From Amphibalanus amphitrite (Eukaryota > Arthropoda > Thecostraca > Balanomorpha > Balanidae): a stretch of DNA of 64,000 nt. Location of the stretch: positions 248,001-312,000 of the forward strand of contig NW_024881844.1 in the NCBI RefSeq assembly GCF_019059575.1, read 5' to 3'. The position numbers were made by a program, and so were the translations under genes. The notes beneath the pieces are model-generated. The model saw only the letters and a list, made by a program, of their open reading frames with translations. It did no database searches and had not been told where the DNA came from. Of this stretch, positions 1 through 64,000 are shown in pieces (the stretch's first letter is position 1; each line of letters opens with the position of its first letter).

Positions 1-1918
1 TCACAGGTCAGGTCAAAGGTCAGATTTTCACCGTTCACAGGCAATTCAAGAAATGTGCTGTGAAATCGAGTAAATTGGTAATTTATTGAAAACCATCGAT
101 GGTATATTGTTCGTCAAACACATACTTTGCTATCTGAGGTCACTGATACCAGGTCAGGTCACAGCGAGGTCAGGTCACCGGGGGTCACAATATGAATGTG
201 TCGTGTGATACATGTTTTATGGTCCATTTTACATGACAAATGCGATTATGTGGGTTAGGCAGCCTTTGGGGCCAGCCTAGGTCACGTTTTGGTGAAGGTC
301 AGGTCAAGGTCAGGTCAAATTAGGTCAAATTTCAAAGTTGATATTTTTGCATAAAATGGGTAGGGGAGAGTGGTGCAGGAGGCCCCCCCTTAAGCTCAGT
401 TACTATTTTTAGACAACTGATAATATTTAAGCGCTAACGTGTGCATGCGCTGTGAGCATGCATCATTTTCCCATACATATTTGCATTCAAAATGAATCTA
501 GGGGGTACACAAACCGTAAACTTTAACATTTTGGAAAAAGTTGCAAAAGGGCCTCTTACACTATGGGTATGGTAAGACGCCCCCCCCCCCTCGGGCGTTT
601 TAAAAGTCAAGTCGACTTGTAAAAGACGCTTTGCGAACACAGCTGCAAGGCCTTTTATTTCGAAAAGCTAAGCAAATACGGTGTTATCGAAACCAATAAC
701 ACTTCCAAAGCGCTCGAACAATGCGAAAACTAGCACAACCAAACGCTGATGACCAACGAAAATTGTACCTATAAACTCTAAGAAAAGAAACAGAAAAAAG
801 AAACAAAAACAAACTTCTTGAAAAAAGAATGCCACGCCTGCCGCAGGTGCAGGCGTTTTAGCATCGGGGGCGTTTTTTTTATCGGGGGGCGTTTTATCAT
901 CCTCGAAGGGAGGGCCTCTTAAAAAAATACAGTGTTTTAACGTCCACAATATTTATGGTTTATGAGACATTTGCAGCGCACCAGAACATGGTCTATTCTG
1001 AAGCTAACATGTGACAATTTCGATGAGAAAAGATTGCATTTGATAGCTATTGTTTTTTCAGATATATAAGGGTGATAAAGATGCATATATCTAGCAAGTA
1101 AAGGGGCAAAAACAGAAACAGGCTTACCAAAAGTCGCTGCGACGCACCTGATACCTCAGGTTTCGTGAGTTGTTGTTTCAAGAGGGCTTCTGCTTTACAA
1201 GAACATTAAAAAATAAATAACATTATTGGTTTGGTAAAAAAAACGATGGGGCCTCTTACCGACCCTGGGCGTCTTACACGGATCTCCCCTATCCATTCGA
1301 TGCAGCTCGTCACGGGGAGTCTAATGGTGGTCTTTGTTTTGCTCTACGAGTTCTAGAATTGCCAAAAATTGAGTTTGAAAATTTGACGTCATCATTTTTG
1401 AACAGTTTTTTCACTATAACTTGGCCAAAAAACGAGGTATCGATCTGAAATTTGGTATGTAGATAGAAGACGGTAGGTACTATCACATATATTCCGGTTT
1501 TTTCGAAACTCAAAAAACTTTTTGGATTTTTTGGCTAATATATCCAAAAAATGCTTTTTTGATTTTTGGGGATCAAAACTCAAAAATTTCAAAAATCCAA
1601 GATAGCAGTTTTGTAGCCCTGTCAATTCTACACCTTTTATGTTTTTATCATTTTTCTGTATCTTCAAAGCTGTAGGCCTGACAGGTCTTCTCGCGAAGGT
1701 CTTTTTTCGGTCGAAAATGACAGAACATGACGTCACTCTGACGTCATTTGTGGCCAACCTATCACAGCCTCTGGAAAAATTTTTGGTCACAATGTGTAAA
1801 ATTGATGCCCGGAGGGGTCCTGAAAGTTTCGTGGCGATATCTCCAGCCGTTTAGGAGATATCGACCGAAAAGGACAGGGGGGGGCCGTTTCGGCCCCCCC
1901 CCCCCTACGGGGCGCGGG
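1..1918 (-). mobile_element. TTAA-type element (family F), copy 1, interrupted; left end outside window
   Basis: Positions 1-360 and 1292-1918 match, in reverse orientation, the element at 9373-10540. Shared segments include GGTGGTCTTTGTTTTG, TTTGACGTCAT and CATATATTCCG. It ends at a C-run/G-run block, then GGGGCGCGGG and TTAA at 1919-1922. AGGTCA repeats fill 1-330. A TA-flanked element is inserted at 363-1289. Confidence 0.6.
363..1289. mobile_element. TA-flanked MITE (Tc1/mariner-like) inserted in family F
   Basis: It begins TA-GGGGAGAG at 361 and ends with ATCTCCCC-TA at 1291, so the ends are inverted (GGGGAGA) and flanked by TA. The second family F copy (9373-10540) is continuous across this point, showing that 363-1289 is an insertion. 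It contains TAAGAGGCCC and TAAGACGCCC words. No transposase is seen. Confidence 0.55.
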
Positions 1919-1922
1919 TTAA

Positions 1923-3238
1923 TGATTAACCAAATCAGGGCGCCCCTGCCGTGAAATCATTTGGCTAATTAGTGGATTTTATCATGTGTTTAATCTACAG
2001 ACGGGGTAGCGGGACATCGATGGCACGCGGCAGTCGTGGGGTACGGTCGGGATATACGGCTCTCGCCCCTCCCCTATCTATCCCCATTCCAAAACCCACG
2101 GTCATGAATACTGCCGGCGCGGGCGACAGCTCCGAGCCCCGCGACACGGCGCCACCGGCCGGGTGGACGGGTGGCTATCGGTGTGGGTTGGGGATGGAGG
2201 AGGTGGGGTCAGATAAACCCACTGCACGGCTCGGCGGCGGGTATCACAAGATCGATCGCTCGTGAAACGGTGATCCTGGCGCACTATACAAACATAGCGG
2301 CCACGTGGGTATGATATGCGCACTCCTGTGATAGTCAAAGGGCTAAGGGCTCCCTCCACCCGCTTTTCGCTGAACGCTACCAGTGCGCCGTCCTGCTCGC
2401 CAGTCTGTGTAGCAAATACGATTAGCTATACTTGTGCCTTAAGAACACACAGACGTTGTTAACTTACGCTTGATTATTATGTTCGAGCTATTAATCATTG
2501 AGTATGTTTGCAATTGTTGGTACAAAGATCAGTCATGATATTTATTCATTGTTGCACTGCAGAGTGCATGTCCAGTAAATACGGGTCATGTTTGGTGAAA
2601 TAAGAACAAAATAGGTATTACATTCTGATCCTGCACTCTCCAAGCTGAAGCGTCCCCAGACTACTCGTATCTTTTTACGGTACTTCGCTGTGTTACATCG
2701 TCAGAAATGTTCGGTCTCGCCTCGCTCGCGGTTTGCTGCAGAGACGAGAGATGTGGTCAGGCTGGGAACAAAGCCACAACTACGAGTTGATGGGCCGCTC
2801 GTTTCAGGGACGTCCAGGAGCGAACTGCGGCGCCGAACATTCGTGCTTATTAGTTGTTGGCATTGGTGTAGTAAAGCCTGTTGGCTGTTGTTTAGTGTCT
2901 AGCACAGTTTCACAAACAAGCGTTCCACTAACTATATCAAGGATCGAATGTCGTTTTGTTTTGTCGTCATTTTGTCTTGGTTTGCATGTAATGCATCGAT
3001 TTGCATAAGAAATATCATAATGTGACACGATGTCTGAAACAATCGGTACAAGTGTCTCTGGTGTCGAAGTGTTACTTACTTCAATTACTTAGCTCTGTTT
3101 TTGATGGCCGCACATAAATTGAAGACCTATATTATTCCTAGTTCCTACAGGACGATTAACAATACACATGGGATGCTCTCCACATTTATTGCCCAGGTTC
3201 AGAGAACAGTGAACACCTAACCAAGAGAAGACGAGGAG
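1923..3238. other. Intergenic stretch, no gene recognised
   Basis: Mixed-composition DNA. A GC-rich block at 2020-2270 has short open frames on both strands but no family resemblance or convincing splice sites. The remainder is AT-rich. Confidence 0.3.
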
Positions 3239-3338
3239 GAAGATAGTCGGTCCTGCACGAAATTGGAACGTCCAGAGGACACCAATGCGCGAGGTGACAA
3301 GGACAGGGAGATGGTCGATTCTACGACGCTGGCCTCAC

Positions 3339-3430
3339 CTGTAGACGGCGTAGCAGCAGAGCGTCCAGACGACCACCACCAGCAGGTAGCGGCGCATCAC
3401 CTTGTGCGGCAGCAGCTTCACGTACTGCAT
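3339..3430 (-). CDS. Candidate first coding exon of a type II membrane protein (partial)
   Basis: On the - strand an ATG at 3430 opens MQYVKLLPHKVMRR, followed by a hydrophobic run YLLVVVWTLCCYAVY and AG, then a good GTGAGG donor (after 3339, phase 2). The layout (short basic cytoplasmic tail, one signal-anchor, splice donor right after) is typical of Golgi glycosyltransferases and sulfotransferases, but I do not recognise the family. The surrounding DNA (3240-3560) is GC-rich, as at a promoter-proximal exon. Any further exons would lie toward position 1 or beyond the window; none is seen in 1-3338, which is transposon sequence. Confidence 0.45.
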
Positions 3431-3726
3431 GGTGCCGCCTTCCGCGTGCGGTCGGCGGCAACCCTGCGGGCACGGACGGTCGGTCACAACACGGGACGGA
3501 GTCGGGCTCAGCACTCAGTGAGAGGTGGGGAAACTGAAGGGCACCGTCAGCCCTCACAGAAACTAATAAACAGGGTGGAAGATATCAGATTTTAACAACC
3601 CAGTGTAAATGGCGTCTGGCGAAGATAGAACAGAACCTAGCTTCAAGTTCCCGAACAAGTCCCCAGTCCGGGTCTCATCATCACAAAGCAGCGCTCATTT
3701 CAAATTCCTTCCTTTGAGGTGATTAA

Positions 3727-4633
3727 CCCTCGCCCGCACATGGGGGGGGGGGTGGTTGCCACCCCCCCCCCAGGCAGTCTTTCTGCTCTGCACTCAACAT
3801 TTTTAGAGCTAGAAGGCTGATTTTTCGTATAGCTGCTCCTCTATCCTTTCTTGATGTCCACTGAAAATTTCAAGTTTCTGTGATTTTTGGTTTCGGAGAT
3901 ATGACCTTGTTTTCAGGTCATGTCATGACCCAAATGGCCAATTCTCAACATCTTACGTTTGCCATGGGCCTTGTGAGCTTTTGACACCCTGATTTCGGCC
4001 TTTTTTGCCAGTCTTACCTCCCACCTATCATGGAACATGTTGTTCGACGATGTACAGGGGTCAAGGTCAGGGTCAAGGTCAACCTAGGTCATCTAAGATA
4101 ATTGCGTTTTAGGCAAGCTGAATTTACTTTTTGTGAAGTTTTTTGACTGCATTTTTGGTAAAAGCTTCTCAGATCATGATTTCATGTCATATGGACCCAA
4201 AAACAATCGGTGCACACATCAGTATACACACAGACACACACAGACATACAAACACATATAATTGACCTTGACCTAACTTGACCTGAAATGACCTCAGCAG
4301 CAAAATTCTGGTCGGATAGTGTGACAAAGAGGTTCTAGCTGGCTTGGCACCAGAAAACAGCATCGTCATCGGTATTTGATAAGCAGCGCACTTGATATCC
4401 AACGGTGACCCAAAACAGCAACATTTTTTAGTTTGACCTGACCTGGAAGGTCAATGACTGACCTAAGAAGGTAAAACTGGGTATCATTGGATTCGTCTCT
4501 TCCCAAAGAATCTTTTTGGTCTTTACTGCTAAGCTCTATCTCCAACAGGAACGAAATGGCGCGGGGGGGGGGTGGCAACCACCCCCCCCCCATGTGCGTT
4601 CTAGGATGGGAAAATGGCATGTGCGGGCGAGGG
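3727..4633. mobile_element. piggyBac-like non-autonomous element (family A), copy 1
   Basis: It is bounded by TTAA (3723-3726 and 4634-4637) with inverted ends CCCTCGCCCGCACATG, next to a G-run/C-run hairpin (GGTGGTTGCCACC at the left, its counterpart at the right). TTAA targets and CCC termini are hallmarks of piggyBac-like transposons. There is no transposase, so it is non-autonomous. The interior has GGTCAAGGTCA tracts and TGACCTGACC. Copy 2 at 17667-18559 is nearly identical. Confidence 0.75.
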
Positions 4634-4637
4634 TTAA

Positions 4638-7222
4638 TCGAAGAGTTATGAGTTACGACCCACGCCGCAAGGTTCGGTAAACTGCTACGGTTTCTTCTAA
4701 TTTATTTGTGAACATGAACAAAAGCGGTGAAAGTGCACGAGAACGCAGCACGCTGGAGATCAGCTATCGATCCAGATGGTGTCGTCTGTGAGAAATGACC
4801 GGCCCTGTGCCGGACGGAGCCGGCCCGCGGCATTCAGCCCGCTCTGCCGCCCGTGAAAGGCGGCGGAGGTGCGACACCCATCTCCCCACCTTCCGTCCGT
4901 GAACGGCGGCGTAAATCCACAGCGTCAGTTAACGGAGGCGACGCGTCCCCCGCGCCCACAGCGGGACTCCGGGGCACCAGCCAGAGTGTTGCTCCGGAAG
5001 GCAGCTCGGCACTGCAGGAGGTCGGCGCTGGTATTGAATAGCCTCACAGCGGCTCCAACGGGCTTCAGAAATCAGAAAAATGAGCAAAACTCAAAACCAT
5101 GATGGGACTACGACGAAATTCTTTCTAACCCTTGTTGTTCTTGTCAAAAATAGAAAATGGAACATGTCTTTTGTCTATTTACCTATTGGTGAAAAATCCC
5201 CGTGCCACTCTTTCGGTCAAGGTGCAAAAACATCTACAGGGCCCACTGCACACTGTGCACCACAGTGCATCCCGCAGTTCCGCTCGACCTCCGTACATGT
5301 TACGAGTGCATCCCGTGGCGGCCGACCGTGGCGACCGACCTTTAATGAGGCGCATTCTAGGCTCACCCATCACCCAGAGTTAGCCAGACCCAAACGGTGC
5401 CCGTTCAATACAAATGGTAGGTGTTGGAAACTTTCTGAGTGACTGTCATTCTGCACGAGTGGTGGGGGCCATGCATGCAAAACGGAGCGGCGGAACGGAG
5501 CGGGCGTGCTAGCTGACACTGGCAATTCGAGCCAGCAGAAAGGACAGCGGCATCTGCAGCTTATACTCCTGCACTAGTGCACATGAATGTTATTCATGTG
5601 TGATTTGGTGAGTGGAGGGTGTTCTATCTAGAGCAGTCTTCGCCAATACCTATACGTCAAGAATCCAGTACCTACTCAAGAAAACGGTATACCAAGCCGA
5701 TACAACACAATCTAAACCAATGCACAACTGGACAATAAACAATGCAAATACCAATAACTTTTCACAATTACAAAGTGCGAATGAATATCACGGGGGAATG
5801 TGTGAGTTATATACCTATATGTGAACTACTGTTCATGAACTGCACGTGACCTCGGCAACCCCAAGCAACCTCGGGTAATGAGCAATATCGCTTAGTCCAT
5901 TCTACACTGGAGCCATATTCAGAGCAATGAAGCTGACATTAACCAGCCAATATGCGGGGTAATGCTTGCTCAGCGTAACTCAATTTAGAAAATATTTTTG
6001 TTGAGTGTTATTTGCGAGACAAAACTAACTATTTTAGACACAAGATTGAAAACGGTCGTCAGGGGAGCCTTCATCCAATTTATGGTTGAAAAGTCCCACT
6101 TTCACAATACATTCAAGGTTGTACAGAAATGGTAACATAAAAGTGGATGGAACAATAGGCTTCGAGGCCAATAAGGGACCCAGGAGTTCCATCTACATCC
6201 TTAACCGCTTTTTTTGCGGATAATGTCCACCACCGCACCGGCCCGGGTGGCCCATCCATGGGCACACAGTCAGCACGCGAGTTGTCGGACGGGGTGAGGG
6301 GCGGAGGGCGGTGGGCAGGCCGACGGGACTGGCGTGCTGGGTCGCTGATGAGGCCCCGCGGGCTGCGGGCCGCGTGCCCCTGGGCGGATCAGGGCGCGGC
6401 CGCTGAATCAATGGACGCGGCAGCATGTGACGGTAACGCCCGATGGGTGCGTGTCATCCGGCGGCGGCGGTCGCCGGTCGCCGACCGACGCGGCCCGTGA
6501 GCGGCAAAAAGCCGTGCGCGCCCGTCCGGCCGGGCGGCCCGGGGTCCCACAGAGCTGGCTGTGGTCGGTCGGAGAGCGCCCGCCACGGGCCGGCCGGTCC
6601 AACAGAGCCCCCGACTAGCTGCGGTCGGTCGGAGAGCGCCCACCACGGGCCGGCCGGTCCAAATATTTGTCTTGGAGAGTCGATCGTCCGAGCCTGGTGC
6701 AGCCAGATGTCTGAATTCCGGTGATAGCTAATGAGCGAGTTTCTGCGCGTTGCAAAACGTCAGCCATGTAAATGTATGTATATAGGTGTAAAGGCGAAAT
6801 ATGTATCGGTTTTCCTCTGACGTTCATTAGACGGACCGACGCCTAATTGGTCCTAGTATGTGGCTAATGATTATGGAGTAGTTACGGCTGATTTTTCGCA
6901 CATCACTGCCTGTTAGTTATCAAGCGAGCTCAGATCATTACATATACTCTGCGTCCGGACTGCAATGTCACCAGGCTAGTGCGACATTTCAATGAACCAA
7001 CCAAACTGTGATGTGCACGCATTGACTTCCGCAGGTTACACGGTGAACATCGGTGCTCTAAGTGTGGGGAACTCGAGCAGAGTTTGCAATTTTAGTTAAA
7101 CGGTACTCGATCTCGAACGGTAAAGTTGACATGGTATAATCAAGTATACTTGGCCGTGTATTTCACAATCACGTACGATCTTGATGTATGCAAATCCCGT
7201 GTGACACGGCTGTTTTTACTGG
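4638..7222. other. Intergenic stretch, no gene recognised
   Basis: GC-rich islands lie at 4800-5040 and 6190-6660, with AT-rich DNA elsewhere. Two copies of a roughly 60-bp unit (GGTCGGTCGGAGAGCGCCC, then ACGGGCCGGCCGGTCCAA) lie head to tail at about 6557-6660. Short open frames in the islands overlap on both strands and match no family. Confidence 0.3.
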
Positions 7223-7482
7223 CTAAAATTTTGCATGTCGAGGAGGCGGTGTTTTATGAATGAATGTCCGAGGCGGTTGCTGTCCGACGAGCCAAAGCAG
7301 CATGATGTCGACAAAGCGAGTTGCAATGGCTCTCCTATGCAGATCTGGGTTTTCGGCCAGCAATTGCAGCTTGAATGCATCATTGTGCATTTCATGCTGG
7401 TCGATTAAACTCGTGACACATGCGGTAACTCGGGGAGTTTCCAGTTGCAAAGCTCGATGCAGTGAAAATAAGTCAACCATTG
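7223..7482 (-). CDS. Candidate terminal exon of unknown gene
   Basis: A 260-nt open segment on the - strand begins after a good acceptor (GGGTTTACCTCAG) at 7482 and ends with TAG at 7223, encoding 85 residues from an internal Met (MVDLFSLHRALQLETPRV, then SLIDQHEMHNDAFKLQLLA, then a hydrophobic FVDIMLLWLVG). Composition is protein-like and not low complexity, but I recognise no family, and no matching upstream exon was identified. It could be a terminal exon, a decayed transposon fragment or chance. Confidence 0.25.
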
Positions 7483-7544
7483 CTGAGGTAAACCCGTAAC
7501 CATGATAGAAACAACCCATTGGTAGCTAAAGAAAAAGTAGCGCA

Positions 7545-7810
7545 TTATCACTGAAAAAAGTTTTTACCATCAATTTACTAAGTTACTAGCTTTGGTAAAT
7601 TTTACCATCAGCCTACCATCATATTACTACCAGCCTACTATGGTGCTGAATACTATCCTGCCTTGACATGTTGATATTACCATGGTTACGTTTATCAGGG
7701 GTGGTTTTGTACCCCAGTTTACAAGGTGGTAACCACCTGAGGCTAGTAGATACCCTCGTAAGCTAATATTCCCTACCATAGTAAAATCAACCTTTCCACG
7801 GGCGGATCCA
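7545..7810. repeat. TACCAT-rich repeat segment (left)
   Basis: The segment starts ATCACTGAAAAAAG and is rich in TACCAT, TTACCATGG and GGTAA words. Related sequence ends at about 13325 in inverted orientation (CTTTCAGTGAT). It may be one end of a large composite element or two copies of one family. Confidence 0.3.
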
Positions 7811-8039
7811 GCAGGTGAATTCGGCGATCAAGTCTCCTCCTTTCCATAGAGGTGTTTGCCAATTTTTGATATGTTGGAAGGAGCGTCATCCAAGGACTAG
7901 CTGAGACCCTGAGCAATTAATAGTTTTATGGACGAAAGGCCAGAAATTTCTTGCAACAGTTCCCTGGGTGTGCTTCTGCTGCTATGGTAAGGTATACCAT
8001 GGCAACACCATGACAACACTACACCCTTACTAACAATCC

Positions 8040-8189
8040 ACGTGCGTCTGACTCTGCTGCAGCGGCGCCGCCATGTCAGTTCCGGCCGCGCGCCGGCGTT
8101 GTGAAGGTGCTCCGTGGTTTTAAATATTTGAACGGTGATTGTGTGGGTGGTTAGCGTAGCTGACGGTGGAGGATACTCGGAAATAACAA
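8040..8189 (+). other. Candidate GC-rich first exon with GTAAGT donor
   Basis: A CpG-rich block (GCAGCGGCGCCGCCATG at about 8060) ends at ACAA|GTAAGT (8190). The ATG opens only 16 codons, so if transcribed this would be a 5' UTR. The sequence shows the donor and the base composition; anything more is inference. Confidence 0.2.
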
Positions 8190-8994
8190 GTAAGTCGTTG
8201 TATCTTCAGCATAATAATACTTATCTCACGAGTGCCATTTCCAGCAAAGATCGCAGCCTTTGTTTCGGTTCATGTTGTTGAATTTCCTTGAGACCCTGTT
8301 GGACCGGGTAGGGGGAGGGTGGTGGGGTGGGTATCATTGCGGGCATTTCCCAGCGTCGGAAATCAACGTGTTTTTTTATTTGTTAACCCACGCCTCACTG
8401 GGGTATGTGCTCTAACGCGCCCCACAGCACGTTACAGCACGTTACAGTGGGGGGGGGGGGGGGGCTCCTAACTCCGAAACTACTGGGCCGATTGTCAAAA
8501 TTCAAACGGCCCCTGGTAGCCCTGGAAATATTGTTGAGCGAAGCCTAATGTCATTGACCTCGAGGTCATCGATGACGTCACAGATCAGGTCAAAGTAAAA
8601 ATATCAGCGTCTTGGCACTCTGGGCGCCGGCCAACAAATCAGATCAGGCTCATTTTTTGTTTGCACACTCGTGAATATATGCGTAACATAACCTGAGGGT
8701 ACCGAACTTGTACTTCGAATTTTTCAGGTCAAGGCCATCTCATCCCAGGTCACGAAAGCTTTATATCGTGCATCGGTGACGTGAGACATGTTTTATGGTT
8801 CATGTAGGCCATATATATCGAAATCAGTGTTGTATGTGTCAGTTTAGGCCATTTTAGCTGAATATAGCTGAGGTCAGGTCAGGTCACTTTAGGTCAAAAA
8901 TGGTCAAATTTTGAAGTTGACATTTTTCAACAAAAAAGGTGTTTGTCAGATGAAGTTCACATATATTCAACGCATATGTGTTCAAACACATATA

Positions 8995-9207
8995 GACCCC
9001 GTTTCCATGGGCATCACTGATCCGGATCAGCAAACTTAAATCGTATTATATTTCTCGAACTCTTCGTTACATGATATAATTCCAAGTGGATTAGGCTTAT
9101 ATAATCAGTTAATCCCTTATTTTCATTTTCATATATTGTCTAACTATACTGGATTAGCTAATCCATTTTTACTGATCCGGATCAGTGATGCCCATGGAAA
9201 CGTGGTC
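8995..9207. mobile_element. Short MITE with about 30-bp inverted ends
   Basis: GTTTCCATGGGCATCACTGA at the left is repeated as its exact inverse at the right, extending through GATCCGGATCAG on both sides. The interior of about 150 bp is AT-rich and non-coding. ATA lies on both flanks. The superfamily cannot be assigned. Confidence 0.55.
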
Positions 9208-9372
9208 ATATTCTGCTTTTTTTCATTCAGAAACGTATATGTAAAAAAATAAAAAATACAATTTCTGAGTTTTTATATTTATAATTTTCAAAATATTCAA
9301 CATTTCGAAAGTCCGAAATCAGTTTGGTAGCCCTGTAGAGTCCACCCATGCAAAAAAAAGGATCTAGCTTAA

Positions 9373-10540
9373 CCCTCAAGGCGGTGGGGGGGGGGGGGGG
9401 GCATTTTTTGCATCCATCTTTAGGTTTTTTTTTCGATATATCTCCAGAACCGCTGCGCCGATCTTCACCAAACTTTCAGTACCCTTTTGCACATTGTGAC
9501 CAAATTTTTTTTTTCCAAAGGCTATGATAAGTTGGCCGCTACGTCGGAGTGACGTCATTTCTGCCATTGTCGACCAAAAAAAAAGCTTCGCGGGAAGAGC
9601 TGTCAGGTCTATAAATTTGATTATGCATAAAAATGTTCAAGACATGAAATGTGTAGAATTACCAGGGCTACTATACTGTTCTCTCGATTTTGTTTTTGAA
9701 GTTGACCCCAAAAATAAAAAGAAATAGATATAATAGCCAAAAAATCCCAAAAGTTTTTCGATTTTCGAAACAAACGGAATATATGTAATAGCCACTATGG
9801 ACTTCTATTCACATTCCAAGTATTAGATCGATAACTCCTTTTTGCCAAGTTATAACAAAAAAAAAACTGTTCAAAATTAATGACGTCAAATTTTCAAACT
9901 CGATTTTGGCAATTCTAGACCACAAAGCGCAAAACAAAGACCACCATTAGACTCGCCGTGACGAGTGGCATCGAATCAATACCAATTTTATGCGAAACTA
10001 TCAACTTTGACCTGAAATTTGACCTTTTTGACCTGACATTGACCTGACCTCCACCAGAAAGTGACCAAAAAACCGTCCCTGATGGTCTTATAACCAACAC
10101 CATTGAGGCGAATATGAAAAATTGGCCATAAAACATGCATCGCACAACCCTACTTAGTAAAGATAGGTTCATGTGCTGACCCTTGGTGATCGGACCTGGT
10201 ATTATCAGTGACCTCCAATAGCAACATATGCTCGTATAATAGGCAACTCACGCCCTATCGCTGATTTTTGACAAAATGCCCTTTACTCGATGTTGCAGCG
10301 CATTCCTTAAAAGACCCGTGAACGGTGAAACATTTTATCTTTGACTTGGCCTGTGATGTCATCGGTGACCCCGAGGTCAATGAAATTGAAGTTCCCTCGA
10401 CAAATTTAACAAGGCTATCGAACGCCATTTAAATTTTACCGATCCGTCATAGTAGCTTCGGAGATTCGGGGGGGGGGGGTCAAAAATCCCCCCCCCTCCC
10501 ACCGCGCGGAAGGTAGCCGGGAGGCCCACCGCTTGCCGGG
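9373..10540. mobile_element. TTAA-type element (family F), copy 2
   Basis: TTAA at 9369-9372 and 10541-10544 bounds inverted ends (CCCTCAAGGCGGTGGG and CCCACCGCTTGCCGGG) with a G-run at the left and a G/C-run hairpin at the right. The host sequence on both sides (GGATCTAGC-TTAA-AACTCAGATCTTGAGAG) matches an unoccupied site at about 23153-23185 in a related element. Confidence 0.65.
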
Positions 10541-10798
10541 TTAAAACTCAGATCTTGAGAGCGATTACCGTTGTTCAATGCTTTGCATCAAAATCGGCCG
10601 AACATGATGTCACTCTGGCGTCATTTCCGGCCGATCTATAGTAGCTACGAAAATTTTATTAGTGCACAAGGTGTCAAATAAATTGATGCAGCCGAAGGTC
10701 CTAAAAGCTTTGTTTTGATACGTCCAGCGGTTTTAAAGATATTGCGTAAACACGAGAGGGGCTATGAATAGCCCTCCCCACAGTAGGGTGGGGGTTAA

Positions 10799-11710
10799 CC
10801 CTCGCCCGTATTGGTGTTTTTCAGCCACGAACGTTTAAGGGGGGGGTCCGTTGAACCCCCTCCTTGCCGTTTCGCCCCTGATTGAGCTAGAGCTTCGCGG
10901 AAAAAACGAGCGTGCTGCCCGTGACGAGAGAAAGCCGATGGTACCCAATTTTATCCTAGGTCGTCGGTCCTAGGTCATCGGTTGACCTTCCAGGTCAGGT
11001 CAATGACCCAAAAGTGGGGAAAACTGGGACCTGTTAGAACGTCGTAAAACGTGGCTGCTATTGGGTTTTTTAGGGAACTGATCACGAATATCATGTTAGC
11101 TATGATCATAGATGATGTCTTCATGCATTTAGGCCAGGTCGGGTCAGGTCAGGTCAGGTCAACCAGTAAGGGTTTTGCCGGGTATTCGTAGTAGGTGCAC
11201 TAGGTGGCAACCGCCTCTGACAGCTTCGTAACATGTTACGAAGGCACCAAAACTACTTCGTAAATGTTCATATATGGTTGTTAAATTCGAAATCAGCTAA
11301 AAAAAAACTAGCCTAGAAAGATGCTGATAAAACTCGAAAAAGTAAACCGAGGTCATCAAAGGTCAATGAACTGACCTGACCTTCTGGTGACCTTGACATC
11401 CACCCTAATGCATGGGAGCAGCATCATATCCCATGTTTGAACGCTTGAAACCACGAAAGGACTGCAAACGCGCGGCAAATGCGAGCCGACATACGCCGAA
11501 TCGCGATTCCGGCCAAACATGGTCTCGAAAAGTAGGTCACAGGTCAAAGGTCATTAGTCAGGGCCATTACATTTTTTAGGGTAGGTGTAAAATTGATTAT
11601 AACTCGAGGGTACTGAAAGCTTCGTTGCGGTCGGCCGCTTTTTACGCGAGGTATTCGCGAAAAACCGAGGGGGAGTCCGTTCGACCCCCCCCCCCCTATA
11701 CGGGGGAGGG
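10799..11710. mobile_element. TTAA-type element (family B), copy 1
   Basis: TTAA at 10795-10798 and 11711-11714. The left end is CCCTCGCCCGTATTGG, closely related to family A, and the right end is CTATACGGGGGAGGG. It contains AGGTCGGGTCAGGTCAGG tracts and a TTTACGCGAGGTATTCGCG hairpin near the right end. No transposase. Confidence 0.65.
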
Positions 11711-11954
11711 TTAACAAGCCAAAACGTTGCTAATTTTTATTTTGATCTGACCTGTGACGTCAACGGTGATCTCGAGGTCAATAAAATTAGGTTTTGCTCG
11801 ACAGTTTTTCCAGGGCTATCAGACGCCGTTTCAGTTTTGACAATCGGCCCAGTAGTTTCGGAGTTGGAGCGGGGGGGGGGGGGGTTCTATAAATAGCCCC
11901 CGCCTCCCCCAGTGGAGTGCGTTACAGAACATACCCCAGTGGGGCGCTGGTTAA

Positions 11955-12699
11955 GAGTAGAATTTTTGAATTATTGCCAACACTCAACACTGCACCTCAT
12001 GGCAATTAATTCATTATAGGGCATTTTACCTGAACCAGCCTCTGGCCTAATGTCCCAAATTTGCTAAATTCCTCACCCTACAAATCCCCTGTTCTATTAG
12101 ATGCTGCCATTTTTTTAAAACAACTTATCTTAAATCCTTGTTTCATCAAACTGGGAGCTAGGTCACGGGACACTGCGAGTCAAGGTGGGAGGGGTAGGAG
12201 ATAGAGTGTCACTGCAGCACACACAATCAATCTTTCCATTGGTTTATCTTATATCAATGCCTGCTCTTTTCCAGAGCTGGCTTTCGAAGTTCGAACCTTC
12301 GGTATATGGCTACCAATGCCCTTGGAGAAGGTGTTGCGTGATAAATCGCTGGAAGGGCGACATTCAACGATTGTGTGAAAAGAGACCGATTGCATTGTGA
12401 TGATAAAGTGAACTGTAATAATTGTTGTTCATGCGCGTTGTTTGGTTATGTGCAGACGTAACTTTGTTTGTGGCCAAATGCTTTTTATGTGTGAAATATT
12501 TCATGTAGGTTACTAGGTAGATGCTTTGGAAAAGTGAAGAGCTGCTTTGTCGACTGCTAGGTAGATACTGTCATGCATGCTGTTGTGCATCAGTAAGTGG
12601 CTGTCGTAATGATAAACAAATTTGGCATGGATAGGCTAAAGCACAGCATATGAAGCATGCTGGTTGATGACTAGTAAGATCCTGTTAACCGACTGGTAA
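11955..12699. other. Intergenic stretch, no gene recognised
   Basis: AT-rich non-coding sequence. A short open frame at 12185-12400 has no recognisable family or splice context. Confidence 0.3.
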
Positions 12700-13325
12700 T
12701 ATCACAATAAATGTCACATAGTAAACTATTGTTTTACGATGGTTGGCCAGCAAAGCAAAGCTGGTATCCAGATGACAAAAGGATGGTTTTACCATGATAA
12801 GTCATTAGTAAGCATTACCAGGGAGTAGCTAACGATAGTAAAGTCCTAGTTTCGTGCTAGTATCACGTGGGTTTTTGGGCATGGTATGACGACATATAGT
12901 TACCGTGTTAATACCATGGTAATTTTTACTGGCATTGGTATTCACATGGTTTTACATTCATATTAGGCCTAGTATTTGGGTCGTAAGTTAGTTTACCATA
13001 GGTAAGAGGCTGTTCAAAATATGACCACCACTCGAAAACTAACTAGGGTGGTATTTTTCTTAGTAGGCGGTACCAGGATAATACTAGCGTTAGTAGAGCT
13101 TTGGTTTCTTATTAGTTATGCTTTAGTTTCAAGGTAGTATGATGAAAAAATATTACCGTACTAAGACCATGGTATTTTGATGAGCATTGGTAGTTGCATA
13201 GTATTCCTTTGATATTGGGCCTAGTATTTGGATCGTAAACTGGTTTACCATAAGTAAAAGGCTGTTCAAAATATGACCACCACCCAAAAACTAACTAGGG
13301 TGGTATTTTTTTCTTTCAGTGATGA
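12700..13325. repeat. TACCATGG-rich repeat with internal tandem duplication
   Basis: Two copies of a segment containing GGCCTAGTATTTGG, GGCTGTTCAAAATATGACCA and ACTAACTAGGGTGGTATTT lie at about 12955-13060 and 13195-13313. The block ends CTTTCAGTGAT, inverted relative to the start of the 7545 block. Confidence 0.45.
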
Positions 13326-13970
13326 TTTTTTTTAATACAACTTAGATCGTGCCCGAGCGACCCGCACTGCAGAGCGAGCCCCGAACTGTGCAGTGTGTCG
13401 GATATCAATCAAAACTAACGAATGTGCTATGGTCCCTTCTCAGGCCAGTATCATCCACTGCCAAATTAAGTCTCAACGCTAATGTCGGGGGTACAGACTA
13501 GTTTTGCATCCTACTTTTGACACACGCTGCGAGCCCCTGGCTTGTTTTGTGTTCGTCAGATGACAGTTACCAGGTGTCGGTTAGTTTTTACCACGTCCCA
13601 AAAATAGCTGGAGCGTTTCTGCCTTGTTTTGGAAGCAGGTCCTCGTTAATGCTGTGTGTGATAACAAAGTACCTAGTAACAATAATAACGAAAAACAATG
13701 TCAAAACGAGGGCGGCTTGTTTAGTGACGATGTTCAAAAGAAGCATCGTCTTGTTCCTACTTAACGAATGAAGCTCAAACTAGGTCAAAACTAACGTATT
13801 GCTATACATTTGAACCCCACGACGAACCCCCCAACTAGGCCCTAATCAACCCATAGTCAGATGACCAGCAGATCCTACGCCGCCCAATCCAGTCATCGAA
13901 TTTGCCAGCGAATTCGTTTGAAGACCATCATATTCTTAAATATCGGTGGTCTTCAAACGAAATCCTTTAC

Positions 13971-14310
13971 CTGTTTGATGACGAATTCATCCGGCCCATT
14001 CCAAAAACGCTCAAGATAAAATGAAAGTGTATTTCTGAGATAATGTGATTTCTTGCAATGCACCTTTCGTATATCAAGCGAACCTTTCACTTCCAGCCCC
14101 CGTTTACAGTTATCAATCGAATCAGAAGCATGCACATATCGATAGATCTGAACCTAAGAACACAGAAGACATTTTGTAGAGTACCTGTCTGAGCCTATGC
14201 GGTGGAGCCCGTGAGCCGCCCAACCGCAGCTGCCTCATGAACTTGATGATAGGTATGAACCTCAGATTGGCCAGAGCTTGGCCGTCAATAACCAGCTTAT
14301 TTATATCCAC
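13971..14310 (-). CDS. Candidate exon pair of unknown gene
   Basis: On the - strand, an open segment ending at CAG|GTACTC (14185) encodes KLVIDGQALANLRFIPIIKF, then MRQLRLGGSRAPPHRLRQ. A second segment, 14034-13971, lies between a good acceptor (CACATTATCTCAG) and a CAG|GTAAAG donor and encodes TLSFYLERFWNGPDEFVIKQ. The two do not join in frame with the splice sites I see, so they may be independent or spurious. No family is recognised. Confidence 0.2.
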
Positions 14311-16484
14311 AGTTGTAGTGACTTAGGGTTTGGAATTTGCCAAACCTAAGTTTTGATTACCAAGAAAAGTTTTGTACTTCTTGCACTTGCCTTTTCTTCA
14401 TAACTTTGGCGGAAATCGTCGTAGTGAAACTTCAGTGTTCCGTTAGCTGTCGGTTCTTGAGAGAGTTGGCCAGGCCGGACACCGGGGGCGGCTCCACAAC
14501 TTTTGAAAAATTAAACCTAAGTCCTATTGCACTGCATGGAGAGCAATTCATTTAAAATTGCTCTTGTTCCCCCCCCCCCCCCCGACAACTTTGCAAACGT
14601 CTCTGCGCGATTTAGTTGAGAATAATGGCTTATGGCAAGTTATTGAATCAGAACGTCGATCACTGCAGGTCATATATCGGCAAGCAATTCTTCATAACTA
14701 GACACTGCACAAATGGAAACGATACAGGTTTGCCCAGTGATAAACACTCGCACTTCACAGACGCACGCACCCCCGACCGAACGCGGCACGGCACACGGCG
14801 CAACCGGCGCCGGGTAAGCCGGGAACGCATTAAGTGAAGGATTCACAGGTGCGCCACTTTATTGCGAACAATAAAAACCTACCGCAAACGATTAAAAAAA
14901 AGTTTTAGGGCAATCGGAAATACAAATGTATTGACTTATAGAAATAAAATTGTTATTCACCTTCCAAATAACCCAACAATTTATTTGCCGTAAAAAGTGT
15001 CTGGAAATGGAAAGTTGCAAACATGATTCAGCAAGTAGGGAAACGCAGCAGCTACCTGGCGAATAATCTCAGGCTGGTTTAGTGACGAGTGCATTGCTAC
15101 GGCTTGTTCCGCACCCTTCACAGATTACTATGACAAAACTACCCCTAGTATTTTGATCATCCTGAGGCTGGCTTTCACCTAATAATTTGATGAGGGTCTT
15201 CCTCGTTTCGGATTGAGGCGAAAACAAACGTCAAACAACCTTGATAGTTAATTCAGCACTTCAAAACAAAGGTACACCTAGGGTATCATTACAATACCGG
15301 ATCATAACGATCTGGATAGTTCTCAGCCTGTAAGCTAACTAAGCGGTTACTCGTCAAGTGGTAGGTACCGGAAGCATTGACAACCTGGTGACTGTTTCGA
15401 GACCCTTGTTTTGACACATAGCTCGTCAATATTTTTTACAGTGTAACACAGGCTTTTCAATGCACACTCATATTTATTCTGGTCCGGCGGCAAGAGGCCG
15501 GCTGAATCTTTGGGAAGGAGAAATGTCTTAGCTTTGAGTTTCGAGTTTTCAGGCTTGCATTGGCATAGCCCCGAGGAGTTCCAACCGAAAGATGCGTACA
15601 TGAACTGTTGAATGTGCTATGCAAACATCTAACCTCGTCGTGCAAAATGATACTCGTTTACCAGCCAATATGCCCGTATGATGAGTCGACTTCCTGCCCT
15701 CACAAAATGCTGTCTCACCCTCCCCCTGGCTGACAGCGCGCCGCGCGCCCTTGAGCGTCGCTCGGGCCGAGAGCATTGCCAGGCAAGGCAGTGGCAGTTT
15801 TAATCAACCATTCCTTTGCGGATAGAAAACGTGGATATCTCGTACTAGTCGCACTTACCTCTGAGTCTGATAGATAAAATGCTAATTCGTTGTCAATTAA
15901 TGACAAAATTTGCATTACATAATTGGTAAAGAACGATGCGGTGCCAAATTTACTTCACCGATAAATTTTGTTCTGAGTTTATCGTGAAGTGAAAAGGAGT
16001 AGAATATCACCTTCACACATGACAGCTGTTAATAAAGCGCCTGTTCAACAAAAATTCACGCACAGACACCACATGTGACCTCTCGGGCAGGGCCCGCGGG
16101 AGGAAACTAACCTTGATGCTCCGCGTGTGCTCGTCCGTGCGTCACTGCAGATCGACAGGTGTGCAACTGTAACCGACTCCCGCTGACCTAGGCGGAACGC
16201 CGCCCTCCCTTGAGACACCCCTCCACAGCGACCGAGGCCTGGCGGCCCGCACCAGCCACCTGCGCGCACCACTCCGCACCACTCCGCACCACGGCGGCAC
16301 CGCGCACCGTCTCACTGCGCCCGGCCGCGCCGTCACGGCCTGCCCGCCGGGCGGACCATGTGTGACGTCACCGGTCCAGCGTGACGTCATCCTCGGGCCT
16401 GGAACGGCTGGCGAGGTTCAAGGGCGCGCCGGTAGACGAGAGCAGACGAGAGGGAGGGAGAGGACCGCTCTTTGTGACCGAGGA
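14311..16484. other. Intergenic stretch, no gene recognised
   Basis: Mostly AT-rich with a C-run at about 14570, becoming GC-rich at 16080-16450. An 84-codon frame on the - strand at 15347-15601 (Cys-rich, KSLCYTVKNIDELCVKTR) looks protein-like but is unassigned. A CAAG|GTTAGT donor-like site on the - strand near 16111 has no convincing exon attached. Confidence 0.25.
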
Positions 16485-16495
16485 AACGGCACGGA

Positions 16496-16827
16496 TTTTT
16501 TTTTTAGGGGGGGGGGGGTTGGGCCCTTACGATCCAATGAAACCATTTCAGAGCCGGGAGGATGATAGGTATAGGATATAGGGGAAGACATTGGTCTGGG
16601 CAGGCACCCTAGTGAGTCGCCGGGGCTGAGCCTGTCCAGTGGACAGGCCACCCAGCCCCAAGGTACCGGCTACGGGGTGCGCTCCCTCGGGAGCAGCGGT
16701 GCCGCTCCAAGGGAGCAGCCCGCATGAGATAAAGTTGCCTTTCCAGTCCGGAGGGGGGGGGGGGGTTGCGGCGTGGAGGAGAAGGATTTCGGTATCCTGA
16801 GGATAGAAGCACGGAACGGTGAAAAAG
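16496..16827 (-). mobile_element. SINE-like retroposon (family E), copy 1
   Basis: The 332-bp element is flanked by an 11-bp direct repeat AACGGCACGGA (16485-16495 and 16828-16838). Read on the - strand it ends in a C-run followed by an A-run, as expected for a 3' tail. The body (GGAGGATGATAGG, GGCACCCTAGTGAGTCGCC, CTCCCTCGGGAGCAGCGG on the + strand) matches copy 2 at 27375-27689. It is non-coding, and its RNA origin is unknown. Confidence 0.65.
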
Positions 16828-16838
16828 AACGGCACGGA

Positions 16839-17662
16839 GCTAATAAATGAGCGTCATGGGTCGGAGGTGCGACAGGCACACCCGATACCCGCTGGGACAG
16901 ACGCTTGGGACGCTTGGGACGTTTAGGACGTTTGGGAATGACTTGCTCCTGAGCTAAGGAAACTAACTGAATTAATTTTGCAATGTTGTGCTTTGCAGAT
17001 ACTGCGCTCTTGTGCCAAAATTTAAACCGCTTACAGATATGATTCGAATCGATTATATTATAAGCGAATTTAAACATGGCCATCTTGGCTTTGCTTTTAC
17101 CTAGGCCATCGTTTTTCTTCAAAATACCTGCCATCACAACTAGACCTATTTTCTAATGATTTATCATTCGACATGCCTTTAAGAGCCAAAAGCGAATGTC
17201 GTCGACAAACATACGAAATTTGCAACACTTTTCTATTTACGGGAATTTTCTATTCACGTTCCGTATGCAAGAATTCACTAAAACAGTATCTTCAGTACGC
17301 ATCGAATATGACACATTATTTCAGTGCATTTCGAAACTCAAACTGACCCGAACTTGCACACAACAATACCACTCGCAACTCAGATCTGTCGTTCCAAGCT
17401 GGCTGTTGTTGGCCTCAGCACCCAAATCGTATTATCGGTCAGATCGATAACAAGACGCAAAACAACACCAAATCCGAATTTGCAAACACGGCCTATGATG
17501 AAATGATAACATTTTCAAACAAATTTAGTCCGAACATGTTTGAATGGAATGATTCACAAGGACAGAGCCCCCGCTAAGCAGAGCTAAGTAACTGTGTCCC
17601 TTTACTACTCGCTGTGTGGACCCTCCTCTACCCTCCGATCGCGCAATTCCTATATGGCAGAA
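16839..17662. other. Intergenic stretch, no gene recognised
   Basis: Contains a short tandem GGACGCTTGGGACGTTTAGG-like run at about 16898-16935, otherwise AT-rich non-coding sequence. Confidence 0.3.
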
Positions 17663-17666
17663 TTAA

Positions 17667-18559
17667 CCCTCGCCCGCACATGGGTGGGGGGGTTGCCATC
17701 CCCCCCCCCAGGTAGTCTTTCTGCTCTGCACTCAACATTTTTTAAGCTAGAAAGCTGATTTTTCGTATGCTCGTCTATCCTTTTTTGATGTTCGCTGAAA
17801 CTTTCAGGTTTCTGTGATTTTTGGTTTCGGAGATATGACCTTGTTTTTCAGGTCATGTCATGACCCAAATGGCCAATTCTCAACATCTTGCGTTTGCCAT
17901 GGGCCTTGTGAGCTTTTGACACCCTGATTTCGGCCTTTTTTGCCAGTCTTACCTCCCACCTATCATGGAACATGTTGTTCGACGATGTACAGGGGTCAAG
18001 GTCAACCTAGGTCATCTAAGATAATTGCGTTTTAGGCAAGCTGAATTTACTTTTTGTGAAGTTTTTTTATTGCATTTTTGGTAAAAGCTTCTCAGATCAT
18101 GATTTCATGTAATATGGACCCAAAAACAATCGGTGCACACATCAGTATACACACAGACACACACAGACATACAAACACATATAATTGACCTTGACCTAAC
18201 TTGACCTGAAATGACCTCAGCAGCAAAATTCTGGTCGGGTAGTGTGACAAATAGGTTCTAGCTGGCTTGGCACCAGAAAACAGCATCGTCATCGGTATTT
18301 GATAAGCAGCGCACTTGATATCCAGCGGTGACCCAAAACAGCAACATTTTTTAGTTTGACCTGACCTGGAAGGTCAATGACTGACCTGAGAAGGTAAAAC
18401 TGGGTATCATTGGATTCGTCTCTTCCCAAAGAATCTTTTTGGTCTTTACCGCTAAGCTCTATCTCCAACAGGAACGAAATTGCGCGGGGGGGTGGCAACC
18501 ACCCCCCCCCCCCCCCCATGTGCGTTCTAGGATGGGAAAATGGCATGTGCGGGCGAGGG
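17667..18559. mobile_element. piggyBac-like non-autonomous element (family A), copy 2
   Basis: It has the same ends (CCCTCGCCCGCACATG inverted), TTAA at 17663-17666 and 18560-18563, and the same orientation as copy 1. Differences are a few substitutions, changes in homopolymer length and one missing GGTCAGGGTCAAG unit near 18000. Such high similarity implies recent mobilisation. Confidence 0.75.
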
Positions 18560-18563
18560 TTAA

Positions 18564-21500
18564 GAATCCGAAGTTTGACGTGCGATGGCCGGGCGAACAG
18601 CCGGTCCCACCGGTGCAAATGTGCCCGGCCCCACATCCCCATGGGTGTGCACTGTGCAGATTTAGCTTATTCTCAGTTAGCAGCATTCGGTCATGACAAA
18701 CCACAAAAATGCGACGGACACAAAACAGCATTGACGACAACGTTGACGTCTGCAAACCAGATTTTTACCTTTTTACCTACTGCTTATAACAATGAATAAG
18801 TGTGCTCACAAAATACATAGAAGCAAATAAGCCGTGGGTCAGCCGTGAGGCTGAAACATTAAGTGGGCGTGACCTTGGTCAAGGCAATCTCATAAAATTG
18901 AGTTTTCCTTGAATAAGCTGCGATCAATCAGCTAATAAGTAATAATGCATCTCTGGAGATCGAAAATGCATCATCGTCCGCAAAAGTTGTTCTCTTATTT
19001 CTTGTTACTTTTTCATTTTCACAAGCTTGGTAGGTATTTATCACCGTGTCTTCGCCTGGACACCAACACACACCAGCACTGCAGTGAGCACTGATGCCCG
19101 CTAGCCCGCTATGAACTCATCCTCTGCTACCACCGAGGAGTGGGCAGGTGGAACACTGACCTACATGTCTAAGTTGTGGGCGCGTCCATCGCGACTGGAA
19201 CTCGTGAGCCAGGGTGGCCGCGAAGGCTACCGCCCGGCCTTGGGTTGGGTCGGGTGGGCTACTCAAACGGTGAGCTGTTGCCAACTGACAAGTGCAGTGC
19301 AGTGTGCCTTTCAAAGTCAGTTAGAAGCAGCTGGAGGAGAAAGGGTGACGTATTCGTTCCAACCCTCGAACCGCTTCAACGGAAGAGCTCTTGACTCGAT
19401 AGGCACAATTGGAAAACCAGCGGGCAAACGCTGCTCTGACTGAATCAGAATCTCTCCAACCGTTTCGAGCACAATCGAATGAATGACCTATTTCAGAGTA
19501 CAAAACACCGCTCTCTGCAATTGTGCAGATGCGATCTGCGGTGCATTCCACCAAGCGGCAATGGGGGCAACTACATAGGACAATGATTGTCGACATGCAC
19601 GTACTAAACAGCGCACTATCGCCACGCCCATCGGGTGGGCGGTGATCGCGCCGCAAAAAAATTATTCTTGCTGGCAGTCTGTCATAGCTGACTCTCGACA
19701 GCACCTACAGCTGTGAACCATTCAACCTGTACGGCTGTGTATTTTAGCCTGTACATTGAAAGAGCATCGTCTTAAATAAACAATGGACGCTTGTTTATTC
19801 GAGGCGGCGTCTCTCGCTCTGCCCGTGCTAACCTTTTGGGGTATACGATCGGCAATCTGGTCGATTAGATTTAGGTTCCAGGAGGATAATCATTAGCTAT
19901 GGGTGACTTGAGGTAGGGCGTAACCAGTTTACCGCTTAAAAAACAAATAGCTCAGTGCAGAGAGATTAGGTAAAACGAGAGACAGTTCGCTTGATAGGTT
20001 GTCTTTATTGGCCATATGGCTGGACTCACAGTCAGAAAAGTTTACTTTCACACAGTTAACACCTCCAACAACGACAAAATTGTTCAAGGTCAAAGCTCGG
20101 AGCACGCGAGACAGTTGCGGCTCCCGTTACCATGTCATCTGCACAAGAGATCTACAGATTTGCCAGCCGGAGCCCAGCTATACCGTTAGATTTCACGTGA
20201 GTCATGGGAAACACTTGGAAGCTGGCAGATCCTAAAAAAACTTAAGTGCCGTTGTTCTCACTAGTTATCAATCTACGGCATTGATCAAACTGACGAAAAT
20301 ATAAACACTATAAAATGTGCAACTAAAAACGTCATTTAAATGTTTCTTTTTCATTCTGTTAAATTGGATACGTCGAATGACTTTCATATGGATGTCCCTT
20401 GCGGCACATCTCTTTGATCGTTTCAGGAGACATAATTAGGTATACGACGTCTTTAACCCCAACTTGACCGGCGTCCCGCTGGGGCTCCTGGATTTCCTTC
20501 TCCTACTGGGTGTTGTTTGAACACCTACCTCAGATTATCCGTGTTGAGACGGAGGAAACAAGGATTAGTTATACTGAGAAGAAAGTCGCACCGCTTGTTT
20601 CTACCGGCACAGGCTGACCATGGTCGGGGTAGGGGAAAGCTTGATCAGCTATGAGGGATTGGGTTACACCAAGGGGATATTTCGCCACTGGGCGGCACGG
20701 ATGACACCCGAGCGGGGCTGTATCAGATTGGCTGCGGTGGCCGGTGGGAGGCGAGGATGTCGCTGGGGGTGCACGGTGTCGTCAGCGCTGACAAACAGAG
20801 CCGCCGCGCTGAGCCGTAAGCGCCTCAGTCGCGGGACGCACGGTGACCCAATCAGTAGGTACCTCCTCAGTCCTCCTGCTCCTATGATGCTTAGGCTATT
20901 TACTGAGGTCTGCGGCCGGCCTTTCTGCAGTGTGCAATCCGGAATTAGTGTGGCAGGGATCTAACCGAGCTACGAAGTACATATAACTTATGCATGCGCT
21001 GGTGTGTGAAAACTGTACCTAATGCTAAAAAGATTGTGCCTGAATTTACATGAAATGGCGCTAACAGCTCACTATAATGCACATAGGCTCAATCAAGAAA
21101 ATTTAAGCACGATCCATCTAGTTTGAGCGAATTTGAGCGAATGGTCTCAAATGTTTGCATCGTTCTGCGTGCGTGACGTAAATGAATGAGCTTGTTAATG
21201 CCATGCTATGGTAAATTATGCACCTACATAGAATGTACATTGCACCTACATAGAATGTACATCTACATAGAATGTAGCTTGACCGGCAGAACAACAATTG
21301 GAAGCGCGGCGTATGGCAGACACCTTTTCACGCGGTGTCCTGTGGGTCGCCGCGACATGCATTAGCCGATGAGACTGTGGCGTGACGCCACTTTACCGCC
21401 TGATGCTCTCGGACATGTCACGTGAAACGTTACGGTCGTCACGCACCATTGGTGACGTCACGCGATTTCTGTCCGACAGCTGCCTCTGTGGAAAAGATGA

Positions 21501-21800
21501 CGCATAACAGCGATACTTTTCTTATATATTAAAGGCTAATGCTTTCGGATAAAACAACTCTTAGTTATAGCCAACATACGCGGCCGAGACCTTTTCAACT
21601 TTATTGGCTAGGCTTTAATGGTTACTTTTGAAGACTCCAAAGCCATTTTTATTATGAAAGTGAAACGCGATGAAGTTGGATAGCGTAAAAAATAACGGTA
21701 TGCCTCACTTCTTGGGAAAAAAATCGTAATTTACTTAGCCCTAGCTTATTTCAGTGCTCACTTTAAAGATTTATGTAAACAACTAAAGAAATTAAATTGA
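18564..21800. other. Intergenic stretch with no confidently recognised gene
   Basis: Apart from the weak candidate exon at 19111-19269, I see no supported gene. A CACCTACATAGAATGTACAT unit is repeated about 2.5 times at 21220-21275. GC-rich patches (19200-19270, 20690-20900) have overlapping short frames only. Confidence 0.3.
19111..19269 (+). CDS. Candidate first coding exon, unknown gene
   Basis: An ATG at 19111 opens 53 codons (MNSSSATTEEWAGGTLTYM, later GYRPALGWVGWATQT) that end exactly in phase 0 at a GTGAGC donor (19270). The segment is GC-richer than its surroundings. I know of no homologue and see no second exon; the donor may be fortuitous. Confidence 0.2.
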
Positions 21801-22219
21801 GTCATTGCGAATGAATGAATCAGCCGCCGCTCCGCGGCTGGGACGTTCCGTATGTAGGTATACCGCTCTGGATATTATCCGGTCCCCTCCCTCTCGGCTT
21901 TCCACCACCTGTCGTAGCTCTCTGGCGTCCGACAAGTGCAGATGCGCAGCGGCGAACAACGGTCAACGTGACGTTTTTCGTCGTGGTGATGACGAGGATG
22001 CAGTTACTGCGGCGAAAGTGACGCAGCTGGTTCCTACCAGATACAAATGGACGACCGGTGGCATCGAGTGGGCTGCCCCGGTTTTGGTAGGGGTGGATGG
22101 CGGAGTGGGCGGTCCTTATGGCCCATTTTACACGTAGATTTCGTAAATGATGTCTGTGTCATTTGAGGTAATTTTCAGCTGAATTTACTGGAGGTCAGGT
22201 CAATTTAAGGTCAGAAAGG

Positions 22220-22315
22220 GTTGGACTGGACTGTAATCGCCACGCCCCGTGTGGATTGTCCATGATTGTAATACATACATACATACATACATACATACAT
22301 ACATACATACATACA
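22220..22315 (+). mobile_element. 3' end of a retroposon with (CATA)n tail
   Basis: TTGGACTGGACTGTAATCGC followed by a short unique segment and about 11 CATA units interrupts an otherwise continuous transposon sequence. A short body with a tetranucleotide tail is typical of 5'-truncated LINE or SINE insertions. Confidence 0.45.
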
Positions 22316-22510
22316 AATCTTGAAAATGAAATTTTTCAACAAACAATGTGCCTATCAAATGCAGTTTGAGCTCAGGAACACGATGGTGTCATTTATATTG
22401 CTGTACAATGTCAAGAACGTACTGAAAAATAAATAGTTTTAAAAATATATAATTGTAAAATTTTGACAATACCGCAAATAACTTGGCTATTTTTGAAGAT
22501 ATTGCGCTAA

Positions 22511-22947
22511 AGGCCGCCCCACACTGAACCTCGCATGCGGGTTGCGAGTTTTTGGGTTTTCGGGTATTTCTTCAAAATAAAATAATACAATCTAAGCTGA
22601 GTGACCCACACTACCATCTAACAAGCGCATCTGCATGTTTTTAGCTTGCAAGCGACCTTCCATCGCATTCCAAAAGTGGATTTTGAGTCAACTTTCGATT
22701 TCCCTCGCTGCGAGGACCGAGGTCTGCGAGTTCTGCGGGGTTTGCGGGTTTTTCGTTGGAGTCAAATTTTGGTTCGTTGCGCTGGTATTGCGACTATATG
22801 TTATTTTCTGAAGGTGTACCGGCTTCACTGCATTCATGAAGTTACCATAAAGGAACGGTCTAATCACTCTATGAATTAGTATTATGCCCGCAAACTCAAA
22901 ACCCGCAAACTCGCAACCCGCATGCGAGGTCCAGTGTGGGGCGGCCT
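22511..22947. mobile_element. MITE with 38-bp inverted ends, TAA duplication
   Basis: The ends AGGCCGCCCCACACTG and inverse extend to 38 bp with one mismatch, flanked by TAA (22508-22510 and 22948-22950). A 3-bp TWA duplication suggests PIF/Harbinger affinity. The 437-bp interior is non-coding. Confidence 0.65.
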
Positions 22948-23415
22948 TAAGACAGGGCTAGAGTACTTTATCGGTGTCTGTTCTATCACATATTTTCCAG
23001 TTTTTGCGAAAAATGTAAAACTTTTTGAAGAAATAAAAAAGTATATTTTTTGTAATTGTAAAAACATATTTTTTAAGATTTTCAAAATTACGAAAATTCG
23101 AGACAACAGTTTGATAGCTAAGTGTATTTGTAATCCACTGATGCAAAGAAATTGGATCTAGCCTTAAAACTAAGCTCTTGAGAGCGTTTGCCGTATTTCA
23201 ATAATTGGCATCAAAATCGACCGACATGACGTCACTCTGACGTCATTATCGGCCAAACTATGGTAGCTAGAAAATTGAGATTTTAACATAAGGTGTCAAA
23301 TTGATGCCGCTGAGGGTATTGCAAGTTTCGTGTTGATCCGTGAAACGGTTTAAAAGATATTGTCGAAAAACGGGAGGGGGGCTCTGTAGAGCCCCCCTCC
23401 CCAGCCATGCGCGGT

Positions 23416-24945
23416 TTAATGGACTCGTAAAGACCTGCCGAATCGAATGATATGCAAAATGGCCTTCAACCAGCTTCTCGTGACCTGGGTGACTCAGACC
23501 TGACCTTGACCCGAGGTCAATACCTCAGGTTGACCTCACCCGAACAAAAAGTATGCCATTCGACGAGCCTGAGCAAGAAAACACGATGGTGCCAAGGTCG
23601 CGGCTCTGTGACCATTTTGGCGACTATATTGACCAAAAACCGAGCCCGTGACCTAGGACACTTGATCTGACCGGCTTGATCTGACCCTAGAGGTCACCGA
23701 TTGATCTGAGACATTAACATCGAATACCAATCGCTACGTCTCGTAACGGCGCACACGCTCGTTTTTCCGCGATGTTTATTAGGGGCGAAACGGTGAGGGG
23801 GGTCTTACCAGCCCCCCTTCGGCAGGGGCGTATGTGGAAAACCCGTAGGTCCGGCGAGGGCTCGTTAATACAAGTAGTTTTAGGGCCTTGAATACTTAAA
23901 TAGGTACCTTACCATAAAATGAAAGCATAAGATAAAAGTGACACCTTATATCGACGCCCTTTCTCGTTCTCCCGTGAATTTCCGAAAAGTTGGATAGAGA
24001 CTTTTGAAAAAGGTACAGTCACTCGATTTTCTCAAGTTCGTCGGTCTTGGTAGATCAAGCAATACCAGAACAAGCTTACGAACACGCATATTTGATCAGG
24101 ATCGGATGATTGATACTATTTAAAATGGATCGTTCGTGCTTCCTGGATACCTATTCACGGGAGAACGGATTGGGATTAAAAAAAAAATGCTTCGATAGGC
24201 ATGTTACTCTTTGGTCAGTGGTCACTAACGTAACTAGGGAATACCTGTGCTCCCCCTATTAGTAAAGTAATCTTGCTCCCCCCCCCCCATGTCGATATAT
24301 CACAGGAATCTCCTAGCCTTCCCATTGAATAGGAATTACCAAGGGACGAGGTGTACTTACTACTGACCTACCTACCGTCTACCTACTGCCTATATGCAGC
24401 CCATTATCACTTTTTGGCGTGAAACAAGAGTGAAACGAGCGTGCTGCGCGTGACGAGAGGAAGACGACGATACACAATTTTAAGGTCCTAGATTATTAGC
24501 TGACCTTCCAGGTCAGGTCAATGGCCCATAAGTCGGGAAACCAAAATCGACCGTAACAACATGTAAAGCTCGAAAAAGCGAAAGAAGGTCATCAAAAGTC
24601 AATGACCTGACCTTCACATGACCTTGACACCCGTTATGATGCGTAGGATCAACATCATTTCACATGTTTGAACGTTTAAAACCACAAAAAGACGGGCAAT
24701 GCCCACATGCTATGAGCTGACATGCCGAATCGTGATTCCGGCCAAACATGGTCTCGAGGAACAGGTCACAGGTCAAAAGTCATTGCGGTCGGGCTCATAA
24801 AATTTTGAGGGTTGGTGTAAAATTAATTGACACGAGGGTAACTACTGAAAGTGTTGTCGCGATCGGCCGCTTTTTGCGCGAGTTATTCGCGAAAAACCAA
24901 GGAGGAGTGCGTTCGATCCCCTTTACCTATAAGTGCGAGGGTTAA
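23416..24945. mobile_element. Family B-related fragments
   Basis: About 23420-23880 resembles the left end of family B in inverse orientation (GATGTTTATTAGGGGCGAAACGG and C-run). About 24420-24940 resembles family B in direct orientation (AACGAGCGTGCTGCGCGTGA, then AATTTTAAGGTCCTAG, then GCGAGTTATTCGCGAAAAAC) and ends GTGCGAGGG-TTAA at about 24944. The AATTTTAAGG site is the intact counterpart of the insertion target at 54348. Confidence 0.5.
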
Positions 24946-25049
24946 TTCAACTTATTTTTATCAACCTCAACTTTTAGTTGAAACTGGATTTGTACACTTT
25001 TAAGGAAGGCTCGACCGAATTCGTAATTAGGTCCTACTACCTATATGTA

Positions 25050-26986
25050 GGGAAAGTGGGGTAAGACGGTCAGGGTAGGTAAGATGGGCACCCCTTCTGC
25101 AGTCTGCAGACCAAACCAATAGCGCTTAACGATCGCGAGAAAAATTAGGACCAGAATTGCCTTTCCCACTACACACCACCATTGAAGTCTGGTGAATTTG
25201 TGTTCAGTCAATAATCTTTTATTTTGATTTCTTTAAAAACATCCATTTCATTGAAAACATCCATAATGTATTGTGCAAGCTTTTGTATGCAGCACTATAG
25301 AGTTAAAAACTCGCAATCACTTGTGGTACACTCAATGCCACCAGTGTTCATTTACCGCGGATTTGCTTTGTCTGCATCAAGTTGTCCACAGAGAAAAATC
25401 GTGCTGAACTTCTGACATTGAGTTTCGGGTAAGACGGGCAACTGTGGATCCAATGGGTCTGTAATGGTGAAAATATTTTTGTTGCTGTAGGAAAAAAAGA
25501 AAGGTCAAAATTTGCGAATTGTCATTATATTTTTCAGAAAACATGCCATTATCTCAGGAACTATGATAGCTAGAAAAACGCTTGGAATAGCAATCGATAG
25601 CTTTTGAACTTTTCTTTTGACAAGGTCATTATCAAAAATGCCCTCAGGTCAACGGTTTAGCCTCTAGGTAGAGGGCAAAAACTCCAAAAATAGTTGTCGT
25701 TACGAAAAGTGTTTTTCGACAATAACTTTTGACTAAAAAAAGCCACGACATTTCTATTGCCAGAATCGTGTTCCTCTTGCCAAGACGCGTCGAATGAACT
25801 ATAATTTGACCTTGAAGGGTCAACTTTAAAATTTGACCTCAGGTCAAGGTCATGACCTGACCGAAAACGGTCATGTTGCATATCAGTCGATGCGCCTCGG
25901 CATGACAAACTCAACGAGACCATCTCCAGCGTTCTATCTCTTTCCAATCGAGAGTGATTTGCAATAATCTGTTTGTAGCCTAAATGACCTCGGATGACCT
26001 TTCTACAGGCTATCAGCAAAAAAGGCACCCTGGTCGTCACGGGATGGTTCAAATCATTGTGATTCTGAAATATTTGGACTGTTCCTATGCGTACACACGG
26101 CTCTAGAGGGATTTTCGTTTTTCTCCATTGACTTATAACGGAAAGGTCACGCCACTGACCTGACCTTAGGTCACGGATATAAAAAATCCGAGATATACAA
26201 ATTGTAGGCGCCCATGACATCATGCAATCCACTAAGTTTAAAACCTCTCTGACAAACACTGCAGGCTGGACATTATTGCAAACTTTTTTAGGCTTGGTCA
26301 GTTAACTTGACCTGGTGACCTGACCTGACATGACCTGGGATCAAAAATTTCACACATTGTCCAAAATTGATGTACAAAAAAGCAACTCCAAACGGCGCGG
26401 CGCGGTTTTTTATTCACACGCGTGACGCGAAAAACGCGACAGGGTGGTAACATATGCCCCTCCCCCCCCACTGGGGCGAAGGTTAAGAATATGTTCGATT
26501 TCGATACTCACAGACATGTTAGCAATATTCCTGCGGCGCAGTTTATTCTCGAATAATCAATGTGAAAAACGGCTCTACAAAGCTTTTGAACTAGGACCTA
26601 TATACGAGCATAGGCCTTCTGCACGAATCTCGTACCTATACCTACTGCCTTTCCGAAGCACTTGAGACCAACGAGCGACTGTATGAATGCGGCTAATCTC
26701 GGGCATTTGTTGCGAGCTGCGCTGATCGGTGAAAGAAGCTGGCCGTCTTTGCCCTACCCATGTGACCGTCTTAGGTACCCCATGGGGTGGGGTAAGACGG
26801 GTTTTTGCAAGGTTTTGCAAAAATAGCTGCAGTTTATTTGTTGAATCAGCTCTAAGTCTCATCTTCTGGCAAATGGAAGTAAAATGTCTAAAAAAGGTTT
26901 TTACTCAGTTTCCCGTTTCTATGACGTTTCTTACCGGCCGAAAAATGGCTCCAAAGTTAAGGTGCCCGTCTTACCCCACTTTCCCC
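25050..26986. mobile_element. TA-flanked element with GGTAAGACGG ends, nested
   Basis: Inverted ends GGGAAAGTGGGGTAAGACGG (left) and the near-exact inverse (right) are flanked by TA (25048 and 26987). The motif GGTAAGACGG recurs inside at about 25430 and 26790. The middle (about 25620-26485) is AGGTCA-rich and ends GGGGCGAAGG-TTAA, so a TTAA-type element appears to be nested. A 200-codon open frame on the - strand in this repeat (25657-26259) has no recognisable domain. Confidence 0.5.
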
Positions 26987-27069
26987 TATGTACACGTGGA
27001 AACGTTAAACGTTTTAATAAACGGCTAATGAGTTCGGCGTTCGCCACTTGTTCACTGTCCGGCGCGGCG

Positions 27070-27215
27070 GCCAGTAGCGGCGGAACACCTTCGATAAGGG
27101 GGGCACTGCCAACTTTTGGTCCCATTCTTTCCATGCAACGCCCATAAGGCTAATGTTAAAACGCTAAAATCAAACGGGGGCACGGTGCCCCGGTGCCCTC
27201 CCCGTTCCGCCGCCT
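27070..27215. repeat. Family D repeat, copy 1
   Basis: AGTAGCGGCGGAACACCTTC, then GGCACTGCC, TTTTGGTCCCATTCTTTCCA and GGCACGGTGCCCCGGTGCC, to GTTCCGCCGCC. It is shared almost base for base with 54657-54806. The outer ends (GCGGCGGAAC/GTTCCGCCGC) are inverted. Confidence 0.55.
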
Positions 27216-27374
27216 ATGGCGGCGGCGAGTCTATTGCACTGGCCAGATTGTCGTCCTGCACAGACCTGCACTGTTATTTTAGTTGTTACCGTTAACCGTT
27301 CGTCCTGATGACCTGTTACTTGACCCGACCGACGCGTTAGCCTGGTCGACGGGTAATCGCGGCCTCTACTAGTT

Positions 27375-27689
27375 TGTTTGTTTTGTTGGGTTAGGCCCTT
27401 TCGGTCCAATGAGACAATTTCAGAGCCGGGAGGATGATAGGATATAGGGGGAGACATTGGTCTGGGCAGGCACCCTAGTGAGTCGCCGGGGCTGAGCCCG
27501 TCCAGAGGACAGGCCACCCAGCCCCAAGGCACTCACTGCACCCGGCTACGGGGTGCGCTCCCTCGGGAGCAGCGGTGCCGCTCCAAGGGAGCAGCCCGCA
27601 TGAGATAAAGTTGCCTGTCCAGTCCGGAGGGGGGTTGCGGCGTGGAGGAGAAGGATTTCAGTATACTGAGGATAGAAACACGGAACGGT
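27375..27689 (-). mobile_element. SINE-like retroposon (family E), copy 2
   Basis: The 315-bp element is flanked by a perfect 14-bp direct repeat GGCCTCTACTAGTT (27361-27374 and 27690-27703). The - strand 3' tail is AACCCAACAAAACAAACA. The body matches copy 1 over its full length, except for the homopolymer runs and an extra CACTCACTGCACC segment. Confidence 0.7.
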
Positions 27690-27949
27690 GGCCTCTACTA
27701 GTTACTACTCGGAGCCGAGTCGACTGTCGAGACCTGGTCGAGAGTCGAGACGCCCGTCAGTTTTGTCTTGGAGGTTGCATTGCAATGCATGCACTGTACC
27801 GGATCGGCGGTCCGAATTTGCGAGATCCAGTGTACTTTGGTCACCTGTAACGCAGTTCAAATGTGAAACATGAAAATCCGTTGTCATCATATCGGAGAGA
27901 TGTCGGAGGCCGGAGGGCTGCACCGGGCTTCACGACCTGGCTACCACCC

Positions 27950-29430
27950 TGCCAGGGGGGTACGCTCCGGCTGTTTAGCATTACGAAAAGTGGTGACAGA
28001 CGTTTGTGGAGGATTGTCGACGAACTCTTGTTCCGCGAGCAGCACTCACGCGCTAGCGGAAAATCCACCAATCAGCGCTCGGCAGTGCTCGACGCTGATT
28101 GGCCCGACGCTCGTGACGAAATTGCGGGGGACCGCAGTTATTCTCTATGTACCCGAATAGGCTTTTGGATTTCAGAGGGGTTTCTTTAAGATTATATGCT
28201 GTTTCGAGCTGTTTTCGAGTTGAAATATATTTCTTATGACTGTTAGCTATATAATGGCACCATAAAATCATGATTTTAATTAATATTACCGATGTAATAT
28301 CGGCCGAAAAGACATGCTGTCTTGGCACGGACTGCCCTGCGGCTGATGTGGGGCCTTTAGTGCCAGCGTATGGTAATAATGGGCTGAAGAAGGGTTATTG
28401 GAGACTCTTAGAGCCCCACCAGGATTCAGTATAGGGTCATCAGAGGCCGGGAACGTCCATCAGGGGTCTGAGTAGGCCTGCCATAGGGGCATACATGACA
28501 CATCATGGAACATGGGTCAATCTAGATCCATTAGGGGCCGTTGAAGGGCCATCATTGTTCAGTGTGGGCCCGCAATTACCTCTAATGGGCATGCCGTGCC
28601 CCGATGGACTAACGCTGGCCTCCGATAAACCATCACCAGCCCCTGATAGGTCTACAAAGCCCCCTGCTGGGTCTAAATTGGTCACTGATATGCCCAAATG
28701 GGTCACTGAGAAACCCGTACAACATCCCCTGACTGCACCTGATGGACCAATGCCGTCCCCTCATGGGCCCACCACGGCTCTTGAATGGCCTCTTCAAGTC
28801 CCTGAAGCGCCTTTATTGGCCTAAATGGACCCCTGATTGGCTTATGTTGTCCCTAATGGTCCTATATGGCCCCCATGAGCCCTCAATTCGTCCCGAGACA
28901 GCCTTACATTATATGCCACCGGCCCCTGGTAGGCCTGCACTGGACCCACTGGGCCTATACCGACCCATAAAGGGCCCATGTCGAGCCCTCATGGGCCTCC
29001 GATGACCACACGCCGACATGTGTGGCCCCATCAGCAGTGGTCCGTCTATCCCATGTACTTACGGTCTTTTTGGCCGATGTGACACCGGTAGTATATAGAA
29101 ATGTCATAATTAAATGTCGTTATTATATAGTCAAAGGTCACGGAAAGAATATCCAAGCTCAAAAATGGCCTCAAACCCAACAAAAACTGATACAAATCCC
29201 CTTCAAAAGTCATAAGTCAATGAAACGCCATAGGGGAGTAGCTGCAGTCCCCCGCAATTTCGTCACGAGCATCGGGCCAATCAGCGTTGAGTATTGCCGA
29301 ACGCCGATTGGTCGATTTCCGCTAGCTTGTAAATGCTGCTTGCGGATATAGTCTTGAACAAGTGAGGGTCGCGGCAACTAAATATTGCTTGTCACCACTT
29401 TTTCTTCGGGAGCGTTCTACCTGGTTTATA
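27950..29430. mobile_element. Foldback-like element with long inverted arms
   Basis: The left arm (about 27985-28320) and right arm (about 29053-29404) are inverted copies: AAAAGTGGTGACA, then CTAGCGGAAA, CCAATCAGCG, CTGATTGGCCCGA, CTCGTGACGAAATTGCGGGG, to ATCGGCC-AAAAGAC. Weaker similarity extends outward (GGTACGCTCC). Between the arms is a degenerate short-period repeat. No transposase frame. Target duplications not resolved. Confidence 0.6.
28330..29045. repeat. Degenerate tandem repeat inside foldback-like element
   Basis: Variants of a CCCTNATGGGCC-type word (CTCATGGGCCC, CTAATGGGC, CTGATAGGTC, CTGATTGGC, CTAATGGTCC) recur every 15-25 bp. This produces Pro/Gly/Leu-rich open frames that are not genes. 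Confidence 0.45.
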
Positions 29431-29629
29431 TAGCCTTGCACCCTGCCATCTAGGAAGAATTATTGAATCTGTAGTGTAGGAATACGACACTAGAATGTAA
29501 CCTGCTTTGGATTCGCCAACATAAAGCCCGTGCAACTCCTAATGACCAACCACGTTCGGGGTAACAGCCTAATGTTTTGAATCGTGTGATTTGATTGGTC
29601 TTTCTTTTATGTGGTTCAGCTGCGTCTAT

Positions 29630-29754
29630 TTTGTCTGAGTTTGTGGGAATTTGGAGGTGGGTCGGACGTCGTTGATGTTTGTGCTGTGGAGACTGATATA
29701 CCGTTATATTCTGGTGATTGGAATTCTTATCGTTGAAGTGTCTTAACGGTCCTG
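29630..29754 (+). other. Candidate 5'-UTR exon, possibly of Sin3
   Basis: A stretch without an open frame of note ends at GGTCCTG followed by a perfect GTAAGT donor (29755-29760). It lies 2.2 kb upstream of the Sin3 coding start, on the same strand, and the next plausible acceptor is the CCCACAG at 31962. The donor is visible; linkage to Sin3 is inferred only from position. A TSS is not identifiable by eye. Confidence 0.25.
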
Positions 29755-30723
29755 GTAAGTACCCGATTATTTCATTTTCATGGCATCACAGTCACTAGCG
29801 CCACAGGCCCGACCGGCCTCAGCGCTTCGCTTTGTTGCCGTTCCAGTTCCCTTCCTATGTCATGTTCAAGCTTAAACGTTGCGAAATCTCTTTCATGATT
29901 TACTTTTAATTCAACTAATCATCACCTTCGCAGCTTCAGTCAAATTGACTCATGCATTGCTGTTCGGATGGTCATCATGCAAAGTGCTGGCTTGTGGCTT
30001 GTGCTGTCTGCAATGCTTGCGTTTCCTTTCGGCTTTATCATTCTTATTCCGCGCGGCAAATGCAATAGTTCTGTGCATTTTCTTACGATTTGTCTGGTAC
30101 TGTTTCAAGATAGTAATTGTGGTTTATATGATTCTGTATTTGCAGACTACGAGTTTCTCATTTCGTCATTTCGGACGAGTCCATTATCCGGAGGGGATTT
30201 CTGGGGCGGGGGAGGTCAGGGACAACGATTTCGTGCGCCGCATTTGCCTTTGAGCGGGAGTTCCTGCGGATTGGGATACACGAACTGGGAGTCCGTTGTA
30301 AGTGGTTAAAATTATTAAAGAAATACATGTAATTGGAGGTCCAGACCTCGATTTTCAATTACTTGTTTCATTAAATACATGGTGGGATTGGATGTCAGGG
30401 ATGATATTACCAGATGTTTCTTCAGTGGATTCTATTCTAATTTCATTGTTCTGTTTTAAATCAAAATGAGTTTCTGGGAAGATAAGCATGCTTTTCAATT
30501 TTTGCACAGATAAAATAGGTTTTTGTAGTTATTATTTCTCCATAAGTTTTTTGTCACTTTGTCTTTTAATTTCTCCATAACATTTTTTTTGTCACTTTGT
30601 CTTTACAAAGCTGCCAAGGCCACAAATAATGGCAATGGCACCCAAAATGATGTATAAATTTGTGAACAAAGCAGCAGGGGGACATTTCATGAGTAGATGA
30701 AATATCAAAATTGAATATAGCTG

Positions 30724-30971
30724 AGGGGTGTTCACGGGCACCGCACACTGCTGCGTGCGGTGTGTGCGGTGCGTCCAGCAGGCGTGGGGGTAGGGGATGG
30801 GTAGGCGGCTCTGACGTCACGGCTGCGTGCGGTGGACGGTCCGCTGTGGCCAGTCCCGACCGGCCACAGCGGTCGCTGTGTGCGGTGACGGAAGGCTGAC
30901 GTAGGGACGCAGTGGGCGGAGCTTGGAGGCTGTGTGCGGTCCGACCGCACACAGGGCCCGTGAACAGCCCT
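30724..30971. mobile_element. Short MITE with GTTCACGGGC inverted ends
   Basis: AGGGGTGTTCACGGGC at the left is matched by the inverse GCCCGTGAACAGCCCT at the right. The interior repeats TGCGTGCGGT/GTGTGCGGT words and is about 70% GC. No clear target duplication. Confidence 0.45.
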
Positions 30972-31952
30972 CTGGACAGCTTTATAAAATAGACAGAGTC
31001 TTTCCATATTGATGAGAATTCCAGGACCGATTTTTGCATGCCAATTTTTCGTCACGGAATACCTTTTCTCCATTTCTTGGCTCTCGAAACTTATGCTGGC
31101 TTTTCTTTGTGCCCACTTCTTTGTCTCGCAACAATGAATCCACTTTTTGGCAGCGCATCTCTTTATTTCACATGTTTTTCACTTACACATTTCTTCTCAA
31201 TCTCAGTAAATCCTTGTTTATGCAAAATGAAATCTTGACCTTACCTAACCAGCATTAATCCCAAGCTACACTTTGTGTGATCCTCCAGGAAATTAGACGC
31301 ATGACCTGCTATTTTCAGATTTTATGAGAAATAGGTATGCAGATCAAGTTCAGCGAATAGGAGATAGACTGGGCTTGACTGCGGGTCATGCACGTGCAGT
31401 CAAGGAAATGCGCAGTCAGTCTGTCGATGCTCAGTCCAGGAAATGCTCAATCAGTTGATGCTCAGTCCAGGAAATGTCAGGTAGATTGTAGATTGTCACC
31501 ATACCGATACTGAGTTCAGAGCTCTGAGCTTTTTTGCAGAGTTGGCGTGCTAATGAGAGATGTGACAGTTGTGCGAGGCACACCACAACAGGTAGTTACA
31601 GCTGCCTGTAGCAATTTTGAGTGTCCCTAAACAAAAGCCGAAGGTGCTCTACCCAGGAAAACTCCCCAGAAGGGAAACCTCACTTCTGGGGAGACTGAAT
31701 GGTCACTTTGCAGCTTACATTCGTTGATAAGAATTGTAGCACCTATGAGTTACAATCTATGAATAAGAATGCTTGTAGCATATCAACAAGTTATTGTGTC
31801 ATCAGATTCACCTACCCCATCATCTTGTTATTGTGATATCATCCAGGGCGCTCTCCTCTGCCATGTATGGCCTTTGGCTGGCTGAGTACCTGTGTCTTGG
31901 GTCGGTAGAGCGGCGGCGCCGGACGGCTGACGCGTGGTCGGTACATGTCCGT

Positions 31953-31990
31953 GTGCCCACAGCGCCCCGCGCCATCTCGGGAATGTGATG
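31953..31990 (+). promoter_or_regulatory. Sin3 start context with overlapping AUG-UGA start-stop element
   Basis: The Sin3 initiation region reads GGAATGTGATGAAG. An ATG at 31983-31985 is followed directly by TGA (31986-31988), whose A is the first base of the Sin3 ATG (31988-31990). A pyrimidine-rich stretch ending CCCACAG at 31962 could be the acceptor of an untranslated first intron. The arrangement is seen directly; any effect on translation is inference. Confidence 0.45.
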
Positions 31991-34900
31991 AAGCGCCAGG
32001 AGCCGCCGGTGAGTAGTGACGGCTCGCCAGCCGTGGTCTGCGTGGTGCCGCCGGCGCGCCGCTCGCCCGCCGAGCCGCCCGTCTTCTCGTCGCCCAGTCT
32101 GGCCGCCCAGCCGAGCCCGGCGCGGCTGACGGCGCAGACGGCGGCGCCATCCGCCGCGCCGCTGCCCCACCTGGCGTCTGCCGGCGGCGGTGGCGGCGGC
32201 CAGGGCCAGCAGCCGTCGGCGCTGCCGCCGGCGCCCGCCTCGCACGTGGTGCACAGCATCATGTCGTACCAGCAGGCGCCGCTGGCGGCCGGCCACGGCG
32301 CCCACCCGGCGCACGCCGCCTACGGCGAGAACCTCTCAGTGAAGAGTGACGGCGGCGGCGGCGGCGGCGCGTCGCAGTACTCTGCCGGCGCCGGCGGAGG
32401 GCCGGCCTCGGCCGCCGCCGGGCCGGTGCCGCACTCCTCCGCGCCGCAGGTCAGTGCCGGCGGCCGACTCGGCTATCCCACGGTGTACGGGACCGCCCCA
32501 GAGACCCAGACTGACGTTCAGACGTGGTCAGTCACGTTGCTTCAGGGCAGTGGGACTTAGCTGGGTGTTCAAAGCCTCTTGAACCACTACCCCAGACAGT
32601 TAATCTGAGGCCGTGCTCTCAGCTCTAGCTGTGGGCGCCACGTACCCGTGCTGTTACGGCACCTGTTCAATCAGCTCAAACAGATGTTGTGCACGTATGT
32701 ATCCGCGCTCCTACTCGCCCAGCTGACACTTCGCCACACGTTTGGTTCCAGATCTCCCACGTGGGTACCAGTGTGACGGTGTCGGTGTCCAGCTCCCTGC
32801 ATACACTGTCGAACGCGAGCGGCGCCAGCGTGCATCTGCCACAGGCGCATCCTATGCCAGTCAGAAGGGTGAGTCACTGCACTTCCCGGGATGCGTTCAG
32901 GTCTGCCTAGCAACAGGAAGGCTCAGTCCGGTTTAGCTGTGAACTAAACATGCGATTGCTTATGTTTTCTGAACTCGTGCTTGTTCCGTAATGCTTTTGG
33001 GTCTGCGGCTTTACTTGAGCGTGCAGTTAGACTTAAAGATAAGGGGTTGATCCGGCGAATATGGGGATATCTATGCATTCTTTCTGCAGGATACGTTGCT
33101 ATTTTGACCAAGTTGCGGAACAAAATATGGCTCAGTTGGATAAGACTGACGTGTGAACCGTACACCTTTCGAGCGACCCACGTGACTCTATCCAACCGCC
33201 CCATCTGACGTCGTGTGCTCGTCTGACTGCTGCCGACCCGTGTCTTACCGCGGCCGACCGGTGTCTCCTGCCCGGCAGACCACCGCGCCGATCGCCCAGC
33301 AGCCGAGTATGGCCGCAGCCGCCATGGTGATGGGCGCCGCCAGCGCCGGGAAGCCGCCGCAGCCGGGTGGCCCGCTGTCGGCGGCGCCGCCGGCGGGCAC
33401 CGCTCAGCCGGCGCCGACCGCCGCCGACGCCGGCGCCGGCCAGCCCAGCTACCACCGACTCAAGGTGGAGGACGCCCTCTCCTACCTGGACCAGGTCAAG
33501 TCCAAGTTTCAGAACAATCCGGAGGTCTACAACGACTTCCTTGATATCATGAAGGAATTTAAGGCACAAAAGTAAGTAATTGGGGGCTGTCTTGTGTCAA
33601 TGACGTTCAAGAATTTCTTGTTCTTAACATTCTCAATTACATATTTGCTTGTTGTCTCGTCGTCAAAAGAGAACGTCACTTTACACAGTATGTTCAGTTT
33701 GTCCGAGCGCAGCCGTTCCCCGTCCTGCAGCCGCCGCTGTCAGCTGTCGAGTGTTTGACTTCTGTTTCTGTCTGTATCCGTCTCTGTCAGTATCGACACA
33801 CCGGGCGTCATCACGCGAGTGTCCAGCCTATTCAGAGGACATCCGGCTCTCATCGTCGGCTTCAACACATTCCTGCCGCCCGGATACAAGATCGAGGTTC
33901 AGTCCAGCAATAATGTAAGTATCGTTAGAGAGCTGTGCTTCATGACAGTGGCTTAGCATACCTACCTAAGTTTAAATTCAACGTAACTGATTTATAGAAA
34001 TGTTCGATTGAATTAGTTTGTGCATTAGTGGTAATTATGGTTCATTGCCATATCTGCGGCATTCGTCGTATGGTTGATTGCCATATATTCGTACAAACAC
34101 CTGTCTACTGGACCTTTATAACGCCTTTATGTGCTCTCGTCGGCAGTACCTGCACGTCTCGATGACGGCGCCGGGTCAGGTGACCACGGTGGTGCACACG
34201 CCCACTGGCGGCTTCCAGACGTACTCGGACACGGTGGCACCGCCGCCGCCGCCGCAGCCCCAGCAGCAGCAGCCGCCGCCGCAGGCGCTGCCGACGGCGC
34301 CCGGCGCGCCGCCCAAGCCGAGTCACCAGCCGCCCACCCAGCCGCCGCGGTGAGCAGGGGCCCAGACCGTTCGGCTGGGGTGTAGCTAAATAGTGGTGCG
34401 TGAGTGCCAGGCGGGACAGGATTTCCATGATCGGTACTCGTTGGTTTGCATATTTTGGAGTGACCCCCGTGCGTTTTTCCGTTGAAATCATGTCCGAGAA
34501 TTCAGCTTTGTTGATCACTCGCGCCTCTGCTGACGCTTTGATTCTGTTCCCGGCCTCAGGAGCAGTTACGGCACAAACAACATCCTTTCGCACGCCGGCG
34601 CGGCGGCGGCCGGCGCCGGGGGCCACCACGTCACCTCGCACCACTCCTACAACCAGCCGCCGCCGTCTGCAGCGCCCACAGCCGCCGCGCCGGCCGCACC
34701 CGTCGGCGGCGTCGGCTCCAACCTGCCCAACCAGGGCGTGGGCGGCACACAGCAGAGCCAGCCGGTGGAGTTCAACCACGCCATCAACTACGTCAACAAA
34801 ATAAAGGTGAGACGACGTGCGAACGCTGTACTAGAAGAAAAATGCACTGGAAATTTATTTAACTCTCGTGATTGTTTCCGCGGTTATGGTTGCGCGTTGT

Positions 34901-37900
34901 TTACAGTCTGCTCGCAGCGTGCCCTCGAGACCGACGACTGGGATCTCAGATTCTGACCCGGCTGTCTCGCCGTCGCCAGAACCGCTTCCAAGGCCAGCCG
35001 GACGTCTACAAGCAGTTTCTGGAGATCCTGCACACGTACCAGAAGGACCAGCGTAGCCTGAAGGATGGTCTCCCCCCTAGCGGACCCTCGTTGACCGAGA
35101 CGGAGGTGTACGCCAAGGTGGCGACCCTGTTCCAGAGCCACGAGGACCTTATGGACGAGTTCGGACAGTTCCTTCCAGACGCCACCAACGGAAACGCCAT
35201 CAACGCCGTCAACGTGAGTCGATAGCGCGCTTATCAGCCGGGAATGATATCGCTGTAGTGGCTGTAGGGCTAGCACCGATAACCGCGAGCGTCTCATTGA
35301 CAGTTGACTGCTGGGCGGTGAGGCGGTATGTTCTCCTCCTGATGCTCTGCTGTTGTGTCATAGTGTGACTCCTGCTTCTCCAGCCCCAGGTCCTACGTCT
35401 CTCTAACTCCAAATCCTCCGCCTTTCTGACCAACAGAACTCTCGCTCGATCAACCAGGAGCACGCGGCCGCCCTCAAGAAGCCGATGAAGCCCAGCTTCC
35501 AGCCGACTGCCAAGCAGCTGAAGCGGCCGATGCCGACCGCGCCGCCGGCGCCGATACCGACCAAGAAGCCGCGCGTCGGCATGCTGAAGGATGTCACACT
35601 GGCCGAGGCCGGCAAGGTGGCCACCCTGAACGAGTACGCCTTCTTCGATCAGGTGAGTGTTGTGGAGGAAAGGGGTTGGGGTCAACTGCTGCGAGGAGGT
35701 AGGTGGGTTAGTTTCCTGAAGTGGAAGTGGTTGCTGAAGGTTATAGTGGTGCTTACTTGGTTACATCGTGATATTGAGGCGGTCGCCGCTCGACGTAGGA
35801 ATGTAATGCTTAGCGTCTGTTTGCATGCGTGCTTATCGCTGCTTTGGTTGCTGCTCTGTGATTTTTGTGATTGTCTTTTAAGCACCCGCTACAAGTTGAC
35901 GGCAGGTTATTTTGCCACAAGCCATGACTCTTAAGGCGGCCGCACTTAGGTTTTATTCGGTCACGGACTCTTGTATTTGAAACAAGACGGCACAATATTC
36001 GTGATAGATCCGCGAGTTTCCACACGGCCAGCCCCAACACTACGATGTGGAATGTCAGCCATATAATTTATGCTTACAATATCCTGTGGATATGTAAAGC
36101 GAATAGTATATAAAAGTTGTAAAAAAAAAACTGATCAACACAAAAAAAACGGATCAAATGATCAGCCTTTATGTACTTGAATGCTGCGCGCCTGAAGAAG
36201 CACCGTTTCGGTCTTATCGCACCCCACGTCTGGAATTCGTAATTTGTTTTATGCGACCGTCGTACGTTTCGAAATTAGCAGCTATTTCGCGACTATTTCG
36301 TGTCCGAACAAACTAAACACCGTGCGGCCGCCTTCAGACTCGCACTGATTGTGAAACGTAACGCTTAGCCTGGGGTTACACGCTAAGAAGACCTTACGGA
36401 TGCTTTTCTTGCCTATGCCTTTTTGTCCATGTATAATTCATTTGTTTCATAGCACTTTGTCTCATTTTCAGAGGATGATTTCGGCAATGAGCAACGATTG
36501 CACATCCGTAAAATAATTCATGTCTACTTAGTTTTTGCTTGATGCTAGGTCGTTACCTTCATCTATGAATGCCCGTGCCGCTTTGCTAGCTCGTTTGCAC
36601 AGGCGTGTTTGACATCCAACTAACATCTTGCTTAGATGATGTTGTCGACTTAGATTTATTTTCGGCCATCTATATAAGAACGAACGCCGGACTCTTTTAC
36701 ATGTATTATTGACATTTTTCCCACGATAGACTTAGCTAGTGGATGGACTAGCTTTTACGTCTAGTCTTCCCCGATTGTGATGCTTATTCGTGTTGCCCCG
36801 TATTTTGAAAAGCGTTTGGCTGGCGCAGCGGCCGATGTCCTGTCGCCGGCTGCTGTGCGGCGGCGGTGCTCTCGGCGGACGGTGGCCCGCGCTGTGTCTC
36901 GCTCGTCCATCCGCCCTCACTGGGTGGAAGGAGTGCCGCGCCGCTGGGCGCTCCCCGGTGCTGGCGACCTGAGCTGACGCGCCGGCCGCCCCCGTCCGAC
37001 GATCGCTCCACGCGGTAGGCCCCGCCGTCGCGTCGGTACCACGGTCCCCATAGGGCCATTGGTTGGGCCACTTTGAGTCGTGTCGGCTACGTATGGTGAC
37101 GCGGAGAGCCTAGGGTACCAGCAGCGACGTGTCAACACTAAATGGACGGTGTTTTCGAAGTTATAGTGGCTGAAATCCAAACTCAAAGTTCCAAATTTGT
37201 TGTCGCCTCTCGCGAGGCTGGATGGTGCCAAATGCTTTGGTTCGTGGGGCTAGCGTTAGTGGCGGTGGCACAGCCAGCCGGTGGATATAAATGTCTGGCT
37301 AGGACAGCGCTCGTGCCGTTTCATCGAAAATTTCATATTTAAATTCCTCGGAAGCATTCAGCTGTCAACACAGACGATCATATGATCGAAATGTGAATGA
37401 TCTATACATCGGCGACAAATAGGAACTTAGAAAGCGTAATGCTGATTGCTGGGTCTTGAGACATAGCATCAAGATTCATGGTATAAAATTTCGTACAAGA
37501 AGTCATCTTCGTGCATCTTATTTCGAGTTTCTTTGATAATTTTTAGTTTGTCAAATCAAATATAAAAAACAGTTTTATGGTTTTCCTCATGCGCGGGAAG
37601 TTATTGTACTTGGGTCAACGCTTGGGTCAACGTTAGAGTTGCAATGTTTCCCCCAAAGGCTGCTACCGGCACCGCCCCGCCTCACAAAAATTTTCTGGGA
37701 TACCGGCATGCTACCACGCCCCAAGCAAAAACACCACCAAATTACCGGCATACTAAAAAACCTGCATTGTTGATTCTAGCTTACCCCTATAAGAGATGCC
37801 ACATTTTGGCAATTTCAGTAGGTACCCATCCCACCCAGCAGTCATTCTATCACAAAATGTATTTTGCATTGGCTAAGATTGTTGTTCTTACAATTTGATA

Positions 37901-40900
37901 ACCTCTTAGTGTCCAAAGTTTGAATCATATGCTAATAACTTTTTTGTGCAAAACCAAAAATACCGGCATGCTACCGGCAAGACATGCCAGATACCACGAA
38001 AAAAAACCTTCGGTAGTGAAAAATTACCGGCATGCCGGTAGTGCGGTAGGGAAACATTGCAACTCTAGTCAACGTGTCTCTCGACTTGGGTCATCGTTTT
38101 TTTTTTTCATTAGTTGACACCGTTTTTCGTAGCCCCCAGCTCTTGTTTCGCGTATGTTGAAGTTGACATATCCTCTGACTTCTTCAAATTGGTAGGAATG
38201 AGGATCTCTACATATCGTATTCTCATCGACGTATGTTTGCTATTTATGCCATCAACGTCTTGTTCTGCTTATGTGCGGCATTCGTGGCCTTCCGCTGACT
38301 GTGGCGTTGATGTTGTCAGGTGAGGAAGACGCTGAAGAACCAGGACTCTTACAACAACTTCCTGCGGGTGTTGTCCCTCTACAACAGCGAGATCATCTCT
38401 CGACTTGATGTCATTCAGCTGCTGTCGCCCTTCCTCGGCAAAGTAAGTTTCCTGTTCTACGCATTCACGTCGTCTGTTATTAACACCATCTTATCTTTTA
38501 CGTTTCGTCACTCTTGTTTGTGTTTTTGGGTTCACTGGTATTGCACTGCGTGTCCGAGTGACTGGAGTCGTCTGACGCTGCCCCTCTCGCGGCGTCCCGC
38601 AGCAGCCGGGAATGCTGAAGTGGCTGAAGGACTTCATGGGCGTGAAGGAGGGCCGCGAGACGGTGGAGCCCATCCCTCCGGGCATGGCCAAACAGGAGCG
38701 CGTCTCCGGAGACCAGGCCATCGAGATCGGTACGTGTCATGGGCGACAGTGGCGCCTGCTCATCACTTTTAATTTGTATTTATACATGTTCTTAATAATG
38801 CCTTTTCACATAAATTACTTGTTGATCAGGCAAATGGCCGTGGAATGCGAGTTATTTCAATTCATCGCAGCTGTTGCACAGGCGTTATCAACATTGTTTT
38901 TCACATTATGCTCTTTGGTCTTGCTCGTCCAAGGTTGCTAACATCCTGTTTCTGGTCCCTCCCCGGCAGACTACTCCACCTGTAAGCGTCTGGGCGCGTC
39001 CTACTGCGCGCTGCCCAAGTCGTACCCGCAGCCGCGCTGCTCGGGACGCACGCAGCTGTGCCGAGAGGTGCTCAACGACACCTGGGTGTCGTTCCCCTCC
39101 TACTCGGAAGATTCGACGTTCGTCACCTCGCGCAAAACACAGTACGAGGAGTACATCTACCGCTGCGAGGACGAGCGCTTCGAGGTGAGATTATGCTGAG
39201 TTTTTGTTTATGGATGTACTGATTATTAATAGTTAGAGGTATTAAACGATTGTTTAGTGTGCGTTGTTCGGGGACTTTTAACTTGAAGTCAAGGTCCCGT
39301 AAGTCTGATGACTCAAGGCCTTCAACATTTATCAGCTCTCCCAGCCTGAATGGCTTATAATAGTCCACTGTGACCGGTGCTGACGTACTCTTACAACCTG
39401 TGCCGCAGCTGGACATGGTGCTGGAGACGAACCTCTCCACCATCCGTATTCTGGAGGGCGTCCAGAAGAAGCTGTCCCGGATGGCGCCCGAGGACGCGGC
39501 TCGCTACCGACTGGACGACTGCCTGGGCGGCACGTCGCCCACCATCCACCAGCGTGCCGTGCGCCGCATCTACGGCGACAAGGCGGCCGACATCATGGAC
39601 GGACTCAAACGGAACCCGATCGTGGCCGTGCCCGTGGTGCTGCGCCGGCTCAAAGCCAAGCAGGACGAGTGGCGCGAGGCGCAGAAGGTGAGGAGAAAAG
39701 GGGCGAAGGCGGATGGAGAGAGGAAATGAGGACGTGGAGATGTGTTGTGATGTTTACGTGAAGTGATGCCGCGTAGGATGCTTGTTAAGTGCGCAGTATG
39801 GAGTGGCTTTTATTGAGCGTGGTGTTGTTTGTAGTATTGAGTAACATTGAGTGGTTCTTCAGTAGTTTCTTAACCGGTCTTATAACGTTTCTCGCTCCTT
39901 CCGCAGGGCTTTAACAAGATCTGGCGGGAGCAGAACGAGAAGTACTACCTAAAATCACTAGACCCGCAGGGCGTCAACTTCAAGCAGAACGACGTGAAGA
40001 TGCTGCGCTCGAAGGCGCTGCTGAACGAGCTGTACACTCTGTACGACGAGCGCCACGAGCAGCTGGAGGAGTCGGGCGGCGACCCGGCGGCCAGCGGCGG
40101 ACCCCACACCGAGTTCGTCTACTCCAACAAACACCTGCTCAATGACGCCGCCAACCTCATCATCCACCACGTGAAGCGCCAGACGGGTATCCAGAAGGAG
40201 GACAAGGCCAAGATCAAGCTGCTGCTGCGCCAGACGCTGCCCGGCATGTTCTATCACCCGAAGCAGGAGCTCAGTGATGATGAGCGCGACGACGATGACG
40301 AGGGTGAGTTCCCGGTTCTGGTGGCGGCAACGCTCATGGTGAAAGCTATCGTTAGGAGGAAAAATCTAGAGGTCGGATGTGGGTGGCCTTGTGGTTACCT
40401 TATGTGTAACGTTTACTCTCTCTTTCCATTCGAGCTTCGAGTATCCTTATATTTTTGGTTGCTATGCAGCTGAATCACTGGGGTGCAGTTATTTTCCAAG
40501 CTGAATATTTTCTTCATGAAGCCTCAAAGAATTGTAAGTTCGCCCATGACGTAGTCAAATGCGTGACTGTAATGCGGTTTTCTCGTTCGAATCATGCCAC
40601 AGTTACTGTTTAGTTACGCGCCTGATGTTCCCCGTCCCCCGTCTCCACAGACGCCGATGACGAGTCGGACGAGGACGAGGCGCGGCCGGCCGAGCGGCGC
40701 ACGCGCAGTCAGAAGGTGCGCCGCCCTGAGGTCCGGCGCAGCGGCACCGAGCGCAAGCTGAACGGCGCGCCGACCAGCAGCGACGCCGCCTCCAGCTCTG
40801 ACGACGACCAGACGGGCGAGTGCTACACGCTCTTCATGGCCAGCAGCAACTGGTACCTGTTCCTGCGGCTGCACCACATCCTCTGCGAGCGGCTCAACAA

Positions 40901-43497
40901 AATCTACGAGCGCGCCGTCATCATGGCCGCCGAGGAGGAGCAGCACAAGAAGCTGCGCACGGAGTCCACCGCCATCGCGCTCCGGCTCAAACCAAAGAGT
41001 GAGTGTGTCGAGAAGTGCGGACACTGTTCGAGTAAAGGGAGGATAGTTTGGACGTTCGCTTGTACCTGGTGTCGTTTTTGTTGATCAACAGTGCATAAAA
41101 TGCATAACTAACGTCGCTTCCTGGCTTTTCATACGTTGCCGAACTTTCATTTTTTTCCAAACTCAAGCTGTGATGCAGGTTCGTTGTCTGATGATTGTCG
41201 ACTATCTGTCTTTTGCCACTAGTTATTTGTCTGACGTATGCGCCCCCGTTTACAGACGAGATTGACGTCGAAGACTACTACCCCGCCTTCCTGGACATGG
41301 TGAAAAACGTGCTGGACAACAACATGGACTCGTCTCAGTTCGAGGACACGCTGCGCGAGATGTTCGGCATCCACGCCTACAACGCCTTCACCACCGACAA
41401 GATCGTCTCGGGCGCCGTCCGGCAGCTGCAGCACATCGTCACCGAAAATGTAAGCTATTCACTTCAGCTAATTTAGCTTGGATTATTGGCCGCTGACTAG
41501 CTATTAATGGCAAGTGAATGATAGCTAATCGAATCGACAGAATCATTTCTTGTCTGCTCTAAGATTATCCATTGGAATTAATCGTCATTGTTGTCACTTC
41601 TTGGTATCATATGTTCGTTGCGTGAAGAGATATCGGCCTACAATGCTACTATATTGTATAGCCGAATCTCCATAACATATGATATCTGCCGGGCCTGTTT
41701 TGACGACTGTCGTCTCTTGTGTCGCCAGGTGGCCCAGCTGACGCTGAAGGAGTACCTGCTGGAGTCAGGCAGCGGTGGCGCCGGCGGACCCTGCGCCAGC
41801 GCCGACCAGCGAGAGCTCCGCGAGACCGCCTACTGCAAACGCGTCGAGCAGATGCTCACAGAAGAGAACGAGCACTGCATGAAGATCTACCTGTTCAAGA
41901 ACGCGGCGCGCATGACGGTGGAGCTGCTGGACACCACCGACTCGGAGGACTCCGAGGACGGGTTCGCGGAGGAGAAGCGCCGCTCCACCTACCAGGAGAA
42001 GTACGCCTCGCCCAGCCACCACACTGACGACGAGATGAAGACGCCCAGCATCAACAACCTGCCGCTGTTCCTGCCGCGCATCGTGCGCCGAATGCGCCGG
42101 CTCGTGTTCCCGGCCGGTGTGGGCGGCGTGAAACGCGAGCGGGACGCCACCACACCCACCTCGTCCGGCGATAGGTGAGAGCAGGGGCGGAGGCTGGAGA
42201 CGGCTGGGATGACGAGGGGTCGAAGGGGAGAAAGGGAGCCGTGTGATTAGTGAAAGTGCTGAGGCTCAGATGGTGAATAGGTATGAAGAAAAACAATAAA
42301 CAACAGGAAACTAGCAAGGGGAATAAGAATAGGAATAAATTTGACGGCTTCAGGTACCGTAACGGTGACAAATGACGAATCTGTTTGATCACGGTCACTG
42401 CTCATTCTGCCGGTATTCCCGACTATCCGGGCGCTCTGACAGCCGCCGGCTCCGTTTCCCGGTAACCTGTCAGGGGGAGGGGTCGGCTGCGGGGACGAGA
42501 AGGGAGGGAGGGGGGGGGGGGCGCAGCCGGTCCGTGTCACCGGCGAGTCGATAGCGGCTCGATGGCGTGCTGGTGTCGGGCCAGTAGCTGCCCATACTGC
42601 GGCGGCCGGCGGCGGTCACAGTCATCGATCTGCTGACGGGCCGCTGTCTGTCTGCTGTAGCACGCTCCGTTCTGTTCGTTAACTGTGTCACGATACTGTG
42701 ATTGTGACTGACTGGTGTTCCGACGTCCTCCAGGGATGTCGAGGATGAGTCCAGCATGGACGTGGACGCCTCACCCGAGACGGACCGCAAGCTGAAGGTG
42801 AAGCCGGAGCCGCTGGAGATGGACGGCGACGAACACTTCAAGCTGGCCTGCAACTACCGCATGATGCGTGTGGCCAACGACGAGACCTACCTGCACAAAC
42901 GCGGCGCCATGACAAAAGCCAGACAGGTTAGCGAACGAGGGTTGAAACGAGGGGGCTTACCGGGCTTGTCAATCTTGATTTCCTTTCGAGGGGCGTGCGT
43001 TGGCAGTCATAAAGGTATTGCTAACGGACGAGATATAAATGTGGATCATGTCGCCTGCTTGTTTTTGGTAATACTTCTGGGTACAGCTGATGCCAGGATG
43101 ACAGCGTTTCCCGGCCGGTTTGACCCGGGGAGTAGCGGACGTAGTCACCCAGTGGTCTGTATGTTATGTGATTGGCCGACTGAATATCTGACCTGTCCGG
43201 CTTGCCGTGTTTCAGACGCACTGTGCCGTGTCGCGCCACCTGAGCGCCCGGTTCCGCGCCTGGCACAGCCGGTGGCAGGAGGGCCACGTGTCGCAGCGCC
43301 AGGAGCAGCTCTCCGAGGACTGGTTCCTGGGCCGGGTGGACGGCCTGAAGCCGAGCCGCACCTCCGTGCAGCGTAACACCGACACGGCGCGGCCGCCCTA
43401 CGTGCTTTACAGCCGGTACCGAGTCGAGTGGTTGGATCCGGCGCCGCCGCCGCCCGCAGCCGCAGCCGCGGCCGCCCCGACCGGCGGGGACAAGTGA
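31988..43497 (+). CDS. Sin3: Sin3 transcriptional corepressor (SIN3A-like), complete, 18 coding exons
   Basis: Sin3 is the nuclear scaffold of the Sin3/HDAC histone deacetylase complex. Coding exons I assign: 31988-32449, 32752-32868, 33279-33571, 33791-33914, 34147-34349, 34560-34806, 34980-35213, 35437-35652, 38320-38442, 38603-38729, 38970-39184, 39409-39687, 39907-40303, 40651-40998, 41256-41449, 41729-42174, 42734-42926, 43216-43497 (TGA). All introns are GT-AG and all phases join, giving about 1,499 aa. PAH1 lies at about 250-325 ([17 protein letters not shown]), PAH2 at about 463-545 ([14 protein letters not shown]), PAH3 at about 625-700 (SFLGK-type end LLSPFLGK). The HDAC-interaction region starts near 717 ([44 protein letters not shown]), and the conserved C-terminal region includes [12 protein letters not shown]. 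The N-terminus and the PAH1-PAH2 linker are Ala/Pro/Gly/Gln-rich. The start ATG is the first Met after a likely 5'-UTR acceptor near 31962. The first exon and exon 2 are the least certain because the N-terminus is poorly conserved. Human SIN3A is shorter (about 1,270 aa). Confidence 0.93.
35933..36334. mobile_element. MITE in Sin3 intron with AAGGCGGCCGCAC ends
   Basis: AAGGCGGCCGCAC at 35933 and its exact inverse at 36334 bound a 402-bp non-coding segment in the intron between 35652 and 38320. The flanking bases do not give a clean duplication. Ends resemble those of the 22511-22947 MITE. Confidence 0.4.
37634..38067. mobile_element. hAT-like MITE in Sin3 intron
   Basis: Inverted ends TAGAGTTGCAATGTTTCCC are flanked by a perfect 8-bp duplication GTCAACGT (37626-37633 and 38068-38075). 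An 8-bp duplication and a TAGAG start are hAT hallmarks. The interior carries several copies of TACCGGCATGCTACC-like words. There is no transposase. Confidence 0.75.
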
Positions 43498-44261
43498 TGC
43501 CGGTCCGGCCGGCGCAGACAGATCATGTGACCGTGGTGTTCACCTCCCGGTGATGTCGAGGGCGGCGCCGAGAATGGAGCGACTCGATGTCGGTGTGGAG
43601 CCGTCCGGCGACTGGCGGCGCTCGACGGGAGGGCTGGGGTGGAACAGATACACAGAGACAATACTATAGCAGCGGCGGAGGCGAGACGGCCAGCCGCCGG
43701 CGCGCGTGACATACTGATGTGTTGTTTGTTTGATGAATACTTGAACCGGGACGAGGGCACGGGACCGGTCGGCAGGCCGGGCCGGCTGTGATTGGTGCCT
43801 GACGGTTGTGACGTCACCGACGCGCGTCCAATCACGCGCCGGCCGACTCGTACAAAGGCGCCCAGTTGCGCCGGGCCTCGCCGCCCACGGTTATTTATAG
43901 CAAGAGTCAAATGTTTGTACTGTATTTGGTCATCGACGACCGGCCGCCACCCCCGACGATTCAAGTATTCTGTCTTATTGTACTTCTTTAAATGTAAGTG
44001 CTCACATGCGTCGAATTAGATATAGAAATACATCGCTCGCAGTCAGCCGGTCTTTACACTACTGCCTTTCATGAAAGTTTATAACCGATGACTTGGGTGT
44101 AAAAGGTCTGGCGCTCACACACATTTTTATTACTACAAACCGCTTATTTTTCGCTGCCATTGTGGCTTTCGGCTGACGGGGGATAGATGGAAGCAAATCC
44201 AGAATTAAAGAAAACCGACCGAACTAGAGACTGGAAAATGGAATACGTAGCTGCGAACTGT
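43498..44261 (+). other. Sin3 3' UTR / intergenic stretch before METAP1D
   Basis: GC-rich sequence follows the Sin3 TGA and becomes AT-richer after about 43960. The only polyadenylation-like hexamer I see is ATTAAA at about 44204. No other gene is visible before the convergent METAP1D stop codon at 44808. Confidence 0.35.
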
Positions 44262-44330
44262 GCTTTGCCCCGATTCAACTGCGTTAAATTTCAGCTCTAG
44301 ACGCTCTGTCCGTTGAGCAATGTCATATAT
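44262..44330 (-). pseudogene. tRNA-like sequence (degenerate)
   Basis: On the - strand TTGCTCAACGGACAGAGCG resembles a tRNA D-arm/A box, and CAGTTGAATCGGGGC resembles a T-arm/B box, at roughly tRNA spacing. The acceptor stem does not pair convincingly. It could be a tRNA-derived SINE remnant or chance. Confidence 0.2.
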
Positions 44331-44807
44331 TGTCATGTCACAATATCGAGAAAACGCATGTACCAGTCCTTATCGCCGGCTGTTGATGAGCACCCTATCC
44401 AGCGAATACACCCTTTGTGCCTCAAAAAACACTTCAAAAATGCGCCACACGTAGGACACTCCTCAGCTCCACGCAGGATTGGCACAGATCGGGTGAGCGA
44501 GAGGGATGATATCATGGGGTAATACAATCTCGATATGGTATACCGTCTTCAGCTCGTGGCGTCATGCAAATTCTATCTTGGCATTGACTGAGTGGAGGCC
44601 ACATAGATGATGTACCCCGATCCCAGTGAGATGTGCTCGTTTCAATTTCAACTTTTAACCTATCGACAATCTGACTAGCCCCTTGATCTGTCGCTAACAA
44701 AATACCAGCCTCTCTTTCTGCTAGAGCCTCAGGGGACACCAAGGCATCCTCCGGCCCCGCGGCGGATCTAAACGTCCCTCAGACCCACAGTGAGGATACT
44801 GGCGTCC

Positions 44808-47754
44808 TCAGCTGCCTTCCACAGCCAGCTCGTCCTCGGGCCAGTGCTCGGTGAGGATTTCCACGCCGTCCTCCGTGATGAGGACGGTGTGCTCAAACTG
44901 CGCTGACCGGCTCCCGTCGCCTGAGATGGCCGTCCAGCCGTCCTCCAGTAGTACAATCTCCCGCGAGCCCTGCGATGCGACAAAGAAACAGCATGTCCAC
45001 AGTGCCACGCAGTGCTGTCCGTCGCAACATGGTGCGGTGAAAGGTTTTGTAGCATACTTTGCGACCGTAATGATACGACGTGAGATAACTACATACATGC
45101 CACCGCTGAGACATAATATTTATATGTTACTTCCTCCTTGTCATCTAAAAGAGAGACGCGTCTGCTCACAACTCGGGCTGGACCTGGACTGGACGCAGGG
45201 CCGGGCCGCTCGGCGGACTGACCTGACTGATGACCGGCTCTATGGTGAAGGTCATGCCCGGCCGCATGGTGCCCGGGTACGAGTTCCAGCAGTGGTAGAT
45301 CTCGGGCGGGCCGTGGAAGTAGCGGCCGATGCCGTGGCCTATGAACGCCGGCACCACGGCGTGGTCTAAGTGTCCAGCTGAGAGCTCCACCCGGCTGCCT
45401 GTGGAGACCGGAGAGGCCAGTTACGCGGACAGTACCGGCGTGACAGGCCGTCGCAATGGTGATATGAGATGCAGTAAGGTCGCCCTGGGTCAGTGTAGCC
45501 AATGAAGACATTGTGATGCGTGGGAGAAAAGAACCATTGCACCCCATTGAACCTACACTTATAAGCGCCCGAACAAGTCTCACCGATCTCTGAGAACGGC
45601 ACTCCGGGCCGGCAGATGGCGATGGCGTCGTCCCGACAGCGCCGCGCCGCGTCGATCAGTCGCAGGCCCTGCTGGTCCACCTGCCCCACCGGGTACGTCT
45701 CCGAACAGTCGCCGTTGTGACCGTCCAGAAACACCTGCGCGGGAAAACGTCGCCATCGGTTCGCAGCAGGCAGCATGTGTTTGGAAAGGTTAAGTGAGAA
45801 ATAGAACACAGCCACATCTTTGCATGCGCGACTGGGCACTGATGCGATGGAATAAAAACAGAATAAACAGGATAATAATTAGACGAGACACAACCTTCAT
45901 GAGAATTGTAATTCATTCGATAACAGATCCTAAAGCGTAAAAACACATGAAAATGATATCGGTGTTCAAAGTGCAGCGAGGAAAATCGGCCGACGTCCGC
46001 CTCGAATGCCGACTACGGCCTCGTGAGTCGCTGTGCTCCGCCAGGCGGGGAAGCACACTCGGCTCGGCTCGGCGGCGGCGGGACCCACCGGGGACTCACG
46101 GTGACGTCGATGTTGATGATGTCGCCGTCCTCGAGCGGCCGATCGTCGGGGATGCCGTGGCAGGCCACGTTGTTGACTGACGTGCAGACCGACTTTGGGA
46201 AGCCACGGTAGTTGAGTGGTGACGGGTAGGCGCCGTGCTGCACGGTCAGCCGGTGCACCAGCCGATCAATCTCCTCAGTGGTCACACCCGGCTGCAAACG
46301 GGCAGATCCAATCAACAGAGAGCACCAGAAGTGACTGAACAGAAATAGAAATACATCAGACCGAGTGCAGCAATGTAAAAATTATCCAATATCAATGCAT
46401 TCTGGAAAATAACATTTCTATATCTCAAATAATCAAAAGCTCCAGGCCATTTGCATGTTGATATACTTTTTATGCATCAAATACACTGATGATCATGTGA
46501 TTCATTGGAAAATTAATAGTTCCATGGTGCGCATGTAATAGGTAGGTACTGGCCTTTGCCAGCTGTTTGGCAGCATGTAAAATCTTGCTGGCCAGTCTGC
46601 ATGCCCTCCTCATCTTCCCTAGATCATCCTTTGACTTGCAGTCAGCCTCAGCTGGAGGATCACTGGGCACACCAGACTCTGCCCATGGTGGCCTCTGAAT
46701 GCTGTCAGGGACTGGCTGCGCAGGCAACACTGTCCCTGGCTCGACCAGAGAGAAATTACCAAATGCTGAGCTGAAACACCAAACAAGCATCTTATTAGGT
46801 TTTATGCACTTTGCTGAGACTTGAGACTACTAGTTGTTCTTCAAGATGAAAGCAACATTTTAGAGGTGAGAATAGAAGTTTCCATCACCAGATTTAAAAT
46901 AACCATCAAACAACATGGAGATGCACTGATTCCTCTCATTTCAGACAGCCAAGGTTTTGTATTCTGTATTTTCATTGGCTAGCTACAGGCCTCACAGCCC
47001 ATTTACAGTGGCAGTGATAGATTAAACTAGAAGGCCCAGCATATGATGAAGATGGCACATCACGTGTGTGCCCTGAGAACAAGCAAACTCACTGATGTTG
47101 GATACTACAGAACATGATGATGCCAGCATGTCAGCAATGGGTGTATGCTGATTGCTAGAAGAAGTGGTTAGGTACAAAGCAGAAAGCACAGGGATATGAA
47201 CAGTGAACCCTGACTTCCCAGTATTCACACCACTTTGACTTAACAAAACATGCAACAGCCATGTCTGTCAACAGCATCTGCTGTACATTTAGCTATTGTT
47301 ATGGACCATTTCAGATTTCAGTCTGCTTTCAAAAAGCAACATAGGTAATTCTAAAGAATACTGCTTCCACAGTCACAGATGCGGGCATCTTCTCTTCAAG
47401 GTGGCCGGTGGTGGTTCGGGGGAGGTGCCCTGGCTCCTCAGGTGCTCGCAACAGTAGGTACGTAAATAACGAAAAATCAAATTGATTAATTATAGCCTAG
47501 TCTTATAACTTACAGCCTACGAGGATTTGAAAATATAAATAAAAAGTGCCACAATTTGTGTTGTGATCTCTGAATACATGCCCTCAGGCCACCAGCCCCG
47601 AACATTCACCCCAAGGGGTTCTCTTACCTGGTTCTCTTACCTGGTTGGGTTCCCATTTGTGTCGGAAAGAAAAGGCAAGGTGGAAGGACCGAAAGGAATT
47701 GGAAGGAACCCTGAATGCCAGACGCGCCAGCCCAGTTGTGATATTCTTGACCAT
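44808..47754 (-). CDS. METAP1D: Methionine aminopeptidase 1D, mitochondrial type, complete, 6 exons
   Basis: This is a type I methionine aminopeptidase, which removes the initiator Met from nascent proteins using a dinuclear metal centre. The N-terminus ([20 protein letters not shown], basic, Ser/Arg-rich, no acids) looks like a mitochondrial presequence, and the protein matches METAP1D better than cytosolic METAP1, lacking its zinc-finger N-terminus. Exons on the - strand: 47754-47628, 46765-46554, 46291-46100, 45734-45584, 45398-45223, 44969-44808 (TGA). The product is about 339 aa, against 335 for human METAP1D. All five metal ligands are present by spacing: Asp175 (IINIDVT), Asp186 (HNGDCSET), His249 (GHGIGRYF), Glu281 (FTIEPV), Glu312 (AQFEHT). 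The substrate-site His is in CHGIPD. Two oddities: the exon 1 donor is duplicated in tandem, and the exon 2 donor has no in-frame GT and appears to be GC. The gene is convergent with Sin3 and divergent from canopy, with a LINE directly upstream. Confidence 0.9.
47615..47643 (-). other. Tandemly duplicated splice donor of METAP1D exon 1
   Basis: The 13-bp segment AGGTAAGAGAACC occurs twice head to tail, giving two identical GTAAGA donors, after 47641 and after 47628 (reading the - strand). Only the distal one leaves phase 1, which joins the phase-1 acceptor at 46765 and keeps the METAP1D frame. The proximal donor would shift the frame. Confidence 0.6.
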
Positions 47755-47891
47755 TAGTCCTGGGAGTTTTGACTGGTATTGTGCGTCTTCCACAAGCTCG
47801 TCAGATGAACACAGTCACATTTCTACACGCTTAGCTACGAGGAAGTAACCTACATACCTATAACTACTTACAAAATCAGCACTGCTCATCC

Positions 47892-50783
47892 TCAATCATA
47901 TCTGAACAGGCTATTACGTGCATGTACCTCAATCATTTTCTTAAAGCTAGCTATGTTAGGTGCACGGACAGCATCCTCAGGCAGTGAGTTCCAAACAGCA
48001 ATGCATCTGACAGAGAAAAAGCGCTTTCTAGTGTCTGTGTGGGTGAGAGTGGGGAAAATCCTAAAGCAGTGGCCCCTAGTCCGCTCCTGTGGAGGGCGGT
48101 CGAACAGGTCATCTGGACTCAGGCACGATCTACCGTTAAACAGCTTCCAACATTGTATCAAGTCCGCACGAATGAGCCTCCCTTGGACAGAATACAGGTT
48201 CAAGGACTGTAGGCGATCTGCATAGCTTAATCCATTCATTCCATCCACTCGCTTTGTCCACTTCCTCTGAACATTTTCTAAGACCCGCAAGTCTTTCAGA
48301 TAACCTGTATGCCACAAGCATGAACAGTATTCTATAACAGGTCGGATATGAGTAGTGAGCAAGAACAACATAAATGCGCGAGACCTGCAAACGGTAGACT
48401 TAAGAAAACTATGGGCCAGACCGCTAGCCTTGTGTGCAACAGTCCTAATGTGCTCGTGAAATTTAAGCTGCGAGTCGACAGTAACACCAAGATCAGAGTG
48501 AGAATCTACATGTGGGATTTGCTGTCCATCAAGGAAGTACACCGGTGAAGGCAAGTTAGCGCGGGGCCTCGCAAAGCGGAGAACTGCACATTTCTTTGGG
48601 TTCATTTTCAGACACCACGATGCTGCTGTGGTTTGTAGTGTATCAATGTCTTTTTGTACTTGGGCAGAGGATAACACTGGTGAGGTTCCTGGGGCATGTT
48701 TCACACAGGCATAAAGTTTCAGGTCATCTGCAAAAATTTTATATTCACTTCTCAGCTGTGATGCTACGCCGTCAATATAAACCAGGAACAACAGGGGCCC
48801 AAGGACAGAGCCCTGCGGTACACCACTGCTGACAACCCTAGGTTGGCTTATCATGTCCTTCACACACACCTGCATCTGTCTGCCCTGGAGAAATGAACGT
48901 ATCCAGTCAATGAGAGCACCTGTCAAACCAATCGATCTCAGTTTGGTTATCATGAGATCGTGGCAGACGACATCGAACGCCTTACTGAAATCGAAGAGAA
49001 TGACGTCAGTCACGCCACCAAGGTCCATGTTTTTAGACACTGTGTTATAAGCTAGGAGTAGCTGGTCCATTGTACTTCTGCCAGCCCTGAAACCGAATTG
49101 GTTTGAGGTCAGCAGTGAGTTCGTTTCCAGGTAATTACGTATCTGCGTGCAAATCAGGCGTTCCATCGTTTTGCACACAACAGACGTCAGACTGATAGGT
49201 CTATAGTTTAGTGGATCAAACCGGGAGCCCTTCTTGAAAATAGGTATAACTAGGGATTTTTTCCAGCAAGAGGGTAGTCGTCCCTCTCTCTGTGATCTCG
49301 TGTATATAATCTGTAGAGGGTAGGCGAGGTCATCAGCACATTCCTTCAATACCTGTGGATGTATTCCATCGGGGCCCATGGCAGAGTTAGGGTCGAGATC
49401 TTTGAGAGCATGGCGAACATTCTCTGTACATACTTCTACATGGCTGAGAGTCCCGTCGAAGGCCTGGTGGGGCGAGGGGTTAGTGGGGGTGACAGTGGTG
49501 AATACAGAGGCAAAAGATGTTGCAAGTAGCTCAGCCATAGCTGTGGGATCATCAGTATGGTGACCAGATTGCAAAAGCAAGGGACCAACCGCTGGTCTGC
49601 CAGTCTTCTTGTTTCTTATATAAGAATGGAGCAGTTTGGGGTTGTCCTTTGACCTGTCAATAAGACTAGATTCGTAATCACACTGCGATCTGGCGGCAAA
49701 ATTTCGCAACTCGCGGTTTACAGATGAGAAAAGCTTATATGCGGCCAGTGTACCAGTAGAGCTTCTGCCAGATTGCTGCCTCACCCTCTTGTACGTCTGC
49801 CAAGCTGCCTGGCGCCTGTGAATTAAGGAAATCGGGGGTCTTGTTTTCCAGGGTGGTTTAGGGGGATTAGCTTGCTGTGTTGGCACATGTAGGTCTACCA
49901 TCTCTGAAATGATGGCTGTGAAACGGTTAAACGAGTCCTCCACATTCAGGTAGGCCAGCTCGAAGTCCCAGTCCAAGAGCTGTAGTGATCTACGCATTGA
50001 AGCATATCGAGCTTTGTGCCAGTTTCTCCTGTGGGACATTGTCCTCCCATGAGGGTCAGCAGCAACATTTTCAAAGACATAGTCACATATCGTCGGACAG
50101 TGGTCACAACCTGGGAGAGGGGCTTGTACCATAAGTTGACCAATACGGTCTGGCTCAGATGTGAAGACCAGGTCCAGTGTATTGCCTGACCTCGGGTAGG
50201 TTGGCTGTGTAACCCACTGCGTAAGTCCAAGAGAGTTAAATATGTCAACAAACATTTGGATTGTCCTCGATCCTCCTGAACTATTAAGTGGATTTCCATG
50301 GCACCAGTCAAGTCCAGGGAGATTGAAATCTCCCAACAATATCACTTCCTTATCACTGCAGAAGTTACTTAGAAAGGAGCAAACAAGTTCGTTCTCAGTG
50401 TCAGAATAAGAGGGAGGTCGGTAGACTACAGCAACAAAAACATTATAAGACACAAGACAGAAGGTGAGAACATTGGGAATTGGAGCTTGAACATTACCAA
50501 CAGTGATGTTGTTATGCACATAGGCACATACACCATGTTTGTACACTGTACCATTAGTATCATTTCTAATGAGATTATAGTTAGGAATGTTTACAAATGA
50601 GTCTGGAATGTGCTGGAGGAGATGAGATTCAGTAACACAAACAATGTCAAGTTTTGACGAATCTGCAAAATCAAAAAGCATGTTCACCTTGGAGCTTAAG
50701 CCATTGAGATTGACCTGTGAAAGACGAATCAGGGTAGATTTAGGCAGATCATTCAGTTTCCCGCGACAGAGGTGGAAGGGGCA
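47892..50783 (-). CDS. LINE ORF2: AP-endonuclease and reverse transcriptase
   Basis: This protein nicks target DNA and reverse-transcribes the element RNA. The open frame runs from just after a stop at 50784-50786, overlaps the end of ORF1 by about 30 nt in the -1 frame, and ends at TGA 47892. Endonuclease motifs: VNLNGLSSK (catalytic Asn), CVTESHL (catalytic Glu), VVYRPPSYSD, LLGDFNLPGLDW, GCDHCPTICDY. Reverse transcriptase motifs: LNYRPISLTSVVCK, NQFGFRAGRSTMDQ, DFSKAFDVVCHDL, GVPQGSVLGPLLF, FADDLKLYA (catalytic Asp pair), LGVTVDSQLKFHEHI, then a CR1-type thumb with HIRPVIEYCSCLWH and LENVQRKWTKRV. The first Met in frame (50681) is downstream of the catalytic Asn, so normal initiation there would give an incomplete endonuclease. 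From the shift point to the stop is 954 aa. Confidence 0.88.
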   Translation of the reverse strand, partial: CPFHLCRGKLNDLPKSTLIRLSQVNLNGLSSKVNMLFDFADSSKLDIVCVTESHLLQHIPDSFVNIPNYNLIRNDTNGTVYKHGVCAYVHNNITVGNVQAPIPNVLTFCLVSYNVFVAVVYRPPSYSDTENELVCSFLSNFCSDKEVILLGDFNLPGLDWCHGNPLNSSGGSRTIQMFVDIFNSLGLTQWVTQPTYPRSGNTLDLVFTSEPDRIGQLMVQAPLPGCDHCPTICDYVFENVAADPHGRTMSHRRNWHKARYASMRRSLQLLDWDFELAYLNVEDSFNRFTAIISEMVDLHVPTQQANPPKPPWKTRPPISLIHRRQAAWQTYKRVRQQSGRSSTGTLAAYKLFSSVNRELRNFAARSQCDYESSLIDRSKDNPKLLHSYIRNKKTGRPAVGPLLLQSGHHTDDPTAMAELLATSFASVFTTVTPTNPSPHQAFDGTLSHVEVCTENVRHALKDLDPNSAMGPDGIHPQVLKECADDLAYPLQIIYTRSQREGRLPSCWKKSLVIPIFKKGSRFDPLNYRPISLTSVVCKTMERLICTQIRNYLETNSLLTSNQFGFRAGRSTMDQLLLAYNTVSKNMDLGGVTDVILFDFSKAFDVVCHDLMITKLRSIGLTGALIDWIRSFLQGRQMQVCVKDMISQPRVVSSGVPQGSVLGPLLFLVYIDGVASQLRSEYKIFADDLKLYACVKHAPGTSPVLSSAQVQKDIDTLQTTAASWCLKMNPKKCAVLRFARPRANLPSPVYFLDGQQIPHVDSHSDLGVTVDSQLKFHEHIRTVAHKASGLAHSFLKSTVCRSRAFMLFLLTTHIRPVIEYCSCLWHTGYLKDLRVLENVQRKWTKRVDGMNGLSYADRLQSLNLYSVQGRLIRADLIQCWKLFNGRSCLSPDDLFDRPPQERTRGHCFRIFPTLTHTDTRKRFFSVRCIAVWNSLPEDAVRAPNIASFKKMIEVHARNSLFRYD
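50753..50762 (-). promoter_or_regulatory. Candidate -1 ribosomal frameshift heptamer GGGAAAC abutting ORF1 stop
   Basis: Read on the - strand in the ORF1 frame the sequence is GC G_GGA_AAC_TGA, which is a canonical X_XXY_YYZ slippery heptamer. Slipping one base back reads GGG AAA and then CTG AAT GAT, which is exactly the ORF2 frame. I see no strong stem-loop just downstream by eye, though a pseudoknot cannot be excluded. Confidence 0.55.
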
Positions 50784-51808
50784 TCACGAGCAGCAGCAGC
50801 AGCCTGAGCCTGGGGAGGGTGATCAGCATTGTCAGCTCTAGCAGCCGAGGAACCCCCTGCTGTCACTGAAGAGGCTTGGCGAGATTGCACAGCTCCATCT
50901 CCATCTCCAGTTTGGGGCTCCTGGGCCTGCCGCGCCTGCCTGCGTCTCAAGTACTGCTCAGTTCTCTGGGCATAAGTCAGGTCCCTAGATATGAAGATGC
51001 CTCTATAGTCATCAGAATCCTTTAGCTGTTTGGCTTTATCCAGCAAGAGCTTTCTACTTTCATCATCAGGGATTTTGACTCTGAAGAAGTTACTTTGGCC
51101 AGGGATAGCCAGTACCTCAGAAGCTTCTACTCTAGTCCCTGTGTGATTCCTGGCAAACTCAGTGAACTTGGCCTTGAACTCAGTGGTAGATGAGGCAGGC
51201 AAACCCTTGACTACGACAAAGGCACGGCGTTTGTCCCGTTCCTTCTGCTCCTTCATCTCCTCCCTAATGAGGGTACGGTAGTCCTGAGAGGGGTTAGTGG
51301 CAGTGATAGGCTGGTGTGGTAGGGGATGAGGAGCAGCGGTTTGTCCCTGCACATTCACCAAAGCAGCATCGTGGTTGGGGAGTTGGGGAGTTCTGGAAGA
51401 AAGCTCCTTGACTTGAGAGGTGAGTTCCTTGATCACAGCACACATTCCCTTCACCTGGACATGCAGCTGTTTGACAGTCTCCGCGAGGTGGGGGTCTGTG
51501 TGGCCACTTGGGGAATTGCCCCGAGCAGTCACCTGTTCGACCCTGCATTTCATGCATATAAATTGAATCCCTGCCCCATCATACTTTAATATAGCATTAA
51601 TGAGCTCCAGCGGCAGTCCCGAACACATCTGTGATCCATGCACCCACTGCTCACACTTGTCACATCCCACAGGGTCAGGGCCAACATCATCGCCACAAGT
51701 ACCGCAGAGGCACTCCTCACCCCTTTGGGTTGGAGGGTTAGACACACTTGCACTCCTGTCTCTCTTCGCTCCCCTAGTTCCCTTATTCCTTTGGTTACCC
51801 CGACGCAT
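50753..51808 (-). CDS. LINE ORF1: PHD-finger nucleic-acid-binding protein
   Basis: A 351-aa protein of the ORF1 type carried by CR1/L2-group LINEs. Residues about 33-90 form a PHD-type zinc finger (CLCGTCGDD, CDKCEQWVH, C, FICMKC). Residues about 108-145 are a predicted coiled coil (TVKQLHVQVKGMCAVIKEL, then TSQVKELSSR). After about residue 190 comes an RRM-like region (KRRAFVVVKGLP, then FFRVKIPDDESRKLLLDKAK), followed by a basic stretch (YLRRRQARQ). The family role is binding element RNA and chaperoning it. The start ATG at 51808 is the first Met of the frame with good N-terminal sequence (MRRGNQRNK). The last codons read GCG GGA AAC TGA, placing a GGGAAAC heptamer directly before the stop; ORF2 is open in the -1 frame. 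Confidence 0.85.
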   Translation of the reverse strand: MRRGNQRNKGTRGAKRDRSASVSNPPTQRGEECLCGTCGDDVGPDPVGCDKCEQWVHGSQMCSGLPLELINAILKYDGAGIQFICMKCRVEQVTARGNSPSGHTDPHLAETVKQLHVQVKGMCAVIKELTSQVKELSSRTPQLPNHDAALVNVQGQTAAPHPLPHQPITATNPSQDYRTLIREEMKEQKERDKRRAFVVVKGLPASSTTEFKAKFTEFARNHTGTRVEASEVLAIPGQSNFFRVKIPDDESRKLLLDKAKQLKDSDDYRGIFISRDLTYAQRTEQYLRRRQARQAQEPQTGDGDGAVQSRQASSVTAGGSSAARADNADHPPQAQAAAAARDAPSTSVAGN

Positions 51809-52120
51809 AGTTCAACAATCTTCATGCAAACAGGGTGCAAGGACAGGTGTGGCAGGTTGCGGTCTGAGACTGGGCGTCACAAGGGTGCTGCAGCAAGCGT
51901 GCAAAGGAAATAGCAACCAGGCTGACACTTAGTGGTACTGACAACGAGGCAAGGCGTGCAGGCGTGCAGACGTGCAGAGCAGGGGTGGCAGTGCAGCAGT
52001 CCAGCTTGCAGTTGCAGCATGCAGTTGAAGGCGTGCAGTTGGAGGCAGCGACAGGCCACGTCTTTTCAGCACTTCCAGGCTCTTTTACCAAGCGCCACAG
52101 TCCAAAGCCGTGGACGTATT

Positions 52121-53168
52121 TGAATAATCGCCTTATGTGTGTCAATGTGTTTCCCTCCCTAGACCAGAATCACCCTCTTCAAGCATGGCTAACTACTAAA
52201 CTCACCCGAATCCATTGGTTTTCATTCCCTTTCTCCAGAACAGCAATCGTCGTTGTTGGCCATGCGGCCTAACTGTCAGTAATTCACAGTGTGTCAGCCT
52301 CCACAAAGTTCTGGCGATCATCTTTAAAATTTTAACAACAAGAAAATGTCACAAATGACAAAACAAAATAAAAAGATCTTGGACAATGCCAAGATTCTTA
52401 CAGATAACAGATAGAGACAAAACCGTCGATAAAAATGAAATTCGTCGAATTGTGTTCAATAGCGTTGTGAGCGAGTTATAAGCCGTACGCTGAGCCATTG
52501 AGCGCTGGCAATTGTCAGAGTGGCCTGGCAACGCGAAATCAGAATGCATAAGCTAGCTGCTGACGTCCATTTTAGAACACTATGTAGTGCACATAATTGA
52601 GCGTGCTGCGCCAGTCAAAAATCAATTCATTGCTCTAGAAACCGCGATGTTTTTCATTCCTCTTTTCATTTGAACAAAAAGCTTATGTCAAAGTTTTGAT
52701 GTTAATTTACCTTAATTAAAAATAAAGAATGATATTGCAAATACGAAACTTTTTTGTGAAGCAAGCATCAGAGTCGTCTATTGTTTACTTTTGATAGGAC
52801 GACAAATGTCACGCAGTAGTTACAAAAGCAGCTCATGACATTTCCTATAGCGTTATGCCACGTATTTATTTTGTTTTTGTCAATGATTGGTCAATAAAAC
52901 CGTTTAGAATTTTGCGTTGGGTGGCATTCGGTCCTCGCTTTTCGTTGACAAATGTCTCAGGCCTAGGGCTTCAGGCCTAGGATCAAGCTTGGATCAAGCT
53001 CTTTTCAAAAGGCCCTCATTTGAAACCAGTCTCAGCCCGGAAAGGTTCTGTTGTGGGGTTGAGCATACCATAGATTCAAGACAAGTCAAGTCCCAGTCTT
53101 CTATTTCCAATTTACAGTGAAGGAACCACGTTGTCGCATCGCCTCTACTCTTCAGAATTTATATTAGG
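52121..53168. other. Intergenic stretch upstream of canopy
   Basis: AT-rich non-coding DNA between the LINE 5' end and the canopy start codon. It contains a small local duplication (CAGGCCTAGG and GATCAAGCTT units at about 52960-53000). Probably includes the canopy promoter and, before the LINE arrived, the METAP1D promoter. Confidence 0.35.
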
Positions 53169-54022
53169 ATGCTGGCTATTTCATTACTTCCTGTTCTTTT
53201 GATGGTTTTGAGCATACAAAAAGGTTATGCTGCTTTTGATGATGACCTCAACTGTATGGGTAAGTTGCTCTGAGAGAATGAAAATCAAAGTTATTAAATT
53301 AAAGTATGTTCCATATCATCTATCAAGCTTGTGGTCAAAGCTGTTTCGGCATTTATCTTCGTTCAATAATTTGAGACAAGCGTATAAGTCACACACTGCA
53401 GTGCTTTCAGCTGGACAGTTGGACTGCAAGCTTGGATCCTATGGAACAGACTAAAGCATGCATCTCAGCTAAGAATAAGATCTGTAAGAATGGTTTTCAC
53501 TCAAATGCAAATGGCTGAATTAAGAGAGACAGGCTTCTACTGCCTTGTGAGTTTTGATATCATTGATGTCTATTTTTGTGATGTTTTTTTTTAAACTAGG
53601 AATTCCACACTGTTGTGGCTGGTTGACCAGGACTTTGCATGATACCTGCTGTCTTAAAAATATTTTTATTTTTCACTTTTGTGCTTGAGGTCAGAGTCAG
53701 AGTCAGTCAGAGGCGCAAGGCATTGGTGAGCAACTGGATACCTACTCTGGCCTTTGATGAGCATTTCAATTTAGATGGTGGGACTGTCAGTTAATGTTGA
53801 TTTTTACTAGAAACTCAAGTTATTTCAATGATGATAGTAATCATGATAATTGATTTCTTCAGTCATTTGAGTGATTTAATGTTAAATCTGATATGAACCT
53901 CATTTCCAGTTTGTGAAGTGATAGTAAATGAACTGGAGAAAGGTATAGCTGCAGTGGATCCGAAGAAAGTAATTGATCTTGGTGGAAGACTGGAAGCAGA
54001 TGGCTCTAGAAAAATCATCAAG
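53169..54022 (+). CDS. CNPY: Canopy family protein (CNPY2/Seele-like), first two coding exons only
   Basis: Canopy proteins are ER-resident saposin-like proteins acting as chaperones or regulators of receptor signalling. Exon 1 (53169-53259) encodes a signal peptide (MLAISLLPVLLMVLSIQKGY, cut near Ala-Phe) followed by DDDLNCM, and ends at a GTAAGT donor in phase 1. Exon 2 (53910-54022) completes a CxxC motif (C-M-V-C) and continues with EVIVNELEKGIAAVDPKK, then VIDLGGRLEADGSRKIIK. This aligns to the start of the canopy saposin-like domain (ELEWEIAQVDPKKT in human CNPY2), and the exon ends at GTGGGT in phase 0. The expected next segment (human: YARSEAHLTELLEEICD) is not found in the remaining 10 kb, which is repeats and GC-rich DNA. 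The gene either has a very long intron leaving the window or is truncated. Confidence 0.8.
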
Positions 54023-54351
54023 GTGGGTCACTGTGACAACTCAAATATTAAAGGGTCAAAATAATTTCTGGTGAAATTATGTGGGAAAACTATCAGTGGT
54101 GGTAAGTCACTGGCATGTAGGACAGCTAGGAAATATTGAAGTTTATCTGGCATAGCAGGGAGTAATTTGAACATTTAAATTAATATAACCCTCGCCCGTA
54201 TTGTTTTTTTTCCAGCCGCGAACGTAATGGGCGTTGGAACCCCCCTCCCTCGCTGTTTGGCCCCTGCTATAGAGCTTCGAGCTATAGAGCTTCGCGGAAA
54301 AAACGAGCGTGCTGCCCGTGACGAGAGGAAGCCGATGATACCCAATTTTAA

Positions 54352-55435
54352 CACGCGCAGTGGAATGAGGGGGCGGGGGTGGATTTCGCCCATCCCTCCA
54401 GTTTTTCGACAATAACTCGCGCCGAAAACATAATATCAATTTGAAATTTTGGCTACTTGTCCACAATTGAATTGCGGATCTTCTCGTGCAAGAAATAAGA
54501 AAATCGGTTCACAACTTTTCCAGTAATAGCGGTGTAAAGTCAAACATCCTGCCGCCGCGGCGGCGCGACTGCCGGCGCGGCCGTTACGCGCCGCCTGAAT
54601 TGTAGACTGTGCCGGGGCAGGGGCCGGGTTCCGTTTTTGCATCGCGCCGGCGCTCCTCAGTAGCGGCGGAACACCTTCAATTAAAGGGGGGCACTGCCGA
54701 CTTTTGGTCCCATTCTTTCCATGCAACGCCCATAGGGCTAATGTTAAAATGCCAAAATCAAAGGGGGCACGGTGCCCCGGTGCCATCCCCGTTCCGCCGC
54801 CCATGGCGCTCCTTACCGCTGATTACATTTGATTCGCGTCAAATTTTGTGAGAAGACTAAGAAATGTACAGGCAATCTTATGGTCAAAAAAGTTTGAAAC
54901 TCGGCTTGTGAAAACTTGAGTTATGAGCGTGTAAACACAAAATTTTGTGTCAAGTGAAATCACAATTATTGTGATTGCCGCGTTTCCCGCGTCGGCCGAT
55001 CCCGCTTCAGCCGGCGACATCTTACTCTTAGCAGGCTTCTAACTGCCATATTTATTGTTAGATTTAACTAGAAATTCATCATACGTACTCACAAATGTAT
55101 GTTCTTTCGTATAGTGAAAGAAAAAAGAAAATCGGCCGGTAACTTTTTGAGTTATCGGCGTGTAAACGCAAAAAAGTCGCTCATACGGCAGATTTGACCA
55201 AATTTGACCTCATTTGACCTTGAAGATATGACCTAGGGTCATGAAATTCACACACAACAGAGTTCCTCAGGGCCCCCACCTACCCACAAAATTTCGTCTT
55301 TCTAGCTCCAGTGGAAGCCGAGATATTAGGGGGGGGGCGACAAGTTGTGGCCCCCCTAATATCTCGGCTTCGACAACTTCGACAACTTCGACCCTTCCTC
55401 TGGGTGTAGTACTCGCAACCCTTCCACTGCGCGTG
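54352..55435. mobile_element. TTAA-type element (family C) nested in family B
   Basis: Inverted ends CACGCGCAGTGGAA are bounded by TTAA (54348-54351 and 55436-55439). The family B flanks CCCAATTT-TTAA and GGTCTTAGG correspond to an uninterrupted AATTTTAAGGTCCTAG at about 24477. It carries family D at 54657-54806 and a hairpin CCGAGATATTAGGG at about 55320-55365. No transposase is seen. Confidence 0.65.
54657..54806. repeat. Family D repeat, copy 2
   Basis: Same sequence as 27070-27215, here inside the TTAA-type element at 54352-55435. Confidence 0.55.
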
Positions 55436-56205
55436 TTAAGGTCTTAGGTCATTGGTTGACCTTCCAGGTCAGGTCAATGATCCAAAAATCGGTAAAATCG
55501 GGACCTGTTAGAACGTCGTAAAGTGTGGCTGCTATGTTTTTGTTTTGTTTTTATGCTTATCACGAATACCATGTCAGTTTTGATCACAGATGATGTCTTC
55601 ATGCATTTAGGCCAAGTCGGGTCAGGTCAGGTCAACCAGTAGGGGTCCTGCCGGGTATTCGTAGTACGTGACAACTGACAACCGCCTCTGACAGCTTCGT
55701 AGCATCTTACGAAGGCACCAAAACTACTTTAAAAGTGTTCAAATGGCTGTTAAATTCGAATTTAGCTAAAAAAAAAACTAGCCTAGAAACATAAAATTCG
55801 AAAAAGTGAACCAAGGTCATTAGAGGTCAGTGACCTGACCTGAACTTCACGTGACCTTGACATCCACCTTAATGCATGGGAGGGACCAACATCATATCAC
55901 ATGTTTGGGCGCTTGAAACCACGAAGACTACAAACGCGCGGCTAATGCGAGCCGACATACACCGAATCGCGATTCCGGCCAAACATGGTCTCGAGAAATA
56001 GGTCATAGGCCAAAGATAAGATCATCTGGGTCAGGGACCAGGGTCATGAAATTTTCAGGGTAGGTGTGAAATTGATTACCGCGACTCGCGAGGGTACTGA
56101 AAGATTCGTCACGATCGGCCGCTTTTTACGCGAGTTATTCGCGAAAAAAAATCGAGAGGGTCCGTTCGACCCCCCCCCCCCCCCCCACATACGGGCCTGG
56201 GTTAA

Positions 56206-58140
56206 CATACATGACCTCGCGGCTCACCTGACCTCATCAAACAGTCCACAAGTGGTTACAATGTCACACAACATAGGATAAATTTGAAGTACACTACGGA
56301 GTGCAGAAGTTACCAACTGTACCTATTTTTGTTTGTTCCTTGTTGCTGTGCCTTCGAAGGATGCAAAAGTGGACTAAACCGGTGAGGGTTAAGTGTGAAG
56401 GGTGGTGGTCCGATCGTGACTCGAGGCGGGGAAGGGGTGTGCTTCCCCTCGTACCTGATAAAGGCTATTTTGTAACATTTTTTATGTTTATACTTACTGC
56501 AATGCTCATTGCTCACTATGTAGGGGTTTTACGCATCGGAACCTGCAACCTTTTATTGGTTCCCCCCATGTACAGACATTACGTTAATCAAAGTTACTCT
56601 ACAATGCCCGCCTGCCACCCGGGTGTATTAAACTAAGCGGCCCGTATGATTGTTCGTTCACGTTCACCGTGTATCAGCCCGGCATCTGCCTTTACCCCAT
56701 TGAAAGATTTGGCTCACATTCCCATTACATTGTATTTTGGTCTCGCGGGACGAAGTGTCATTCTCTCGGATCATTTTCCTCACGCACACTATACACATCA
56801 CAATTACAATCGCTCACTCATATACGCCACGCGCCGCGCCGATTAATTATAATTTAGATGGGACGGCCCTGGATATAAACGGGAGTGCCCACCGCTATTT
56901 GCGGCGGGTCGGAAAGCCAAATAAAATCCAGGACATATGTCGGGGACTTCCGCAGCGCCTGGGCGCTGCGGCGTTAATTTAGGGGGGGATGGAAAAGATC
57001 GCTTACCGAAAGATGTTGCCCCGACGACACCGCACTGGCAAATGCCATGAGAGGCGGGTCCGCGAGTCCCAGGTGCCGGCCAGCCGCTGCCTTTCACCCG
57101 GCGGGCACGCCTTTCCCGCCGGAGGCTATCATACGGCGGACTGGCCTCACACGCACTCTGGTACTCCGGCCCGCCGCTCCTCACCGACGTACGCGTCGCG
57201 CTAAATTTTGCCCTTACATAATAATACCCCCTCCCACGGACGGTGAAAAAGGGTCCCCTTACTCCCCCGGGTGAGAACCTTTCCACTATCTCATTCGCGC
57301 TTGACAATCATTATACCTACACAACACATGCGACATACATTCTACAGACATCTTACATACATTCTACAATCTACAGACATCCTACATACATTCTACAGAC
57401 ACCCGCCCCACGCCTTACATGCACGGTCGCCCTGCCCACGCTCCCGCTCATCGCCCCATTGTTTATTCCGCCTGCCACCCTCCTGCCAAGCCCTTCTCCT
57501 GCTGCTCGTATTTTTCGCAGCGCCGATCCTGTGCCAGCTCTTCCTTCCCACGCTCGCTCGTATCGCATCGCTCTTCTGGCCCTCGACCTCCCGCCATGAA
57601 CTGGTCCTTGGTTGGAGGTCGCCTGGACTGGTAGCACACGCGCGCGATGCTCAGCCGGTAGCGCACGCTACCGCCCATAGCCGGTGTTCGCGGACGGTGG
57701 ACACCTTGGTGGGCGGCCGCCTCCCTGGGCGACCGCACTCTATCTCAGCGCCACCGCCGCAGTCCGGGGCTTCTTGGGCGGCAGTCGGTACCCCCTACTG
57801 GTGGTATGGAGCGTGTTCGCATGCTGCCAGGTGTTAGTTGATCGTTTCCAGCTTCATGGCCAGCTGTCGAGGGTGTCTCCTCCGGCTCGACCCGCCTCAG
57901 AGTTCGGCGGCTTCCGCTAGGCGTCCCGGGGTCGCGCCACCAGGTGGCGGCGGGCGGCGGCGGCGGCGGCTTACGGACGCAGGTGGCGCGTCGTGCCCGC
58001 CGCCGTTCACTCTGCCGCCAGCTGGTTAGCTGCTGGTAGATGGCGCTGACCACCGGGAGCTGCCCTGTAGCGTCTTTGCAGAGCGGGCCGCAGAATCAGC
58101 GGCCCAGCCAATGCAGAGCTAGCGGGCGCCGTCAGGTCAG
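56206..58140. other. Intergenic stretch, no gene recognised
   Basis: GC-rich at 56850-57250 and 57600-58140, with overlapping open frames on both strands but no recognisable domain. A short ACATCCTACATACATTCTAC repeat lies at about 57340-57400. Confidence 0.3.
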
Positions 58141-58299
58141 CTAGCCCCGTTCACCGCCGCGCACCGTACCGCCGCGGCCAAATGGCGCCGCGGCTACCAG
58201 TGCATTGGGCGGCGGGAGGCTGCTAGCTGGCGCATCAAGAGGGACGGACCGAGCACCACCGTCACGCACTGCGCGGGCTGGATGGACTGCTAGCAGATG

Positions 58300-58760
58300 G
58301 CGCGGCGGGGCGGCGACCGAGCGCAGCCGCCCGTACTGCCGCAGCTCTTGAACGCCGCGGGGTCCGGGCAGCTGGGCAGACGGCTGGAATGGCGGGGCGG
58401 CGACCGAGCGCAGCCGCCCGTACTGCCGCAGCTCTTGAACGCCGCGGGGTCCGGGCAGCTGGGCAGACGGCTGGAATGGCGGGGCGGCGACCGAGCGCAG
58501 CCGCCCGTACTGCCGCGGCTCTGGAACGCCGCGGGGTCCGGGCAGCTGGGCAGACGGCTGGAACGGCGGGGCGGCGACCGAGCGCAGCCGCCCGTACTGC
58601 CGCGGCTCTTGAACGCCGCGGGGTCCGGGCAGCTGGGCAGACGGCTGGAAGGGCGGGGCGGCGACCGAGCGCAGCCGCCCGTACTGCCGCGGCTCTTGAA
58701 CGCCGCGGGGTCCGGGCAGCTGGGCAGTCGGGTGGAATGGCGAGACGGCGACCGAGCACC
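58300..58760. repeat. 87-bp minisatellite, about five units
   Basis: The segment starting CGGCGACCGAGCGCAGCC recurs at 58311, 58398, 58485, 58572 and 58659 and degenerates after 58746. Because 87 is a multiple of three, long repetitive frames (Arg/Ala/Pro-rich) stay open on both strands; I do not take them as genes. Confidence 0.8.
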
Positions 58761-59335
58761 GCCGCCCCCGACTTGTCACGGCACTTGCCGTCGCGGGGAG
58801 CGGCGGAGTGGCTGATGGCCCGCGCGGCGAGCTGGACAGCGGAGCACCACCGCCCGGTCGTACCGCCGAGGTCAGCTGTTCGCCGGTGGCTCCAGGCTGG
58901 CGGCTGGGCGCTGGCGAATTGGGCGACGTGGCTGTGGGCGGGCACTGGGCAGGGTCCTCCCCTCCCCTCATCATTCCGCCCTTACGATACACATACATAC
59001 ACAATACACATACATCGCGGCATACACACACATACATCGCGGCACTCAGCAGCACACATGGTTACGATAATCGACAAATTTAACTCCCAGGTGCTCATGA
59101 AACATGATTATTTAACCTTTTTATACTCGTAACATCACGATACTGTGGGAAACTTTCATAACTTAATCACCGTCCGATAAATTTTGAATGGAATGTGGGT
59201 TTTTTATTAGTGATAGCGAAACCTCGAACCAGTCCGCCACCTTGTAGGAACTGATCTACCCATAGTCGAAAGAACAGGCATAACCCAAATCGGGCCCAAT
59301 GCCCGACTATCCACCACTTAGGTATGTTAATTGGT

Positions 59336-59336
<1 letters not shown>

Positions 59337-59405
<69 letters not shown>

Positions 59406-59420
59406 TCTCTCTCTCTCTCC
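59337..59420. repeat. (CT)n microsatellite
   Basis: An almost pure CT run of about 80 bp. Confidence 0.9.
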
Positions 59421-60099
59421 ATCTCACTCATTCACTCATTCTGCTCCTCCATTTCCCGGCTCCTCCACCTTGCCTCTCCACTCTCATGCATATGTCCGTC
59501 CATGCGTCAAAGACATTGACCGAGAATACCTGAGGGTACGGGGCAAATGCGTTGAATGCCTAGGTTGGGCGGTTGGAAAGTCCGCTCCTGACACGCCCTT
59601 GCTAGCTCAGGAATTCGAGGCCAATGTCTCCTTGTCCCTTCCCTTTTGTTGCATTTGTTTTCCCAACACATCTCTCTATTCTATTCCACTCAGGCAATCC
59701 GCTTCTATCGTTCCCTCGGCCATGTCCCCCCATTCATTCACTCACTCACAATCCATTGCTCCTTCACCTCAATCATGTCTCCTCATCCCCATATGCTCAT
59801 TCACCCCAGTCATGGTCTCGTCAGTCCATTCGCTCCCCTCACGTCCTCCTTCCCACGCGTCCGCCGCTCGTCGGTTCTCCCTAGTCATTTAAGTGTCCTC
59901 CCCCAGTCATTACCCGGCCCCATGCCCGCACAAACACATTCCCTCCCCAGCCCGAGACCCATCCCTCCCCAGTGCCCGGACAAACACAATCAAACCCCTG
60001 CCTTGTCCTCCCCAGCCCCGTCCCTCCCCACGACCCACGGCGCGGCGGCCGCCCGCTCCTCGCGTGCCGACCGGCGCTCTCGGGCGCTTCATCGCACGA

Positions 60100-60296
60100 C
60101 TCTCCCTCTCTCTCTTCCTCGCGCGACTCTGTCTCGCGCGACTCTCTGTCTCGCACGACTCTCTCGTGCGACTCTCTCTCTCGCTCTTTCTCGCGCGACT
60201 CTCTCGCACGACTCTCTCGTGCGACTCTCTCTCTCTCTCTTTCTCGCGCGACTCTGTCTCGCGCGACTCTCTGTCTCGCACGACTCTCTCGTGCGA

Positions 60297-60329
<33 letters not shown>

Positions 60330-60540
60330 GCGACTCTCTCGCACGACTCTCTCGTGCGACTCTCTCTCTCTCTTTCTCGCGCGACTCGGTCTCGCGCGAC
60401 TCTCTGTCTCGCGCGACTCTCTCGCACGACTCTCTCGTGCAACTCTCTCTCTCTCTCGCGCGCGCGCGCGCGACTCTCTGTCTCGCGCGACTCTCTCGCA
60501 CGACTCTCTCGTGCGACCCTCTCTTTCTCTTTCTCTTTCG
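60100..60540. repeat. CTCTCGCGCGACT-type satellite with higher-order period
   Basis: Variants of CTCTCGCGCGACT, CTCTCGCACGACT and CTCTCGTGCGACT alternate. A longer block containing GCGCGACTCTGTCTCGCGCG recurs roughly every 125 bp. Frames through it are Ser/Arg/Leu repeats and not genes. Confidence 0.75.
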
Positions 60541-63500
60541 CGGCGCGCGGCGCATACTAATAACTACATGTGCATATGAAGTTTGAACACATAACAAAAA
60601 CACTACTTCAACACTCATTCATCCACACTCGGCTGATCAATCCAACATTCATTTCTCGGTGGTCAGGTACCATTGCGCCATCCTCCCCTCGGGGGAGGAT
60701 AACCAAAGGCAGCACTCCCACGCTGCCTCAACGATCAGGGGCGAGGTGCCTCTCTCGCTCCCAGCACCTTAGAGGCCACCCCTCCGGCGGGTGATCAGCC
60801 GGACGGCGGAGGGGAGGGCTGTTTGCCACTGGGTTGAGTCAGGGACCCGCCCGGATCCCAGGCGGCCAGCGCTGAGCATTCATTCAATCCCGTGTCGGTG
60901 CGCGAAAAGATCGGAGTAATTTAAATTATCGGTGCCGAAGCTTCAAGGGGCGTCACCTGCCTTTGACAAGATGAATAACTTGAAGAAGCTTTCGATCGAT
61001 TTGATTGATTGATTTGATTGATTTGACTGATTTGATTTGATCGCCGGAAGCTTTATCTCGCGGTTTAATTACTCATGTCATCTACTCCATGCGCTTATAT
61101 GATATATATGCTCGTGTGGCAGAGCGCCCCTAAATAAACGTTCCTCGCAATCAGGGTCGAGCCGGCTGTTGCCCCGTCCAGTCTTCAAATCTCCCCTCTA
61201 CCGACCGGCGCGGCCGGCCAAACGGCGGAGGGTCGACTTGTTTTGATGGTGGTGGGCCAGGAGGGTCAGTAACCCGGCCGAACTCCCACCCTGCCGGTGA
61301 TGGCACCCTGCGCCCCTTGCTCAGCGGCTCAGGTACGCGGTCCAGTCGGCCCATTTGACGGTCCGACCGACCCAGGTATCCGGTCCAATCGGCCCAGGGG
61401 CCAGTCCAGTCGGATCAGGTACCGGTGGCGGTGGGGAGGGTCCGGCCGTGATTACGCACAGTGCGGCGCCGCGCGGCACGCACTTCACACGGCTAGTCAC
61501 CGAGTGATGGGGAACGGCGCAGCGACGCCGCCCGAGGCGCGGCACGCCGGCCCATCCTGCCTACCGACTGAGGATGGCGGCACCTGTGGTGCGGGTGCGG
61601 GGGCTGTTGAGCCTTTCCATGACGGAAACACCACACCGAGGTGACTGCGCTCGGGCCTGGAGTCATTCCGAAGGAATTCATGCTGGGTAAATGAGAACAC
61701 TAATGACCGTTCTCCTGAAACATCACCAGAACTGCTGATGCTAAATTTTGATTGGCAGACGATACGCTAATTGTACCGCACTGAGATCTTTTGCCTCAGC
61801 TCTGATGCTACCGTTAAAACAAAGTCCACTGATACAACCCGTTAAAACTATACATTACGACGTCCGAAACTTACAAAGATGGCATGCGCAGTACTGTTAA
61901 AGATATGCGAATCATTCTCGTATGGATGGATTTGTCTCGAAGTGAAACAGATAAATAAATAAACATATATACGGGACACGAATTTCCCAAAACTGCATGC
62001 CTATTTGGCGTGCCGCTCATTCTGCCTACCAATATGGTCGGGATATTGATTGAAAACCTAGAAGCGAACAATTTTGGATAATCAAGGTCCCTCTCTAATA
62101 CGTTGATTTGTGCTGTATGAGGCGCTTTTTATCGCAATAATCTTTCCAGAAGGAATGATGGCGGCCATTGCGCCGTATATCGATTGATCAGAAGGTTTCG
62201 GTGCCGTACTGAGTGATTATGGGGTTAATTGTCTCGTTGGTCCGTTTCGGAACGATAACTTTATCTTCCAAAATTATAGATGTTGTGGAGTAAAGACGCA
62301 AGATGATGCACTAGTCAAAATCAAAGAGCGTTCAACTTCAGACATCAAAATGAACGCGTTGGTTTTGAATCACATCGGCAACACAAAGCCACCGTCGTCT
62401 GGGGTGTGCTCGGCAGCAGGCGGCCAGCGACGGGCGAGTCCAATGACTCCGGTGTTGTTATTGCGGATCGGCCCGGTTCGCCGCTGCTCCTTGGCGGCCC
62501 TCCGCTCTGCGGGGCGCGGGTCGTCCCGCCCCGAGGCGTTTAGGATCGGCCGTGTGAATGCGGCTCTCGCCTTCGGTCGGGTGGGTGGCCTACCCGTGGC
62601 GACCGGCTCGATCCCATGGCCGGCGGCGCGATCCTATCACGATGGGAATGCGTCCCTTCTCTGGGACGGTCGGGGAGGGCCCTGCCGCGGACCGCCACCC
62701 CCTTGCGCGGGCGGCGCGGTGACCGAACCATAATTGCTCGGGTCGGCGGCGCTGGCCCGGCGCTGACAGGTGCGCGTGGTGTGGGAGCACAGGGGTCGGA
62801 TCCAACCCGTCTGCTTGAGCAGGTGGATATCGGCAATCTGGCGGATCCGATTTGCCCTCGGTCCAATGATGGTGAAGCCTAAGCCGGGCACCCACACACC
62901 GCTCAGGAATATGATATGATATGAAATACAACACGTGCTTCACAGTAAATTAACCCGTACTGCACAACAACATGCATTGTACAACACGCGAGAACTGACA
63001 ATGTGGCACATGCTATATTATACATCATATGAAATCACCCGTTACTGGTGTGGCAGCGCACGGCAGCGCCAAGACCATAACCGTCCAGGAAAGTCACTGG
63101 ATGGGCCCGTGCTGCTGAATTTGCTGGAGCGCAGTCCCGAACGGAGTCGGCTCAACAACTAGGGCTTTGCGTCACCTCGCGCCGCGTCAGCTTCGGTTGG
63201 AGGCTCGAATATGACGTGTGCGGTCGCGACGGATAGAATCCGCGCCACGTGGATTCAATTGTATTTGCCTCGAGTGTGCATTTTAAAGTACTCTTTCCAA
63301 TATCCTCGTTAAAATCCAACTATTTACATAGAGGCCCTCTCTCGAGAAGCGCAAATGCCAATAAACACATGTTTTGCTCGTCTATACAGAACAAATTAAA
63401 TTAATTCAACGAGATGATTTAGGTTCCATTTGGCGGCAAAGTGATGATTAGTGCCTGGCAACACTTAACAGAGGATTGAAAACCCTACAATATTAATTCC

Positions 63501-64000
63501 CTTGGATTATTTGTCAATTCAAAGCCGAAAATGGTCCAAGAGACACCGTCCTACTGGGTTGCTTTGAAATGGTTCAGAGGCACTGGGTTCTTCCGTTATT
63601 ACTAAATGAATTTAATCATAAACTGTAATTTTAATAATGAAAATACCAACTTATGCATCGGAATTCAAATGCGGGCACATTAAAATGAGCACTCAGCGCT
63701 CCATTCAAGAATTTCTGCTTAATAAGTGTTGCCATTAAACCTGGAATCAAAGCTGTTTAGAACTTGTTTCTGGCCCGTGACTGAATTTATTTGAGTTATC
63801 GCTACTACGTTTTAAGCAAGGAAATGACAACGCGAAAATGCATGGGTTAAACGAGGGAATTATCTACTTTGAACATAATATTGAAGATTTGACGAGACAT
63901 TTAACGTTTTGCATCAGAAGAAACTGCATTGAACCGTAAGATCTGTTCACTACCCTGAATATAAGACAGAAACATTGACGAAGCTCGACGGATTTTTCGT
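60541..64000. other. Right-hand end, no gene recognised
   Basis: Includes a GC-rich structured block (60660-60850, with CCTCCCCTCGGGGGAGG), a TTGAT-type microsatellite (about 60995-61045), GC-rich patches at 61140-61650 and 62390-62900 with only overlapping short frames, and AT-rich sequence from 63250 on. No downstream canopy exon was found. Confidence 0.3.

Follow-up and report, generated by a model that had tools for sequence, protein, structure and literature searches.

A conserved slip site at the ORF1-ORF2 junction of CR1-like LINEs in Amphibalanus amphitrite suggests programmed -1 ribosomal frameshifting

In a CR1-like LINE of Amphibalanus amphitrite, the second open reading frame (ORF2) is very likely expressed through a programmed -1 ribosomal frameshift on the two sense codons that close ORF1. 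The element lies within 64,000 nucleotides of contig NW_024881844.1 (positions 248,001 to 312,000; hereafter the window). A slippery heptamer stands there in the register of ORF1 next to its stop codon, ORF2 is open in the -1 frame, and the site is conserved at the nucleotide level over 23 LINE families. The translation of LINE ORF2 is an old question that has been answered for few elements only, and a frameshift route to ORF2 is not established for elements of this type.

Results

The element and its open reading frames

The features of the element are collected in Table 1. Over the aligned parts, this copy is 99.3-99.95% identical to other places in the genome. The matches reach their 3' end at positions 47616-47626 in 10 of the 11 loci compared (L007 stops at 47901), and their 5' end at 52036-52057 in the three loci extending that far (L003, L004 and L048). 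The element ends in a short tandem repeat instead of poly(A), a CR1-like trait, as is the frequent 5' truncation (the start of ORF2 is absent in 9 of the 13 listed places of this family).

Table 1. Features of the LINE copy in the window (positions are those of the window)
Feature	Position	Strand	Remark
Full-length CR1-like LINE copy, about 4.4 kb	47619..52057	-	From matches to other genome places
Two tandem AACCAGGTAAGAG units at element 3' end	47621..47646	-	Read by eye; copies end here
ORF2 open frame, 963 aa (963 codons + stop), -1 relative to ORF1	47892..50783	-	Endonuclease + reverse transcriptase
First ATG of ORF2 frame (codon 35)	50679..50681	-	Downstream of Asn25, inside endonuclease
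Codon of ORF2-frame Asn25	50709..50711	-	Aligns with Asn14 (N14) of human L1 ORF2p endonuclease
ORF1 stop TGA, directly 3' of heptamer	50753..50755	-	
Overlap of ORF1 and ORF2 open frames, 31 nt	50753..50783	-	
ORF1, 351 aa + stop	50753..51808	-	Weak PHD finger, conserved '..ISRDLTYAQR..' block, variable low-complexity tail
Slippery heptamer G_GGA_AAC (GGGAAAC), X_XXY_YYZ register of ORF1	50756..50762	-	ORF1 frame GCG GGA AAC

ORF2 contains the Pfam domains Exo_endo_phos_2 (6.3e-10) and RVT_1 (3.8e-33), and its profile match to human L1 ORF2p spans both the endonuclease and the reverse transcriptase (2.1e-34). This order of an APE-type endonuclease followed by a reverse transcriptase is that of CR1-like APE-type LINEs, and the name CR1-like is one that we presume from the domain make-up. 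The PHD finger of ORF1 scores below the Pfam cutoff (E 0.003), as it does in every one of the six ORF1s in which it was found among seven scanned (family K has none), and the best PDB match of ORF1 is likewise a PHD finger (E 5.3e-4). Outside the motif described below, the ORF1 tail looks hypervariable among families by eye.

A slippery heptamer at the end of ORF1

The first-pass annotation had placed GGGAAAC in the X_XXY_YYZ register directly before the ORF1 stop, and the minus strand indeed reads GCG GGA AAC TGA at this point. A one-base backward slip leads, as it had proposed, into CTG AAT GAT, which is the frame of ORF2 at -1, and the overlap of the two frames, given there as about 30 nt, measures 31 nt. 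Across its 353 codons the ORF1 frame contains no in-frame slippery heptamer other than GGGAAAC. Shuffling the ORF1 codons 100,000 times put a slippery heptamer of any kind into the overlap in 0.98% of cases, and the last position received one in 0.12%. Heptamer and frame are retained in other copies of the same LINE, namely in all three places with the junction fetched (L003, L004 and L009), and another 22 related families also fit with G_NNA_AAC and ORF2 at -1, 11 of them having GGGAAAC exactly.

On the proposed mechanism, the majority of ribosomes would read GGA AAC and then stop, yielding ORF1p, while a minority would slip back by one base at GGA AAC and continue into CTG AAT GAT. In the window's family both tRNAs could re-pair, GGA to GGG and AAC to AAA. 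The product of the slip would be a fusion of ORF1p, endonuclease and reverse transcriptase, made in a ratio similar to that of Gag and Gag-Pol. Slippage at the heptamer, and how frequent it would be, is our inference.

Conservation of the site among 23 LINE families

Loci were collected through ORF2 similarity and not through the motif. This gave 82 loci, of which 65 pass the junction rule; L009 and L048 coincide, leaving 64 places. The rule was written after the pattern had been seen, and the unbiased view is that of the ORF1 tails as printed. The 17 failing loci include a foreign contig (L001), a locus with ORF2 alone fetched (L082), loci whose match begins within ORF2 (L005-L008, L010, L024, L028, L030 and L031), copies of families R and W with differing upstream sequence (L067 and L074), two loci whose homology to their own families begins downstream of the heptamer (L018 and L025), one with the heptamer present and ORF1 open for only 15 codons upstream (L042), and one whose match begins within the endonuclease, with no junction read (L062). 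Six listed places with a match from query residue 73 or later were left out (C890, two on C17, C435, C9 and C102:176589). In viral and other genome contig collections the single match was L001, a LINE from a contig catalogued as a Flavobacteriaceae MAG; it was considered as a comparison relative and set aside as too distant, being only 27% identical to ORF2.

All junctions come from one genome, the window's own (807.6 Mb), and fall into 23 families. Fourteen families were compared pairwise (ORF2 identity 47-67%), and P, Q, R, S, T, U, V, W and X were split by identity to the queries and by their distinct junctions, not pairwise. Without exception, the 23 families have ORF2 at -1 and carry G_NNA_AAC in frame where ORF1 ends. 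The heptamer is GGGAAAC in 12 families, GTCAAAC in four, GGAAAAC and GGTAAAC in two each, and GCAAAAC, GAAAAAC and GGCAAAC in one each. The ORF1 stop follows directly in 18 families and one to four codons later in the other five, and all three stop codons are used.

Invariance in the 75 columns around the junction is confined to the G and the AAAC; next in conservation comes the T that follows AAAC (20/23 families), and every other column holds less than 1 bit. Synonymous sites between families are saturated (mean two-fold third-base identity 0.54), and none of 160 degenerate codons with an invariant amino acid in 13 ORF2s keeps an invariant third base. With shuffled ORF1 tails, NNG NNA AAC is expected within the last seven codons in 0.2 of 23 families and was observed in 23. 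The heptamer site is conserved at the nucleotide level beyond protein coding. The 23 families are related by descent, so that chance or shared ancestry of neutral sequence comes into question, but the saturation, the shuffling result and the poorly kept flanks already contradict this explanation, and its probability is negligible.

Conservation for the sake of a protein is another reading, in which the C-terminal Asn of ORF1 or a Gly-Lys-Leu peptide in the ORF2 frame would have a function of its own and ORF2 would be started elsewhere without an AUG. The ORF2-frame Lys is in fact kept in all 23 families, and the tripeptide GKL in 15 (the rest have GKR, VKL, VKR, AKL or EKL). However, the frame-0 residue before the Asn varies (G, E, V, S, Q, K, and A in family W), and the third bases G, A and C of the motif stay constant despite these changes, against zero of 160 in the conserved ORF2 codons. 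The open ORF2 frame extends no more than one codon upstream of the motif in F and J and three in P, which leaves hardly any space for a start before it. We regard this reading as highly improbable. These LINEs probably make a fused ORF1-ORF2 protein by programmed frameshifting, since the G_NNA_AAC core is kept in every family.

The P-site codon

A canonical X_XXY_YYZ heptamer is present in the window's family and 11 others, and the remaining 11 have only G_NNA_AAC. In eight families (J, K, N, P, Q, R, W and X) the P-site codon is CAA, GTA, TCA or GCA and should re-pair badly at -1, so the canonical tandem-slip model misses them. That G and A_AAC alone are invariant suggests a slip in which tRNA-Asn must re-pair from AAC to AAA and re-pairing in the P site acts as an enhancer. 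Two further ideas were dropped. That families whose P-site cannot re-pair gained a rescuing ATG (J, P, Q and R) fitted at 18 families, and with K, N, W and X the counts became 4/8 against 4/15; that non-canonical P-sites require an immediate stop fails in W and X, which have the stop at +1.

Downstream RNA structure

The absence of an obvious downstream stem-loop, remarked on at first pass, held up on local folding, which revealed in the window's family no convincing hairpin or pseudoknot of the kind that stimulates canonical -1 sites. The 118 nt downstream of the window's site fold with a z of +0.28 (116 of 200 shuffles fold as well), and the downstream folds of 15 sequences from 14 families, with z from -1.28 to +2.13, likewise contain no convincing 3' stimulator. 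A search for simple H-type pseudoknots over 85 nt found none in 15 of 18 families, including the window's, and weak candidates in K, P and S, which were equalled by 14, 15 and 4 of 60 shuffles. This search was a stem-energy enumeration made for the present analysis, with approximate stacking energies and without a positive control. Pausing, otherwise the role of a 3' RNA structure, may here be brought about by the near stop.

Reinitiation as an alternative

Ribosomes that terminate at the end of ORF1 could also resume translation close by in the frame of ORF2, starting from an AUG or from a near-cognate codon, for example CTG. An ORF2-frame CTG overlaps the ORF1 stop of the window (CTGA), resembling the AUGA overlaps of some viruses, and from the single copy this start was a serious rival. 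We rejected it because 19 of 23 families have another codon at that place: TGA directly follows AAC only in A, D, K and V, and the others read CTA, CTC, CGT or CGA. As to AUG, an ATG stands in frame 5 nt beyond the stop in family J, and eight families (E, H, J, O, P, Q, R and T) have one before the endonuclease Asn; the other 15, including the window's, have no ATG that would give a complete endonuclease, and reinitiation therefore fits poorly. In the window, an internal start at the first ATG would lose the equivalent of N14, and this Asn25 is invariant across 13 aligned families.

Moreover, of 18 families only H, O and Q have their first AUG after the ORF1 stop in the ORF2 frame; in the other 15 it is out of that frame. 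In the window it belongs to the ORF1 frame, directly 3' of TGA, and no ORF2-frame AUG overlaps or adjoins the stop as in SART1. Reinitiation has been described for SART1 and proposed in an unconventional form for L1 (PMC5972666), but it leaves the invariant G..AAAC upstream of the stop unexplained, and we consider it unlikely here. The reading of the site as a programmed -1 shift producing an ORF1-ORF2 fusion, as first suggested from the single copy, is thus supported at the level of sequence.

Discussion

We tentatively extend the frameshift model to a whole branch of CR1-like LINEs, a proposal to which we give slightly less than even weight. These elements could join ORF1 and ORF2 in a Gag-Pol-like fusion through a -1 frameshift that is coupled to the stop and independent of RNA structure. 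Its sole required core would be G_NNA_AAC beside the ORF1 stop; tRNA-Asn would slip from AAC to AAA during slow termination, with P-site re-pairing optional. If the conserved -1 site works in this way, these LINEs would set the ratio of structural protein to enzyme in the retroviral manner, and would have a third way to reach ORF2 besides reinitiation and 2A. A reverse transcriptase attached to ORF1p would change models of RNP assembly and cis preference. A structure-free, stop-coupled slip would differ as a recoding element from the heptamer-plus-pseudoknot type of retroviruses. Since P-site codon and stop distance vary naturally among the families, such a site would also lend itself to testing which components a -1 signal needs.

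Comparison with known systems

Retroviruses place the structural protein upstream and the enzymes in the -1 frame, as does the window's LINE. In Rous sarcoma virus the gag UAG stands directly after the heptamer, an arrangement shared with this LINE. This virus differs in being a retrovirus with another heptamer, AAAUUUA, and a listed 3' structure (PMC3835772). On mammalian ribosomes, few -1 sequences shift as readily as G_GGA_AAC (PMC5009743), and GGGAAAC is listed as the -1 site of MPMV, SRV-1/2, JSRV, SMRV, HERV-K10, FIV, ovine maedi-visna virus and CAEV (Table 1 of PMC3835772), with the same heptamer and register as in the window. These retroviral sites have a pseudoknot 4-7 nt downstream (PMC3835772), whereas none was found in the window's family, and unlike them the LINE families have a 0-frame stop at once or within four codons. 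The frameshift site of PEG10 is also G_GGA_AAC, GGGAAACTC (PMC2800197). Here too an animal gene derived from a retroelement shifts by -1 at GGGAAAC, with the GN and GKL residues of the LINE site, but PEG10 is an LTR-type Gag-Pol-like gene and no LINE, with a 3' pseudoknot 5 nt downstream (PMC2800197).

Among non-LTR elements, SART1 (UAAUG) and L1 have bicistronic RNAs with closely spaced ORF1 and ORF2, as here (PMC5972666), and differ in termination-reinitiation, described for SART1 and proposed for L1, whereas 15 of the 23 families have no ORF2-frame AUG before the endonuclease Asn. Recoding has been invoked for Paramecium LINEs and for HeT-A, as for the window's LINE. For Paramecium LINE groups 1-3 a +1 shift or reinitiation, or readthrough, was suggested from consensus sequences (PMC5405496), and HeT-A, with a suggested gag frameshift (PMC5009743), is without reverse transcriptase. 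The passages on these elements in the two sources describe no -1 heptamer conserved over families. Among the matches listed from the open-access literature (titles, abstract starts and passages), none reports a -1 heptamer where ORF1 of a LINE meets ORF2; such a site may be mentioned in Repbase notes or in subscription papers.

The CR1 lineage resembles the window's LINE in an ORF2 with APE endonuclease and reverse transcriptase, and perhaps in its PHD-like ORF1. CR1 types III and IIIB have a PHD-containing ORF1, and some CR1/L2 groups have a single ORF (PMC4120745); the passages of that source on the lineage contain no discussion of slippery sites. The existence of single-ORF CR1/L2 groups suggests that a fused ORF1-ORF2 product is compatible with this lineage.

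Organization of the ORF1-ORF2 junction

ORF1 of the LINE copy in the window ends with GTC GCG GGA AAC TGA (minus strand), and ORF2 lies in the -1 frame relative to it with an overlap of 31 nt. This agrees with the first-pass annotation, which had placed a -1 heptamer, GGGAAAC, in register directly before the ORF1 stop and had put the overlap at about 30 nt. No other in-frame slippery heptamer is present in this ORF1. Shuffling of the ORF1 codons gave a chance of 0.98% for any slippery heptamer within the overlap and of 0.12% for one at the last position. On sequence grounds, ORF2 is probably reached by a -1 frameshift at the end of ORF1 rather than by restart.

The earliest ATG in the ORF2 frame of the window is codon 35. 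In a profile of 13 ORF2s, Asn25 of this frame aligns with Asn14 of human L1 ORF2p, which we take to be an active-site residue. Translation from codon 35 would produce an incomplete endonuclease, because Asn25 precedes that ATG; thus, an internal ATG start with a complete endonuclease, the kind of start that had been named as evidence against frameshifting, is not seen in this element. The endonuclease missense mutant N17A of Zorro3 has been reported at <5% of wild type (PMC1965478).

Features of the LINE copy and other repeats in the window
Feature	Position	Strand	Description
LINE, full-length	about 52057-47619	minus	bounds set by other genomic copies
ORF1	51808-50753	minus	weak PHD finger; conserved second block (by eye)
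ORF2 frame	50783-47892	minus	APE-type endonuclease and reverse transcriptase
GC-rich tandem array	58304-58767		87-bp unit, 5.3 copies, 96% matches
Repeat of roughly 150 bp	54658-54806 and 27072-27219		common to flanks of LINE copies L003 and L008

The clade name of this element (CR1-like) is our assignment from its domain make-up. The aligned parts of its genomic copies are 99.3-99.95% identical and the start of ORF2 is missing in nine of the 13 listed places of its family, pointing to recent movement. The roughly 150-bp sequence is probably another dispersed repeat, and the long open frames on both strands of the tandem array reflect a unit length divisible by 3.

Conservation of the junction among LINE families

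ORF2 searches covered the window's own 807.6-Mb genome and thereby one genome and one LINE branch. Each search scored the best 47-71 of about 7,700-11,000 candidates, and the loci found are therefore samples rather than a census. The fetched junctions sort into 23 families (A-K and M-X). The comparison with other genomic copies proposed in the first-pass annotation supported its reading in a broader form: all 23 families have ORF2 at -1 relative to ORF1 and NNG NNA AAC at or near the ORF1 end (G_NNA_AAC, with underscores at ORF1 codon borders), and 12 have the exact GGGAAAC. Among 82 loci, the junction rule held for 65 (64 distinct places) and failed for 17.

Heptamers at the ORF1 end of the LINE families
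Heptamer	Number of families	Families
GGGAAAC	12	A, B, D, E, F, G, H, I, S, T, U, V
GTCAAAC	4	P, Q, R, X
GGAAAAC	2	C, M
GGTAAAC	2	K, N
GCAAAAC	1	J
GAAAAAC	1	O
GGCAAAC	1	W

The ORF1 stop (TAG in 12 families, TAA in seven, TGA in four) directly follows AAC in 18 of the 23 families; its distance is one codon for W and X, three codons for G and four for F and I. In families M and N, loci L045 and L046 combine a long open ORF2 with an ORF1 frame that extends no more than about 66-75 codons 5' of the junction, whereas in other copies of these two families (L050, L051) it runs open as far as the retrieved sequence reaches.

Across 75 columns around the junction in the 23 families, only the first G of the heptamer and AAAC are invariant. 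The next-best column is the T after AAAC (20/23), the remaining columns carry <1 bit each, and the ORF1 tail ahead of the heptamer appears hypervariable. As a control, ORF2s were compared in 13 families: third bases at two-fold sites agreed in 54% of same-residue pairs on average, and none of 160 degenerate codons with an invariant residue had an invariant third base. Shuffling of each family's ORF1 tail predicts G_NNA_AAC in 0.2 of 23 families. Thus, neither ORF1 protein constraint nor short divergence accounts for the three consecutive invariant third positions.

Probable frameshifting versus reinitiation

Reinitiation, with ribosomes restarting in the ORF2 frame after the ORF1 stop, would require neither the exact -1 relation nor G..AAAC. 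The CTG overlapping the TGA in the window is present in only four of the 23 families, and, of 18 families tested, 15 have their first AUG past the ORF1 stop in a frame other than that of ORF2. None of 18 families has one of the codons CTG, GTG, TTG or ACG in favorable context (purine at -3, G at +4) between the shift site and the endonuclease, and in F and J the ORF2 frame is open for a single codon 5' of the heptamer. An in-frame ATG ahead of the endonuclease Asn is absent in 15 of the 23 families, but it is present in E, H, J, O, P, Q, R and T, and these eight may use a start-codon route. Family J (L036-L038; L036 about 2480-2497) has GCAAAAC TAA and, 5 nt on, an ATG in the ORF2 frame that precedes the endonuclease; in addition to its shift site, this family may thus have adopted or retained initiation at a start codon.

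Locus L001 (CAKZOO010000095.1), filed as a Flavobacteriaceae MAG, contains a LINE-like ORF2 that is only distantly related (27% identical to that of the window) and has an ATG at codon 26 of its frame, upstream of the endonuclease-like start. Given such an ORF2, this contig is probably eukaryotic contamination.

Proposed slippage and putative stimulators

For the favored -1 frameshift, G_GGA_AAC has been described as one of the sequences at which mammalian ribosomes are most prone to a -1 shift (PMC5009743). Poor -1 re-pairing is expected for the P-site codons (preceding AAC) of eight families (J, K, N, P, Q, R, W, X), whereas all families would allow A-site re-pairing from AAC to AAA. We therefore propose that the core step would be this A-site slip of tRNA-Asn, with P-site re-pairing acting as an enhancer, a scheme which leaves the invariance of the first G unaccounted for.

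The first-pass annotation had seen no obvious downstream stem-loop, and folding points the same way: folds of 60-120 nt gave z between -1.28 and +2.13 (15 sequences, 14 families), and in a simple search for H-type pseudoknots 15 of 18 families had none. The weak candidates of families K, P and S were equalled in 14, 15 and 4 of 60 shuffles, respectively. That the 0-frame stop is always close by suggests slow termination there as the putative source of the pause, in place of a 3' structure. Families F, G and I, with exact GGGAAAC and a stop 3-4 codons downstream, represent natural variants suited to testing stop coupling; their loci L027 (G), L026 (F) and L033 (I) form one clade (SH-aLRT 98, 14-row quick tree).

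Comparison with known systems

G_GGA_AAC is listed for several retroviruses (PMC3835772) and is the site of PEG10 (PMC2800197). In contrast to the LINE families, in which no convincing pseudoknot is seen, these sites are given with a 3' pseudoknot (PMC3835772, PMC2800197). Semliki Forest virus has been reported to frameshift efficiently with no 3' structure (PMC3835772). Among the matches listed from the open-access literature, none could be recognized by title or abstract start as treating a -1 heptamer between ORF1 and ORF2 of a LINE. Previously, reinitiation has been described for SART1 and, in an unconventional version, proposed for L1 (PMC5972666), while a +1 shift, reinitiation or readthrough has been suggested for Paramecium LINEs (PMC5405496), and HeT-A gag has been reported to require a frameshift (PMC5009743). 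CR1 and L2 groups include elements with a PHD-type ORF1, as well as some apparently with a single ORF (PMC4120745), and a fused product may therefore not be foreign to this lineage.
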